Shown one piece after another: positions 1 through 39,802 of a DNA stretch of 39,802 nucleotides (position 1 is the first letter of the stretch; each line of letters starts with the position of its first letter). Below the pieces are notes generated by a model, which saw only the letters and a program-made list of their open reading frames with translations, ran no database searches and had not been told where the DNA came from. This DNA is from Verrucomicrobiia bacterium (GTDB taxonomy: Bacteria > Zixibacteria > MSB-5A5 > DSPP01), in assembly GCA_035574275.1 (NCBI GenBank), contig DATLYY010000047.1, forward strand, positions 1 to 39,802, written 5' to 3'. Made by a program: the position numbers and the translations under genes.

Positions 1-365
1 GCCGTTCCCAAAAATGATTTCTCCCCCGCCGCGCTCGCGCTGAACACATAATCCCCCTTCTTCGAGGGCAGTTTTTGCTCCAGCTCCCATTTTAAAAATT
101 CCGGCCCGGCGGCCAGGAGCTCCCCGGCAAGGGCCAGCCGCAAAACGTGCGACGTTTGACCCGGGTAGGAAACAAATACCCTCGACCCGTTCAAAACCCG
201 GCCAAACCCGTCCGCCACCCGGTCAAAGGCGGTAAGCCCCCGTTCCAAACCCTTCTCCCCGAAATCGACCAATTCCAGTTTCCCTTGCCGGTTGGCAAGC
301 TTTACGAAGCGGGCCCCGCCGGAAAAAATTTCAACCCCCACGGCATCCCTTTGCCAAACGGTCAC
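1..365 (-). CDS. PilM-like pilus assembly protein, 5' part only (cut by window edge)
   Basis: The minus strand stays open from a GTG at 365 to the window edge, giving 121 residues with no stop. The start overlaps the stop of the comEA-like gene by four bases (GTGA) and has GGAG about seven bases upstream. The translation begins MTVWQRDAVGVEIF and later reads VFVSYPGQTSHVLRLAL and FLKWELEQKLP. That pattern (actin-like fold, a 'pG...rrL.LP' stretch, then an acidic/proline stretch around residue 100) resembles the N-terminal half of PilM, the cytoplasmic actin-like protein that links type IV pilus assembly to PilN. Its position after a ComEA-like gene fits a DNA-uptake or pilus operon, but only about a third of a PilM is visible, so the family assignment is tentative. 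That it is coding is more secure than its name. Confidence 0.5.
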   Translation of the reverse strand, partial: MTVWQRDAVGVEIFSGGARFVKLANRQGKLELVDFGEKGLERGLTAFDRVADGFGRVLNGSRVFVSYPGQTSHVLRLALAGELLAAGPEFLKWELEQKLPSKKGDYVFSASAAGEKSFLGT

Positions 366-856
366 GGCGTCTCCGCTTTCGGGGAAATACGGGATGGGGC
401 CGAAGAAACGCCCGCATCCGCTTGGCGCTTTTCTTTCAATGTTTTTGTGGGCGTCCGTTCCGACGTCGGCGTCACCCGAACACGGGACGCAAGTTCGGCC
501 AGCTTTTTCGGCCCGATTCCCGCTACGCGCAAAAGTTCCCGAACGTTTTTGAAAGGCCCGTTTTTGGCGCGGTATTCGACTATGCGCTGGGCCAAAGCCG
601 GCCCGATGCCGGGTAAACGTTCCAACTCCGCCAACTCCGCCCGGTTCAAATCAAGGGGGGCAAAATCTGAAACTGCATTTTCTTTCGGCAAGACGGCAAA
701 ATGGCTCGGGGGCGCTTCGAGCGTCGAAAGAAGAAGACCGGGCGAAACGGCCCGGTTGTTTTGCTTGTACAGGTTGAAGAAAATCCCCGCAATCAAAACA
801 AGGGTCAAAAAACCGAGAATCTTTCGATCCGTCTGGGAAAATTGACCGGCGGTCAT
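362..856 (-). CDS. Membrane-anchored ComEA-like helix-hairpin-helix protein
   Basis: This 164-residue protein has one hydrophobic segment at about residues 13-30, a linker, and then two helix-hairpin-helix units (LERLPGIGPALAQRIVEYR and VRELLRVAGIGPKKLAEL, roughly residues 70-125). This is the ComEA arrangement: an N-terminal anchor with a C-terminal domain that binds double-stranded DNA outside the inner membrane during transformation. The preceding LDLNRA stretch is the typical lead-in to the ComEA HhH domain. A charged, Pro/Ser/Thr-rich tail of about 35 residues follows and is not part of the family core. It begins at ATG 856 and overlaps the next gene by four bases. Small HhH proteins of this type also occur without competence, so uptake is inferred, supported by the PilM-like neighbour. 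Confidence 0.75.
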   Translation of the reverse strand: MTAGQFSQTDRKILGFLTLVLIAGIFFNLYKQNNRAVSPGLLLSTLEAPPSHFAVLPKENAVSDFAPLDLNRAELAELERLPGIGPALAQRIVEYRAKNGPFKNVRELLRVAGIGPKKLAELASRVRVTPTSERTPTKTLKEKRQADAGVSSAPSRISPKAETP

Positions 857-1030
857 CGGCGGTATGGTAAGCGATTATAAAATCTTGTCAAGCCGTTTCG
901 GGGCGCCGCTTGCGCCGGCGGACACCATCCGGAACCGGCGCAATCCATTTTTTCTGAAAAGAGGCCACTTTTTTGTTTTGTTTAAGGCCAATCTTGCGTA
1001 TTATATAATTGAAAAGGAGAATCGCCACCG

Positions 1031-2353
1031 ATGAGACCAGCCGCCGCCCCCCTCGCCTGCCTTTTGTTCTTGACGGCCAATGCCTATTCCCAATCCAACT
1101 GGCAGAAGGTGGATGTCCCCAGTCTGAACATAAGTGCCGGCGCGGTTTTAAACAGCGTCACCGCATCCGGCGGCCTGGTTTTGAGTTCCGTTTCCGGAGA
1201 TCCCACGTACAAAGCGGTTCGCTCCACGGACGGGGGTGCCACTTGGGAAACCCCGCCGCTGGCCAACTTGGCGCCGCTTAAATTAAAGGCGCTAAACACC
1301 TCCTTTCTTTATGGAGCAAGAAGTGATTCCAATTTCATCATGACGAACATAAACCAGGGGGTCAACCCCTGGACGATCCTTCGTCCCGCCTTGAACATGA
1401 CGCTGGCCGATGTGCACTACATTAATTCCTCCCCCGGACAGGCCTGGGCGGTGGGGGACTCTCCTTATGTCTCCGTGACCTCAAACAACTGGGGCAGTTT
1501 CATAAACCGTCGTTTCCCGAACGATTCGGTCCTGATGACTTCCGTGCACTTCTTCGACAACAACTTTGGTGTAGTCGCCGGCCGCAGCACAAGAACGGGC
1601 GATAACGGCAGCGTGATTTTTTCCACTAACGACGGCGGCGTGACCTGGCAGAACCGCAGTCTGCCGGACACTTGTTCTTCCGCCCCCAACTTGGTCGTGG
1701 ATTTTTTGAATCCCCGCATCGGCTGGGCGGCGCAAACCTGTAATACCATAACGAATTTCTACAAAACCACCGACAGCGGAGCCACCTGGGCCAATCAGGG
1801 CATCGTTGACCTTTTTTTCCAGGCCTCCGCCATCGACGCCGTGGATTCCTTGCATGCGTGGGTGGTCGGCCGGTCCGGCCCGAGTAATGGCAGCATAGTC
1901 AGGACTTCCAACGGCGGTGCCAGTTGGAACTATGTCACGATCCCGTCTTCCGGTCGCCTTCTTTCTATCACAATGAAGGATACGACCACCGGCTTCGCCT
2001 GCGGTCAGTCGGCCACCCTTCTGGTCTATTCCCCCATCAGCACCGATGTAAAGGACGGACGAACCAACCGCCCCAGAAGTTTCGAGCTGTCGCAGAATTA
2101 CCCGAATCCCTTCAACGGCCAAACCCGCATCCTGTTCACGCTGCAAAAAAGTCAACCGGTGACTTTGACCGTGTACAACCTCTTGGGACAGCCGGTGCGG
2201 AAATTGGTTGACGAAACCCGCCCCGCCGGGAAAAACGAGATAAGCTGGGACGGCCGGGACGAACGGGGAATTTCCGTTCCTTCGGGAATTTATCTTTACA
2301 AGCTAAACACAACCACGGAAAAACAAATCCGCAAGATGGTGCTGCTGAAGTAG
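1031..2353 (+). CDS. Secreted BNR/YCF48-like propeller protein with type IX sorting (FlgD-like) C-terminal domain
   Basis: This 440-residue protein starts with a signal peptide (hydrophobic residues about 6-20 ending ANAYS). The body repeats short motifs such as STDGGATW, TNDGGVTW, TTDSGATW and RTSNGGASW at roughly regular spacing. These are the Asp-box-like turns of BNR/YCF48 beta-propellers, so a propeller fold is likely. The last ~90 residues (SFELSQNYPNPFNG..., VYNLLGQPVRKLVDE, SGIYLYKL) form the classic FlgD Ig-like / type A sorting domain that directs cargo to the type IX secretion system in FCB bacteria. It is a single plus-strand gene between minus-strand blocks. AGGAG lies 11 bases before the ATG, and a TATAAT at 1004-1009 is a possible -10 box without a convincing -35. 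The surface or extracellular function is unknown; enzymatic activity is not evident. Confidence 0.88.
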   Translation: MRPAAAPLACLLFLTANAYSQSNWQKVDVPSLNISAGAVLNSVTASGGLVLSSVSGDPTYKAVRSTDGGATWETPPLANLAPLKLKALNTSFLYGARSDSNFIMTNINQGVNPWTILRPALNMTLADVHYINSSPGQAWAVGDSPYVSVTSNNWGSFINRRFPNDSVLMTSVHFFDNNFGVVAGRSTRTGDNGSVIFSTNDGGVTWQNRSLPDTCSSAPNLVVDFLNPRIGWAAQTCNTITNFYKTTDSGATWANQGIVDLFFQASAIDAVDSLHAWVVGRSGPSNGSIVRTSNGGASWNYVTIPSSGRLLSITMKDTTTGFACGQSATLLVYSPISTDVKDGRTNRPRSFELSQNYPNPFNGQTRILFTLQKSQPVTLTVYNLLGQPVRKLVDETRPAGKNEISWDGRDERGISVPSGIYLYKLNTTTEKQIRKMVLLK

Positions 2354-2373
2354 GGGCCGAATACATTCAGCCC
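2354..2373. terminator. Hairpin spanning the convergent gene ends
   Basis: GGGCCGAAT and ATTCAGCCC form a nine-base stem with one mismatch and a two-base loop. It covers the gap between the plus-strand secreted protein gene and the end of tsaE on the opposite strand. There is no T-tract on either side, so it is at best a weak or Rho-assisted bidirectional stop. Confidence 0.3.
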
Positions 2374-2792
2374 TTGCCACCGATTTCTATTTTTCTTTCG
2401 TTTTCATCGTTAATCTCAAACCTCACCTTATAAAACGGCCTATCCAACAGGGGCAACGCCAGCTCCGGCCATTCGATTAAGCAAACCCCCTTCCCATAAA
2501 GGAAATCTTCCAGATTCAACGCCTCCAATTGCGCTGCCTGCTCCAGCCGGTAAAAATCAAAATGGTAGAGGGGAATTTTGCCCGAGTACACGTTCAGCAG
2601 AACAAACGTTGGACTCGTAACCGCGTCCTTGGCTTTCAGCCCGGCGGCGACCCCTTTGACGAACGTGGTTTTCCCGCCGCCGAGCGGGCCGAAAAGCGCC
2701 ACCACATCCCCCTCTTCCAAACGGGAGGCGAACTCCCTCCCGGCCTGAAAGGTTTCATCCGCTGAACGGGTAACGAGAATGGACGGGGCCAA
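2367..2792 (-). CDS. tsaE: tRNA t6A37 synthesis ATPase TsaE
   Basis: This 141-residue protein is normal size for TsaE, the ATPase that works with TsaB and TsaD to make threonylcarbamoyl-adenosine at position 37 of ANN-decoding tRNAs. The Walker A loop GPLGGGKTT lies around residues 35-43. It is followed by SPTFVLLNVY and YHFDFYRL, and then the late IEWPE motif with its conserved Trp-Pro-Glu. The start is TTG at 2792, two bases after the porX stop, and no ATG or GTG is available nearby. It is the last gene of the long minus-strand string. Because tsaE is a housekeeping gene, its presence suggests the glycan genes were joined to core genes rather than lying on a mobile element. Function assignment is secure; only the start is in doubt. 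Confidence 0.93.
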   Translation of the reverse strand: MAPSILVTRSADETFQAGREFASRLEEGDVVALFGPLGGGKTTFVKGVAAGLKAKDAVTSPTFVLLNVYSGKIPLYHFDFYRLEQAAQLEALNLEDFLYGKGVCLIEWPELALPLLDRPFYKVRFEINDENERKIEIGGKG

Positions 2793-4352
2793 CTATTTCG
2801 GCGTTAACGTGGCCACCGGCAGAATCATCTCCTCCATCGAAATCCCGCCGTGCTGGAAGGAGTTCTTGTAGGCCCGCTGGTATTCGTTGAAGTTGGTGGG
2901 GTAAACGAAATAAAAATCCTCCTTGGCGATGATGTAGGTCGTCGCCAGCCCGAACATCGGCAGCCGCCAGCGGCGGGGGTCCTTGATTAAGACCGACTGC
3001 TTCGGGTCGCAATTGAGGTTGTCCCCGTATTTGTAGCGCAGGCTGGTGGAGGTGTCCCGCTTGCCGTAGGCAATCGCCGCGCGGGTGCCCAAAACGGAGC
3101 CGTGGTCGGTGGTGATGACCGCCACGCAGTCCCATTTGGCAATCTGCTTCAAGAGTTCGAACAACGAGGAGTGCAGAAACCAGGTTTGCATCACCGAGCG
3201 AAAGGCCGCCTCGTCGTGGGCCAGCTCGGAGAGGATTTCATCCTCGGACCGCCCGTGCGCCAGCATGTCGATGAAATTGTAAACGACCGACAAAAGCGGC
3301 ACGGAGGAGTAATTGGAGATTTTGCGGGCCAGGTTATCCCCTTCCTGCTGGTCCAGCACCTTGACATATTTCGCCTCCCCCTTCAGCTTGAGTCCCAGCC
3401 GGGCGATTTGCGCGTCCAGAAGCTGGCGTTCGTGCCGGTTGCGCGAGGAATCATCCTTGGAACCGGCGCTCCAGGCCTCGGCATCCGCCCGCGCCACGTC
3501 GTCCGGAAATACCCCGGCGAAAATGGCGTTGCGCGAAAAGGGGGTCGCGGTGGGCAGAACGGAATAATAGTAATCCCGCTGCACGTTGAAGTATTCGGAA
3601 ACCAGTCTTTCCACCATCAGCCACTGATCCAGCCGCATGCAATCGATGACGATGAAAAAAACCTGTTTGCCGCGCGAAAGGTGGGGGAAAAGATGATTTT
3701 TGACGACGTGGACCGACATCGGCGGCGTATCTTCGCCGGCCACCCAGCGGGGATAGATTTTTTCGATGTATTTGCCGAACTCGACGTTGAATTCTTTTTT
3801 TTGGCCGAAATGGGTCGCCTCCAGTCCGACTTCCGGGTGCGCGGCAACCTCCAGTTCCCACTCCGAAAGCTTCCGGTGCGCCTCCATCCAGTCCTTCCAG
3901 TGCATCTGGCCGAAAAGCATCCCCCGCATCCGGTTGAACTCGGCAATGTAATCCTGGGCCATCTGGCTGCCGCGGATCTTTCTTGAATCCAAAACCTTTT
4001 TCACCACCAGCCAGACCTGGCTCGGGTTGACCGGCTTGGTTAGATAGTCGTCGATTTTTTTGCCGATCGCCTGGTTCATGATGTTTTCCTCTTCCGATTT
4101 CGTGACCATCACCACGGGCAGGTTCGGCTTGATGTCTTTGATGTCTTCCAGGGTCGCCAGCCCGTCCTTCCCCGGCATCTGCTCGTCCAAAAGCACAAGA
4201 TCGAACGGCCGCTTGGAAACGCTGTCCAAGGCATCCTCGCCGGTCGCCACCGGGGTGATTTTGCACCCTTTCCCTTCAAGGAAAAGGATGTGCGGCTTCA
4301 GAAGTTCAATTTCGTCATCCACCCACAAAATTTCTTTTAAATCTTCCTTCAT
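2793..4352 (-). CDS. porX: PorX-type response regulator with PglZ (alkaline-phosphatase-fold) effector
   Basis: This 519-residue protein has an N-terminal receiver domain (about 1-125) with acidic residues D12/D13, phosphoacceptor D56 in LLDEQMPG, T84 and K106. A helical linker follows, and then a PglZ domain from about 230 to the end. Likely metal and catalytic residues of the alkaline phosphatase fold are visible: D237 in IDCMRLD, T270 in LPTATPFSR, D362/H366 in IDMLAHG, D416/H417 in TTDHGS, and H501 in QHGGISMEEM. This matches PorX, the cytoplasmic regulator of type IX secretion in Porphyromonas and Flavobacterium, whose effector domain is a zinc phosphodiesterase. It lies three bases after a sensor kinase gene. 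A T9SS cargo protein is encoded just beyond it, but PorX-like proteins also occur in lineages lacking a full T9SS, so the controlled pathway is inferred. Confidence 0.9.
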   Translation of the reverse strand: MKEDLKEILWVDDEIELLKPHILFLEGKGCKITPVATGEDALDSVSKRPFDLVLLDEQMPGKDGLATLEDIKDIKPNLPVVMVTKSEEENIMNQAIGKKIDDYLTKPVNPSQVWLVVKKVLDSRKIRGSQMAQDYIAEFNRMRGMLFGQMHWKDWMEAHRKLSEWELEVAAHPEVGLEATHFGQKKEFNVEFGKYIEKIYPRWVAGEDTPPMSVHVVKNHLFPHLSRGKQVFFIVIDCMRLDQWLMVERLVSEYFNVQRDYYYSVLPTATPFSRNAIFAGVFPDDVARADAEAWSAGSKDDSSRNRHERQLLDAQIARLGLKLKGEAKYVKVLDQQEGDNLARKISNYSSVPLLSVVYNFIDMLAHGRSEDEILSELAHDEAAFRSVMQTWFLHSSLFELLKQIAKWDCVAVITTDHGSVLGTRAAIAYGKRDTSTSLRYKYGDNLNCDPKQSVLIKDPRRWRLPMFGLATTYIIAKEDFYFVYPTNFNEYQRAYKNSFQHGGISMEEMILPVATLTPK

Positions 4353-4355
4353 CCT

Positions 4356-5615
4356 TTAACCTCGTTTGGCGCTGTTCGCCGGCAGGGTGATGGTAAAGAC
4401 GGTGCGCACGTTCGGCATGCTCTCTTCCAAATACAACCTCCCTTTATGATACTCCTCAACGATTCGTTTGGCCAGCGTCAGCCCCAACCCCCAACCCCTT
4501 TTTTTGGTCGTAAATCCGGGGTTGAAAACCCGCTTCTGCGCGCCGGGCGGAATTCCCCGCCCGTTGTCGGCCACACGAATCCAAATCTGCTTGCCGGAAG
4601 GCTCGGTGCCGGAGGAGACCTCAATGACCCCCAGTTTGGGATCGACCGCCTCGAGGGCGTTTTTTATCAGATTTTCCAGAACCCAGCCGAAAAGCTCCCC
4701 GTTCACCTCCACCGGCGGCAGCGCGGCAAGATTATCCCGGATGACCGCCCCGTTCCCCTGCCGGGGAAGCCGCTGCCTGAAATAGGCGATCGACTCCCCA
4801 AGCACGGCGTTCAAATCCGCCGGTTTCAGCTCCGGCATCGAGCCGATTTGCCCGAACCGGTTCGCCACCTTTTCCAGCCGCTTCAAGTCGGTTTCCATCC
4901 GGGCGGTCACCTCGCGCAGCGCGTCCGGAGTGGTCTTTCCTTCCTCGGTCTGCGTGCGCAAAAGCTCCACCCATCCCATTAGGGAGGAAAGCGGCGTCCC
5001 CAACTGGTGCGCCGTTTCTTTGGCCATTCCGACCCAGATGTGGCGCTGCTCGGAGCGCTTGATGTTGCGGAAACCGACGTAGCCGGAGATGATGAAAATG
5101 GCAACCAGGGCCAGCTCCACGTACGGCATCAGGCGCAGCCGGTTAAGGATGGGGGGATCGCCGTAGTGGAAAAGCAAAACCAGCTGTCCTTGATAGCGGA
5201 TTTCCTTGGGAGACCGGTGGCGGTCCATTTCATCCATCGCCTTTTTGACCCGGGCCAGAACCTCCGGCGTTTTGACCGTGACCGTGTCCAGCGACTTGTC
5301 CAAAAGCCGCCAGTTCTGGGGATTCCCCGCGGAATCGGAAAAAACCATTGGAAAGCGGGCCTTCTGGATGATGGTCTCGAAAATCAAATCGATGTCGGAC
5401 GTGGAGGCCTCCGGGTTGATGAGCGCCTGGTAGAGCCGGGCGTACACCTCCACGTTTTGCGTCTCCTCTTCTTTCAACCGCAGGATGACGTCCTGCGTGT
5501 AGGTGATGAAAACGAAAGTGATGCCGATGACGCCGAAGAGCAGAAAAACCCGATAAAACAACGAGGCGCCGTAATGGCCGTAAAACTCCGGATTTTTTTT
5601 TCGAAAAAGACCCAA
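4356..5615 (-). CDS. Membrane sensor histidine kinase, likely partner of PorX
   Basis: This 419-residue protein has transmembrane segments at about residues 18-40 and 165-182 enclosing a ~120-residue extracytoplasmic sensor region. The dimerisation helix carries phosphoacceptor H203 in AKETAHQLGTPLSSLMGW. An HATPase domain follows with N box (LENLIKNALEAVD), G1 (VADNGRGIP) and G2 (GWGLGLTLAKRIVEEYHKG). No HAMP domain is obvious. The start appears to be TTG at 5615, with AAGGAG about 11 bases upstream, inside the end of serS. Kinase and porX are separated by three bases, so they almost certainly form a two-component pair comparable to PorY-PorX, although PorY and PorX are usually unlinked in Bacteroidetes. 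The signal sensed cannot be read from the sequence. Confidence 0.88.
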   Translation of the reverse strand: MGLFRKKNPEFYGHYGASLFYRVFLLFGVIGITFVFITYTQDVILRLKEEETQNVEVYARLYQALINPEASTSDIDLIFETIIQKARFPMVFSDSAGNPQNWRLLDKSLDTVTVKTPEVLARVKKAMDEMDRHRSPKEIRYQGQLVLLFHYGDPPILNRLRLMPYVELALVAIFIISGYVGFRNIKRSEQRHIWVGMAKETAHQLGTPLSSLMGWVELLRTQTEEGKTTPDALREVTARMETDLKRLEKVANRFGQIGSMPELKPADLNAVLGESIAYFRQRLPRQGNGAVIRDNLAALPPVEVNGELFGWVLENLIKNALEAVDPKLGVIEVSSGTEPSGKQIWIRVADNGRGIPPGAQKRVFNPGFTTKKRGWGLGLTLAKRIVEEYHKGRLYLEESMPNVRTVFTITLPANSAKRG

Positions 5616-5617
5616 AG

Positions 5618-6886
5618 CTAAACCAGCTCCTTCGTTCCCAAATAGGGCACGAGGACCTCCGGGATTCGAATAGTCCCTTTTTCGGTTTGGTACTGTTCCA
5701 AAATGGCAATCACCGTGCGCGGCAAAGCCAGCCCGGAGCCGTTCAAGGTATGCGGGTATTCCGGTTTCGCCTCCGGTGAGGGACGGAAACGCAGATTCAT
5801 CCGCCGGGCCTGGAAATCTTCAAAATTCGAGCAGGAGGAAACTTCCAGATACTTCCCAACCCCCGGTGCCCAGACCTCCAAATCGTACGTCTTGGCGGAA
5901 GCGAACGACATATCCCCGGAGGCCAGAAGTTTGACCCGGTAGTGCAATCCCAAAGCTTGCAGAATCGCTTCGGCATTTTGGACGAGTGATTCCAATTCGT
6001 CATAAGAACTCTCCGGGCGGACGATTTTAACCAGCTCCACTTTATCAAACTGATGCACCCGGGTAATCCCGCGGGTATCCTTGCCGGCGGCGCCGGCTTC
6101 GCGCCGGAAGCAGGGAGTGTAGGCCGTGACGTAAATCGGCAACCGTTCGGACGGGAGAATCTCCTCGCGGAACAAATTGGTCAAAGGCACCTCGGCGGTC
6201 GGGATTAAAAACAAATCATCCTCCTTGAGACCGTACATATCCTCTTCCAGCTTCGGCAACTGCCCGGTGCCGAACATCGAGGCGCGGTTGACCAGAAACG
6301 GCGGGGAAATTTCCTGATAGCCGTGTTTTTGGGTGTGCAAATCCAGCATAAAATTGATTAAAGCCCGCTCTAATTTGGCCCCCCAGCCGGAAAAGGCAAT
6401 AAACCCGGCCCCCGAAATTTTGGCCGCCGCAGCGAGGTCCAAAAGCCCCAGCTTCTCCCCCAACTCCCAGTGCGGCGCGGGCGCGAAAGCAAACCCCGGT
6501 TTTTTCCCCCAACTGCGCACCTCCACGTTGCCGCTCTCGTCCGGTGCCACCGGCACGGAGGCATGCGGCAGGTTTGGAATCCAACGCAAGAGCTCTTCGA
6601 TTTTTTCCTCCACTTCCCGTCGTTCGCGATCAAACTCGGCAATACGGTCGGAGACCGTCTTCATTTCGGCGATGATGCCGGAGGCATCCTTCCCCTCTTT
6701 CTTCAAGCGGGCGACCTCCATCGAAACGCTGTTCCGTTTTGCTTTCAGGGCATCCGCCTCCTTGACAAGCTCCCGCCGGCGCTCATCCAGCCGCAAAACT
6801 TCGTCGATGCCCCGCCGGTCACCTTTGGCCGCCAGCCCGGCCCGCACCCTTTCCGGATTTTCCCGGATGAATTTCAAATCCAGCAT
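5618..6886 (-). CDS. serS: Serine--tRNA ligase
   Basis: The 422-residue product is the normal length for bacterial SerRS, which charges tRNA-Ser (and tRNA-Sec). It has the N-terminal antiparallel coiled-coil arm (about residues 30-100: DERRRELVKEADALKAKRN and onward) that binds the tRNA long arm. The class II catalytic core follows, with motif 2 (FRREAGAAGKDTRGITRVHQF) and motif 3 (NGSGLALPRTVIAILEQYQ). The start is ATG 6886 (MLDLKFIRENPERVR), the canonical SerRS N-terminus; it overlaps the upstream aminotransferase stop by one base (TGATG). An essential translation gene following directly on sugar-biosynthesis genes suggests shared transcription. Identification is certain. Confidence 0.98.
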   Translation of the reverse strand: MLDLKFIRENPERVRAGLAAKGDRRGIDEVLRLDERRRELVKEADALKAKRNSVSMEVARLKKEGKDASGIIAEMKTVSDRIAEFDRERREVEEKIEELLRWIPNLPHASVPVAPDESGNVEVRSWGKKPGFAFAPAPHWELGEKLGLLDLAAAAKISGAGFIAFSGWGAKLERALINFMLDLHTQKHGYQEISPPFLVNRASMFGTGQLPKLEEDMYGLKEDDLFLIPTAEVPLTNLFREEILPSERLPIYVTAYTPCFRREAGAAGKDTRGITRVHQFDKVELVKIVRPESSYDELESLVQNAEAILQALGLHYRVKLLASGDMSFASAKTYDLEVWAPGVGKYLEVSSCSNFEDFQARRMNLRFRPSPEAKPEYPHTLNGSGLALPRTVIAILEQYQTEKGTIRIPEVLVPYLGTKELV

Positions 6887-8106
6887 CAGCCCGCCACTGC
6901 CGCCTTTCCTTTGGTCCCGACCGGAACCAGATTTGATTTGTAATTGGCTTTCAAGATTTCTCCAATCGTTGAACAGACGTATTCGACATCCTCGTCCCCC
7001 ATCGCCGGATAAAACGGCGGCGTGAAAATCCGTTGATAGGTAGCCAGTGCGTTGGGGAAATCGGATGGTTTGTGCCCAAGGAACTTGCGATAAAAAGGAT
7101 GCAGGTGCACCGGAATGAAATGCACGCTGGTGCCGATGCCCCGTGCCGAGAGTCGGCACAGAAGCTCGTCCCGGCCGATTCTCAAGTTTTTCGGTTTGAG
7201 ACGAATCAGATACATATGCCAGGCATGTTCGGAATGGCCGTTGCGCGGCGGCCGCTCCAGCATATCAAGATAAGGTGTCAGCCATCGGTCATAAAGCCCG
7301 GCAAGATGCTTCCGGCGCTCCTGCAATTGAGAGAATTTGGCCAACTGCGAAAGCCCCAAAGCCGCCTGCAAATCGGAGAGGTTGTATTTGAAGCCGGCCG
7401 CCACGATTTCATAAAACCAGCTTCCTTCCGAAGTGTAGCGCTTCCAGGCATCCTTGGACATCCCGTGCAGGGCCAGAACAGCCGCCCGTTCGTGAAGTTT
7501 TGGATTATCGGAGACCAGCATTCCCCCTTCCCCGGTGGTTAAATTCTTGGTGGAATAAAAAGAGAACGCCGTGGCATCCGCCAGTTTTCCGACCTTGACC
7601 CCTTTGTAGCTGGCGCCCAATGAATGCGCCGCATCCGCCAAGAAAAAAAGCTTTTTCTTTTTGGCCAGCGGCTGCAAAGCGTCGTACTCGCAGGGCAGCC
7701 CGGCAATATCCACGGAGACGAGCCCTCTCGTTCTCCGGTCAATCTTTTTTGCAACTAAAGATGGATTGATGTTAAAAGTCTCCGGGTCGATATCCACCAA
7801 TACCGGCTGCGCCCCGCACCAAATAATGGTCTCCACGCTGGCGGCAAAGGTGTAGGGAGTGGTGATAACTTTGTCTCCCTTTTCGATTCCGGCGGCGGCC
7901 AAAGCCAGATGCAAAGCCGCCGTGCAGGAATTGACCGCCAAGGCATGCTTGGCGCCGGTGTAAGCGGCCATCTCCGCTTCGAATTTTTTCGCCCTCGGCC
8001 CGGTTGTAATCCAGCCGTCCTCGAGGGCGGATCGAACGGATTCGATGTCCGACCCGTCCAGCGACGGTTTGTAGAATGGAACTTTTCTTATATTTTTTTC
8101 ATCCAT
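6886..8106 (-). CDS. DegT/DnrJ/EryC1-family sugar aminotransferase
   Basis: This 406-residue PLP-dependent aminotransferase belongs to the nucleotide-sugar family. The substrate-loop start YKPSLDGSDIESVRSAL, the NSCTAALHLAL cofactor phosphate site, the DAAHSLGA aspartate and the Schiff-base lysine K187 in FYSTKNLTTGEGG are all present. The family transfers an amino group from glutamate to a keto-sugar nucleotide such as UDP-4-keto-6-deoxy sugars. The C-terminal half with SVHFIPVHLHPFY resembles ArnB/PseC-like members, suggesting a 4-amino sugar, but the exact substrate is not determinable. It follows the methyltransferase by 32 bases and overlaps serS by one base. It is distinct from the second aminotransferase at 14950-16053, so the glycan probably contains two different amino sugars. 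Confidence 0.9.
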   Translation of the reverse strand: MDEKNIRKVPFYKPSLDGSDIESVRSALEDGWITTGPRAKKFEAEMAAYTGAKHALAVNSCTAALHLALAAAGIEKGDKVITTPYTFAASVETIIWCGAQPVLVDIDPETFNINPSLVAKKIDRRTRGLVSVDIAGLPCEYDALQPLAKKKKLFFLADAAHSLGASYKGVKVGKLADATAFSFYSTKNLTTGEGGMLVSDNPKLHERAAVLALHGMSKDAWKRYTSEGSWFYEIVAAGFKYNLSDLQAALGLSQLAKFSQLQERRKHLAGLYDRWLTPYLDMLERPPRNGHSEHAWHMYLIRLKPKNLRIGRDELLCRLSARGIGTSVHFIPVHLHPFYRKFLGHKPSDFPNALATYQRIFTPPFYPAMGDEDVEYVCSTIGEILKANYKSNLVPVGTKGKAAVAG

Positions 8107-8138
8107 TTGTACTTCGACCTAAAACGGTCCTCGGCCTC

Positions 8139-8786
8139 CTATTTCTTTATCGACCACGCCAGGTAATGTCCGGACAAGATACGGGTTTTTTCCAATAGGT
8201 GGGCGAGCGTTATTGAAACGGGCGCCAGCCACCGGGCCAAGGGGGGGAAGATGCCCAACCGCCGAAACCGGAACGACGAGTGCGGAAAAAGACGCCTCAA
8301 TTCTCCCTTCCCGATTCCAACCGTGTTCGGGTTGGCCGGATGGGAAATGAAAAAATCGAAAGAGACAAAATACCCGCCCGGTTTCAAGACCCTCCAAATT
8401 TCTTCCGCAATTTCCTCTCGTGCCGCCGGCGGAAGCACGGAAGAAAACACCGTGAATTGAAAAATCAAATCAAAGGAATCCCCCGGCCACGGAAGCTTTT
8501 CCGCCCGCCCCAACACAATTTCGCTTTTGGGCAGGCGTTGCCGGGCAACTTCCACCCGCTCCGGTTGCAAATCGATGGCGCACAGGTTCTCCGGCCGCGC
8601 CCCCCAGCTTAAAAAAAGCAAAAGCCAGCTCCCCCATCCGCTGCCGATATCCAGAATTTTCTTTTGTGACAAATCCAAAATCCCGGCTCTCCGAAAAAAA
8701 CCCGCCAGTTCCCGCTCGATGCAATGCCGGAAAAAAACCACGTCCGGTTGGTAAAAAGCAAACTTGGATTCCCCCGCCCCGCTCAT
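8139..8786 (-). CDS. Class I SAM-dependent methyltransferase
   Basis: The 215-residue product has a Rossmann methyltransferase core: motif I ILDIGSGWGSWLLLFL (about 44-60), an acidic CAIDLQPERVEVA, then LPWPGDSFDLIFQF and the post-motif VLKPGGYFVSFDFF. This places it in the Methyltransf_11/25 group. It starts at ATG 8786, overlapping the preceding glycosyltransferase stop by four bases. Given its position among glycosyltransferases, it most likely O-methylates a glycan residue or the growing chain end; the acceptor is inferred from context only. The C-terminal third (PPLARWLAPVSITLAHLLEK) is more hydrophobic than usual and could touch the membrane. Confidence 0.85.
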   Translation of the reverse strand: MSGAGESKFAFYQPDVVFFRHCIERELAGFFRRAGILDLSQKKILDIGSGWGSWLLLFLSWGARPENLCAIDLQPERVEVARQRLPKSEIVLGRAEKLPWPGDSFDLIFQFTVFSSVLPPAAREEIAEEIWRVLKPGGYFVSFDFFISHPANPNTVGIGKGELRRLFPHSSFRFRRLGIFPPLARWLAPVSITLAHLLEKTRILSGHYLAWSIKK

Positions 8787-9991
8787 CCGCGGTCCCTTTT
8801 TTGAAGAGCCGCCAAAAGCGTTTCCTCCAGTTGGTCCGTCAAAAAAGAGCGCAGCCGGGTTTTTTTCACGTATTCAAGCCCCCGCTGCCCCATCGCCGCC
8901 GCTTCGGCCGGATTTTTTTGAAGGAATTGAAACGCCTCCACCAGGGCATCCGGATTGTCCGGTTCCACTACGACTCCGCATCCGTTTTCCCGGATGATCT
9001 CCACCAGCTCTCCCTTTTGCCCCGCCAGAACCACTGGCAATCCGGCCGCCATGGAATCCGCCATTTTTGAAGGGATGACCCCCTCCAACCCTGGTCTCCC
9101 GGTTAAAGGAATCACCATTGCATCTACCTGGTACAATCTTTCAAACATTTCCCCCACCGGCATTCCTCTTAAGAAACGCACATTGGACAGGGGCCGGGCC
9201 CGGCCTTCCACCGCCGGGCGATCAATTCCGTCACCGATTATTTCAAATTCAAACCCGTCTCGCTCCAGCCGTTGCGCCGCCGCAAGAAGGCTGTCAAAGT
9301 CGTATGCCCTTCCAAGATTGCCGGCATAAACTACGCGAAATCTCCCGTTCGCTGCCGGGCTCTCCTTTGGCCGGAGATGTGAATCCGCCACGCCGTTCGG
9401 GATGAGCCGGATTTTTTCCGAAGGAATCCCGTCCGTCAGAATGGCCTCCCGGAATCCCTTGGTCACTGTGACGAGGATGTCCGCCTTCCGATAAAAAAAA
9501 GTCGCCATACGCTTCAGCAAGGAAAACAAGCCCCCCCGTCTCAGCATCCCTACGGCAACCGCCGCCTCTGGAAAAAGATCCGAAACATGCAGAACCAAAA
9601 TCGAATTGCGCAGCCGTTTCAACAATACTCCAGCCCAGCCGGACAAAAGGGATGGGGATTCAACGATAACCGCGTCCGGTGACGTCTCCAAAAGCACGGC
9701 CACCGATGCGGATAACGCAAAACTTCCCTCCGCCAGCGCACGCCCCCATTTGCCGTACCGATTGCCGAGAAAATGAAAAACCCGCAGGACCTCGATGCCG
9801 TTCAAATTTTCCCGGAGATACAGCCGTCTGCGATAGGGCTCGATGAGCTCGCCACGCGGATAATTTGGAAATCCGGTCAGGATGGAAACCTGGTGCCCCC
9901 GCCTCTTCAGTTCGGCCGCATACTCAGAAATGCGTCTTTGCGGCGCCCCCACTTCCGGCGGGTAATAGAACGTGACGAAAAGAATGTTCAT
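8783..9991 (-). CDS. GT4-family glycosyltransferase (WbuB-like)
   Basis: This 402-residue retaining glycosyltransferase has the GT-B fold. The N-terminus MNILFVTFYYPPEVGAPQRR, with the glycine-containing acceptor loop, is typical of WbuB-like enzymes. The C-terminal half has VVYAGNLGRAYD and the nucleotide-sugar site PSKMADSMAAGLPVVL, then the usual EIIRENGCGVVVEPDNP. Enzymes of this group add amino sugars such as N-acetyl-fucosamine to lipid-linked chains at the cytoplasmic membrane. The ATG at 9991 is chosen because it overlaps the upstream GT2 stop by four bases and yields the family N-terminus. It also overlaps the methyltransferase by four bases. Donor and acceptor are not predictable. 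Confidence 0.9.
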   Translation of the reverse strand: MNILFVTFYYPPEVGAPQRRISEYAAELKRRGHQVSILTGFPNYPRGELIEPYRRRLYLRENLNGIEVLRVFHFLGNRYGKWGRALAEGSFALSASVAVLLETSPDAVIVESPSLLSGWAGVLLKRLRNSILVLHVSDLFPEAAVAVGMLRRGGLFSLLKRMATFFYRKADILVTVTKGFREAILTDGIPSEKIRLIPNGVADSHLRPKESPAANGRFRVVYAGNLGRAYDFDSLLAAAQRLERDGFEFEIIGDGIDRPAVEGRARPLSNVRFLRGMPVGEMFERLYQVDAMVIPLTGRPGLEGVIPSKMADSMAAGLPVVLAGQKGELVEIIRENGCGVVVEPDNPDALVEAFQFLQKNPAEAAAMGQRGLEYVKKTRLRSFLTDQLEETLLAALQKRDRG

Positions 9992-10974
9992 ACGGCCGCT
10001 TCCACCGGCTTGCGCATTTCCCCTTCCCTTTTTTGTATCAACCGGTCGGTGTTTCTCCACCGGCCGGAAAAAACCAACGCAAGGGCTCCGGCATACCCCT
10101 TCCTTTTTCTTCTCCATCGCGGACTGAAAAATGAAAAAAACAGACCGACCTTCCATTTCAAAACCAACTCCAACGTGGATACCAGCCACAGGATGCCGTA
10201 TTGTGGGCGCGAAAAGTGCTTGTATGCAAAGTACAGCCGTTTCTGATAATAGAACAGTATTTTTCTCCCCGGCTCCCGTTCCAAGCTCTGGCCGGCCTGA
10301 TGAATCAGCAAGGCCCGCGGCTCGCACAAGATTTCAAAACCGGCCTCCCGCATCCGCCGGCATAAATCAGCATCCTCCCCGCCGAAGAAGAAATTCGGAT
10401 CAAACCCGCCGACTTTTTCCCATGCTTCACGCGAAACCAGCATGCAGGCGCCGCTGGCCCAACCGATGGGAAACGGCTCCCGGGCTTCCAAAAGTTTTTT
10501 CCAAATATCACGCTGCGCACCGGAAAGAAAGGTTTTATTTTCCAGCCAAAACGATTTGCGCAAATCAAATCCGAAACTGTAGGGAGGAAAAACCGACGCC
10601 TGCATCCGCCCGTCCGGAAACTGAATGCGGGGCGCAACCAGTCCCGCCTGCGGATTTTTTTCAGCCGTTTCCCAGAGCTTTTTCAAGGCGCCGGAGGCAA
10701 ACTCGGCATCCGGGTTGATAATCAGGAATCGTTTCCCCCGCGCACGTTTGGCCAAGGCGTTGTGCCCCTCTGCAAAACCCACGTTGACGGCAGAGGGAAA
10801 CCAGGTCATTGGACAGGGCGCGGCCAAATCGACCCGGCCGTTCCGGCTTCCGTTGTCCCAGACCAGAATCTCACTCCTATGGCCGGATAAAAAGTCGCGC
10901 ATTGAGTCGAACAGCGGCCCAAGCAGCTCCTCCGCATGGTAATGAACCGCCAAAACCGAAAGCTCAACCCGCAT
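9988..10974 (-). CDS. GT2-family glycosyltransferase (rhamnosyltransferase/WbbL-like)
   Basis: This 328-residue inverting glycosyltransferase has the GT-A fold: N-terminal VELSVLAVHYHAEELL, the first Asp motif ILVWDNGSRNG, VNVGFAEGHNALAK, the DXD-region FLIINPDAEF, and GGFDPNFFFGGEDADLCRRMREAG with the catalytic-base aspartate (ED). This matches the WbbL/RfbN-like group that often transfers rhamnose. C-terminal hydrophobic stretches (about residues 255-280) suggest membrane association. GGAG lies seven bases before the ATG. It lies between the polymerase gene (11-base overlap) and the GT4 gene (4-base overlap), consistent with assembly of a lipid-linked repeat unit. The sugar donor is a guess. 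Confidence 0.9.
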   Translation of the reverse strand: MRVELSVLAVHYHAEELLGPLFDSMRDFLSGHRSEILVWDNGSRNGRVDLAAPCPMTWFPSAVNVGFAEGHNALAKRARGKRFLIINPDAEFASGALKKLWETAEKNPQAGLVAPRIQFPDGRMQASVFPPYSFGFDLRKSFWLENKTFLSGAQRDIWKKLLEAREPFPIGWASGACMLVSREAWEKVGGFDPNFFFGGEDADLCRRMREAGFEILCEPRALLIHQAGQSLEREPGRKILFYYQKRLYFAYKHFSRPQYGILWLVSTLELVLKWKVGLFFSFFSPRWRRKRKGYAGALALVFSGRWRNTDRLIQKREGEMRKPVEAAV

Positions 10975-12346
10975 GGGTCCGCTCCTCCGGGACCGGCTGG
11001 CGCTGAACGAAAAGCACCATCAAGGCCAGAAGGAAAGCAAAGGTGTAATCCCAAGTTCCGGCGAACAAATACGAAAGTGAAAAGACGGTGAAAACCATCA
11101 AAAACCCCCACCTCCAGCCAAGTTCTTCAAGGGTTCGGGCTCCTTGTACCCTCTTCCAAGCAAACCGAACGGTGGAGGCCAAAAGCAAAAGGAAGGCCAG
11201 TGTTCCCACCAGGCCCGTCTCGGCCAGAAAGGCGAGCAGAAGGTTGTGGGTGGAAAGACCGTGAACCGACTCAAAGACGGCGATGTTCTTCATTTCCGGA
11301 AACTGCGCCATCTCCCCGGCAAATTGTCCCATCCCGATTCCGGCGACCGGATGGGACAAAAATAGTTTCCAAGCGACACCCCACAAAAAAAGCCGTAGGT
11401 AAACAGTCCCTCCTTGTTCCGCCAGTTGGGCGGCCCGCCGTTCCACCTGACCGAGCAGGGGAGCCAGTGCCAGAAGCAACACCACGAACAAAAGAACCGC
11501 TCCGCTCACCCGGATGACCAGCCGCCGGACCGGCAGCCACTTAAATCGCCGCAGCAAATAACCCGTAATGGGCCAGACGGCCAAAAGCACCCCCACCCCA
11601 AGCCAAACCCCCCGCGTCTGGGTCGCAAGGGCCGCCAGCGCAAAGAGAACGACGACCCACCAGCGCCCGGTTTTCAGGCCGAGGGAAAGTCGCGCAAGCT
11701 CAAAGCAAAGCACCGGAATGATTAGATGATTCAGCGGAATTCCGGCCAGCCCCAATGACCGCCCCCCTCCGCTGGTGAAAAACTGCCACGAGGCCGAAAG
11801 GGCGGCCAAAAGGGCCCAGAAAAAATACCCGCGCCAGATGCGCTCCGGCGGCACGTCCTTCCAGTCGGCGGCCATCGCGTAGAAAGCGAGAAAATACAGC
11901 GCGGTATGCCCCCAGTTTATGATGCCGGCTTCCAGGTCGGGGGCGCCGAAAAGGCCGAGCGCAATGGCTACAAGAAAAATCCCGATCGGTTTTTCCAGTC
12001 CAGTCCGAATGAAAAATCCGGATCCGGAAAGAATCCTCTTCAGGGCGACAGCGAACACAAGAAAGATGGCAATCCAATCGACGGGCTGGATGGCGATCCC
12101 CCCAATCAGATACGGTATGCCGGCGTTGCGAATCAGGAACTGATTAAAAATTAAAACCGCGGGAAAAACAATCCACCGAAAAGTCCGGCTGGACAAAAAC
12201 AGCCCGACAAAAACTGCACCCGCAACAAAGGCGAGCGAAACCGGCGACCAGAGGGCCAGCCCCGTGCAAAAAAGGGAACCGGCGACGGCCCAAAGAAGAA
12301 AGGCCCGGTTCGTTTTGGCGTTATAGGTAAGACCCAAGGACTCCAT
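10964..12346 (-). CDS. O-antigen polymerase/ligase (Wzy/WaaL-like)
   Basis: The 460-residue polytopic membrane protein has about 11-12 hydrophobic segments. One large periplasmic loop in the C-terminal half carries SHPVAGIGMGQFAGEMAQ and VHGLSTHNLLLAFLAETGLVG, the signature of the Wzy_C/O-antigen ligase domain (arginine and histidine in the loop, then HN.LL..L.e.G). Proteins of this fold either polymerise repeat units or ligate chains to lipid A or protein. Next to a Wzx-like flippase and a Wzz co-polymerase, a Wzy polymerase is the most economical reading. GGGAG lies upstream of ATG 12346. It overlaps the flippase gene by 26 bases. Confidence 0.85.
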   Translation of the reverse strand: MESLGLTYNAKTNRAFLLWAVAGSLFCTGLALWSPVSLAFVAGAVFVGLFLSSRTFRWIVFPAVLIFNQFLIRNAGIPYLIGGIAIQPVDWIAIFLVFAVALKRILSGSGFFIRTGLEKPIGIFLVAIALGLFGAPDLEAGIINWGHTALYFLAFYAMAADWKDVPPERIWRGYFFWALLAALSASWQFFTSGGGRSLGLAGIPLNHLIIPVLCFELARLSLGLKTGRWWVVVLFALAALATQTRGVWLGVGVLLAVWPITGYLLRRFKWLPVRRLVIRVSGAVLLFVVLLLALAPLLGQVERRAAQLAEQGGTVYLRLFLWGVAWKLFLSHPVAGIGMGQFAGEMAQFPEMKNIAVFESVHGLSTHNLLLAFLAETGLVGTLAFLLLLASTVRFAWKRVQGARTLEELGWRWGFLMVFTVFSLSYLFAGTWDYTFAFLLALMVLFVQRQPVPEERTHAG

Positions 12347-13886
12347 ACGGCGATCTCCCGCCCCATCGGCGGATTAGTTGCAAGCCCTCCAATAGCTCCG
12401 GAATTTTAAAGATATAACATCCGGCCAAATAAAGAAACCCAAAAACCAACAGCAACAGAATCTCTTGGACCAACGAACTGCCTCCCATAAAAAAGAGGCG
12501 CGCCAACCAAGCCCCCGCAAAGGCCAAAAGGGAAACAAATAGCAGCTTAAAACCATCCGGACCCAAACGCCGCCCAGCCGGAAAGCGAACGGTTTCCGGC
12601 CGCCGGCGGAATTGAACGAGCGCCAAGCCGACCAGCGCGGCCGAACCGGCGCCCGCCAGCCCTTCCAATCCCCAGAGTCGGATGGCAGGATACGCGGCCA
12701 GACACTTGAACGACAAGGCCCCCAGGCAGAATAGCGCGAGCCGTTTTCCCCTTCCCGCCGCCAGAAAAACGCGGCTCAATACAAAAATGTAGCCCGAGGC
12801 CAGAAGCGAGAAAGCAAACGCGCGCAGGCATACGGCCCCCAAGCCGGTGGAACTCGCCCCGAAAACCCCCCGCTCATAAATCAGCCGGATAATCTCCTGC
12901 GGGGCGAGGATGAAAAGAACGGACATTGGAATTAAAACAAAATTCAGCCAGCCGAGTGTTTTGGCAAAAAGTTCGGCCGCCTCTTGGTTTTTCCCTTCCG
13001 CCAAACGGGCTGACAGTTTGGGAAAAACCGCCTGCCCCAGGGGATAAATTAGAAGCGCGATCGGAAGCTGTACGGGCAGCGAGGCGTAATAGAGCGCGGA
13101 AAGCGACGCCGGCGGCAAAAAGGAGCCGAAGAAGCGATCCAAAAGCACCATAAGCTGACCCAAAACGGCAATCAATAAAACGTACGAAAACCCCTTCCAT
13201 GCGGCCGCTTCCGGTTCAACATCCGCCGACTTCTCCACAGGAACTGGGGAAGCGGCGGGGGGATAAAAAAAAAGCGCCCCAAACAAAAGCGCCGCCGGCA
13301 AAAGCCCCCCCGCGGCCCACCCCCAAGCCAGGGCATAAACGGAAAGTTTCCCGGAAAACAAAACCACGAAACCGAAGACCGCAGCCGCGGTCAAAAGCGG
13401 GCTTAGCGCCGTAAGGCCGAAGCGCCCCTCCATCTGGTAGAAGCTCCGCAGAACGGCTTCCATCGCCGTGCCGAAAACGAACAGCAGAAGAATTTGAAAG
13501 GCCCGCACGCTGAACGGAATTTCAACCGCCGCAAGCCCCGGGGCGAACAGTTTTACGCACAACGGGGCGGAAAAATAAAGAACGCCCAAGAACGCTGTCC
13601 CTCCCAGTAAAACCCAAAGCAAAAACCGCCGCAGGGCCGCCGGGCGGCTCTCCTTGAGCCGGGCGAAATACGGAATCAAGTAATCCGGTAACGCATAGTG
13701 AAAAATTGAAGAAAGAACGGTGGGGAAGGCCGAGGCCGCCACATACAAGTCAAAAGCCCGCCCCGTGCCGAACTTTGCCGCCACGACCACTTCCCGCAAA
13801 AAACCCAAACCCCGTGCCGCCAAAGACCCCAGGGCCAGAGCCAAAGTGGCCCGGCGTATGCCGTACTCTTTGGGCGCTTCGGTCAT
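12321..13886 (-). CDS. MurJ/Wzx-type lipid-linked oligosaccharide flippase (MVF family)
   Basis: The 521-residue product has about 14 hydrophobic helices and the MOP-superfamily pattern. Its start RRATLALALGSLAARGLGFLREVVVAAKFG is the MurJ/MVF N-terminus, and FHYALPDYLIPYF and YPLGQAVFPKLS are also characteristic of the lipid II flippase group. MurJ flips lipid II; MVF-type relatives inside polysaccharide loci act as Wzx and flip undecaprenyl-linked repeat units. The location between the sugar-nucleotide genes and wzy favours the Wzx role. It starts at ATG 13886 with a four-base overlap with the epimerase stop and almost no Shine-Dalgarno, so translational coupling is likely. Confidence 0.85.
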   Translation of the reverse strand: MTEAPKEYGIRRATLALALGSLAARGLGFLREVVVAAKFGTGRAFDLYVAASAFPTVLSSIFHYALPDYLIPYFARLKESRPAALRRFLLWVLLGGTAFLGVLYFSAPLCVKLFAPGLAAVEIPFSVRAFQILLLFVFGTAMEAVLRSFYQMEGRFGLTALSPLLTAAAVFGFVVLFSGKLSVYALAWGWAAGGLLPAALLFGALFFYPPAASPVPVEKSADVEPEAAAWKGFSYVLLIAVLGQLMVLLDRFFGSFLPPASLSALYYASLPVQLPIALLIYPLGQAVFPKLSARLAEGKNQEAAELFAKTLGWLNFVLIPMSVLFILAPQEIIRLIYERGVFGASSTGLGAVCLRAFAFSLLASGYIFVLSRVFLAAGRGKRLALFCLGALSFKCLAAYPAIRLWGLEGLAGAGSAALVGLALVQFRRRPETVRFPAGRRLGPDGFKLLFVSLLAFAGAWLARLFFMGGSSLVQEILLLLVFGFLYLAGCYIFKIPELLEGLQLIRRWGGRSPYGVLGSYL

Positions 13887-14950
13887 AGGGAGGAAATGAA
13901 GCGGACTATTTTTTCCGAGGCCCGGCCGCCGCCAAAAAGCTGGAGGGGATATTTTCTCTTACTGATGCGAGCCGATGAGAATCGTTTCACTTTGGAGGCG
14001 TCCAAATCCACCAGCCGGCAGAAATTTCCCGGCAAAAGCTCCGTCCACTCCGTCCTTGGGCGCAGAATCAGACAGGGGCGCGAAAGAAAAAACGCCTCCC
14101 GCTGCAGCCCGCCGGAATCGGTCAAGCAGAGCCGTGCGCCGTCTAAAAGCGCGAGCGATTGCAAATAACCGACTGGTTCAATGAAGCGCAGATTTTTCAG
14201 CTTCAGAATCCGTTCCAAAAGACCAAACTCTTCCAGCCGCTTGCGGGTGCGGGGATGGGCGGGAAAAACAACCGGCCCTTTAAGGGATTCCAAAATCCGC
14301 ACCGCTTGCTCCAGCCGCAAGGGGGTATCGACGTTTTCCGCCCGGTGCAGCGTGATATAGGCATATTCCCCGGGCGATACGCCCCACATGGGGTCCAAAC
14401 CCGCCTTCCGCGCCAAAGGCAGAAATTTGAGCGTCACATCCAGCATCACGTCCCCGGTATGCACCGCCTTCCCGCGCACTTTTTCGGCTTTCAACAGTTG
14501 AACCTTTTGCGGTGTCGGGCAAAAAAGATAAGCCGATAGATGGTCGGCGGTGACCCGGTTTATCTCCTCCGGCATCTCCAGTTGGTAACTTCGCGGCCCC
14601 GCTTCCACGTGCGCCAGCGGAATTTTGTTGTAAGCCGCCGCCAAAGCCCCGGCCAAAGTCGAGTTCGTGTCGCCGTAAACCAGAACCAAGTCCGGTTTTA
14701 GTTTGGGCAGAAGCTCGTCCAAGGCACCGACCATTTTCCCCGCCTGCCGGGCGTTCGTGTCGGAGCCGACCCCCAAAAAAAAGTCCGGTTTCGGAAGCGC
14801 CAGCTGGTCGAAAAAAATTTGCGAGAGCTCGAAATCGTAATGCTGGCCGGTGTGAACGATCAGTTCTTCGTGTTTTTGACGCAGAAGGGGCGAAAGCACC
14901 GCCAGTTTTATAAACTGCGGCCGCGCCCCGACCACCGAGACGACGCGCAT
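13883..14950 (-). CDS. wbpI: UDP-GlcNAc(3NAc)A 2-epimerase (WecB/WbpI family)
   Basis: This 355-residue protein is a non-hydrolysing UDP-sugar 2-epimerase: VVGARPQFIKLAVLSPLL at the start, VHTGQHYDFELSQIFF, VYGDTNSTLAGALAA, HVEAGPRSY then MPEEINRVTADHLS, and the C-terminal TDSGG with a late ERPC-like loop (LSRPCLILRPRTEW). WecB uses UDP-GlcNAc; the close relative WbpI epimerises the 2,3-di-N-acetylated glucuronate. Three genes immediately upstream match WbpB, WbpD and WbpE, so WbpI is the better label. The usual HVEAGLRS is HVEAGPRS here. It overlaps wbpE by one base and the flippase by four. Certain as a 2-epimerase, moderately sure about the substrate. Confidence 0.85.
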   Translation of the reverse strand: MRVVSVVGARPQFIKLAVLSPLLRQKHEELIVHTGQHYDFELSQIFFDQLALPKPDFFLGVGSDTNARQAGKMVGALDELLPKLKPDLVLVYGDTNSTLAGALAAAYNKIPLAHVEAGPRSYQLEMPEEINRVTADHLSAYLFCPTPQKVQLLKAEKVRGKAVHTGDVMLDVTLKFLPLARKAGLDPMWGVSPGEYAYITLHRAENVDTPLRLEQAVRILESLKGPVVFPAHPRTRKRLEEFGLLERILKLKNLRFIEPVGYLQSLALLDGARLCLTDSGGLQREAFFLSRPCLILRPRTEWTELLPGNFCRLVDLDASKVKRFSSARISKRKYPLQLFGGGRASEKIVRFISSL

Positions 14951-16053
14951 CAGTCCCGGTAAAATTCCCGGATGGAAGCCGCCACGAAATCCTGCTCCCC
15001 GTCGGTAAGCTCCGGGAAAATGGGGAGGGACAAAACTTCCACCGCACGTTTCTCTGCAATCGGCATGCTTCCTTTCTTATAGCCCAACGGCAGGTAACAC
15101 TCCTGCTGATGCAGGGGCAGGGGATAGTAGATTTCCGTGCCGATTTCCCGCTCGGTCAAAAACTTCCGCAGCTCATCCCGTTTGGGAACGGCAAGCGTGT
15201 ATTGGTGATAGATGTGATAGTTGTATTCCGGCTCGAAAGGAGTCTCAACCGGCACTCCCGCTAAAAGCTGGTTGTACCGCGCCGCTTTCTTCCTTCTCCC
15301 CTCGGTCCAGCCATCGAGGTGGTTCAGCTTGACGGACAACGCCGCCGCCTGCAGGGTGTCCAGCCGGGAGTTGTAACCCACGATGCCGTGATAATACTTC
15401 GGTTTGGAGCCGTGCACCCGCAGCTTGCGAATCATTTCCGCGTCCGCATCCGAGGCGCAGGTGACCATCCCCCCGTCCCCCAGCCCCCCCAGGTTCTTGC
15501 TCGGGAAAAAGGAAAAACAGCCGAACCGCCCGATGGTGCCCGCTTTTTTCCCCTTATACTTTGCCCCGATCGCCTGCGCGGCATCCTCGATGACCGGAAG
15601 CCCTTTCGAGTCCGCCAGCTCCATAATCCGGTCCATATCCGCCATCTGGCCGTAGAGGTGCACCGGCATGATCGCCTTGGTCTTGGAAGTAATCTTTTTG
15701 GCGATCAGTTCCGCCGTCACATTGTAGGTCTTCGGGTCGATGTCGGCGAAAACCGGCGTGGCACCGAGGCGCGAAATCACCCCCGCGGAGGCAAAAAAGG
15801 AAAAAGTGGAGGTGACAACCTCGTCGCCGGGGCCGACCCCGCAGGCCCGCAGGGCCAGAAGCAGGGCGTCCGTTCCGGAAGCCACGCCGATAGCATGTTT
15901 CGCGCCGCAAAAAGCGGCCGCCTTCTCCTCGAACTGCTTCACCTCCGGCCCCAAAATAAACTGCGTGTGGGCCAGAACGTTCATGATGGCCGAATCCAGT
16001 TCCGGCTTGATCGTCTGATACTGCCTTTTCAAATCCAATAGGGGTACCTTCAT
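14950..16053 (-). CDS. wbpE: UDP-2-acetamido-3-keto-glucuronate aminotransferase (WbpE-like)
   Basis: This 367-residue DegT-family PLP aminotransferase begins MKVPLLDLKRQYQTIKPEL. It shows VASGTDALLLALRA (phosphate site), EDAAQAIGA (aspartate) and Schiff-base lysine K186 in FFPSKNLGGLGDGG, a hallmark of the WbpE/WlbC branch. WbpE aminates the 3-keto position made by WbpB. I chose ATG 16053 rather than a GTG two codons earlier. It has AGGAG five bases upstream, gives the canonical N-terminus, and overlaps the wbpD-like stop by exactly four bases (ATGA). The C-terminal TEIYYPLPLHQQECY motif matches this branch and differs from the other aminotransferase at 6886-8106. Confidence 0.9.
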   Translation of the reverse strand: MKVPLLDLKRQYQTIKPELDSAIMNVLAHTQFILGPEVKQFEEKAAAFCGAKHAIGVASGTDALLLALRACGVGPGDEVVTSTFSFFASAGVISRLGATPVFADIDPKTYNVTAELIAKKITSKTKAIMPVHLYGQMADMDRIMELADSKGLPVIEDAAQAIGAKYKGKKAGTIGRFGCFSFFPSKNLGGLGDGGMVTCASDADAEMIRKLRVHGSKPKYYHGIVGYNSRLDTLQAAALSVKLNHLDGWTEGRRKKAARYNQLLAGVPVETPFEPEYNYHIYHQYTLAVPKRDELRKFLTEREIGTEIYYPLPLHQQECYLPLGYKKGSMPIAEKRAVEVLSLPIFPELTDGEQDFVAASIREFYRD

Positions 16054-16802
16054 TTCCACTCCTGGTTTTCCAAAAGCTGTTCACTCGGAACATCCCTTAA
16101 TTCGCGGGCCGGCACCCCCGCCACGATTTTCCGCGCCGTCGTGTTCTTGGTGACCAAGGCCCCCGCCGCCACCAAAGTATCCTCGGCGATCACCTTCCCC
16201 GGCAGAATCGTGGCGTTCACCCCGATCCGCCCCCCCTTCTTGACCGTGACTCCCTTGAAATGCTTGAAGCGCTCCTTGGTGCGGCCGACGAAGTTGTCGT
16301 TGGAGGTCGCCACGCAGGGAGCCACGAACACCCGGTCTTCCAATTCCGAATAGGCCGTGATGTAGGCGTTCGTCTCCAGCTTGCAGCAGGAGCCAATTTT
16401 ACAGAAGTTTTCAATCGCCACTCCCCGGCCGACGATGGTAAAGTCGCCGACCGTGACGTTTTCCCGCACGGTGGACAAATCCGCCACCAGAACTTTATTC
16501 CCCAGAACCGACCCGGCATAAATCACCACCGAAGTGCCGATGATGCAGTTATCCCCGATTTTCGCCGGAGGCAACTCTTGTTCTTTTGTGACGGCCGAGT
16601 TGGCCGCCCGCATCGGCTGCTTGCCAATGACGGTATTGTCGTCGATGCGGACGTTGGCACCGATTTCGCTTCCGTCTTGGATGATCACGCCGTTGCCGAT
16701 GAGGCACCCGGCGCCGATTTTCACTTTTGCGCCGATGACGGAAAACTCTCCGACTTTAGTTCCCTTTCCCAGTTTGGCGCTTTTGGCTATTTTGCTGGCC
16801 AT
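16050..16802 (-). CDS. wbpD: Left-handed beta-helix sugar N-acetyltransferase (WbpD-like)
   Basis: This 250-residue protein is almost entirely hexapeptide repeats ([LIV]-G-x4), for example KLGKGTKVGEFSVIGAKVKIGAGCLIGNG, forming a trimeric left-handed beta-helix acetyltransferase. WbpD/WlbB acetylates the 3-amino group using acetyl-CoA. A WbpD is typically about 190-210 residues; the extra length comes from more N-terminal coils, with an interruption (KQPMRAANSAVTKEQELPP, about residues 60-80) that probably loops out of the helix. AGGAG lies six bases before ATG 16802. It is flanked by wbpB (23-base gap) and wbpE (4-base overlap), which supports the assignment. The catalytic His could be the one in the FKHFKGV stretch, but I cannot verify it. 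Confidence 0.82.
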   Translation of the reverse strand: MASKIAKSAKLGKGTKVGEFSVIGAKVKIGAGCLIGNGVIIQDGSEIGANVRIDDNTVIGKQPMRAANSAVTKEQELPPAKIGDNCIIGTSVVIYAGSVLGNKVLVADLSTVRENVTVGDFTIVGRGVAIENFCKIGSCCKLETNAYITAYSELEDRVFVAPCVATSNDNFVGRTKERFKHFKGVTVKKGGRIGVNATILPGKVIAEDTLVAAGALVTKNTTARKIVAGVPARELRDVPSEQLLENQEWK

Positions 16803-16825
16803 TCCATCTCCTTGCTGTAATCGGA

Positions 16826-17842
16826 CTACTTCTCCAAACGCTGCGGCGCCCCGCCCGCCTTGAGCGAGCGCTGGGCCGCCTCCAGAACTTTCAAAACCGC
16901 AAGCCCGGCTTTCCCGTCCGAGCGGGGCGTCTTCCGCTCCCGCACGCAGTCGATGAAGTGCTGGCACTCCAGCCGGAGGGGCTCCTTCGACTCCACTTTC
17001 GGAATCAAAATATCCCCCGTGCGCAGCGCCAGGTACTCCCCGTAGGTGGTGTAATCCGGGTTGGTGTTCACGCTTTTGTCGTAAATCCAGATTTTCTCCG
17101 AACTCGCCGAATCGTCGAACACCGCCATTTTTTTGCTGCCGACGATCGTCACCTTCCGGTCCTTGTGCGGGTCCAGCCAGGAAACGTGGACGTGCGCCAT
17201 CTGTCGGGACTCAAAATGCATGGTCAAAAAGCAAACATCCTCGATCCCCGGCTGCAGATACGCCTGCCCGGTGGCGGTCACTTGAACGGGGAGCTTTTCG
17301 AGGAAAAACAGGACCATCGAGATGTCGTGCGGGGCAAAACTCCAGAGCGCGTTCTCGATATCCCGGACCTTGCCCAAATTGACCCGCGAGGCGTACAGGT
17401 AATACACCTCTCCAAATTCCCCTTTTTGGATGTACTCTTTCAGCTTCAAAGTGGCGGGATGATAGACCATGATGTGGCCAACCATCAAAATTCGCTTCTT
17501 TGACTCCGCCAGCCGGACCAGTTCCTCCCCTTGGGGCACGTCCAAAACGAGCGGCTTCTCCACAAACAAATCCTTTCCCGCCTCCAGGGCTTTTTTCCCC
17601 AGCCCGTAATGGGTGGCCGGCGGCGTTGCGACAATTACGGCCTGAATGGAGGAGTCGCCAAAAATCTCGTCTGCTTTCGTGGTAAAACGCGCTCCGGGTG
17701 CCAGTTCGGCTACCAAGGCAGAGCGTTTCGGCTCGGCGTCGTAGACTAAGGCCAGCTCGCAGCCGGGAAGGGTGGCAAAGTTTCGCGCCAGATTCCGCCC
17801 CCAGGCCCCCACGCCGATGAGGCCGACTTTAATTTTGTCCAT
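16826..17842 (-). CDS. wbpB: Gfo/Idh/MocA-family oxidoreductase (WbpB/WlbA-like)
   Basis: The 338-residue NAD-dependent sugar oxidoreductase begins with a Rossmann fold KVGLIGVGAWGRNLARNF, then VIVATPPATHYGLGKKAL and the family EKP motif (FVEKPLVLD, about residues 95-103). WGRN and MVGHIMVYHPATLKLKEYI followed by NALWSFAPHDIS, with its histidine, match the WlbA/WbpB branch that oxidises C3 of UDP-N-acetylglucosaminuronate. Substrate assignment rests on this resemblance plus three co-directional WbpD/E/I-like neighbours. AAGGGGG is the ribosome site. It overlaps the wzz stop by 14 bases. The first pathway enzyme, WbpA (UDP-GlcNAc 6-dehydrogenase), is not in this window. Confidence 0.87.
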   Translation of the reverse strand: MDKIKVGLIGVGAWGRNLARNFATLPGCELALVYDAEPKRSALVAELAPGARFTTKADEIFGDSSIQAVIVATPPATHYGLGKKALEAGKDLFVEKPLVLDVPQGEELVRLAESKKRILMVGHIMVYHPATLKLKEYIQKGEFGEVYYLYASRVNLGKVRDIENALWSFAPHDISMVLFFLEKLPVQVTATGQAYLQPGIEDVCFLTMHFESRQMAHVHVSWLDPHKDRKVTIVGSKKMAVFDDSASSEKIWIYDKSVNTNPDYTTYGEYLALRTGDILIPKVESKEPLRLECQHFIDCVRERKTPRSDGKAGLAVLKVLEAAQRSLKAGGAPQRLEK

Positions 17843-19079
17843 CCGCCCCCTTGGAGTTTTTCTTGAAAGGGAAAACCAGCTCCGCCCGTATGCGGGAGGC
17901 CAAAGAGGCCACCGCCTGATAACGGGAAGGGTTCGCCGTCCTCATCCGCTCAAAATATTCGCGGGTAAAAACCATCCCCAGCGAAACAAAGAGCGAGATG
18001 AAAAACGCCGTCAAAATCAGCTTGAGCCGCTTGGGCCGGATTTTATGCTCCGGGACTCTCGGGTAATCCAGAACCGAAATCGTGGGCGTGTCCTTCGCCT
18101 CCTGGATTTTTGCCTGCTCGTACTGCTCGGTCAGAAGTTCGTACAATTTTTCCTGAATCGCCACGTCCCGCATCCGGATCGCCAGCTCCTGCGTAAGTCC
18201 CGGCAAAGCCGACATCGCCACCCCCAAAAACGACCCCTTGCTCCCCCGCTCCTCCAGCCGCTTGAGCTCCTGCTCGGTGGAGGCGATTTTCCCCTCCAGT
18301 TTTTGGACTTCCGGATGGGTTTCCGAAAGCTCCCGTTTCAGTGTGGCCAGCGCAATCCGGTCGGAGACCACCTGCGCTTTGACCGTCGCCGCCGAGGCGA
18401 TCAACGCTTTGCTCTGCTCGTCCAAATCCAAAGCCCGATTGGTAAGTTGAAATGCCTTGAGCGAATCCTGCGCCGCCTGCAGCGCTTTTTCGGTCTCTTT
18501 GAGCCGCCCCTCCACGAAAAGCCGGTTCGCCCGCGCCTTGGTGGAGCCCCGCCGCTGGTTCACCCGGTCCAGATTGGCCAAAACCGACTGCACCACGCGA
18601 TAAGCCAGTTCCGGGTCTTTGGCCTCGTAGCCGATTTGCACGATCCCCTCGGTGGTGGTTTTGACCAACAGATTTCCCCGCACCGCCTTGAGCAAACTCT
18701 CCGTGGAGGAGGTGCCGTACACCTCCGCCAGCGACAGCTCCTGTATCACCCCGATGAGCACGGCGTCCGATTGGGCCATTGCCGCCAATACGTCGGAAGG
18801 GGAGGCGGCGAACGGAATCGCCAGCTCCCCGCCTAAAAACGGCACCCCTCCCCGGAAAACCGTGCTCAGGTTCATATCCATCCCGCCCCGCTCGGGGGGC
18901 AAAACGGTGGCCGTTGCCCGGTACCATTTGGGCAGGAAAAAGACAACCGCGGCGGTGATGAGGCAGACGAGTGTTACGGTGAGGAAAATAAACTTCCGCC
19001 AGCGGAAAACCACCTCCAGCGCTTCCAAAAGAATCGGGCGCTCCGGCCCAAGGCCGGGGATTTCTTCCAGCCGGCTCAC
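17829..19079 (-). CDS. Wzz-type polysaccharide chain-length regulator
   Basis: The 416-residue protein has transmembrane helices near residues 31-52 and 360-380 and a large periplasmic region between them with long predicted coiled coils (about 190-290; ETEKALQAAQDSLKAF, EGKIASTEQELKRLEER). The proline-rich stretch just before TM2 (VLDYPRVPEHKIRPKRLK) is the Wzz/PCP signature. No tyrosine-kinase domain follows, so this is a PCP-1/Wzz or kinase-less PCP-2a form. I place the start at GTG 19079: it gives a four-base GTGA overlap with the exporter gene and has GGGAGG upstream. It would set chain length through Wzy and couple to the Wza-like exporter encoded just before it. Confidence 0.9.
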   Translation of the reverse strand: MSRLEEIPGLGPERPILLEALEVVFRWRKFIFLTVTLVCLITAAVVFFLPKWYRATATVLPPERGGMDMNLSTVFRGGVPFLGGELAIPFAASPSDVLAAMAQSDAVLIGVIQELSLAEVYGTSSTESLLKAVRGNLLVKTTTEGIVQIGYEAKDPELAYRVVQSVLANLDRVNQRRGSTKARANRLFVEGRLKETEKALQAAQDSLKAFQLTNRALDLDEQSKALIASAATVKAQVVSDRIALATLKRELSETHPEVQKLEGKIASTEQELKRLEERGSKGSFLGVAMSALPGLTQELAIRMRDVAIQEKLYELLTEQYEQAKIQEAKDTPTISVLDYPRVPEHKIRPKRLKLILTAFFISLFVSLGMVFTREYFERMRTANPSRYQAVASLASRIRAELVFPFKKNSKGADGQN

Positions 19080-20650
19080 CGGGTCGCCTCCCGCACGATG
19101 AAGAAAATTGCCGCCGCGTTGCTGGTCACCGCCAAAGCGTCCCGGACGGTCGTCCAGAAACGCGCTTTTTTGCGCGGCACGAGAATGATGTCTCCCGCGT
19201 CCACCCGGCTGCCGGAGCCTGCCTTCACCCACCCGCCGGAGACTGATTTTAGAATTTTGACGCTTCCCCGCCCGGCATCGGCCGAATACCCCCCCGCCCG
19301 GCGGACGTAATCCCCCAGTTTATCCCCTTCTTCATAGCTCAAAAGCCCCGGCCGCTCTACCCGCCCCAAAAGGTACACGGAACCGGAGGTCGCCGGCACG
19401 TAAATCTCGTCCCCCGAGTACAAAACCACGTCCTTGCTCAAATCCTTTTTCTCAAAAAGCCCCACGAAATCGGAGGCCACCACCGCCCCCCGCCAGCGGC
19501 TTTTTTCCAGGTAAAAATCCAAATCCTCCGGGTTCATCCGCTCGATTAAAGCCGGGTTGATGGCGTCCCCGAAACTGAATTGCGGCGCCGAGTATCCCCG
19601 CCGCAGAATGTAGGCCGCCGGCAGCACGGCCCGCGGCGTGAACCCCCCGGCCCGGCGTATCACTTCCGAAAGGGTTGTTCTCCCCTCCTCGATGTCGTAA
19701 AACCCAGGATGGAGAACCTCCCCGTGCACCCCGGCAAATGAATGCGGCGCCCGGTTCGGCAGATTGCGCACAAAAATCTGCTCCCCCGGCCCGATGGACA
19801 GATTGCCGGATGCAAATGCCCGCAAATCGATAATCTCCCGCTGTGCCTCGCCGTCGCCAAAACGCCGGACAATCTCCACCTGGGAGGAATCGGCGGAAGC
19901 CAGAAGCCCGCCGGCGGCGGATAGCATTGACCAGAGCGAATCATCCGGCCGCCATTCCAAAAGCCCGCTCTGGTTTACGGCGCCGGCCACCAAAACCTCC
20001 GTCCCCCCGTCGCTGCGAATCGGCACCACCACCCGCTCCCCCCCCACGATATGCGGGTTGGCGCCTCCCTCCCCCCCTCGTTCAAAACGCACCAAATCCA
20101 CGAGCTTCTTCTCCCCATTCCCCCGGACAAGCTCGATGTTGCGCCGCGAGGCGGAATCGGTAAGCCCCCCCGCCCTCCCCAGCGCTTCCGAAACCCGGCT
20201 GTAGGCCGGCACGGTATAAATGCCGGGGCGGCCGACAGCGCCCGAAATCCTGATCTTCACTTCGCGGATTTTGGTCAGCGTTACGGAGGCCCCGGCCGCC
20301 GAATAGCGGCGGGATAAAACGGAGCGAATCTCCTTTTTCGCTTCGGATAGCGTCAGCCCCCCCACGTGCGCTTCGCCCACGGAAGGAATCAAGGCCGTCC
20401 CTTCGGGGGTGACCGGCACGGCAAAAAGCTGGTTGACCGTCCCCCAAAGCCCGATGGTCAGCTCGTCGCCGGGCCCGACGACGTACTCGTTGGAATCCAC
20501 CGCCGCCTCCAAAGGGGTCCGGTCTGCCGAGGGCAAGGACAACCGCAGTGTGTCCCGTTGCGCATGAACGGAAACTCCAGTCAAAATCAAAATTAAGACG
20601 GGAAAAACAACAATCCGGTTGCTGTTTTTCAAGGGATGGGCCGGTCTCAT
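19076..20650 (-). CDS. Wza-like polysaccharide export protein with SLBB domains
   Basis: This 524-residue secreted protein has a signal peptide (hydrophobic about residues 13-28, ending SVHAQ). The poly-export domain follows (EYVVGPGDELTIGLWG...IPSVGEAHVGGLTLSEAKKEI). Several SLBB beta-grasp domains come next (ISGAVGRPGIYTVPAYSRVSEALGRAGGLT, VAGAVNQSGLLEW, VHGEVLHPGFYDIEEG, LLGRVERPGLLSYEEGD). A C-terminal hydrophobic segment (LAVTSNAAAIFFIV) could be the membrane-spanning helix, as in Wza. There is no lipobox cysteine after the signal peptide, unlike E. coli Wza. An upstream in-frame TTG (20668) is possible, but the ATG gives the better signal peptide. Neither has a clear Shine-Dalgarno. It forms the outer-membrane export channel for the glycan. 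Confidence 0.9.
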   Translation of the reverse strand: MRPAHPLKNSNRIVVFPVLILILTGVSVHAQRDTLRLSLPSADRTPLEAAVDSNEYVVGPGDELTIGLWGTVNQLFAVPVTPEGTALIPSVGEAHVGGLTLSEAKKEIRSVLSRRYSAAGASVTLTKIREVKIRISGAVGRPGIYTVPAYSRVSEALGRAGGLTDSASRRNIELVRGNGEKKLVDLVRFERGGEGGANPHIVGGERVVVPIRSDGGTEVLVAGAVNQSGLLEWRPDDSLWSMLSAAGGLLASADSSQVEIVRRFGDGEAQREIIDLRAFASGNLSIGPGEQIFVRNLPNRAPHSFAGVHGEVLHPGFYDIEEGRTTLSEVIRRAGGFTPRAVLPAAYILRRGYSAPQFSFGDAINPALIERMNPEDLDFYLEKSRWRGAVVASDFVGLFEKKDLSKDVVLYSGDEIYVPATSGSVYLLGRVERPGLLSYEEGDKLGDYVRRAGGYSADAGRGSVKILKSVSGGWVKAGSGSRVDAGDIILVPRKKARFWTTVRDALAVTSNAAAIFFIVREATR

Positions 20651-20695
20651 TATTCTTAGCGACTGCAAACTGAAAGGGTAGCCAAAAAGCCCCCT

Positions 20696-21325
20696 TTAGT
20701 CAAGCGCTTTTCGGAAAGCCCGCGCCGCCGCTCCCGCATCCGGTACTGCCATCAGGGCCGAAACAACAGCGACTCCGGTAGCCCCGGCGGCGAGAACGGA
20801 AGCGGCGTTCTCCGGTTTGATTCCGCCGATGGCCAAAATCGGCTTTTGGGTGAACTTGCGAACCTCCGCGACAAGCTCCGTCCCCACCGGCCGGTCTATT
20901 TTTTTGGTCTGCGTCCAGAAAACCGGGCCGACGGCAAGGTAATCGACTCTTTCCTTTATGGCCGTCCTTGCCTGTTCGACCGAATGCGTGCTCTTGCCAA
21001 TAATTTTTCCTTTGCCCAGAATCTTTCGCGCCGCCGCAACCGGAAAATCCTCCTGCCCCAAATGCACCCCGTCCGCCCCCGAAGCGGCGGCGATGTCGGC
21101 GCGGTCATTGACGATGAAGAAAATGTTTTGTTTGCGGCAAAGTTTCGAAACCTCCAAAGCCAAATCGAGCCAAACCCGGGTTTCCAGATTCTTTTCCCGC
21201 AGTTGAACCATGTCCACGCCTCCCCGTATGGCTTGGGCAACAACATTGACCAGCGACCGTTCCCCCAGAAACTGCCGGTCGGTGACAAAACAGAGCCGGA
21301 CTTTGGATAGGTCCTTACGCGCCAA
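20696..21325 (-). CDS. thiE: Thiamine-phosphate synthase
   Basis: About 209 residues, normal for ThiE, which joins HMP-PP and the thiazole phosphate into thiamine phosphate. The (beta/alpha)8 signatures are clear: LCFVTDRQF, DMVQLREKN (pyrophosphate/substrate site), IVNDRADIAAASGADGVHLGQED, IIGKSTHS, DYLAVGPVFWTQTK and PILAIGGIKPENAASVLAAGATGVAVVSA. There is no ATG in the early frame. TTG at 21325 (MARKDLSKVRLCFVTD) gives a sensible N-terminus with an 11-base overlap with the preceding gene; a TTG at 21355 is the alternative. It sits between an amidotransferase-like gene and the exporter gene, neither of which has an obvious thiamine link. No TPP riboswitch is visible upstream. A yjbQ gene occurs elsewhere in the window. 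Confidence 0.93.
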   Translation of the reverse strand: MARKDLSKVRLCFVTDRQFLGERSLVNVVAQAIRGGVDMVQLREKNLETRVWLDLALEVSKLCRKQNIFFIVNDRADIAAASGADGVHLGQEDFPVAAARKILGKGKIIGKSTHSVEQARTAIKERVDYLAVGPVFWTQTKKIDRPVGTELVAEVRKFTQKPILAIGGIKPENAASVLAAGATGVAVVSALMAVPDAGAAARAFRKALD

Positions 21326-22061
21326 CTTTTTTTGCTTCGTTGACCATCCAGGCAAAAAGCGCCCCCCCGGCCGGCTTTTCCAGCATCATCTCCGGGTGCC
21401 ACTGCACGGAGACCAAGGGCCGCCCGTCCTCCGCTTCGCAGGCCTCGACGATGCCGTCCGCGGGGCAGATGCCGACCACTTTCAGCCCGGCGGCTACTTT
21501 TTTCAAAACCTGGTGATGGTTGGTGTTGCAGTCAACTTTTCTCTGCTTCAGAATCGAGGCCAGAAGCGAATCCTTCTCCAGCTCCACCGGGTGCGACCTG
21601 CCGTATTTCCAGTCCGCTTCATGCTCAAACGTCATTTTCGGGAACAAGCTCAAATCCTGGTAAAGCGTTCCTCCCAGCGCCACGTTGATGAACTGGTGCC
21701 CCCGGCAGATTCCCAGAATCGGTATGCCCCGTTTGTACACCTTTTCAAAAAAATTGAACTCAAACCGGTCCCGCCCGAGCGAAATGGATACATCCTTGTC
21801 CGGAACGGTTTCCTCGCCGAACCGTTTCGGCTCCACATCCTCCCCCCCGGAAAAAACCACCCCGTCCACCCGTTCGGCGATTTCGCATGCGAACGACTCC
21901 TCCGCCAAGTTAGGCAGAATCACCGGCAGCCCTCCCGCTTTCCAGACCGCCTGCGCGTAGGACTGTTTGAGCATGTCAAACGGCAAAGGGGTCGGTTTTT
22001 CCCGTTTGGGGTCGAAATCCTTGAAATTGCAGGTAATCCCGATGAGCGGCTTTCTTTCCAT
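21315..22061 (-). CDS. Class I glutamine amidotransferase-like hydrolase (peptidase C26, PuuD-like)
   Basis: The 248-residue product begins KPLIGITCNF and has the C26 features: VVFSGGEDVEPKRFGE, the nucleophile C119 in GICRGHQFINVALGG, and H222/E224 in VQWHPEMM. This completes the Cys-His-Glu triad of gamma-glutamyl hydrolases such as PuuD (gamma-glutamyl-GABA hydrolase). Free-standing members of this family cleave gamma-glutamyl amides; the natural substrate here is unknown. It is the first gene of the long minus-strand string. The ATG has no Shine-Dalgarno, and a promoter-like pair ends only seven bases upstream, so the mRNA may be leaderless. Confidence 0.88.
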   Translation of the reverse strand: MERKPLIGITCNFKDFDPKREKPTPLPFDMLKQSYAQAVWKAGGLPVILPNLAEESFACEIAERVDGVVFSGGEDVEPKRFGEETVPDKDVSISLGRDRFEFNFFEKVYKRGIPILGICRGHQFINVALGGTLYQDLSLFPKMTFEHEADWKYGRSHPVELEKDSLLASILKQRKVDCNTNHHQVLKKVAAGLKVVGICPADGIVEACEAEDGRPLVSVQWHPEMMLEKPAGGALFAWMVNEAKKVGA

Positions 22062-22068
22062 GTACTAA

Positions 22069-22097
22069 ACAGTATTATGCAAAAGCGGCAAAGTCAA
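22069..22097 (-). promoter_or_regulatory. Candidate promoter for the amidotransferase-thiE-polysaccharide string
   Basis: Read on the minus strand, TTGACT (22097-22092) and TACTGT (22074-22069) are separated by 17 bases. The -35 is good and the -10 is poor. The -10 ends seven bases before the ATG at 22061, which would put transcription initiation at or next to the start codon. Confidence 0.35.
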
Positions 22098-22132
22098 CGG
22101 CCGGCCGGCGGCAAGGTCGAAAAGGCCGGAAC

Positions 22133-24172
22133 TCAATACGCAAACAAAATCGAAAAATGCACCCGCTCCCCGGCCGGGAGATTGCCGTGGATGACCCGCT
22201 TGCCGTACTCCACGCGGAGCGGGCCGATCAAGGTGATGAATTGCAGTCCGGCGCCGACCGTGACCAGGATGTTGTCCGGCACGATATCCCGGTTCGCCTG
22301 GAAGATGTTGCCGAAGTCGGAGAACAAATTCCCCCAGAACCGCCAGAAAAGCGGCCGCCGGATTTCCACCGAGGCCAAAAGCAGCGTTTTGGCCCCGATG
22401 GGAATCCCCTTTCCCGTGCTGTCGACAAAAACCGGCCCTATGGAGTTTTCGGAATACCCCCGCAGGGTGTTGGCCCCTCCGAGAAAGAAACGGTCGGTGG
22501 AGGGAAGATTCCCTTCCTTGCCGACCAGAATCGCCTGCCCCCAGCGAAAGCGGGTGGCCAAAACGTTGTTCCCCGCCAGCGATTGATAGCGGTTCCAGTA
22601 GAGATTCATCTTGAGAAAGTGCGCATCCCCTCCCAAAGGCCCGCCCAAAAACTCCCCCTCCAAACGGGTATAGGAGCCGCCGGTCGGAATCAAAATGCTG
22701 CCGCGGGTGTCTTTTTCAAAACCGGCCGAAAGCTTGCGCCGCACGCTGACCCCCTTTTCCGCCTTGAAAAACTCCTCCTGCGCCGGTGAAACATCGAAGA
22801 TGTTGATTTCCTCCAAGGATGCGCCCAGCGTCAGCCGGCTGGTCAATGTTATGGGTCTTAAAAAAGTCAGCCCGAAACTTCCGGTCTGAATCCGCACCCC
22901 CAAGACCGGGTCCTCCACCGCCGGCTCAAAGGAGGCGGACAAATTGGCGTAGTTTCGGATCCCCAAAAGCCAAGGCTCCGTGTACTCCGCCGTGAATTTG
23001 TTGGACAAAAGCTGGTAGTCGGTGATGACCAGAAAGGAGGTCTTGGCCTGCAGGGCGAACCGCCGCGCCCGCCCCCCCACGTTCCGGTTCTCCCACCCCA
23101 AAGCCAGATCCAACGACAAAGCCTGCCGTTCCTCGCGGCGCGCATACTGCCCGGCGCCGAAATGCAGATTTAAGGCCGCCGGTTTCCGCTCCACCGCCCG
23201 CAGAAGAAAATCCGGCTGCAAATCCAGCGTGTCCTTCCGGCCGAGCGAATCGGTCTTGGGTGCCAGGGCCAAAGAGACGAAGTTGAAAAGCCCGGTGGCG
23301 TAGATTTGCTGCTGGCTCTTGATGATTTTCTCCCGGCTGTACACCTCCCCCGGCTTGAACGCCAGCTCCCGGCGCACCACCCCCGGATGGGTGATGGAAA
23401 GCCCGGCAATTTCCACCCGGCCGAAATGCACCAGCCCGTCCCTTTCAATGCGGAAGACGACCGGCAGCTTTTGTCCCGCCCGCACGGTGTCCAGATTGAT
23501 CCGGGCATACGGGTATCCCCGGTTGGAGAGCAGTTCCTTCATCCGGAAAACCGCCCGGTCGACGAGATAAACGTTGAAAGCCGAGTCCGGCTTCAGTTCG
23601 GAAGCGGCCTCCGAGAGCTTTTCGGAAAGTTCGCCGGCGTCGCCGGCGATGGAAACCGGCCCGAAAATACTTTGATTCCCCTCGGCGATTTCAATTTTCA
23701 CCCAGAGTTCGTTTTTGACCGTGTCGTGGAAAAACGATTCGGCGGCATGGACATCCAAAAAACCGCGGCTTCTGTAAAAGGCGGCCAAAAGCGCGATATC
23801 CTTGTACTTCCAGTCCTTGGCCGCCCGCCGGTGCTGGCCGAAGGATAGCCCGGTTTTCCCCCAGAAGGAATCCCCCCGCGTGGCGATTTTCGTTTTCAGC
23901 CGGTCGGCGCCAAAGGCCCGGTTGCCGGAAAAAATGATTTTGGAAACGATCGGCCGCGGCTTATCCGGCAGGGTGTGCCAGCTCTCCTCCCAGTATTCCT
24001 CTTCCGCGGTGGACGGGTCCGCCGGCCCCGCAAAAACTTCGATTCCCGCCGTATCCGGCTCGATTTCGGATGAATCCGGCGCCTCCTGTGCGGTGGCGAC
24101 TGAAAAAAAAGAGGCCAGAAAAAACACCAAAAGCCCCCCCAAAAAAATCCCCCCTTTTTTCAGTATTCCCAC
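22133..24172 (-). CDS. Omp85-family outer-membrane assembly protein (TamA-like)
   Basis: The 679-residue precursor has a signal peptide (about residues 9-28, ending ATAQ), about three POTRA domains (PIVSKIIFSGNRAFGADRLKTKI; IFGPVSIAGDAGEL; VHFGRVEIAGLSITHPGVVRREL) and a 16-strand barrel. The barrel has the Omp85 loop-6 motif FFLGGANTLRGYSENSIGP (RGY) and ends in an aromatic residue (HFSILFAY). BamA, TamA and TamL share this architecture. Its gene overlaps tamB by 13 bases, which favours a TamA/TamL role with TamB in moving lipids or proteins across the envelope; a BamA identity cannot be excluded. The start is GTG 24172, since no ATG lies nearby. A Pro/Glu/Asp-rich linker follows the signal peptide. 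Confidence 0.88.
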   Translation of the reverse strand: MGILKKGGIFLGGLLVFFLASFFSVATAQEAPDSSEIEPDTAGIEVFAGPADPSTAEEEYWEESWHTLPDKPRPIVSKIIFSGNRAFGADRLKTKIATRGDSFWGKTGLSFGQHRRAAKDWKYKDIALLAAFYRSRGFLDVHAAESFFHDTVKNELWVKIEIAEGNQSIFGPVSIAGDAGELSEKLSEAASELKPDSAFNVYLVDRAVFRMKELLSNRGYPYARINLDTVRAGQKLPVVFRIERDGLVHFGRVEIAGLSITHPGVVRRELAFKPGEVYSREKIIKSQQQIYATGLFNFVSLALAPKTDSLGRKDTLDLQPDFLLRAVERKPAALNLHFGAGQYARREERQALSLDLALGWENRNVGGRARRFALQAKTSFLVITDYQLLSNKFTAEYTEPWLLGIRNYANLSASFEPAVEDPVLGVRIQTGSFGLTFLRPITLTSRLTLGASLEEINIFDVSPAQEEFFKAEKGVSVRRKLSAGFEKDTRGSILIPTGGSYTRLEGEFLGGPLGGDAHFLKMNLYWNRYQSLAGNNVLATRFRWGQAILVGKEGNLPSTDRFFLGGANTLRGYSENSIGPVFVDSTGKGIPIGAKTLLLASVEIRRPLFWRFWGNLFSDFGNIFQANRDIVPDNILVTVGAGLQFITLIGPLRVEYGKRVIHGNLPAGERVHFSILFAY

Positions 24173-27100
24173 CTCAAGTTGAGGTTGAACCGGTAGAGAT
24201 TGTTGCGGTCCTTGATTCCCTCCAGATAAAGCCGCCGCCCGAGGGAATACTCGAACCCCAGCTCCTGCCCGCGAAAAGTGGAAAGGGGGGAACTGCCGTA
24301 GATGTAAAGCCCGGGCAGGGCGTATTTGCCGACCGTCAGCCGGCTCTCCAAAAGACTGCCGTTCCCCTCCGGGGCGAATTCGATGGTCTCCACCCCCAAT
24401 TGCCGCGCCGCCGCCCGCTGCAGCGATTGGGTGGCCAGCGACAGTCCGCCGACCGAGATGCGCCGGGAAAACCCGCCTCCCGTTCCGGCAAAAAGGGAAT
24501 CCGGGTTGGCGGAGCCGGATGCCAAAAGAAAAACGATGTCCTGTTCCGTGTATTGGGAAGAGGGGTCCGGCTTCACCTCCGGCTGTTTCAAGGTCCCGGC
24601 AATCAGAATCCTAAGCTCCGTGTCCGGCACCCGTTCCGCCTCGTTTCGCCGGGGTTGGCGCACCTTGGCCACGGCGGCAATATCCAGCTTCGGGTTCGCT
24701 TCGGCAATATCGTCGTACACGATGGCCCCCCGCTCGATTTTGAAGGAGTTCCCCAAAAGGGAGTACTTGCCGCGGATGGTTTCCAGATTTCCGAGAAAAT
24801 TATACACGCCGTCCCGGCGCAAAACGTACAAATCCCCTTTCAGTTCGGCATCCACATCGGAGGTCTTCACCCACCAGTTGTTGAGCGCCGTCAGTCTCAA
24901 ATTGAAATCCCACTGGGAGGAGAGTTCGGAGGAGGTGAAGGCCGGCGTAGTGCGGGTCTCCTCGGCAAAATCGCCGGAATACACCAAGGACAAAAGCTCG
25001 ATTTTCCCGGCCACCTCCGGCGGAGTCTGGCCGGAAACGGTCAGGTCGAAATTGGCAATCCCCTCCATGGCGTCGAATTCATACGAGAAGGGGAATTTAT
25101 CCCCTTTGATGCGCAAATCGTAGCCGAACTCCTCACGCGAGGTGAACTCCAGAGCCCCTTCTGCCGAAACCCGCCCTGTTTTTCCCTTCCAGCGGGAGGT
25201 TCCGGAAAAATTGCGCACGAAAAGCCGGGTGTTTTTCAAAACCAGTTCGGTGTTCAGATTCTCAATCGGGTTTTCCAGTTCCATTAGCTTCAGTCGCCCG
25301 TTCGCAAGCGATACTTCCCCGGTGAACTCCGGTCGCTCCGGCGTGCCGGAGGCCGCGAGGGAAAACTTGAATTCCCCCGAAAGATTCTCCACGTTGGGCA
25401 GAATCAAATTCAACAAGTCGAACCGCTTCCCGGAAGCCGTTGCCGAAAGGCTCATCGGCTCATCCATTACCCGCCGCTCCCGCCGCGCCAAAGCCATATC
25501 GAAGGGGAAAAAACCGGAAAGCCGGTAGCTCCCGTACGGGCTTTCAAAGGCGGCATTTTCGAACTCGAACTTCCGGTCGGCATAGCGAATCTTCCCGGAG
25601 AGGTCCCCCAGCAAAAGCCTTTTTTTCTTGAGCGAATCGACCTTCCCCGTCAGTTCCATCCGGGGATTTTCAAACGGGCCGGAAAGCCGCCCGGAAAAGC
25701 TCGCCCTCCCTCCCAAGGCCTCATCCCGGCGTTTCAAAAAGGTGAAGAGGGAGGGTACGGAGATTTTTTCGGCGGAGAAACTCAAATCGAGTCTTTCGTT
25801 GTACCCCACAAAGCCGGTGACGGAGCCGACCCCGTCCGCCGCCCGGAAATCCGCTTTTTGGATGGCCACCCCGCCGGTATCGATGGAAAGTTCGGCCGGG
25901 GCGCTCAAAACAAACGGCGTTTTGTTCCAGACCAGCCGCCCCTCCGGCAAAGTCAGTTTTTGATGCAGCGAATCGGCCAAGTCCAGATGGCCGGATGCAA
26001 CTAACCGCCAATCGGGCCCGGAAGCAACGGCATCCTTCCAGTCAACCAGGTTGGAGTCCAGCGAAAAATCGATGCGGGCCGAGTCGGCCGGCACGGCGTA
26101 CACTTGCGTTTTGCCGAAGCGCACCGCCGCTTCCCCTTGGCGCCGGGTAAGAAATCGTTTCAGTTCGAAACCGGCCGAAAAGTTCTTGGAATAGATGTCG
26201 TATAGGTACAGGGAATCGGAAAGAAATTTTCCCCGCACGTCGAAATCCTTCGTCCGCCCGGAAAAAGCAAAATCCGCTTCCCCCCGCCCGGCGATTTTTT
26301 TGACGAACAGTTTCCCCCAGAAATCCTTCAGGTCGGAAAATTTCGCCCGCCCGGAAACGGAAGCCGAATCGGAATACCCCACCCGTCCCGAAATCCGGTA
26401 GTCCGAATGCAAGTACGTGACGTGGAAGTCCGGTGCAAAAACCGCCTCCTTTGTGTTCACCGAAACCCCGCCAGCCGACGACGAAACCGGAAATTTGTTG
26501 AACGACCCGGCCCCCAGCTTTAAGTTTAAATCAATGGCCAAGTCCCGGTTCGCCAGCCCCCTTCCCTTGGCTTCCAGCTCCCCGGATAGATCGGAGACCA
26601 AACTCTGCGGCACCATCTGGTTCAAGTCGAAATGCGCAACCGTTCCGGAGTACTCCCACACCGGCGGCCGGGCGGAAAAATCCAAAATCCCCTCCCCCTC
26701 CCAGCGGGCCCCCGCAATCTTTCCGGCAACCCCCAAAAAGTCGATATGGTTTTTCCGGTAGCGGTAGCCAAGCATAAGTTCGTTTATGCTTCGTCCCAGA
26801 AAAACCCCGTCCGCCCGCAGATTCCCCGAAAGCTGCTTGAAATTCCCCCGCACCCGGCCGGACACCGCCAGATCGCCGGAAAGGGCAACGCCCGCCAGCC
26901 GCCGCAGCTCCGCAAAGGAAAACGAGCCGCTTTTGAAATCCGCCTCGAACTCCGGCTCCGGCAGGATTTTGAGCCATCCTCTCCCCGCCATTTCGGAGGA
27001 GTCGGTGGCGACGAAAAACGAATCGAATTCGAACCGGTTGTTCAACTGATTGCCCGAAACACGCATCCGGCGCACCGCCAAGCTCTCCTGCGGCAGTTGT

Positions 27101-27666
27101 AAGGCCAACCGGGCCAGCTCGAAGTCGAACCGCTCCCCGTCCGATTTCACTTTTCCGGAAGCGGAGCCGGAGGCCGCCTCCCAGGAGCGGTTGGGGAGAA
27201 AAAGCTTGAAGCCGAGCCGGTGGATGTCGAACGCTTTTACATCAAAGGCCACTTTCCTCCTCCCCTCCTTTCCCGCCAGCGAGGGGAGGAGCAAACGCCC
27301 GGCGGAATCGGTGAGGATGACCCCCTCCACGCCGTGGAGGGAAAGGGAATCGATTTCCCAGCGGCGGCGGAAAAAATCGGCCGCCTGGTAGCGGGCAAAA
27401 AGGGTGTCGATTTTCAAAAGCCGGTAGGGCCGCCCCGGGTGTTCGTAGTCGATGGTGACGTCGGTCAAAAGAAGTTCCGAAAAACCGTTCCCCGAAAGCC
27501 CGCCGATTTTCACCTCCAATTTGTACCGGTCTTTCAGGTAGCTCCGCAGAGAACGGTTCACCTCCAGCTTCAAAAGCGGCGTCTGGGTGAATATAAAAAC
27601 TCCCGTGACGAGAATGCCGAAAAAAACCAGAAGCGTGGCGAGGGGGATTTTATACCGTTTGCGCAT
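24160..27666 (-). CDS. tamB: TamB/AsmA-family inner-membrane-anchored periplasmic bridge protein
   Basis: This 1168-residue protein has one N-terminal membrane anchor (about residues 7-28) followed by a very long, beta-rich region. The C-terminal ~250 residues form the DUF490/TamB domain (DAELKGDLYVLRRDG..., GNLETIRGKYSLLGNSFKIERGAIVYDD, and ending with LNLRWEY). TamB-type proteins form a hydrophobic groove that spans the periplasm and moves phospholipids to the outer membrane. The length is close to that of E. coli TamB (about 1260). It lies three bases after the AhpD-like gene and overlaps the tamA-like gene. Many internal short motifs (F-D-V-K, G-x-A-x-F-S) fit beta-taco repeats. Family assignment is strong; transport function is by analogy. 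Confidence 0.9.
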   Translation of the reverse strand: MRKRYKIPLATLLVFFGILVTGVFIFTQTPLLKLEVNRSLRSYLKDRYKLEVKIGGLSGNGFSELLLTDVTIDYEHPGRPYRLLKIDTLFARYQAADFFRRRWEIDSLSLHGVEGVILTDSAGRLLLPSLAGKEGRRKVAFDVKAFDIHRLGFKLFLPNRSWEAASGSASGKVKSDGERFDFELARLALQLPQESLAVRRMRVSGNQLNNRFEFDSFFVATDSSEMAGRGWLKILPEPEFEADFKSGSFSFAELRRLAGVALSGDLAVSGRVRGNFKQLSGNLRADGVFLGRSINELMLGYRYRKNHIDFLGVAGKIAGARWEGEGILDFSARPPVWEYSGTVAHFDLNQMVPQSLVSDLSGELEAKGRGLANRDLAIDLNLKLGAGSFNKFPVSSSAGGVSVNTKEAVFAPDFHVTYLHSDYRISGRVGYSDSASVSGRAKFSDLKDFWGKLFVKKIAGRGEADFAFSGRTKDFDVRGKFLSDSLYLYDIYSKNFSAGFELKRFLTRRQGEAAVRFGKTQVYAVPADSARIDFSLDSNLVDWKDAVASGPDWRLVASGHLDLADSLHQKLTLPEGRLVWNKTPFVLSAPAELSIDTGGVAIQKADFRAADGVGSVTGFVGYNERLDLSFSAEKISVPSLFTFLKRRDEALGGRASFSGRLSGPFENPRMELTGKVDSLKKKRLLLGDLSGKIRYADRKFEFENAAFESPYGSYRLSGFFPFDMALARRERRVMDEPMSLSATASGKRFDLLNLILPNVENLSGEFKFSLAASGTPERPEFTGEVSLANGRLKLMELENPIENLNTELVLKNTRLFVRNFSGTSRWKGKTGRVSAEGALEFTSREEFGYDLRIKGDKFPFSYEFDAMEGIANFDLTVSGQTPPEVAGKIELLSLVYSGDFAEETRTTPAFTSSELSSQWDFNLRLTALNNWWVKTSDVDAELKGDLYVLRRDGVYNFLGNLETIRGKYSLLGNSFKIERGAIVYDDIAEANPKLDIAAVAKVRQPRRNEAERVPDTELRILIAGTLKQPEVKPDPSSQYTEQDIVFLLASGSANPDSLFAGTGGGFSRRISVGGLSLATQSLQRAAARQLGVETIEFAPEGNGSLLESRLTVGKYALPGLYIYGSSPLSTFRGQELGFEYSLGRRLYLEGIKDRNNLYRFNLNLRWEY

Positions 27667-27669
27667 CGT

Positions 27670-28338
27670 TTACAGGGAGGAGACGGAGGCCTCCCAGACC
27701 GAGTTTTGGTGAACCAGAAAATGCTTCAGCCCTTTTTCAATCCTTCCCCTGGCCGCCGGGGAGGAATCCTTTGCGGCCCGGCGGACGAAACCGGCCAGCC
27801 GCTTCGGGCTTTCCCCCATTTCGACCAGGGCCCGCAAATGGGCGAAAAGCTGTTTCGGAAATCCGGTGGCGGAAAGCAGCCCGACGCTGAAAAGCTCCCG
27901 CAGAAAAAGCTTTGCCCCCGGCCGCGAAAGCACCTTGCCGTACCCTTCCTCGATGATCCAGTTCGCCAGCTCGGGACTTTTTTGCTTAAGATTCTGCATA
28001 AGCGCGGGATACTTCTCCCTGTATATACTTCGACAAATGTTCCTACCTTTCTTTACTCGCGAAACTATCGATTGTTCGCCCTTATTTTTCCCCTGACGAA
28101 AAATCCCCTCCAGGGCACCGAACGCCTCGATGGCCGAGGGAAACCCCAGAAACAAATACCCCTGCAGGGTCAATTCATAGAGCTGTTTTTGGGAAATTCC
28201 GGCGCTCTGGGACTTGCGCGCCAGCTTTCTCAACCCCTCCCAGTCGTGGCGGGCAAAGGCCGAAGCATAGGCGGCAAGCCAGGCGCACGTTTTCTCCTTC
28301 ACCAAAATCAATATAGGTTTTCGGGTTTTGTTAGGCAA
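27670..28338 (-). CDS. AhpD/carboxymuconolactone decarboxylase-like protein
   Basis: This ~222-residue, mostly helical protein has a central stretch resembling the CMD/AhpD fold (LYELTLQGYLFLGFPSAIEAFGALEGIF, about 55-82). A second, more divergent half follows (FLRELFSVGLLSATGFPKQLFAHLRALVEMGES). The catalytic CxxC of AhpD is absent, so peroxidase or decarboxylase chemistry is doubtful; it may be a binding or scaffold version. The start is unclear: TTG 28338 has no Shine-Dalgarno, and an in-frame GTG 12 codons later is an alternative. It is followed three bases later by tamB, so it is probably co-transcribed with the envelope genes, but I see no specific role. Confidence 0.65.
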   Translation of the reverse strand: MPNKTRKPILILVKEKTCAWLAAYASAFARHDWEGLRKLARKSQSAGISQKQLYELTLQGYLFLGFPSAIEAFGALEGIFRQGKNKGEQSIVSRVKKGRNICRSIYREKYPALMQNLKQKSPELANWIIEEGYGKVLSRPGAKLFLRELFSVGLLSATGFPKQLFAHLRALVEMGESPKRLAGFVRRAAKDSSPAARGRIEKGLKHFLVHQNSVWEASVSSL

Positions 28339-28374
28339 AAATCGGCGTCCGGAGGGGGTGGCGGGGCGCGCAAA

Positions 28375-29391
28375 TCAGAAATATTTCTCGAGGAAAAACT
28401 TGTTTTTGAAATACTGCTTTTGCCAGGTGGCGTTCACCCGGTCCAAAAGCAGCCCCTCCCCCGCCCCGAGGTAGTAGAAGGCGACCCGCCGCTGCCTGGA
28501 AAGCGAAAGGTCCAAAAGCCCGGAAAGAAGGTCGTTTCGCAGCGAATCCGCCGCCGCCCCAAACGAGGTGAAATCCAGAAGCGCCCGAAAACGGGGCGTT
28601 GGTTTGTACGAGCGGGCGATCAAATCCGCCATTTTTATTTCCGTGTAGCGCGCCACCCCCTCCTGCCAGAGCTGGAAGGAAAAATATTTGTAATCCTCCG
28701 GCGACAAAAGTTCCTGAAACCGCTTGCGGGTTTCGAGGTATTCCAAGACTTTTACGGTTTTCTCCACATCGAAAGCCCGCAAAGCGCCGATCAAAAGCCG
28801 CCCCAGTTCGGCAAACGCCCGGTTGATGATCGCCGAATCGTACGGAAAAGGATAATCAATCATCCACCGTCCGCTTTTGTCCTTCCCGGAAAGCCCGAGC
28901 GACTCGACGGCCGCAAAGTAGCCCGGCGTCGACATCTGCAACTGGTGAAAATGCTCATGCAAGACCGAAAGCACCCACTCCGCCGAGGATTTGGAAACCG
29001 CCTCCGGCTGGCCCACCACGATGGTCGGAAGGCCCCCCACGGCGGGAAAGGTGGCCAATAAATTGGGCGGAAATTTCGGCTTGCGGAAAAGAACCTGGGT
29101 TTTCAAAATGGAGTCGTAGAAATACGGCTCGAACTCGAGGGAGGGTTTCGGATGGCGCAAGAGAAACTCCCCCGTGGGGGTGACCAAAAGAACGGCGAAC
29201 GGCGCCTTCTGCCAACCCTCCCAGATTTTATTCTTGCACATCCACCCGATGCGAAACGCCTCCGCCAGCCGGATCCGGTCCTCCGTCGGCAGTTTCGGCT
29301 CCGGGGGGATGAAGGATTGGGCGTGGGCCTTTGAGGCAATAAAAAAGGCAAGCGCTACGCCTGCCTTTATAAAAGATTTCAGCCGCACCAC
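28375..29391 (-). CDS. Secreted putative zinc metallopeptidase-like protein (HEXXH)
   Basis: The 338-residue precursor has a signal peptide (hydrophobic about residues 9-24, ending KAHAQ). It contains HEHFH at 145-149 (HEXXH) in LSVLHEHFHQLQ and a downstream WQEGVARYTEIK, where E244 sits about 95 residues later. A helix with HEXXH plus a later EGxARY helix is the layout of gluzincin-type metallopeptidases, so a zinc site (H145, H149, E244) is plausible. I do not recognise a named family. The first codon is GTG (a second GTG follows) right after AGGGG. It lies 11 bases downstream of the HtrA-like gene and before tamB, suggesting a periplasmic task. Confidence 0.65.
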   Translation of the reverse strand: MVRLKSFIKAGVALAFFIASKAHAQSFIPPEPKLPTEDRIRLAEAFRIGWMCKNKIWEGWQKAPFAVLLVTPTGEFLLRHPKPSLEFEPYFYDSILKTQVLFRKPKFPPNLLATFPAVGGLPTIVVGQPEAVSKSSAEWVLSVLHEHFHQLQMSTPGYFAAVESLGLSGKDKSGRWMIDYPFPYDSAIINRAFAELGRLLIGALRAFDVEKTVKVLEYLETRKRFQELLSPEDYKYFSFQLWQEGVARYTEIKMADLIARSYKPTPRFRALLDFTSFGAAADSLRNDLLSGLLDLSLSRQRRVAFYYLGAGEGLLLDRVNATWQKQYFKNKFFLEKYF

Positions 29392-29402
29392 CCCTAAATA
29401 AG

Positions 29403-31376
29403 CTACTCCTTGTTTTGGCGCAAGGAGTCCAGTGACTTGCGCAGTTCTTCGATCTGTTTTTCCAGCTCTTCTATCTGCCGGTCGCGGGAGTCAAAGCCGG
29501 GCATCGCGCGCCAATCCATCCGCGGGGAATTTCCGAAAAACCGCTCCATTCCCCCCCGGCCCACCAGTTCAGCCTGGGCGGTCCTTTTGCTTCCCTTCCG
29601 CCAGTATTCGATTTTCACTTCCGAGCCCGACTCTTTCTCCCCGATGATTTCGCTCAAATCCTCCGGGTCGGAAACCTCCCGTCCGTCCACGGCGGTGATG
29701 ACGTCCCCCTCCTTCAGTCCGGCCTTCTCCGCCGGAGAATCGGGGGAAACCGCCGCCACCCTTGCCCCGCCCTCCAGCTTCAAACTGTCCTTGGCCCGGC
29801 GCGAAAGCCGCTCCGTGGAAACCCCCAAAAAGCCGCCTTTGGCGTCGAAGCGGAAAATCCGCATCCGCTCCCGGTCCGGAGCGCCGCCCCAAATTCCGGA
29901 CGGCCCCTCCGGGCGTTCGGCCAGCTTGACGTTCAAGGTTCGCCGTTCCCCCCGGCGCAGAATCTCGATCGGAACTTCCTTCCCCGGCTCGCTTCGGCGG
30001 ATTTTCTGGTACAAATCATCCCCGTCGGAAACCGGCTTGCCGTCAAAGGCGGTGACGATGTCCCCTTCTTTGATTCCCGCCTCATCGGCCGGCGTCCCTT
30101 TCGTCACCTCTTCCACGGAAGCCCCCCCTTCCAGATCATAGCGCTCCTTTTGTTCAGCGCTCAAATCCCCCACGGAAATTCCCAAAAACCCCCCCGCCGG
30201 ATAGGCCGGGGTGAGGGGCTTGGGCGCGTCCGGTGTGCGAAAGCTCCGCACGGGGGGCGGCGCGGGGGCCGCCGGTTCGAAATCGGAGCGGTCCCCCAAC
30301 GTTACGTTAAAATTTCTCGTCCGGTTTTTGCGCGAAACCTCCACTTTGATGATCTCCCCCGGCTTCTTCTCGCTCAAAAATTCCCGGAACTGTTTTTCCG
30401 TCTCCATCTTCCGGCCGTCGATGGAAAGTATCACGTCCCCCTGCTTCAGCCCCGCGATTTCAGCCGGCCCCCCGTCCGAAACGTCGGTTATCAAAACGCC
30501 GTGATCGACTTTGTGGTAGGCCTTCAACTCCTCGTCCAAATCCTGCGGATAAACCCCCATGAACGACCGGGCCACTTTTTGATATTGAATCAGCTGGGAA
30601 GCGGTTTTTTGCAGCTGGGCGGCAGTCAGCGCCACCGCCTGCCCGGAAACCGGAAACTCCACCGTTTGCGGCATCCCCCCGATAATCTGCGCTTCGTCAT
30701 CCTTTCCGAACCGGAAGGTGCGCAAAGCCAAAGGCTGCCCGGTCTGGCCGGTAACCATCCCGACCACCTCCCCGGCCTGGTTCAAAACCGGCGAACCCAC
30801 GGTGCCGGGTAGAACGGAAACGTCCAAAAGCAGCCGCCCGTCCCGGCGCAGCTCCGCCACCGGGCCGAAGGAGGCCGAGGAACTTTTGGAGATGCAGGAG
30901 GCCGGAACGATGACCAAAGAACCGGTTTTCAGTTCGGCGGCGTTGCCGAACGGGGCGGCGGTAAGCCCCCCCTCCTCCACCTTCAAAACGGCGATGTTGT
31001 CCGTTTTGTCCGCGGCGACCAGTTTCCCCTCCAGCTGCCGGCCGTCGGAGGTTTGGACCGTAAAGCGCAGACCGCTTTCGGAGGGCTCGGAAAGCAGAAC
31101 CGATTCGGGGGTGGAAATGATGGAGAAATACTTCAACTGCTCGATGTCCGCCGTCGTGACCACGTGCTCCGGATCGATCGCGATTCCCAGAGCAAGCGTG
31201 GAATGCCGCGTGGCGGTTTTGCCGTTATCCTTTAAGCCCGCCTCGCTTTTGACTTTTACTACGGACGGCTTGACTTTCTCGACCAGCCCGGAAAGCCGCT
31301 CTTCGAGCGTGCCGGACTGGGCGAATAAGGAAAGCGGAAAAAGCAAAAACAAAAAACCAAAAGCCAAACGCCCCAT
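29403..31376 (-). CDS. Periplasmic HtrA-like protein with degenerate protease triad and three PDZ domains
   Basis: The 657-residue precursor has a signal peptide (residues 1-20, LSLFAQ). A trypsin-like domain of the HtrA type (about 25-215) follows, then PDZ domains at about 272-362, 396-486 and 514-606 (each GGFLGIS/FMGVY..., GPAEIAGLKQGDVI-type), and a C-terminal coiled coil (630-656). HtrA proteases use His-Asp-Ser. Here the Asp is kept (D126 in TDNIAVLKV), but the usual TNxHV reads VVTTADI (D77 at the His position) and GNSGGP reads PGTVGSPV (V193 at the Ser position). It should therefore be a chaperone or PDZ scaffold, not a protease. ATG 31376 follows AAAGGAGG; an in-frame ATG at 31418 is possible but gives an overlong signal n-region. 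Confidence 0.88.
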   Translation of the reverse strand: MGRLAFGFLFLLFPLSLFAQSGTLEERLSGLVEKVKPSVVKVKSEAGLKDNGKTATRHSTLALGIAIDPEHVVTTADIEQLKYFSIISTPESVLLSEPSESGLRFTVQTSDGRQLEGKLVAADKTDNIAVLKVEEGGLTAAPFGNAAELKTGSLVIVPASCISKSSSASFGPVAELRRDGRLLLDVSVLPGTVGSPVLNQAGEVVGMVTGQTGQPLALRTFRFGKDDEAQIIGGMPQTVEFPVSGQAVALTAAQLQKTASQLIQYQKVARSFMGVYPQDLDEELKAYHKVDHGVLITDVSDGGPAEIAGLKQGDVILSIDGRKMETEKQFREFLSEKKPGEIIKVEVSRKNRTRNFNVTLGDRSDFEPAAPAPPPVRSFRTPDAPKPLTPAYPAGGFLGISVGDLSAEQKERYDLEGGASVEEVTKGTPADEAGIKEGDIVTAFDGKPVSDGDDLYQKIRRSEPGKEVPIEILRRGERRTLNVKLAERPEGPSGIWGGAPDRERMRIFRFDAKGGFLGVSTERLSRRAKDSLKLEGGARVAAVSPDSPAEKAGLKEGDVITAVDGREVSDPEDLSEIIGEKESGSEVKIEYWRKGSKRTAQAELVGRGGMERFFGNSPRMDWRAMPGFDSRDRQIEELEKQIEELRKSLDSLRQNKE

Positions 31377-31474
31377 ACGGCCTCCTTTACCTGTGGCCAC
31401 GGCCACCAAGCGCTCCATCGGTTCTTCTCTCCTCCTCCGGAATATACATGGGCAAGCTTCAACATTCTGCAAAT

Positions 31475-31502
31475 TTATACCCGATGGAAGCGCCCGAGTT
31501 CC
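31475..31502 (-). promoter_or_regulatory. Candidate ECF-sigma promoter of the HtrA-like/tamB block
   Basis: On the minus strand GGAAC (31502-31498) is followed after 17 bases by GTATAA (31480-31475). GGAAC is the classic -35 core for RpoE-like ECF sigma factors. A near-identical arrangement precedes the rpoE-like gene. TATAAA at nearly the same place could also serve the housekeeping sigma factor. Confidence 0.4.
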
Positions 31503-31508
31503 AATATG

Positions 31509-31534
31509 AAAAAAGGAGGCCGGGCGGCCTCCTT
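31509..31534 (-). terminator. Rho-independent terminator of the sigma/anti-sigma operon
   Basis: On the minus strand a nine-base perfect stem (AAGGAGGCC with GGCCTCCTT) closes a four-base loop and runs into TTTTTT. It starts 22 bases after the anti-sigma stop, before the HtrA-like gene. This is the clearest terminator in the window. Confidence 0.88.
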
Positions 31535-31555
31535 GGCACAATTTGAGGGGAAAAA

Positions 31556-32263
31556 TCAGTAAACGATATTGACGTTTTGCGCGGCGGAAGCCGCCGGCAG
31601 AAGCAGAACCGGCTCGGAGGAGGAGGTGGCCTGGTTGTAGCGGCGCACCGGGACAAAGTAGCCGTTTTCCGCATCACCAACCCAAACCCAGGATTCTTCC
31701 CAGCTTAAAACCGCCTCGCCGTCCACCCCCGGGCGCACCGGCTCGGAGGAGGCGGCGGCATACTGGGCGGCAATCGGCGACTCCGGCTTGAATTGGAAGT
31801 TCGCCCGCTCGGAGGCCTGGGCAATTTCACCGAAGATCGGTATGGGCAGTTGGTACATCGGCTCCTGCACGGTAAAGGCGCCATCCGTGCCGGTGGAAGC
31901 GACCGGCACCGGCTGGTTGGCGGAATGATTGAAGGAGGAGACCGCAAACATCGCCAAGGCGGCGAATACGCCGGTCAACCCCATCGAGACGTACCAGCCC
32001 ACCCGGCGGCGGATTCCCGGCCGGGCCGAAAGCGGTTCCAAGGCCGGCCGGTTGGCCAGCTTCACGCCAAGTTTGTAGTTGAAGTTGGGCGAAACCTCGT
32101 ACGGAAACATAAGTTCAGGGATGTTGGCGAGCTGCTTGAAATAAAACTCCTCCCGCCGGCATTCCGCGCAGATTTGCAGATGCGCCCGGACGTCTGGATG
32201 GTTTACGAGCGTCGGCTGGTCAGAAGACCTGGCCAAAATTTGGCGAACGCTTTGACAGAGCAT
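31556..32263 (-). CDS. Zinc-finger (zf-HC2) membrane anti-sigma factor
   Basis: The 235-residue protein has an N-terminal HxxxCxxC zinc-binding motif (H28, C32, C35 in AHLQICAECRREE) typical of anti-sigma factors. One transmembrane helix lies at about residues 88-111 (GWYVSMGLTGVFAALAMFAVSSF), with a Ser/Pro/Ala-rich periplasmic tail. Such proteins hold an ECF sigma factor at the membrane until stress triggers release. Its start overlaps the sigma gene by 44 bases, implying coupled synthesis. The first ~20 residues before the HCC motif are short for the class, and the periplasmic region shows no RseA/RskA-specific motif. Release mechanism and signal are not readable. Confidence 0.85.
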   Translation of the reverse strand: MLCQSVRQILARSSDQPTLVNHPDVRAHLQICAECRREEFYFKQLANIPELMFPYEVSPNFNYKLGVKLANRPALEPLSARPGIRRRVGWYVSMGLTGVFAALAMFAVSSFNHSANQPVPVASTGTDGAFTVQEPMYQLPIPIFGEIAQASERANFQFKPESPIAAQYAAASSEPVRPGVDGEAVLSWEESWVWVGDAENGYFVPVRRYNQATSSSEPVLLLPAASAAQNVNIVY

Positions 32264-32846
32264 AGAGTTTCTCTTTCTTGGGACGCAGGCTTTCCGCTAA
32301 AATCATCCGGGCGCGGTTGACGCGGGATTTCACCGTGCCGGTCGGCACGCCGGTGATTTCGGCGATTTCCTCATACGGAAGCTCGTCCATTTCCCGAAGC
32401 AAAAAGGCGACTTTGTACTTTTCGGGAAGTTTTTCAATCTCCTTTTCAATCCAGGGGCCCAAGGCCACCCGCCCCGGCTCCACGGCCGGCTCCTCGCTGG
32501 TTTCCTCCAGGTCAAACAGTTCCAAAAATTTGACCTTCTTCTTCCGGCGCAGGTTGTTCTTGGCCAGATTGAGCGCGATGGTGTAGATCCAGGTGGAAAA
32601 ACAGTATTTCGGGTCGAAGTTGTTTTTATGTTGAAAAACGCGCAAAAAGGTCTCCTGGACGATATCCTCCGCCTCTTCGCGGGTCGGGATCATCCGCACG
32701 ACCAGATTAAACAGCCGGTTTTTATACCGGTCCACCAGCCTGTTGAATGCTTCCTGGCTCCCCCCCTGTATCGCCTGCAAGAGGGCGTAATCCTTCGCCT
32801 TCTCGGTGGCGTCAAACGGTATTAGCGGAACCTGCCTTGTCTGCAT
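32220..32846 (-). CDS. rpoE: RpoE-type ECF RNA polymerase sigma factor
   Basis: The 208-residue protein shows sigma region 2 (about 30-95: FNRLVDRYKNRLFNLVVRMIPTREEAEDIVQETFLRVFQ with the DPKYCFSTWIYTIALNLAKNNLRRKK stretch). Region 4 follows (about 135-190: IEKLPEKYKVAFLLREMDELPYEEIAEITGVPTGTVKSRVNRARMIL, a helix-turn-helix). There is no SnoaL or other extension. It is paired with a membrane zinc-finger anti-sigma factor, the usual envelope-stress arrangement, and stands upstream of an HtrA-like gene. AGGTAGG precedes ATG 32846. A GGAAC-type motif in its own upstream region suggests autoregulation. Confidence 0.92.
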   Translation of the reverse strand: MQTRQVPLIPFDATEKAKDYALLQAIQGGSQEAFNRLVDRYKNRLFNLVVRMIPTREEAEDIVQETFLRVFQHKNNFDPKYCFSTWIYTIALNLAKNNLRRKKKVKFLELFDLEETSEEPAVEPGRVALGPWIEKEIEKLPEKYKVAFLLREMDELPYEEIAEITGVPTGTVKSRVNRARMILAESLRPKKEKLYALSKRSPNFGQVF

Positions 32847-32866
32847 AACCTACCTTCCTTGATTAG

Positions 32867-32895
32867 TAATACTCCGGTAAGATAACTATTGTTCC
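32867..32895 (-). promoter_or_regulatory. Candidate autoregulated ECF promoter upstream of rpoE
   Basis: On the minus strand GGAAC (32895-32891) is followed after 18 bases by GTATTA (32872-32867), with the start codon 20 bases further on. The -35 core matches RpoE-type promoters and resembles the motif before the HtrA-like gene. Confidence 0.4.
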
Positions 32896-32958
32896 CGGAA
32901 AAACGCAAGTTTTTTTAGCCCTTAAACCGGGCTGGAAAATCCGTTGCTGGACAATGGC

Positions 32959-33570
32959 TTACAGGCGGGTCTGCAAGGTTTGATTTTCGGGATCCGTTTT
33001 CCACATTAAGGGATTGGCCCGGATGTATTCCCGGATTTTGTAAAGTTCCTGCCCGCTGCGGACAATGTGCTCGTAATAATTTCGCTGCCAAATAGGGCTA
33101 TGCAACAAATTTTCCCGGCAAATCCGGCTGACCGCGGCTTTGTAGGAACGAACGATTGATCCGACCGAATTTGGTGCCACCTTCTGATATTGGTACCGGG
33201 CGGTGCCTTTTTGGAAGGCGGGTTCAATATATTGAACCCCTACAATTTGATTACCCATTTGTTTTTGTAGGGGTTGAATATATTCAACCCGTTTTTCCAA
33301 AACGACAATTCCATGCAGATGGTTGGGCATGACCACAAAATCCTTCACCCGCGCATGGTCGAAGTGTTTGGGAATCTCCTTCCAGCAATCCCGCACCACT
33401 CGGCCAATCGCCGATAATTCCATCTTCCCGTTCCGAATATTACCAAACAAACACTCACGATTCTGCGTGCAAATCGTGACAAAATACGCCCCTTCCCCGG
33501 AATAATCGTATTCCGGAAGCCGAATCGATTTGCGGTGTTGCTTTTCCGGATCGAACTTCATATCGGACAT
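32959..33570 (-). CDS. REP-associated tyrosine transposase (RAYT, TnpA_REP)
   Basis: The 203-residue single-domain Y1 HUH transposase-like protein is normal size for a RAYT. The N-terminus KSIRLPEYDYSGEGAYFVTICTQNRECLFG is the family opening. The HUH motif is in MPNHLHGIVV (H84, H86) and the catalytic tyrosine is Y165 or Y166 in RNYYEHIVRS, followed by a helical C-terminus (YIRANPLMW). RAYTs cut and join single-stranded REP hairpins and are domesticated IS200/IS605 relatives. Residues about 94-116 are encoded by two REP-like palindromes and form an insertion between the HUH strand and the next helix (LEK/AFQKG), where other RAYTs have a short loop. The frame is intact. GTAGGGGC-type repeats elsewhere in this window are probable partners. 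Confidence 0.92.
   Translation of the reverse strand: MSDMKFDPEKQHRKSIRLPEYDYSGEGAYFVTICTQNRECLFGNIRNGKMELSAIGRVVRDCWKEIPKHFDHARVKDFVVMPNHLHGIVVLEKRVEYIQPLQKQMGNQIVGVQYIEPAFQKGTARYQYQKVAPNSVGSIVRSYKAAVSRICRENLLHSPIWQRNYYEHIVRSGQELYKIREYIRANPLMWKTDPENQTLQTRL
33220..33243 (-). repeat. REP-like palindrome inside the RAYT gene, copy 1
   Basis: A 20-base perfect palindrome, GGGTTCAATATATTGAACCC at 33220-33239, is joined to CCCCTAC, so on the minus strand it begins GTAGGGG. This is the header-plus-hairpin layout of the REPs in the 36 kb spacer. Confidence 0.85.
33267..33290 (+). repeat. REP-like palindrome inside the RAYT gene, copy 2 (inverted)
   Basis: GTAGGGG is followed by the arms of GGGTTGAATATATTCAACCC (33271-33290), a perfect palindrome. 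It lies 23 bases from copy 1 in the opposite orientation, making a BIME-like inverted pair that is translated as part of the transposase. Confidence 0.85.
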
Positions 33571-33588
33571 TTGGGGGTGCGCCGCGTC

Positions 33589-34002
33589 TTATTCCCCGAT
33601 GATTTTGATGATCGCCCGCTTCCGCCGTTTGCCGTCAAACTCGGCGTAATACACCTGCTGCCACGGCCCCAAATCCAGATGCCCCTTGGTTATCGGAAGG
33701 ATGACCTCGTGGTGCATCAAAAGATTTTTCAAATGCGCATCCCCGTTCGTCTCGCCGGTCTTGTGATGGCGGTAATTCACACCCGATGGGCACAGCTTTT
33801 CCAGCCATTCCTCGATGTCCGCAATCAGCCCTTCCTCGGCATCGTTGACGTACACCGAGGCGGTGATGTGCATCGCGGAAACGAGCACGAACCCCTCCTG
33901 CACTTTGGACTTGGCCACCGCCCCTTCCACCTTGTCGGTGATGTTGATGAACTCCCGTTTCTTCGGCGTGTTGAACCAGAGATATTCGGTGTGCGACTTC
34001 AT
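33589..34002 (-). CDS. yjbQ: YjbQ/UPF0047 family protein
   Basis: The 137-residue protein is the normal length for the YjbQ family. It carries [22 protein letters not shown], the [37 protein letters not shown] stretch and conserved histidines. Members have been reported to show weak thiamine-phosphate synthase activity in E. coli, but the physiological role is unsettled. AAGGAG lies five bases before the ATG. It is 18 bases upstream of the RAYT gene. Family assignment is secure; function is not. Confidence 0.93.
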
Positions 34003-34013
34003 ACGCGCTCCTT

Positions 34014-34037
34014 GTAAGGGCGAGGCATGCCTCGCCC
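34014..34037 (+). repeat. REP element
   Basis: GTAAGGG followed by a perfect palindrome GGGCGAGGCATGCCTCGCCC (34018-34037), in the short gap between yjbQ and the HAD phosphatase gene. It matches the spacer REPs except for one header base. Confidence 0.85.
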
Positions 34038-34041
34038 CGCA

Positions 34042-34689
34042 TCAGTTTATAATCTCCCAGCCCCGCTCACGGGCGATTTTTCTCAACTCTTCATCCGGAT
34101 TGGCCGCCACCGGATGCCCGACCAGCTCCAAAAAATGCACGTCCGTATGATGATCCGCATAGGCAAACGAACGGGCCAAATCCCACTTTTGCTCGGCGGC
34201 AATTTTTTTTAGTATTTCCGCCTTGGCATCCCCAAAGGGAAACTGCCCTTCAAAGTGCCCGGTAAAAACCCCATCCTTCGCCGCCACCTTGGTCCCCCAA
34301 AAGTGGGTGACGCCCAATTCTTTCGCATAATGCGCCAGCAAAAACTCCGGCATCCCGGAGAGCAAAAAAACCTCCTCCCCGTTCTGCAGATGCTTTTTCA
34401 CCCGCGCCACGGTCTCCGGCACGAGCCGGGGACGGATGATTCGGTCGAAAAACACCGGCACCCCCGCTTCCAGATGTTTCACGTTCAACCCCTTTAGATA
34501 CCCCTTGTTGGACTTGATAACCCGCCACTCCGGCCGCCGCAGGTGCGAAAGAAACTGATAGAGAAAAAAGAAAAACCCGGACACATGCAGCTCCCCGCGG
34601 GTGAAAAGGTAGCGGAAAAAAAGCCGCTCCGTGGAGGTCTTGGCCAAAATCGTCCGGTCCACGTCAAAAATGGCACAGGCTTTCCCCAT
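34042..34689 (-). CDS. HAD-IB family hydrolase (SerB-like phosphatase)
   Basis: The 215-residue protein has the HAD nucleophile motif AIFDVDRTIL (D9, D11), motif II FLLSGMPEF (S111), and a motif IV of the form ADHHTDVHFLELVG (D179, D183) in place of GDSxxD. The helical cap between residues 20 and 95 is of the HAD-IB (PSPase-like) type, with aromatic and hydrophobic residues (SGFFFFLYQFLSHL). Similar proteins act as phosphoserine- or lipid-phosphate phosphatases, and substrate cannot be told from sequence. ATG 34689 overlaps the stop of the preceding small gene by one base (TAATG). A longer reading upstream lies inside the neighbour and lacks the family start. Confidence 0.85.
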   Translation of the reverse strand: MGKACAIFDVDRTILAKTSTERLFFRYLFTRGELHVSGFFFFLYQFLSHLRRPEWRVIKSNKGYLKGLNVKHLEAGVPVFFDRIIRPRLVPETVARVKKHLQNGEEVFLLSGMPEFLLAHYAKELGVTHFWGTKVAAKDGVFTGHFEGQFPFGDAKAEILKKIAAEQKWDLARSFAYADHHTDVHFLELVGHPVAANPDEELRKIARERGWEIIN

Positions 34690-34958
34690 TAATTTTGCTT
34701 TTTTTCCGATTTTTCCGCCTGGGGTAAATATCCGTGCGCCAAGAGCCACGCTTGGCTTTCGGCGTGTAGGTCGGAGAGGGAGGGAAACTCGCAAATCAGC
34801 TGGTGCATCTGCGCTTCCAAAGTGGAATCGGTTGGCATTGGCGGCAGCTCCATTTTCTCTTTCCATTGGCCGTAAAATTCCTTGAGAAGGGATAAATCGC
34901 GGGCGCGTAGAACCAATCCCAATTCATTGACGTACTTTTGATATTCCTCCGCAAACAC
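34689..34958 (-). CDS. Small hypothetical protein
   Basis: This 89-residue, predominantly helical, mostly acidic-then-basic protein (EEYQKYVNELGLVLRARDLSLLKEFYGQWKEKMELPPMP, ending EKSEKKQN) does not match any family I recognise. Its start is GTG 34958. A very good promoter (-10 TATAAT) ends six bases before that GTG, so the message may be leaderless; no Shine-Dalgarno precedes it. It overlaps the HAD phosphatase by one base, suggesting co-transcription and perhaps a common task. Its size and coupling support a real gene. Confidence 0.6.
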   Translation of the reverse strand: MFAEEYQKYVNELGLVLRARDLSLLKEFYGQWKEKMELPPMPTDSTLEAQMHQLICEFPSLSDLHAESQAWLLAHGYLPQAEKSEKKQN

Positions 34959-34964
34959 AATCGA

Positions 34965-34992
34965 ATTATAGGCCGGGCGGTCGCAAAGTCAA
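34965..34992 (-). promoter_or_regulatory. Strong sigma-70-type promoter for the small gene/HAD operon
   Basis: On the minus strand TTGACT (34992-34987), 16 bases, TATAAT (34970-34965). The -10 ends six bases from the GTG start codon at 34958, so the transcript would begin at or very near that codon. Confidence 0.6.
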
Positions 34993-35050
34993 GATTTTAC
35001 ACGCCGGCGACTTGCAACCCTGGGCTTTGTATTGGGTTTCAGTTCTTGTC

Positions 35051-35071
35051 CCCTCTCCTCGTAGGAGAGGG
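35051..35071. repeat. Palindromic repeat, family A copy 1
   Basis: CCCTCTCC and GGAGAGGG form an eight-base stem around TCGTA, followed by a GTTAGGGAGAGG tail. The same body-plus-tail layout occurs at 39706-39741 in a divergent form (GATTAAGGGGAGG). There is no T-tract. Confidence 0.7.
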
Positions 35072-35110
35072 TTAGGGAGAGGTTGCTTTTGAATCCCGAC
35101 TTTCCCTACT

Positions 35111-35135
35111 CCCCCTCTCCGACACGGAGAGGGGG
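35111..35135. repeat. Palindromic repeat, family A copy 2
   Basis: A ten-base perfect stem, CCCCCTCTCC with GGAGAGGGGG, closes a five-base loop (GACAC) 22 bases before the patatin stop. A GGGGGTGAGG tail follows. It may act as a Rho-free stop for patatin transcripts, but no T-run follows. Confidence 0.65.
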
Positions 35136-35156
35136 CTACGGGGGTGAGGTGTAATC

Positions 35157-36044
35157 CTACCCCAAGACCTTCTGCGCCTGCCCCCACCCCGCATCCATCG
35201 AGCGGCGGATGGAATCGGCCGAAAAATCCAACGTATCGCCGAGCGGAACTTCCGGCTGGATGATTTTGCACTCGTAATATTTGAACGGTTTTCCCTGCTC
35301 GTTGTGCAAAACACAATTGTGCGCCGCCGCCTCCTTGACGTTTTTATTCACCCGCAAAAACTCCCGGATGTCGGTCACAAAAATCTCGTTCAGGGCAATA
35401 TCCAACGACCGCCTGCCGATTTCCAGAATATTCTTGAACGGCTTTTCCTGCACGGCAGGCGTTCCCGGGTTGCAGTTGATGACCACCACCTCCTCCGGTT
35501 CGGCGTCCAAAACGTCCCCGAGCGGACTGATGTTCCGTAGCCCCCCGTCCACCATCTCCCGATATTTGTCCGTCAGCGCCAAGGGCTCCCAGATAATCGG
35601 CATTATCGTGGAGGCCAAAACGATTTCGGAAAGCTTCGGCCCGAATACCGGGTCCTTTGAAGTAAACAGCTTGTACTCCCCCGTCCAGAGCGAAACCGCC
35701 CCCAAGCGCAGTTCGGTCTTGATTAAATCCGGCTGCACCTCCCGGTCAATCAGCTCCTTCAAGGGCTTGTTGCCATACACCGAGTCCGAGCCGAAAAGCA
35801 GTTTCACGATAGCCCAAAAATTCATCCTGCCGGTATAAACCTGCTCGTTGGAAATGTTTTTCCAGATTTCTTCCAGCCGCCCGTATTTCTCCATCGCCAG
35901 CATCACCCCGTTTAAGGCGCCGACGGACACCCCGGCAATCAAATCCCATTTGTACCCTTTCACCTCCCGGGCGTATTTTTCGGCGGCGAATTGAAACGCC
36001 CCCTTGGCCCCCCCTCCGGAAAGCACCAGTGCGGTTTTTGGCAT
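35157..36044 (-). CDS. Patatin-like phospholipase
   Basis: This 295-residue protein has the three patatin features: the oxyanion loop LSGGGAKGAFQFA (residues 9-21), the GxSxG elbow GVSVGALNG with nucleophile S40, and the catalytic aspartate D166 in EMVDGGLRN. Patatin-like proteins are acyl hydrolases of phospholipids, acting in cytoplasm, membrane or as effectors; there is no signal peptide here, so it is probably cytoplasmic. AGGAGG is placed before ATG 36044. A TTGTGT-N16-TATAAA pair (36087-36060) upstream could be its promoter, though it lies almost on the ribosome site. It ends in front of a repeat cluster. Some patatins are nucleotide-activated phospholipases in anti-phage systems; nothing links this one to such a system. 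Confidence 0.9.
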   Translation of the reverse strand: MPKTALVLSGGGAKGAFQFAAEKYAREVKGYKWDLIAGVSVGALNGVMLAMEKYGRLEEIWKNISNEQVYTGRMNFWAIVKLLFGSDSVYGNKPLKELIDREVQPDLIKTELRLGAVSLWTGEYKLFTSKDPVFGPKLSEIVLASTIMPIIWEPLALTDKYREMVDGGLRNISPLGDVLDAEPEEVVVINCNPGTPAVQEKPFKNILEIGRRSLDIALNEIFVTDIREFLRVNKNVKEAAAHNCVLHNEQGKPFKYYECKIIQPEVPLGDTLDFSADSIRRSMDAGWGQAQKVLG

Positions 36045-36165
36045 TGCGGCTTCCTCCTATTTATAGTTTCGGCCAAATTTAACACAATCTCCCCCTCTAT
36101 AAATAGCCCCCCTCCGTCTTTCACTCCGTTTTTATTGCGATTTTGCCCCACTGTTTATCGTATTT

Positions 36166-36188
36166 GTAGGGGCGAGGTCACCTCGCCC
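36166..36188 (+). repeat. REP element
   Basis: GTAGGGG header, then GGGCGAGG/CCTCGCCC arms with a TCA loop (36170-36188). First of the spacer array; its arms resemble the REP at 34014. Confidence 0.9.
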
Positions 36189-36310
36189 GGGCGGTGGGCG
36201 GCCTAATCACCAATCCCTAATCTCTAATCACTGTACTTTACCCCACCCCGTCCCCTTTTTCCGACGTTGCCCCCGTGTCGGTGCTTGCCCAATCCCTATT
36301 CCCTGTCTTT

Positions 36311-36335
36311 GTAGGGGCGGGCCTTGTGTCCGCCC
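36311..36335 (+). repeat. REP element
   Basis: GTAGGGG header; arms GGGCGGG and CCGCCC enclose CCTTGTGT. Preceded by CCAATCCCTATTCCCTGTCTTT, a lead-in that reappears at 39364-39385. Confidence 0.88.
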
Positions 36336-36353
36336 GCATTTGTATTTGTATTC

Positions 36354-36376
36354 GTAGGGGCGAACGGCGTTCGCCC
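36354..36376 (+). repeat. REP element
   Basis: GTAGGGG header; arms GGGCGAACG/CGTTCGCCC (36358-36376), a perfect palindrome with a single central base. Confidence 0.9.
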
Positions 36377-36425
36377 TCCCCCTTGTCATTCTGAGCATAG
36401 CGAAGAATCTGGCCTCCGCGCCAGG

Positions 36426-36472
36426 GGTTTTCCTGTCTCTGCAAATTCGCAATAAAAAATACAGCCCAAGCC
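36426..36472 (+). repeat. Direct repeat, copy 1
   Basis: About 47 bases starting GGTTTTCCTGT and ending with the exact 24-base core GCAATAAAAA...CAGCCCAAGCC (36449-36472). The second copy starts 128 bases downstream. Confidence 0.9.
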
Positions 36473-36491
36473 ACTCCCTTCTCTCACTTTC

Positions 36492-36540
36492 TGTCCCCCT
36501 GTACTTAAGGGGGACGAGGCCGCACGGCCGGAGGGGGTGG
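36492..36540 (+). repeat. Hairpin repeat, family B copy 1
   Basis: GTCCCCCT and AGGGGGAC form an eight-base stem, then ACGAGGCC, four bases, GGCCGGAGGGGGTG. The same unit recurs at 36709-36752. Confidence 0.85.
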
Positions 36541-36545
36541 TTTTC

Positions 36546-36570
36546 ATAGGGGCGGTTTTCCTGTTCCCGC
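36546..36570 (+). repeat. Degenerate REP element
   Basis: ATAGGGGCGG header with only a partly matching CCCGCG arm. It lies inside the interval between the two direct-repeat copies. Confidence 0.55.
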
Positions 36571-36600
36571 GAAGTTGCAATAAAAAATACAGCCCAAGCC
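36554..36600 (+). repeat. Direct repeat, copy 2
   Basis: Starts GGTTTTCCTGT and ends in the same exact 24-base core (36577-36600). A handful of mismatches separate it from copy 1 before the core. Confidence 0.9.
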
Positions 36601-36640
36601 CGTCCCTTTCTCGAAACGGAAAGGGGTTGGGCCACAAATC

Positions 36641-36665
36641 GTAGGGGCAGGTCTTGTGCCTGCCC
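36641..36665 (+). repeat. REP element
   Basis: GTAGGGG header; arms GGGCAGG and CCTGCCC with loop TCTTGTG (36645-36665). Confidence 0.9.
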
Positions 36666-36677
36666 GTTTTTGTCTTT

Positions 36678-36701
36678 GTAGGGGCGCATTGCCATGCGCC
36701 C
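36678..36701 (+). repeat. REP element
   Basis: GTAGGGG header; arms GGGCGCAT/ATGCGCCC with a TGCC loop (36682-36701). Confidence 0.9.
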
Positions 36702-36708
36702 GTCTTGT

Positions 36709-36752
36709 TGTCCCCCTTCGCAAGGGGACGAGGCCAAAGGCCGGAGGGGGTG
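36709..36752 (+). repeat. Hairpin repeat, family B copy 2
   Basis: GTCCCC/GGGGAC hairpin followed by GAGGCC, a three-base loop and GGCCGGAGGGGGTG. It shares the core and tail of the copy at 36492-36540. Confidence 0.85.
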
Positions 36753-36758
36753 TTTTTC

Positions 36759-36784
36759 GTAGGGGCGGGCCTCTGTGCATGCCC
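36759..36784 (+). repeat. REP element, imperfect
   Basis: GTAGGGG header; arms GGGCGGGC and GCATGCCC with mismatches. It is the last repeat before the XRE promoter. Confidence 0.75.
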
Positions 36785-36811
36785 ATTTTTTGTTCTTTTT
36801 AATTTTAGGGG

Positions 36812-36849
36812 TTGACAATTTTGATTGTGTTGTATTATAATTACAACAC
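36812..36849 (+). promoter_or_regulatory. Promoter with palindromic operator for the XRE-HEPN operon
   Basis: TTGACA (36812-36817), an 18-base spacer and TATAAT (36836-36841) make a near-consensus sigma-70 promoter. A perfect palindrome GTGTTGTA-N7-TACAACAC (36827-36849) covers the -10 box, so a dimer bound there would block RNA polymerase. This fits autorepression by the XRE protein encoded 19 bases downstream. GGAGG at 36854-36858 is the ribosome site. Confidence 0.85.
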
Positions 36850-36867
36850 GAAAGGAGGAGCCGGGCC

Positions 36868-37245
36868 ATGAAACAAAGAGGTTTTGGGGAATATGTAAAA
36901 AAGAAAAGGATAAAACTCGGGTTAACGCTAAGAGAATTTTGTAGAAAAAATGACTACGATGCCGGCAATATCAGCAAAATTGAGCGAGGTTTAATGCCTC
37001 CCCCTCAAGGAAAGGAATTAAGAGAAAAATATGCGAAGGCCTTAGGTCTAAAGAAGGGAACAAAAGAGTGGTTGACTTTTCAGGATTATGCAGCGGTTTA
37101 TTCCGGAAGAGTGCCATCTGATCTTCTTAGCGAAGAGGAAATTGTAAGGAAACTTCCTCTCTTATTTAGGACAATCAGAGATTCGCAATTGGACGAACTG
37201 CAGCTTAGAGAGTTAATTGATACCCTTCGAAAGGAGATGGCATGA
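36868..37245 (+). CDS. XRE-family transcriptional regulator
   Basis: The 125-residue protein has an N-terminal helix-turn-helix of the lambda-Cro/XRE class (about residues 5-62): FGEYVKKKRIKLGLTLREFCRKNDYDAGNISKIERGLMPPP. The C-terminal half (SDLLSEEEIVRKLPLLFRTIRDSQLDELQLRELIDTLRKEM) is helical and probably mediates dimerisation or contacts with ImmA. GGAGG lies nine bases before the ATG. The gene overlaps the next by four bases (ATGA), and the promoter palindrome upstream supports autoregulation. XRE/ImmA pairs are known from ICEBs1 (ImmR/ImmA) and IrrE/DdrO, where the metallopeptidase cleaves the repressor and relieves repression. It is AT-rich and uses codons unlike the flanking genes. 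Confidence 0.92.
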   Translation: MKQRGFGEYVKKKRIKLGLTLREFCRKNDYDAGNISKIERGLMPPPQGKELREKYAKALGLKKGTKEWLTFQDYAAVYSGRVPSDLLSEEEIVRKLPLLFRTIRDSQLDELQLRELIDTLRKEMA

Positions 37246-37877
37246 AACTCGATGTGCCTTATCTGACGTACCAAGACATTGGTAGGAAAACTCAAGAATT
37301 TTTATCACTCTACCATCCGTCCCTTAGCATCCCCGTTCCAATAGAACAAATCATTGAATTTGATTTGGAAATGAATATCATTCCTCTTCCAAATCTGTAT
37401 CGGCAATTTAGCATTAACGGATTTCTTACAAGCGATTTTGAAGAAATTTACGTTGATGAAATCCAATTCAGCAAGTATAACGAAAAATATCGTTTTACTT
37501 TGGCCCACGAATTGGGGCATTTTGTTCTCCATAAGGATTCATTTAAAGATGTTTCCGTCACGTCCCTACAGGAATACGTCGGATGGCATAAAATGGCGGA
37601 TAACGATGATATAGGATGGTTTGAGACGCATGGGAATTGGTTTGCAGAGCAATTGTTGGTTCCTAGTCAGCAGTTAGTCGCAGTCTATGAGTCGGTTATA
37701 AAAAAACACAAAAAGCTTTTTGCTAAATTACCTAAGGTTCCGCCAGATGTTTGGTCGTATTTGTCAAATGAAATTTGCTTGAATTTTCAGGTTAGTCCAG
37801 CTGTAATCGAGTGCAGAATGAGAAGGGAGGGTATCACAAGCGAGGCCTCGTTTATTACTTTATCTCAAGGGTTATAG
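37242..37877 (+). CDS. ImmA/IrrE-family metallopeptidase
   Basis: This 211-residue protein has the zincin signature HELGH (H89, E90, H93) in FTLAHELGHFVLHKD. A third ligand, E128, is in FETHGNWFAEQLLVP, the family's ExxAN-like segment followed by the characteristic FAxxLLVP. The N-terminal region (YQDIGRKTQEFLSLYHPSLSIPVPIEQIIE) is the usual lead-in, and the C-terminal ~55 residues form a helical extension with a VSPAVIECRMRREG run typical of the group. It would cleave its paired XRE repressor on a signal. It is translationally coupled to the XRE gene (ATGA overlap), and a 62-base gap with its own GGAGG separates it from the next gene. Confidence 0.92.
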   Translation: MKLDVPYLTYQDIGRKTQEFLSLYHPSLSIPVPIEQIIEFDLEMNIIPLPNLYRQFSINGFLTSDFEEIYVDEIQFSKYNEKYRFTLAHELGHFVLHKDSFKDVSVTSLQEYVGWHKMADNDDIGWFETHGNWFAEQLLVPSQQLVAVYESVIKKHKKLFAKLPKVPPDVWSYLSNEICLNFQVSPAVIECRMRREGITSEASFITLSQGL

Positions 37878-37939
37878 TTTTTGTTTCTTATGGAGATAGT
37901 AATGATTAACTGCGAAGTTCTATAAAAACGGAGGGTCAA

Positions 37940-38563
37940 ATGCCTTTAATGAATTCTTATTTGGTTACAACAAAGAACTTGGAGGCTTTCTTCAATGCAA
38001 TTTTATCGGCAAAGGCCCCGGAGGTATTCTCAAATAGATTCTTACAACAATTGGAATTCAAAAGTACAAACGACAGACTATTCATCGGGCTCCTCAAAGG
38101 ACTCGGGTTCTTGGACGAAACTTCCAAACCGACAGCTCGGTATTTTGACTTTTTAGACCAAACCCGTTCGAAGGTAGTTTTGGCCGAAGCAATATCGGAA
38201 GCCTATGACGATCTATTCCAGGTTAACAAAAAAGCTCACGAACTTTCAGCTAATGAAGTGAAGAACAAATTAAAAACATTAACACAAGGTCAAAAATCGG
38301 ATCTCGTTTTAACTCTGATGGCCAATACTTTCAGAGCGTTGTGTGATTGGGCCGATTGGAGTACTACGAGCGCGACTAAACCATCAGTTCCTACAGAACT
38401 GGATGCCAAGAAAACACCAAAGACAAAAGTTGAAATTCCTGACTCTTCTGGAAAGGGAACTTCTCCCCAATTGCATTACAACATTCAAATTCATCTTCCA
38501 GAATCCCGTGACCCAGCGGTTTATGATGCGATATTTCGCAGCCTTAGAGAACATTTATTATAG
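37940..38563 (+). CDS. DUF5343-like protein
   Basis: This 207-residue protein has the appearance of DUF5343: LVTTKNLEAFFNAILSAKAPEVFSNRFLQQLEFKSTNDRLFIGLLKGLGFLDETSKPTARYFDFL in the first ~75 residues, resembling a winged-helix-like unit, followed by YDDLFQVNKKA. A Thr/Lys/Pro-rich linker (about 140-165) leads to a short C-terminal segment (LHYNIQIHLPESRDPAVYDAIFRSLREHLL) common to this group. No enzymatic motif is visible. GGAGG lies six bases before the ATG, and the stop codon is followed by the next gene's Shine-Dalgarno (TAGGAG). It may be the sensor, antitoxin or adaptor for the HEPN protein. The family call is by memory of sequence pattern and should be verified. Confidence 0.75.
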   Translation: MPLMNSYLVTTKNLEAFFNAILSAKAPEVFSNRFLQQLEFKSTNDRLFIGLLKGLGFLDETSKPTARYFDFLDQTRSKVVLAEAISEAYDDLFQVNKKAHELSANEVKNKLKTLTQGQKSDLVLTLMANTFRALCDWADWSTTSATKPSVPTELDAKKTPKTKVEIPDSSGKGTSPQLHYNIQIHLPESRDPAVYDAIFRSLREHLL

Positions 38564-38570
38564 GAGCAAA

Positions 38571-39152
38571 ATGATGGAAAAAGAACTTTACTCCTTCGTA
38601 TTTCGCGGCCTTCTTGCCGAAGAAGCTTTAGATAGAAGTGGAAGATTAGGCCATTTGACGCTTGGTTCAAATTTAGACAAAGAAGTAATAGACAGATTAC
38701 CTTTAGCTTCACTGGATGAAGACCTAGTGGCTCGCGCTAGGAGGATGGCCACTGTATACACCGCTATAGCCGCTTTTGAAAACACTGTAAGGGAGCTAGT
38801 TTCGAAGAGATTGTTGGAAGAAGTGGGTGTATCTTGGTGGGATACTTGCGTCTCAGAAAAAATAAGAAAAAACGCGGAAAGTCGTAAGGAAGATGAGGAG
38901 AAAAACAGATGGCATACACCGCGTGGAATTGCCCTCATCAATTATACTGATTTTGGTGATCTTACTTCAATAATAAATATAAATTGGAAATATTTTGAAA
39001 ACCATTTACAATCAATAGATTGGGTTAAGCAAATTATTAAAACTCTTGAACGGTCACGTAACGTTATAATGCATAGTGGTGAACTTGATAACGACGATGT
39101 GGAACGAGTTGGGATCGCCATCCGCGATTGGATTAGACAGGTTGGAGGGTGA
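38571..39152 (+). CDS. Swt1-type HEPN domain protein, likely RNase
   Basis: The 193-residue protein resembles the Swt1 HEPN family: AIAAFENTVRELVSKRLLEEVGVSWWDTCVSEKIRK in the middle, ALINYTDFGDLTSIININWKYFENHL later, and an intact catalytic motif RNxxxH at residues 163-168 (RNVIMH) in LERSRNVIMHSGEL. HEPN RNases with RX4-6H are toxins and defence effectors that cut RNA. TAGGAG overlaps the stop of the preceding gene. Two ATGs at 38571 and 38574 are both possible. The operon context with XRE/ImmA suggests tightly controlled, possibly toxic activity. It is AT-rich and foreign-looking. Toxicity and RNA target are inference. Confidence 0.8.
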   Translation: MMEKELYSFVFRGLLAEEALDRSGRLGHLTLGSNLDKEVIDRLPLASLDEDLVARARRMATVYTAIAAFENTVRELVSKRLLEEVGVSWWDTCVSEKIRKNAESRKEDEEKNRWHTPRGIALINYTDFGDLTSIININWKYFENHLQSIDWVKQIIKTLERSRNVIMHSGELDNDDVERVGIAIRDWIRQVGG

Positions 39153-39385
39153 TAACTGCTTCGCTAACCGCATTGGTCAAATTGAAAATTCACTATCAAA
39201 AGGGGTACAATATATTTTGCCTTCTTCCTTCACTAGCAAATCCGCAGTAATCACTCCTCCGTTTCCGACAAATTCACCACAACTTCGGAGTGAAAAATGG
39301 GTGGTGGGCCTTTAGTAGAGGGACGTGGGCGGGTTTTAAGGATTTTCACTAATCCATAATCCCCAATCCCTGATCCCTGTATTTG
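39153..39385. other. Intergenic region without a recognised gene
   Basis: I see no gene here. A TTGAAA-N18-TACAAT promoter-like pair lies at 39182-39211. A weak stem (TCACTCC/GGAGTGA) with a 28-base loop follows at about 39250-39292. The right end (39347-39385) repeats the 'CCAATCCCT...CCCTGT.TTTGT' tract found before the REP at 36311. Confidence 0.5.
39182..39211 (+). promoter_or_regulatory. Candidate promoter reading toward the putative omega RNA
   Basis: TTGAAA (39182-39187), 18 bases, TACAAT (39206-39211). No plausible ORF follows in the window, so it would serve an RNA or a gene past the end. Confidence 0.3.
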
Positions 39386-39802
39386 TGAGACGCGGGATTT
39401 AGCTCTGGGGAAAGAGCCGGTGTGCACACCGGACCCTCCCCGGGGCGCAAAGGCGTAGCATGATACCCCCACGGCCGAGTGCCGGGGGCAAGAAACACAC
39501 CACGCAAGCCCCCTTTGACGAAAGGGAGCGAAAAGCCAAAAAGCCCCTCCCCCATCAGGGCGGGGGAGTCAGGCAGATCACCCGGCCCCTGAGGCCAAGC
39601 CATTCCATCGGCTTGCCAACCATAAGGCGCGCCCAAAAGGCCCGTCTGTAAAAGCCGCCGCCCGTTCCGGGCTTGGGGCGGACGGCCAACCGTGCATCCT
39701 ACTTCTCCCCTCCTTACGAAGGAGGGGATTAAGGGGAGGTTGCACTAAGCCGGAATGTAGCACAAGGGCAGCTGCCTCTTTGAAGGCAGCCAACCCAATA
39801 GA
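39386..39802 (+). ncRNA. Candidate IscB-associated omega (HEARO-like) RNA
   Basis: These ~415 bases lack a credible ORF on either strand but hold a run of hairpins in order: GCTCT/AGAGC (39402-39417), the perfect palindrome CCGGTGTGCACACCGG (39417-39432), CCCCC-A-CGGC/GCCGGGGG (39466-39488) and CTCCCCC/GGGGGAG (about 39546-39568). A family-A repeat hairpin (39707-39727) follows. A final hairpin GCTGCC-TCTTTGAA-GGCAGC ends near 39790, after CTAAGCC. The late order TAAGCC, a spacer, and a terminal hairpin just before an expected start codon resembles what I recall of omega RNAs upstream of iscB in IS200/IS605-like elements. The nuclease gene itself would begin past 39802. This rests on resemblance only, not a covariance search. 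Confidence 0.45.

Follow-up and report, generated by a model that had tools for sequence, protein, structure and literature searches.

In-frame REPs in the hypervariable loop of TnpA-REP (RAYT) genes

The locus described here raises the question of why the gene of a RAYT, an enzyme that presumably mobilises REPs, carries REPs within its own reading frame. The palindromes could have arisen by chance in coding sequence, could mark the exceptional invasion of one gene, could be merely tolerated, or could be working parts of the gene. The window is the whole stretch of DNA analysed (39,802 nucleotides of a Zixibacteria genome). Its RAYT gene was compared with homologues in two sets that share few genes: a same-class set of 57 sequences, the window gene included, and a many-phylum set of 80 loci with named hosts. 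Loci with internal stops were left out of the protein alignments.

The RAYT gene and its internal REP pair

The gene (32959–33570, minus strand) is intact and encodes 203 aa. The HUH motif is H84-L-H86, WQR is at 161–163, and the catalytic Y182 is accompanied by N186 P187. H84xH86, W161 Q162 and Y182..N186 P187 are invariant or almost so across the homologue alignments. The protein matches NCBIfam REP_Tyr_transpos (1.2e-16, which is under that model's curated cut-off), Y1_Tnp (5.7e-4) and the TnpA-REP of structure 4er8 (profile match, E = 1e-6), which is the E. coli enzyme in complex with a REP hairpin. The same structure is the top Foldseek match (E = 3.7e-7) of an AlphaFold2 model built with 43 homologues. 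By its HUH, WQ and Y---NP motifs and its predicted fold the gene is a class 2 TnpA-REP (RAYT); an earlier note, made from the sequence alone, had called it a RAYT.

Model confidence is high in the core and low in residues 92–135 (33166–33297, minus strand), with pLDDT of about 45–50 across most of 101–130. This segment, delimited by the model and by length variation among homologues, is a hypervariable loop between the HUH strand (84–91) and the helix 136–154, and is predicted to be disordered. The earlier note had supposed a tolerant loop at this place; the REPs do lie there, in the region that the model leaves disordered.

Two perfect 20-bp palindromes occupy the loop, GGGTTCAATATATTGAACCC at 33220–33239 and GGGTTGAATATATTCAACCC at 33271–33290. 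Internal REP 1 (GTAGGGGTTGAATATATTCAACCC on the plus strand, 33267–33290) encodes on the minus strand residues of RVEYIQPLQ and has an extended foot, TTGTTTTTGTAGGGG (33259–33273), common to other copies in the genome. Internal REP 2 (GTAGGGGTTCAATATATTGAACCC, 33220–33243, minus strand) encodes residues of IVGVQYIEP. The GTAGGGG feet of the two face each other and the footed units are 23 bases apart; the inverted pair described in the earlier note is thus present as claimed. The pair is read in frame, also as claimed, although its span is residues 94–117 (...KRVEYIQPLQKQMGNQIVGVQYIEPAF...) and not 94–116. The stems are one symmetrical G/C swap apart, and both therefore stay fully paired. In RNA and DNA folds the pair forms one long hairpin with two interruptions. 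The RNA fold, which the earlier note had proposed as a check, is stable (-41.7 kcal/mol, z = -7.9). The full inverted structure, defined by self-match and by both folds, extends over 33209–33302 and has a DNA-fold z of -8.4. It includes outer 8-bp arms, TTCCAAAA/TTTTGGAA, at 33209–33216 and 33295–33302, beyond the REP pair; these arms may be a target-site trace or may be due to chance.

Related copies are dispersed in the genome. The pattern GTAGGGGYNNAATATATTNNRCCC (at most 2 mismatches) gives 22 genome matches, both in-gene copies counted, and the reversed control gives 0; the extended foot (at most 1 mismatch) gives 34 matches vs 2 for the control. The genome holds many GTAGGGG...CCC hairpins with differing cores. 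The window palindromes combine a GTAG foot at the hairpin base with dispersed copies and are therefore true REPs, which bears out the identity first assigned to them.

Further REPs are present elsewhere in the window. Four different GTAGGGG REPs lie on one strand within ~530 bp (36170–36701; cores CGAGGTCACCTCG, CGAACGGCGTTCG, CAGGTCTTGTGCCTG, CGCATTGCCATGCG), and an AT-core REP, GTAGGGGCCGAATACATTCAGCCC, at 2350–2373 is 1 mismatch off the loop-type pattern. The same genome (G000) has at least six RAYT paralogues and a more distant one (contigs C3, C16, C22, C47, C48, C60 and, for the distant one, C55), and their loop contents differ. The paralogue on C3 has a loop REP pair nearly identical to a pair upstream of the gene; that on C16 has the same REP in its loop as immediately outside its coding sequence.

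No REP matching the internal ones is found in the immediate flanks of the window gene (within about 800 bp). The sole REP-like flanking hairpin within this distance, GGGCGAGGCATGCCTCGCCC at 34018–34037, is unlike the loop REPs; it is the third perfect 20-bp palindrome of the window. A RAYT flanked by cognate REPs, the arrangement of a REPtron, is not seen over the about 800 bp checked. In a same-genus genome (G001, sister species) an rpoE-like gene and yjbQ are adjacent, with no RAYT between them. By blastn against contig C38 of that genome, homology stops at 32914 and 33585 of the window, 44 and 14 bp beyond the gene; the lineage-specific segment (32915–33584) is therefore essentially the RAYT gene alone. 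One relative was compared, and the difference would be either a gain in the window lineage or a loss in the sister. The sister yjbQ is matched as two overlapping pieces (G001:C38:46199-46608), one with an internal TGA, which suggests a frameshift or an assembly error.

Loop REPs across the gene family

The HUH-to-helix segment of the 57 same-class sequences is 28–124 aa long and is not conserved in sequence. Under a strict rule (a hairpin 8 bp or longer with a GTAG foot) a REP is present in the loop of 45 of the 57, and under the same rule no REP is found in the remainder of any of these genes. In the many-phylum set the strict rule gives a loop REP in 54/80 loci, and a looser rule (any hairpin of at least 8 bp) in 65/80. 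REP density in this set is 7.6 per kb in loops vs 0.16 per kb in the remaining gene. About a fifth of loops are without a clear hairpin. Orientation, frame and number of REPs and loop length differ widely.

The in-frame loop REP is a general habit of this gene family and not a one-off invasion. The exceptional self-invasion of a single gene supposed in the earlier note is not upheld, given the frequency of loop REPs in both sets. Its proposed alignment does separate the window gene from relatives that lack these particular residues. Shared residues across most homologues, which would have made the feature ancestral and which the note offered as refutation, are not seen: the site is common, and the REP in it differs.

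Chance palindromes in coding sequence have practically no probability as an explanation, and no point was found in their support. Perfect 20-bp palindromes number 3 in the real window and 0 per shuffled window (20 shuffles), and chance is ruled out by the genome copies (22 vs 0 in the control) together with the enrichment of REPs in homologue loops.

Some loops have grown. Those of L069 (G026:C33) and L088 (G013:C79) reach 107 and 90 aa and hold two or three REPs; in L088 the REP-encoded peptide is repeated. Descent of the RGTxxRAPT-type loops from one insertion, inherited within one clade, was considered and is not supported; core identity is 49% within the type vs 47% to the rest, and the core tree does not resolve it.

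Stem pairing, reading frame and cognate REPs

Recurrent loop motifs, RGTARRAPT and VGAGLKPAPT, could indicate that selection acts on the peptide and not on the DNA, the REP-derived residues aiding DNA or partner binding. This is very improbable, since one palindrome occurs in different frames, residues change where base pairs are retained, and model confidence in the loop is low. Palindrome GTAGGGGCGTATTGCAATACGCCCCTAC is read as GVLQYAPT or VGAYCNTPL, and GTAGGGGCACGGCATGCCGTGCCCCTAC as GTACRAPT or GARHAVPL; the gene pairs L163 and L182, and L132 and L161, have an identical palindrome in a different frame. Reading frame requires 37 changes on the core tree, which is poorly resolved. Among 28-base REPs picked by their feet alone, 75% of inner pairs are complementary vs 35–37% in shuffled ones, and this holds in each of the two frames that occur. 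In a 21-row subset 96.8% of inner pairs are formed vs 58% shuffled, with 56 compensatory cells vs 15 expected; the rows are related to some degree. Rows with the stem centred elsewhere were left out of the subset, and 96.8% is therefore somewhat flattered; 75% is the unselected figure. The DNA stem is conserved by compensatory change; peptide and frame are not. A conserved ancestral peptide was also considered and is ruled out, because the loops are unlike in sequence and the frames differ.

The loop REP resembles the REPs outside its own gene. Mean similarity between loop and same-locus flanking REPs is 0.73 vs 0.16 permuted (sd 0.04, n = 28) in the same-class set and 0.80 vs 0.29 permuted (sd 0.04, n = 32) in the many-phylum set; the observed value is reached by no permutation in either set. 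Similarity of loop REPs also tracks that of the loop-removed protein core (Mantel r = 0.42; at most 0.13 under permutation). Both permutation tests ignore relatedness. The loop REP thus matches the REPs beside its own gene far above chance. Because the flanks of the window gene hold no such match, cognacy is established at the level of the family and presumed for the window gene. The closest relatives of the latter by core identity do not have the same REP core; in the poorly resolved tree it groups with two genes (L058, L146) whose stems resemble its own in one half, TTGA or TTCAA.

Retention of the loop REP

REPs were tallied at the 63 loci that have 1 kb or more of sequence to either side. 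They occur in loop and flanks at 26 loci, in the loop only at 27, in the flanks only at 5 and in neither at 5. Loop-only loci are significantly commoner than flank-only ones by a sign test that ignores relatedness (P = 1e-4). In at least five genomes (L163, L170, L124, L149, L053) the loop palindrome is the sole copy detected by pattern search with 0–2 mismatches; that of L053 has one further two-mismatch relative with a different core. Several of these genomes are incomplete MAGs and the patterns are tight, so that extra copies may be missed. Other genomes are multi-copy (16 matches in L182, 26 in L171).

The loop is very probably a place where the cognate REP of the enzyme is tolerated, by which gene and substrate are physically linked; the descriptive part of this reading, that REPs of the gene's own kind sit in a tolerated loop, is held with equally high confidence. 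REPs would enter when the enzyme itself cleaves and transfers single strands at REP hairpins, and would survive in the gene because the loop lies off the active site. They would be kept in step with the recognition specificity of the enzyme, either because other REPs repeatedly re-insert there or convert them or because selection acts on them directly; gene and substrate would therefore be inherited together. The window REPs are a putative substrate, on which the RAYT presumably acts.

Why the REP is retained is less certain. Pure tolerance with local hopping supposes a cis-acting enzyme whose insertions survive only in the disordered loop and bring no benefit. It agrees with the frequency of same-type flanking REPs, with the modelled disorder of the loop and with the known occurrence of REPs within unrelated genes (PMC3733652). 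It predicts flanking REPs at least as frequent as internal ones, and the opposite is observed (27 loop-only vs 5 flank-only); perfect stems in genomes with no other detected copy also speak against it. This account falls somewhat short of an even chance, and the same tentative grade is given to retention by tolerance with turnover.

A REP hairpin selected as a functional internal site in gene or mRNA is a possible but rather doubtful alternative. The protein could bind its own transcript or its single-stranded gene and limit expression, or the hairpin could slow translation or trigger mRNA decay. The loop-only excess (27 to 5), the five genomes in which the loop copy is the sole one detected, the stems maintained through compensatory change and the very stable fold (z = -7.9) favour it. 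A fixed regulatory site would not be expected to vary so widely in orientation, frame, REP number and loop length, and about a fifth of loops lack a clear hairpin.

In its stronger form this reading would make the internal REP functional within the gene and not debris, with selection on its pairing as DNA or RNA whether or not dispersed REPs exist; the REP would serve either as a substrate carried to new genomes or as a site of self-control. This too is doubtful. If it holds, a RAYT moving to a new genome brings its substrate along, or the enzyme controls its own gene. The benefit of a gene-substrate linkage is compatible with tolerance and turnover as well as with a functional site. The matter bears on how RAYTs and REPs remain matched and how RAYTs persist without self-mobility. 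A REP within the reading frame of most genes of the family, at times the sole genome copy, is a natural link of enzyme and substrate.

In-frame REPs are already published, both within tnpA-REP genes of subclass 2.4 (Quentin et al. 2018, PMC6006769) and in many other, unrelated genes (Di Nocera et al. 2013, PMC3733652); the phenomenon itself is therefore already known. Added here are the same-locus match, the compensated stems across frames, the loop-only excess and the single-copy genomes, together with a window gene that the sister species lacks and whose flanks hold no REP like its own. The first four were not found in the main texts consulted; the supplements of the prior papers may hold some of them already.

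The window gene is like the TnpA-REPs of subclass 2.4 (PMC6006769), which is Bertels RAYT group 4. It shares with them the HUH/Y1 core, the WQ and Y---NP motifs, GTAG-footed REPs, the insertion of variable length between beta3 and alphaC and in-gene REPs in frame. The subclass has NH[IFV]H and YIxNNP, and the window gene NHLH and YIRANP; YIxNNP is present in only 32/80 of the homologues found with the window gene. Unlike subclass 2.4, the window gene is without a flanking REP that matches those in its loop, and its REPs are footed on one side only and paired feet-to-feet. In biochemical work on other TnpA-REPs (PMC8266576), GTAG and the hairpin each matter for cleavage next to the REP; the proteins concerned are of groups 2 and 3, unlike the group of the window gene. 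The E. coli TnpA-REP (REPtron, 4er8) is alike in fold, catalytic layout and association with GTAG-footed REPs, but its REPs flank the gene, and a REP-bearing loop insertion is a feature of subclass 2.4 (PMC6006769). REPINs (Bertels and Rainey 2011, PMC3116915) likewise consist of two inverted REPs able to form a single long hairpin; the window pair differs in lying within coding sequence, and its mobility as a unit is conjectural. Intragenic GTAG/CGTC REPs and Rickettsia RPEs (PMC3733652) are also palindromic elements translated in frame. Their host genes are unrelated, whereas here the host is the presumed REP-mobilising enzyme itself and the site recurs across the RAYT family.
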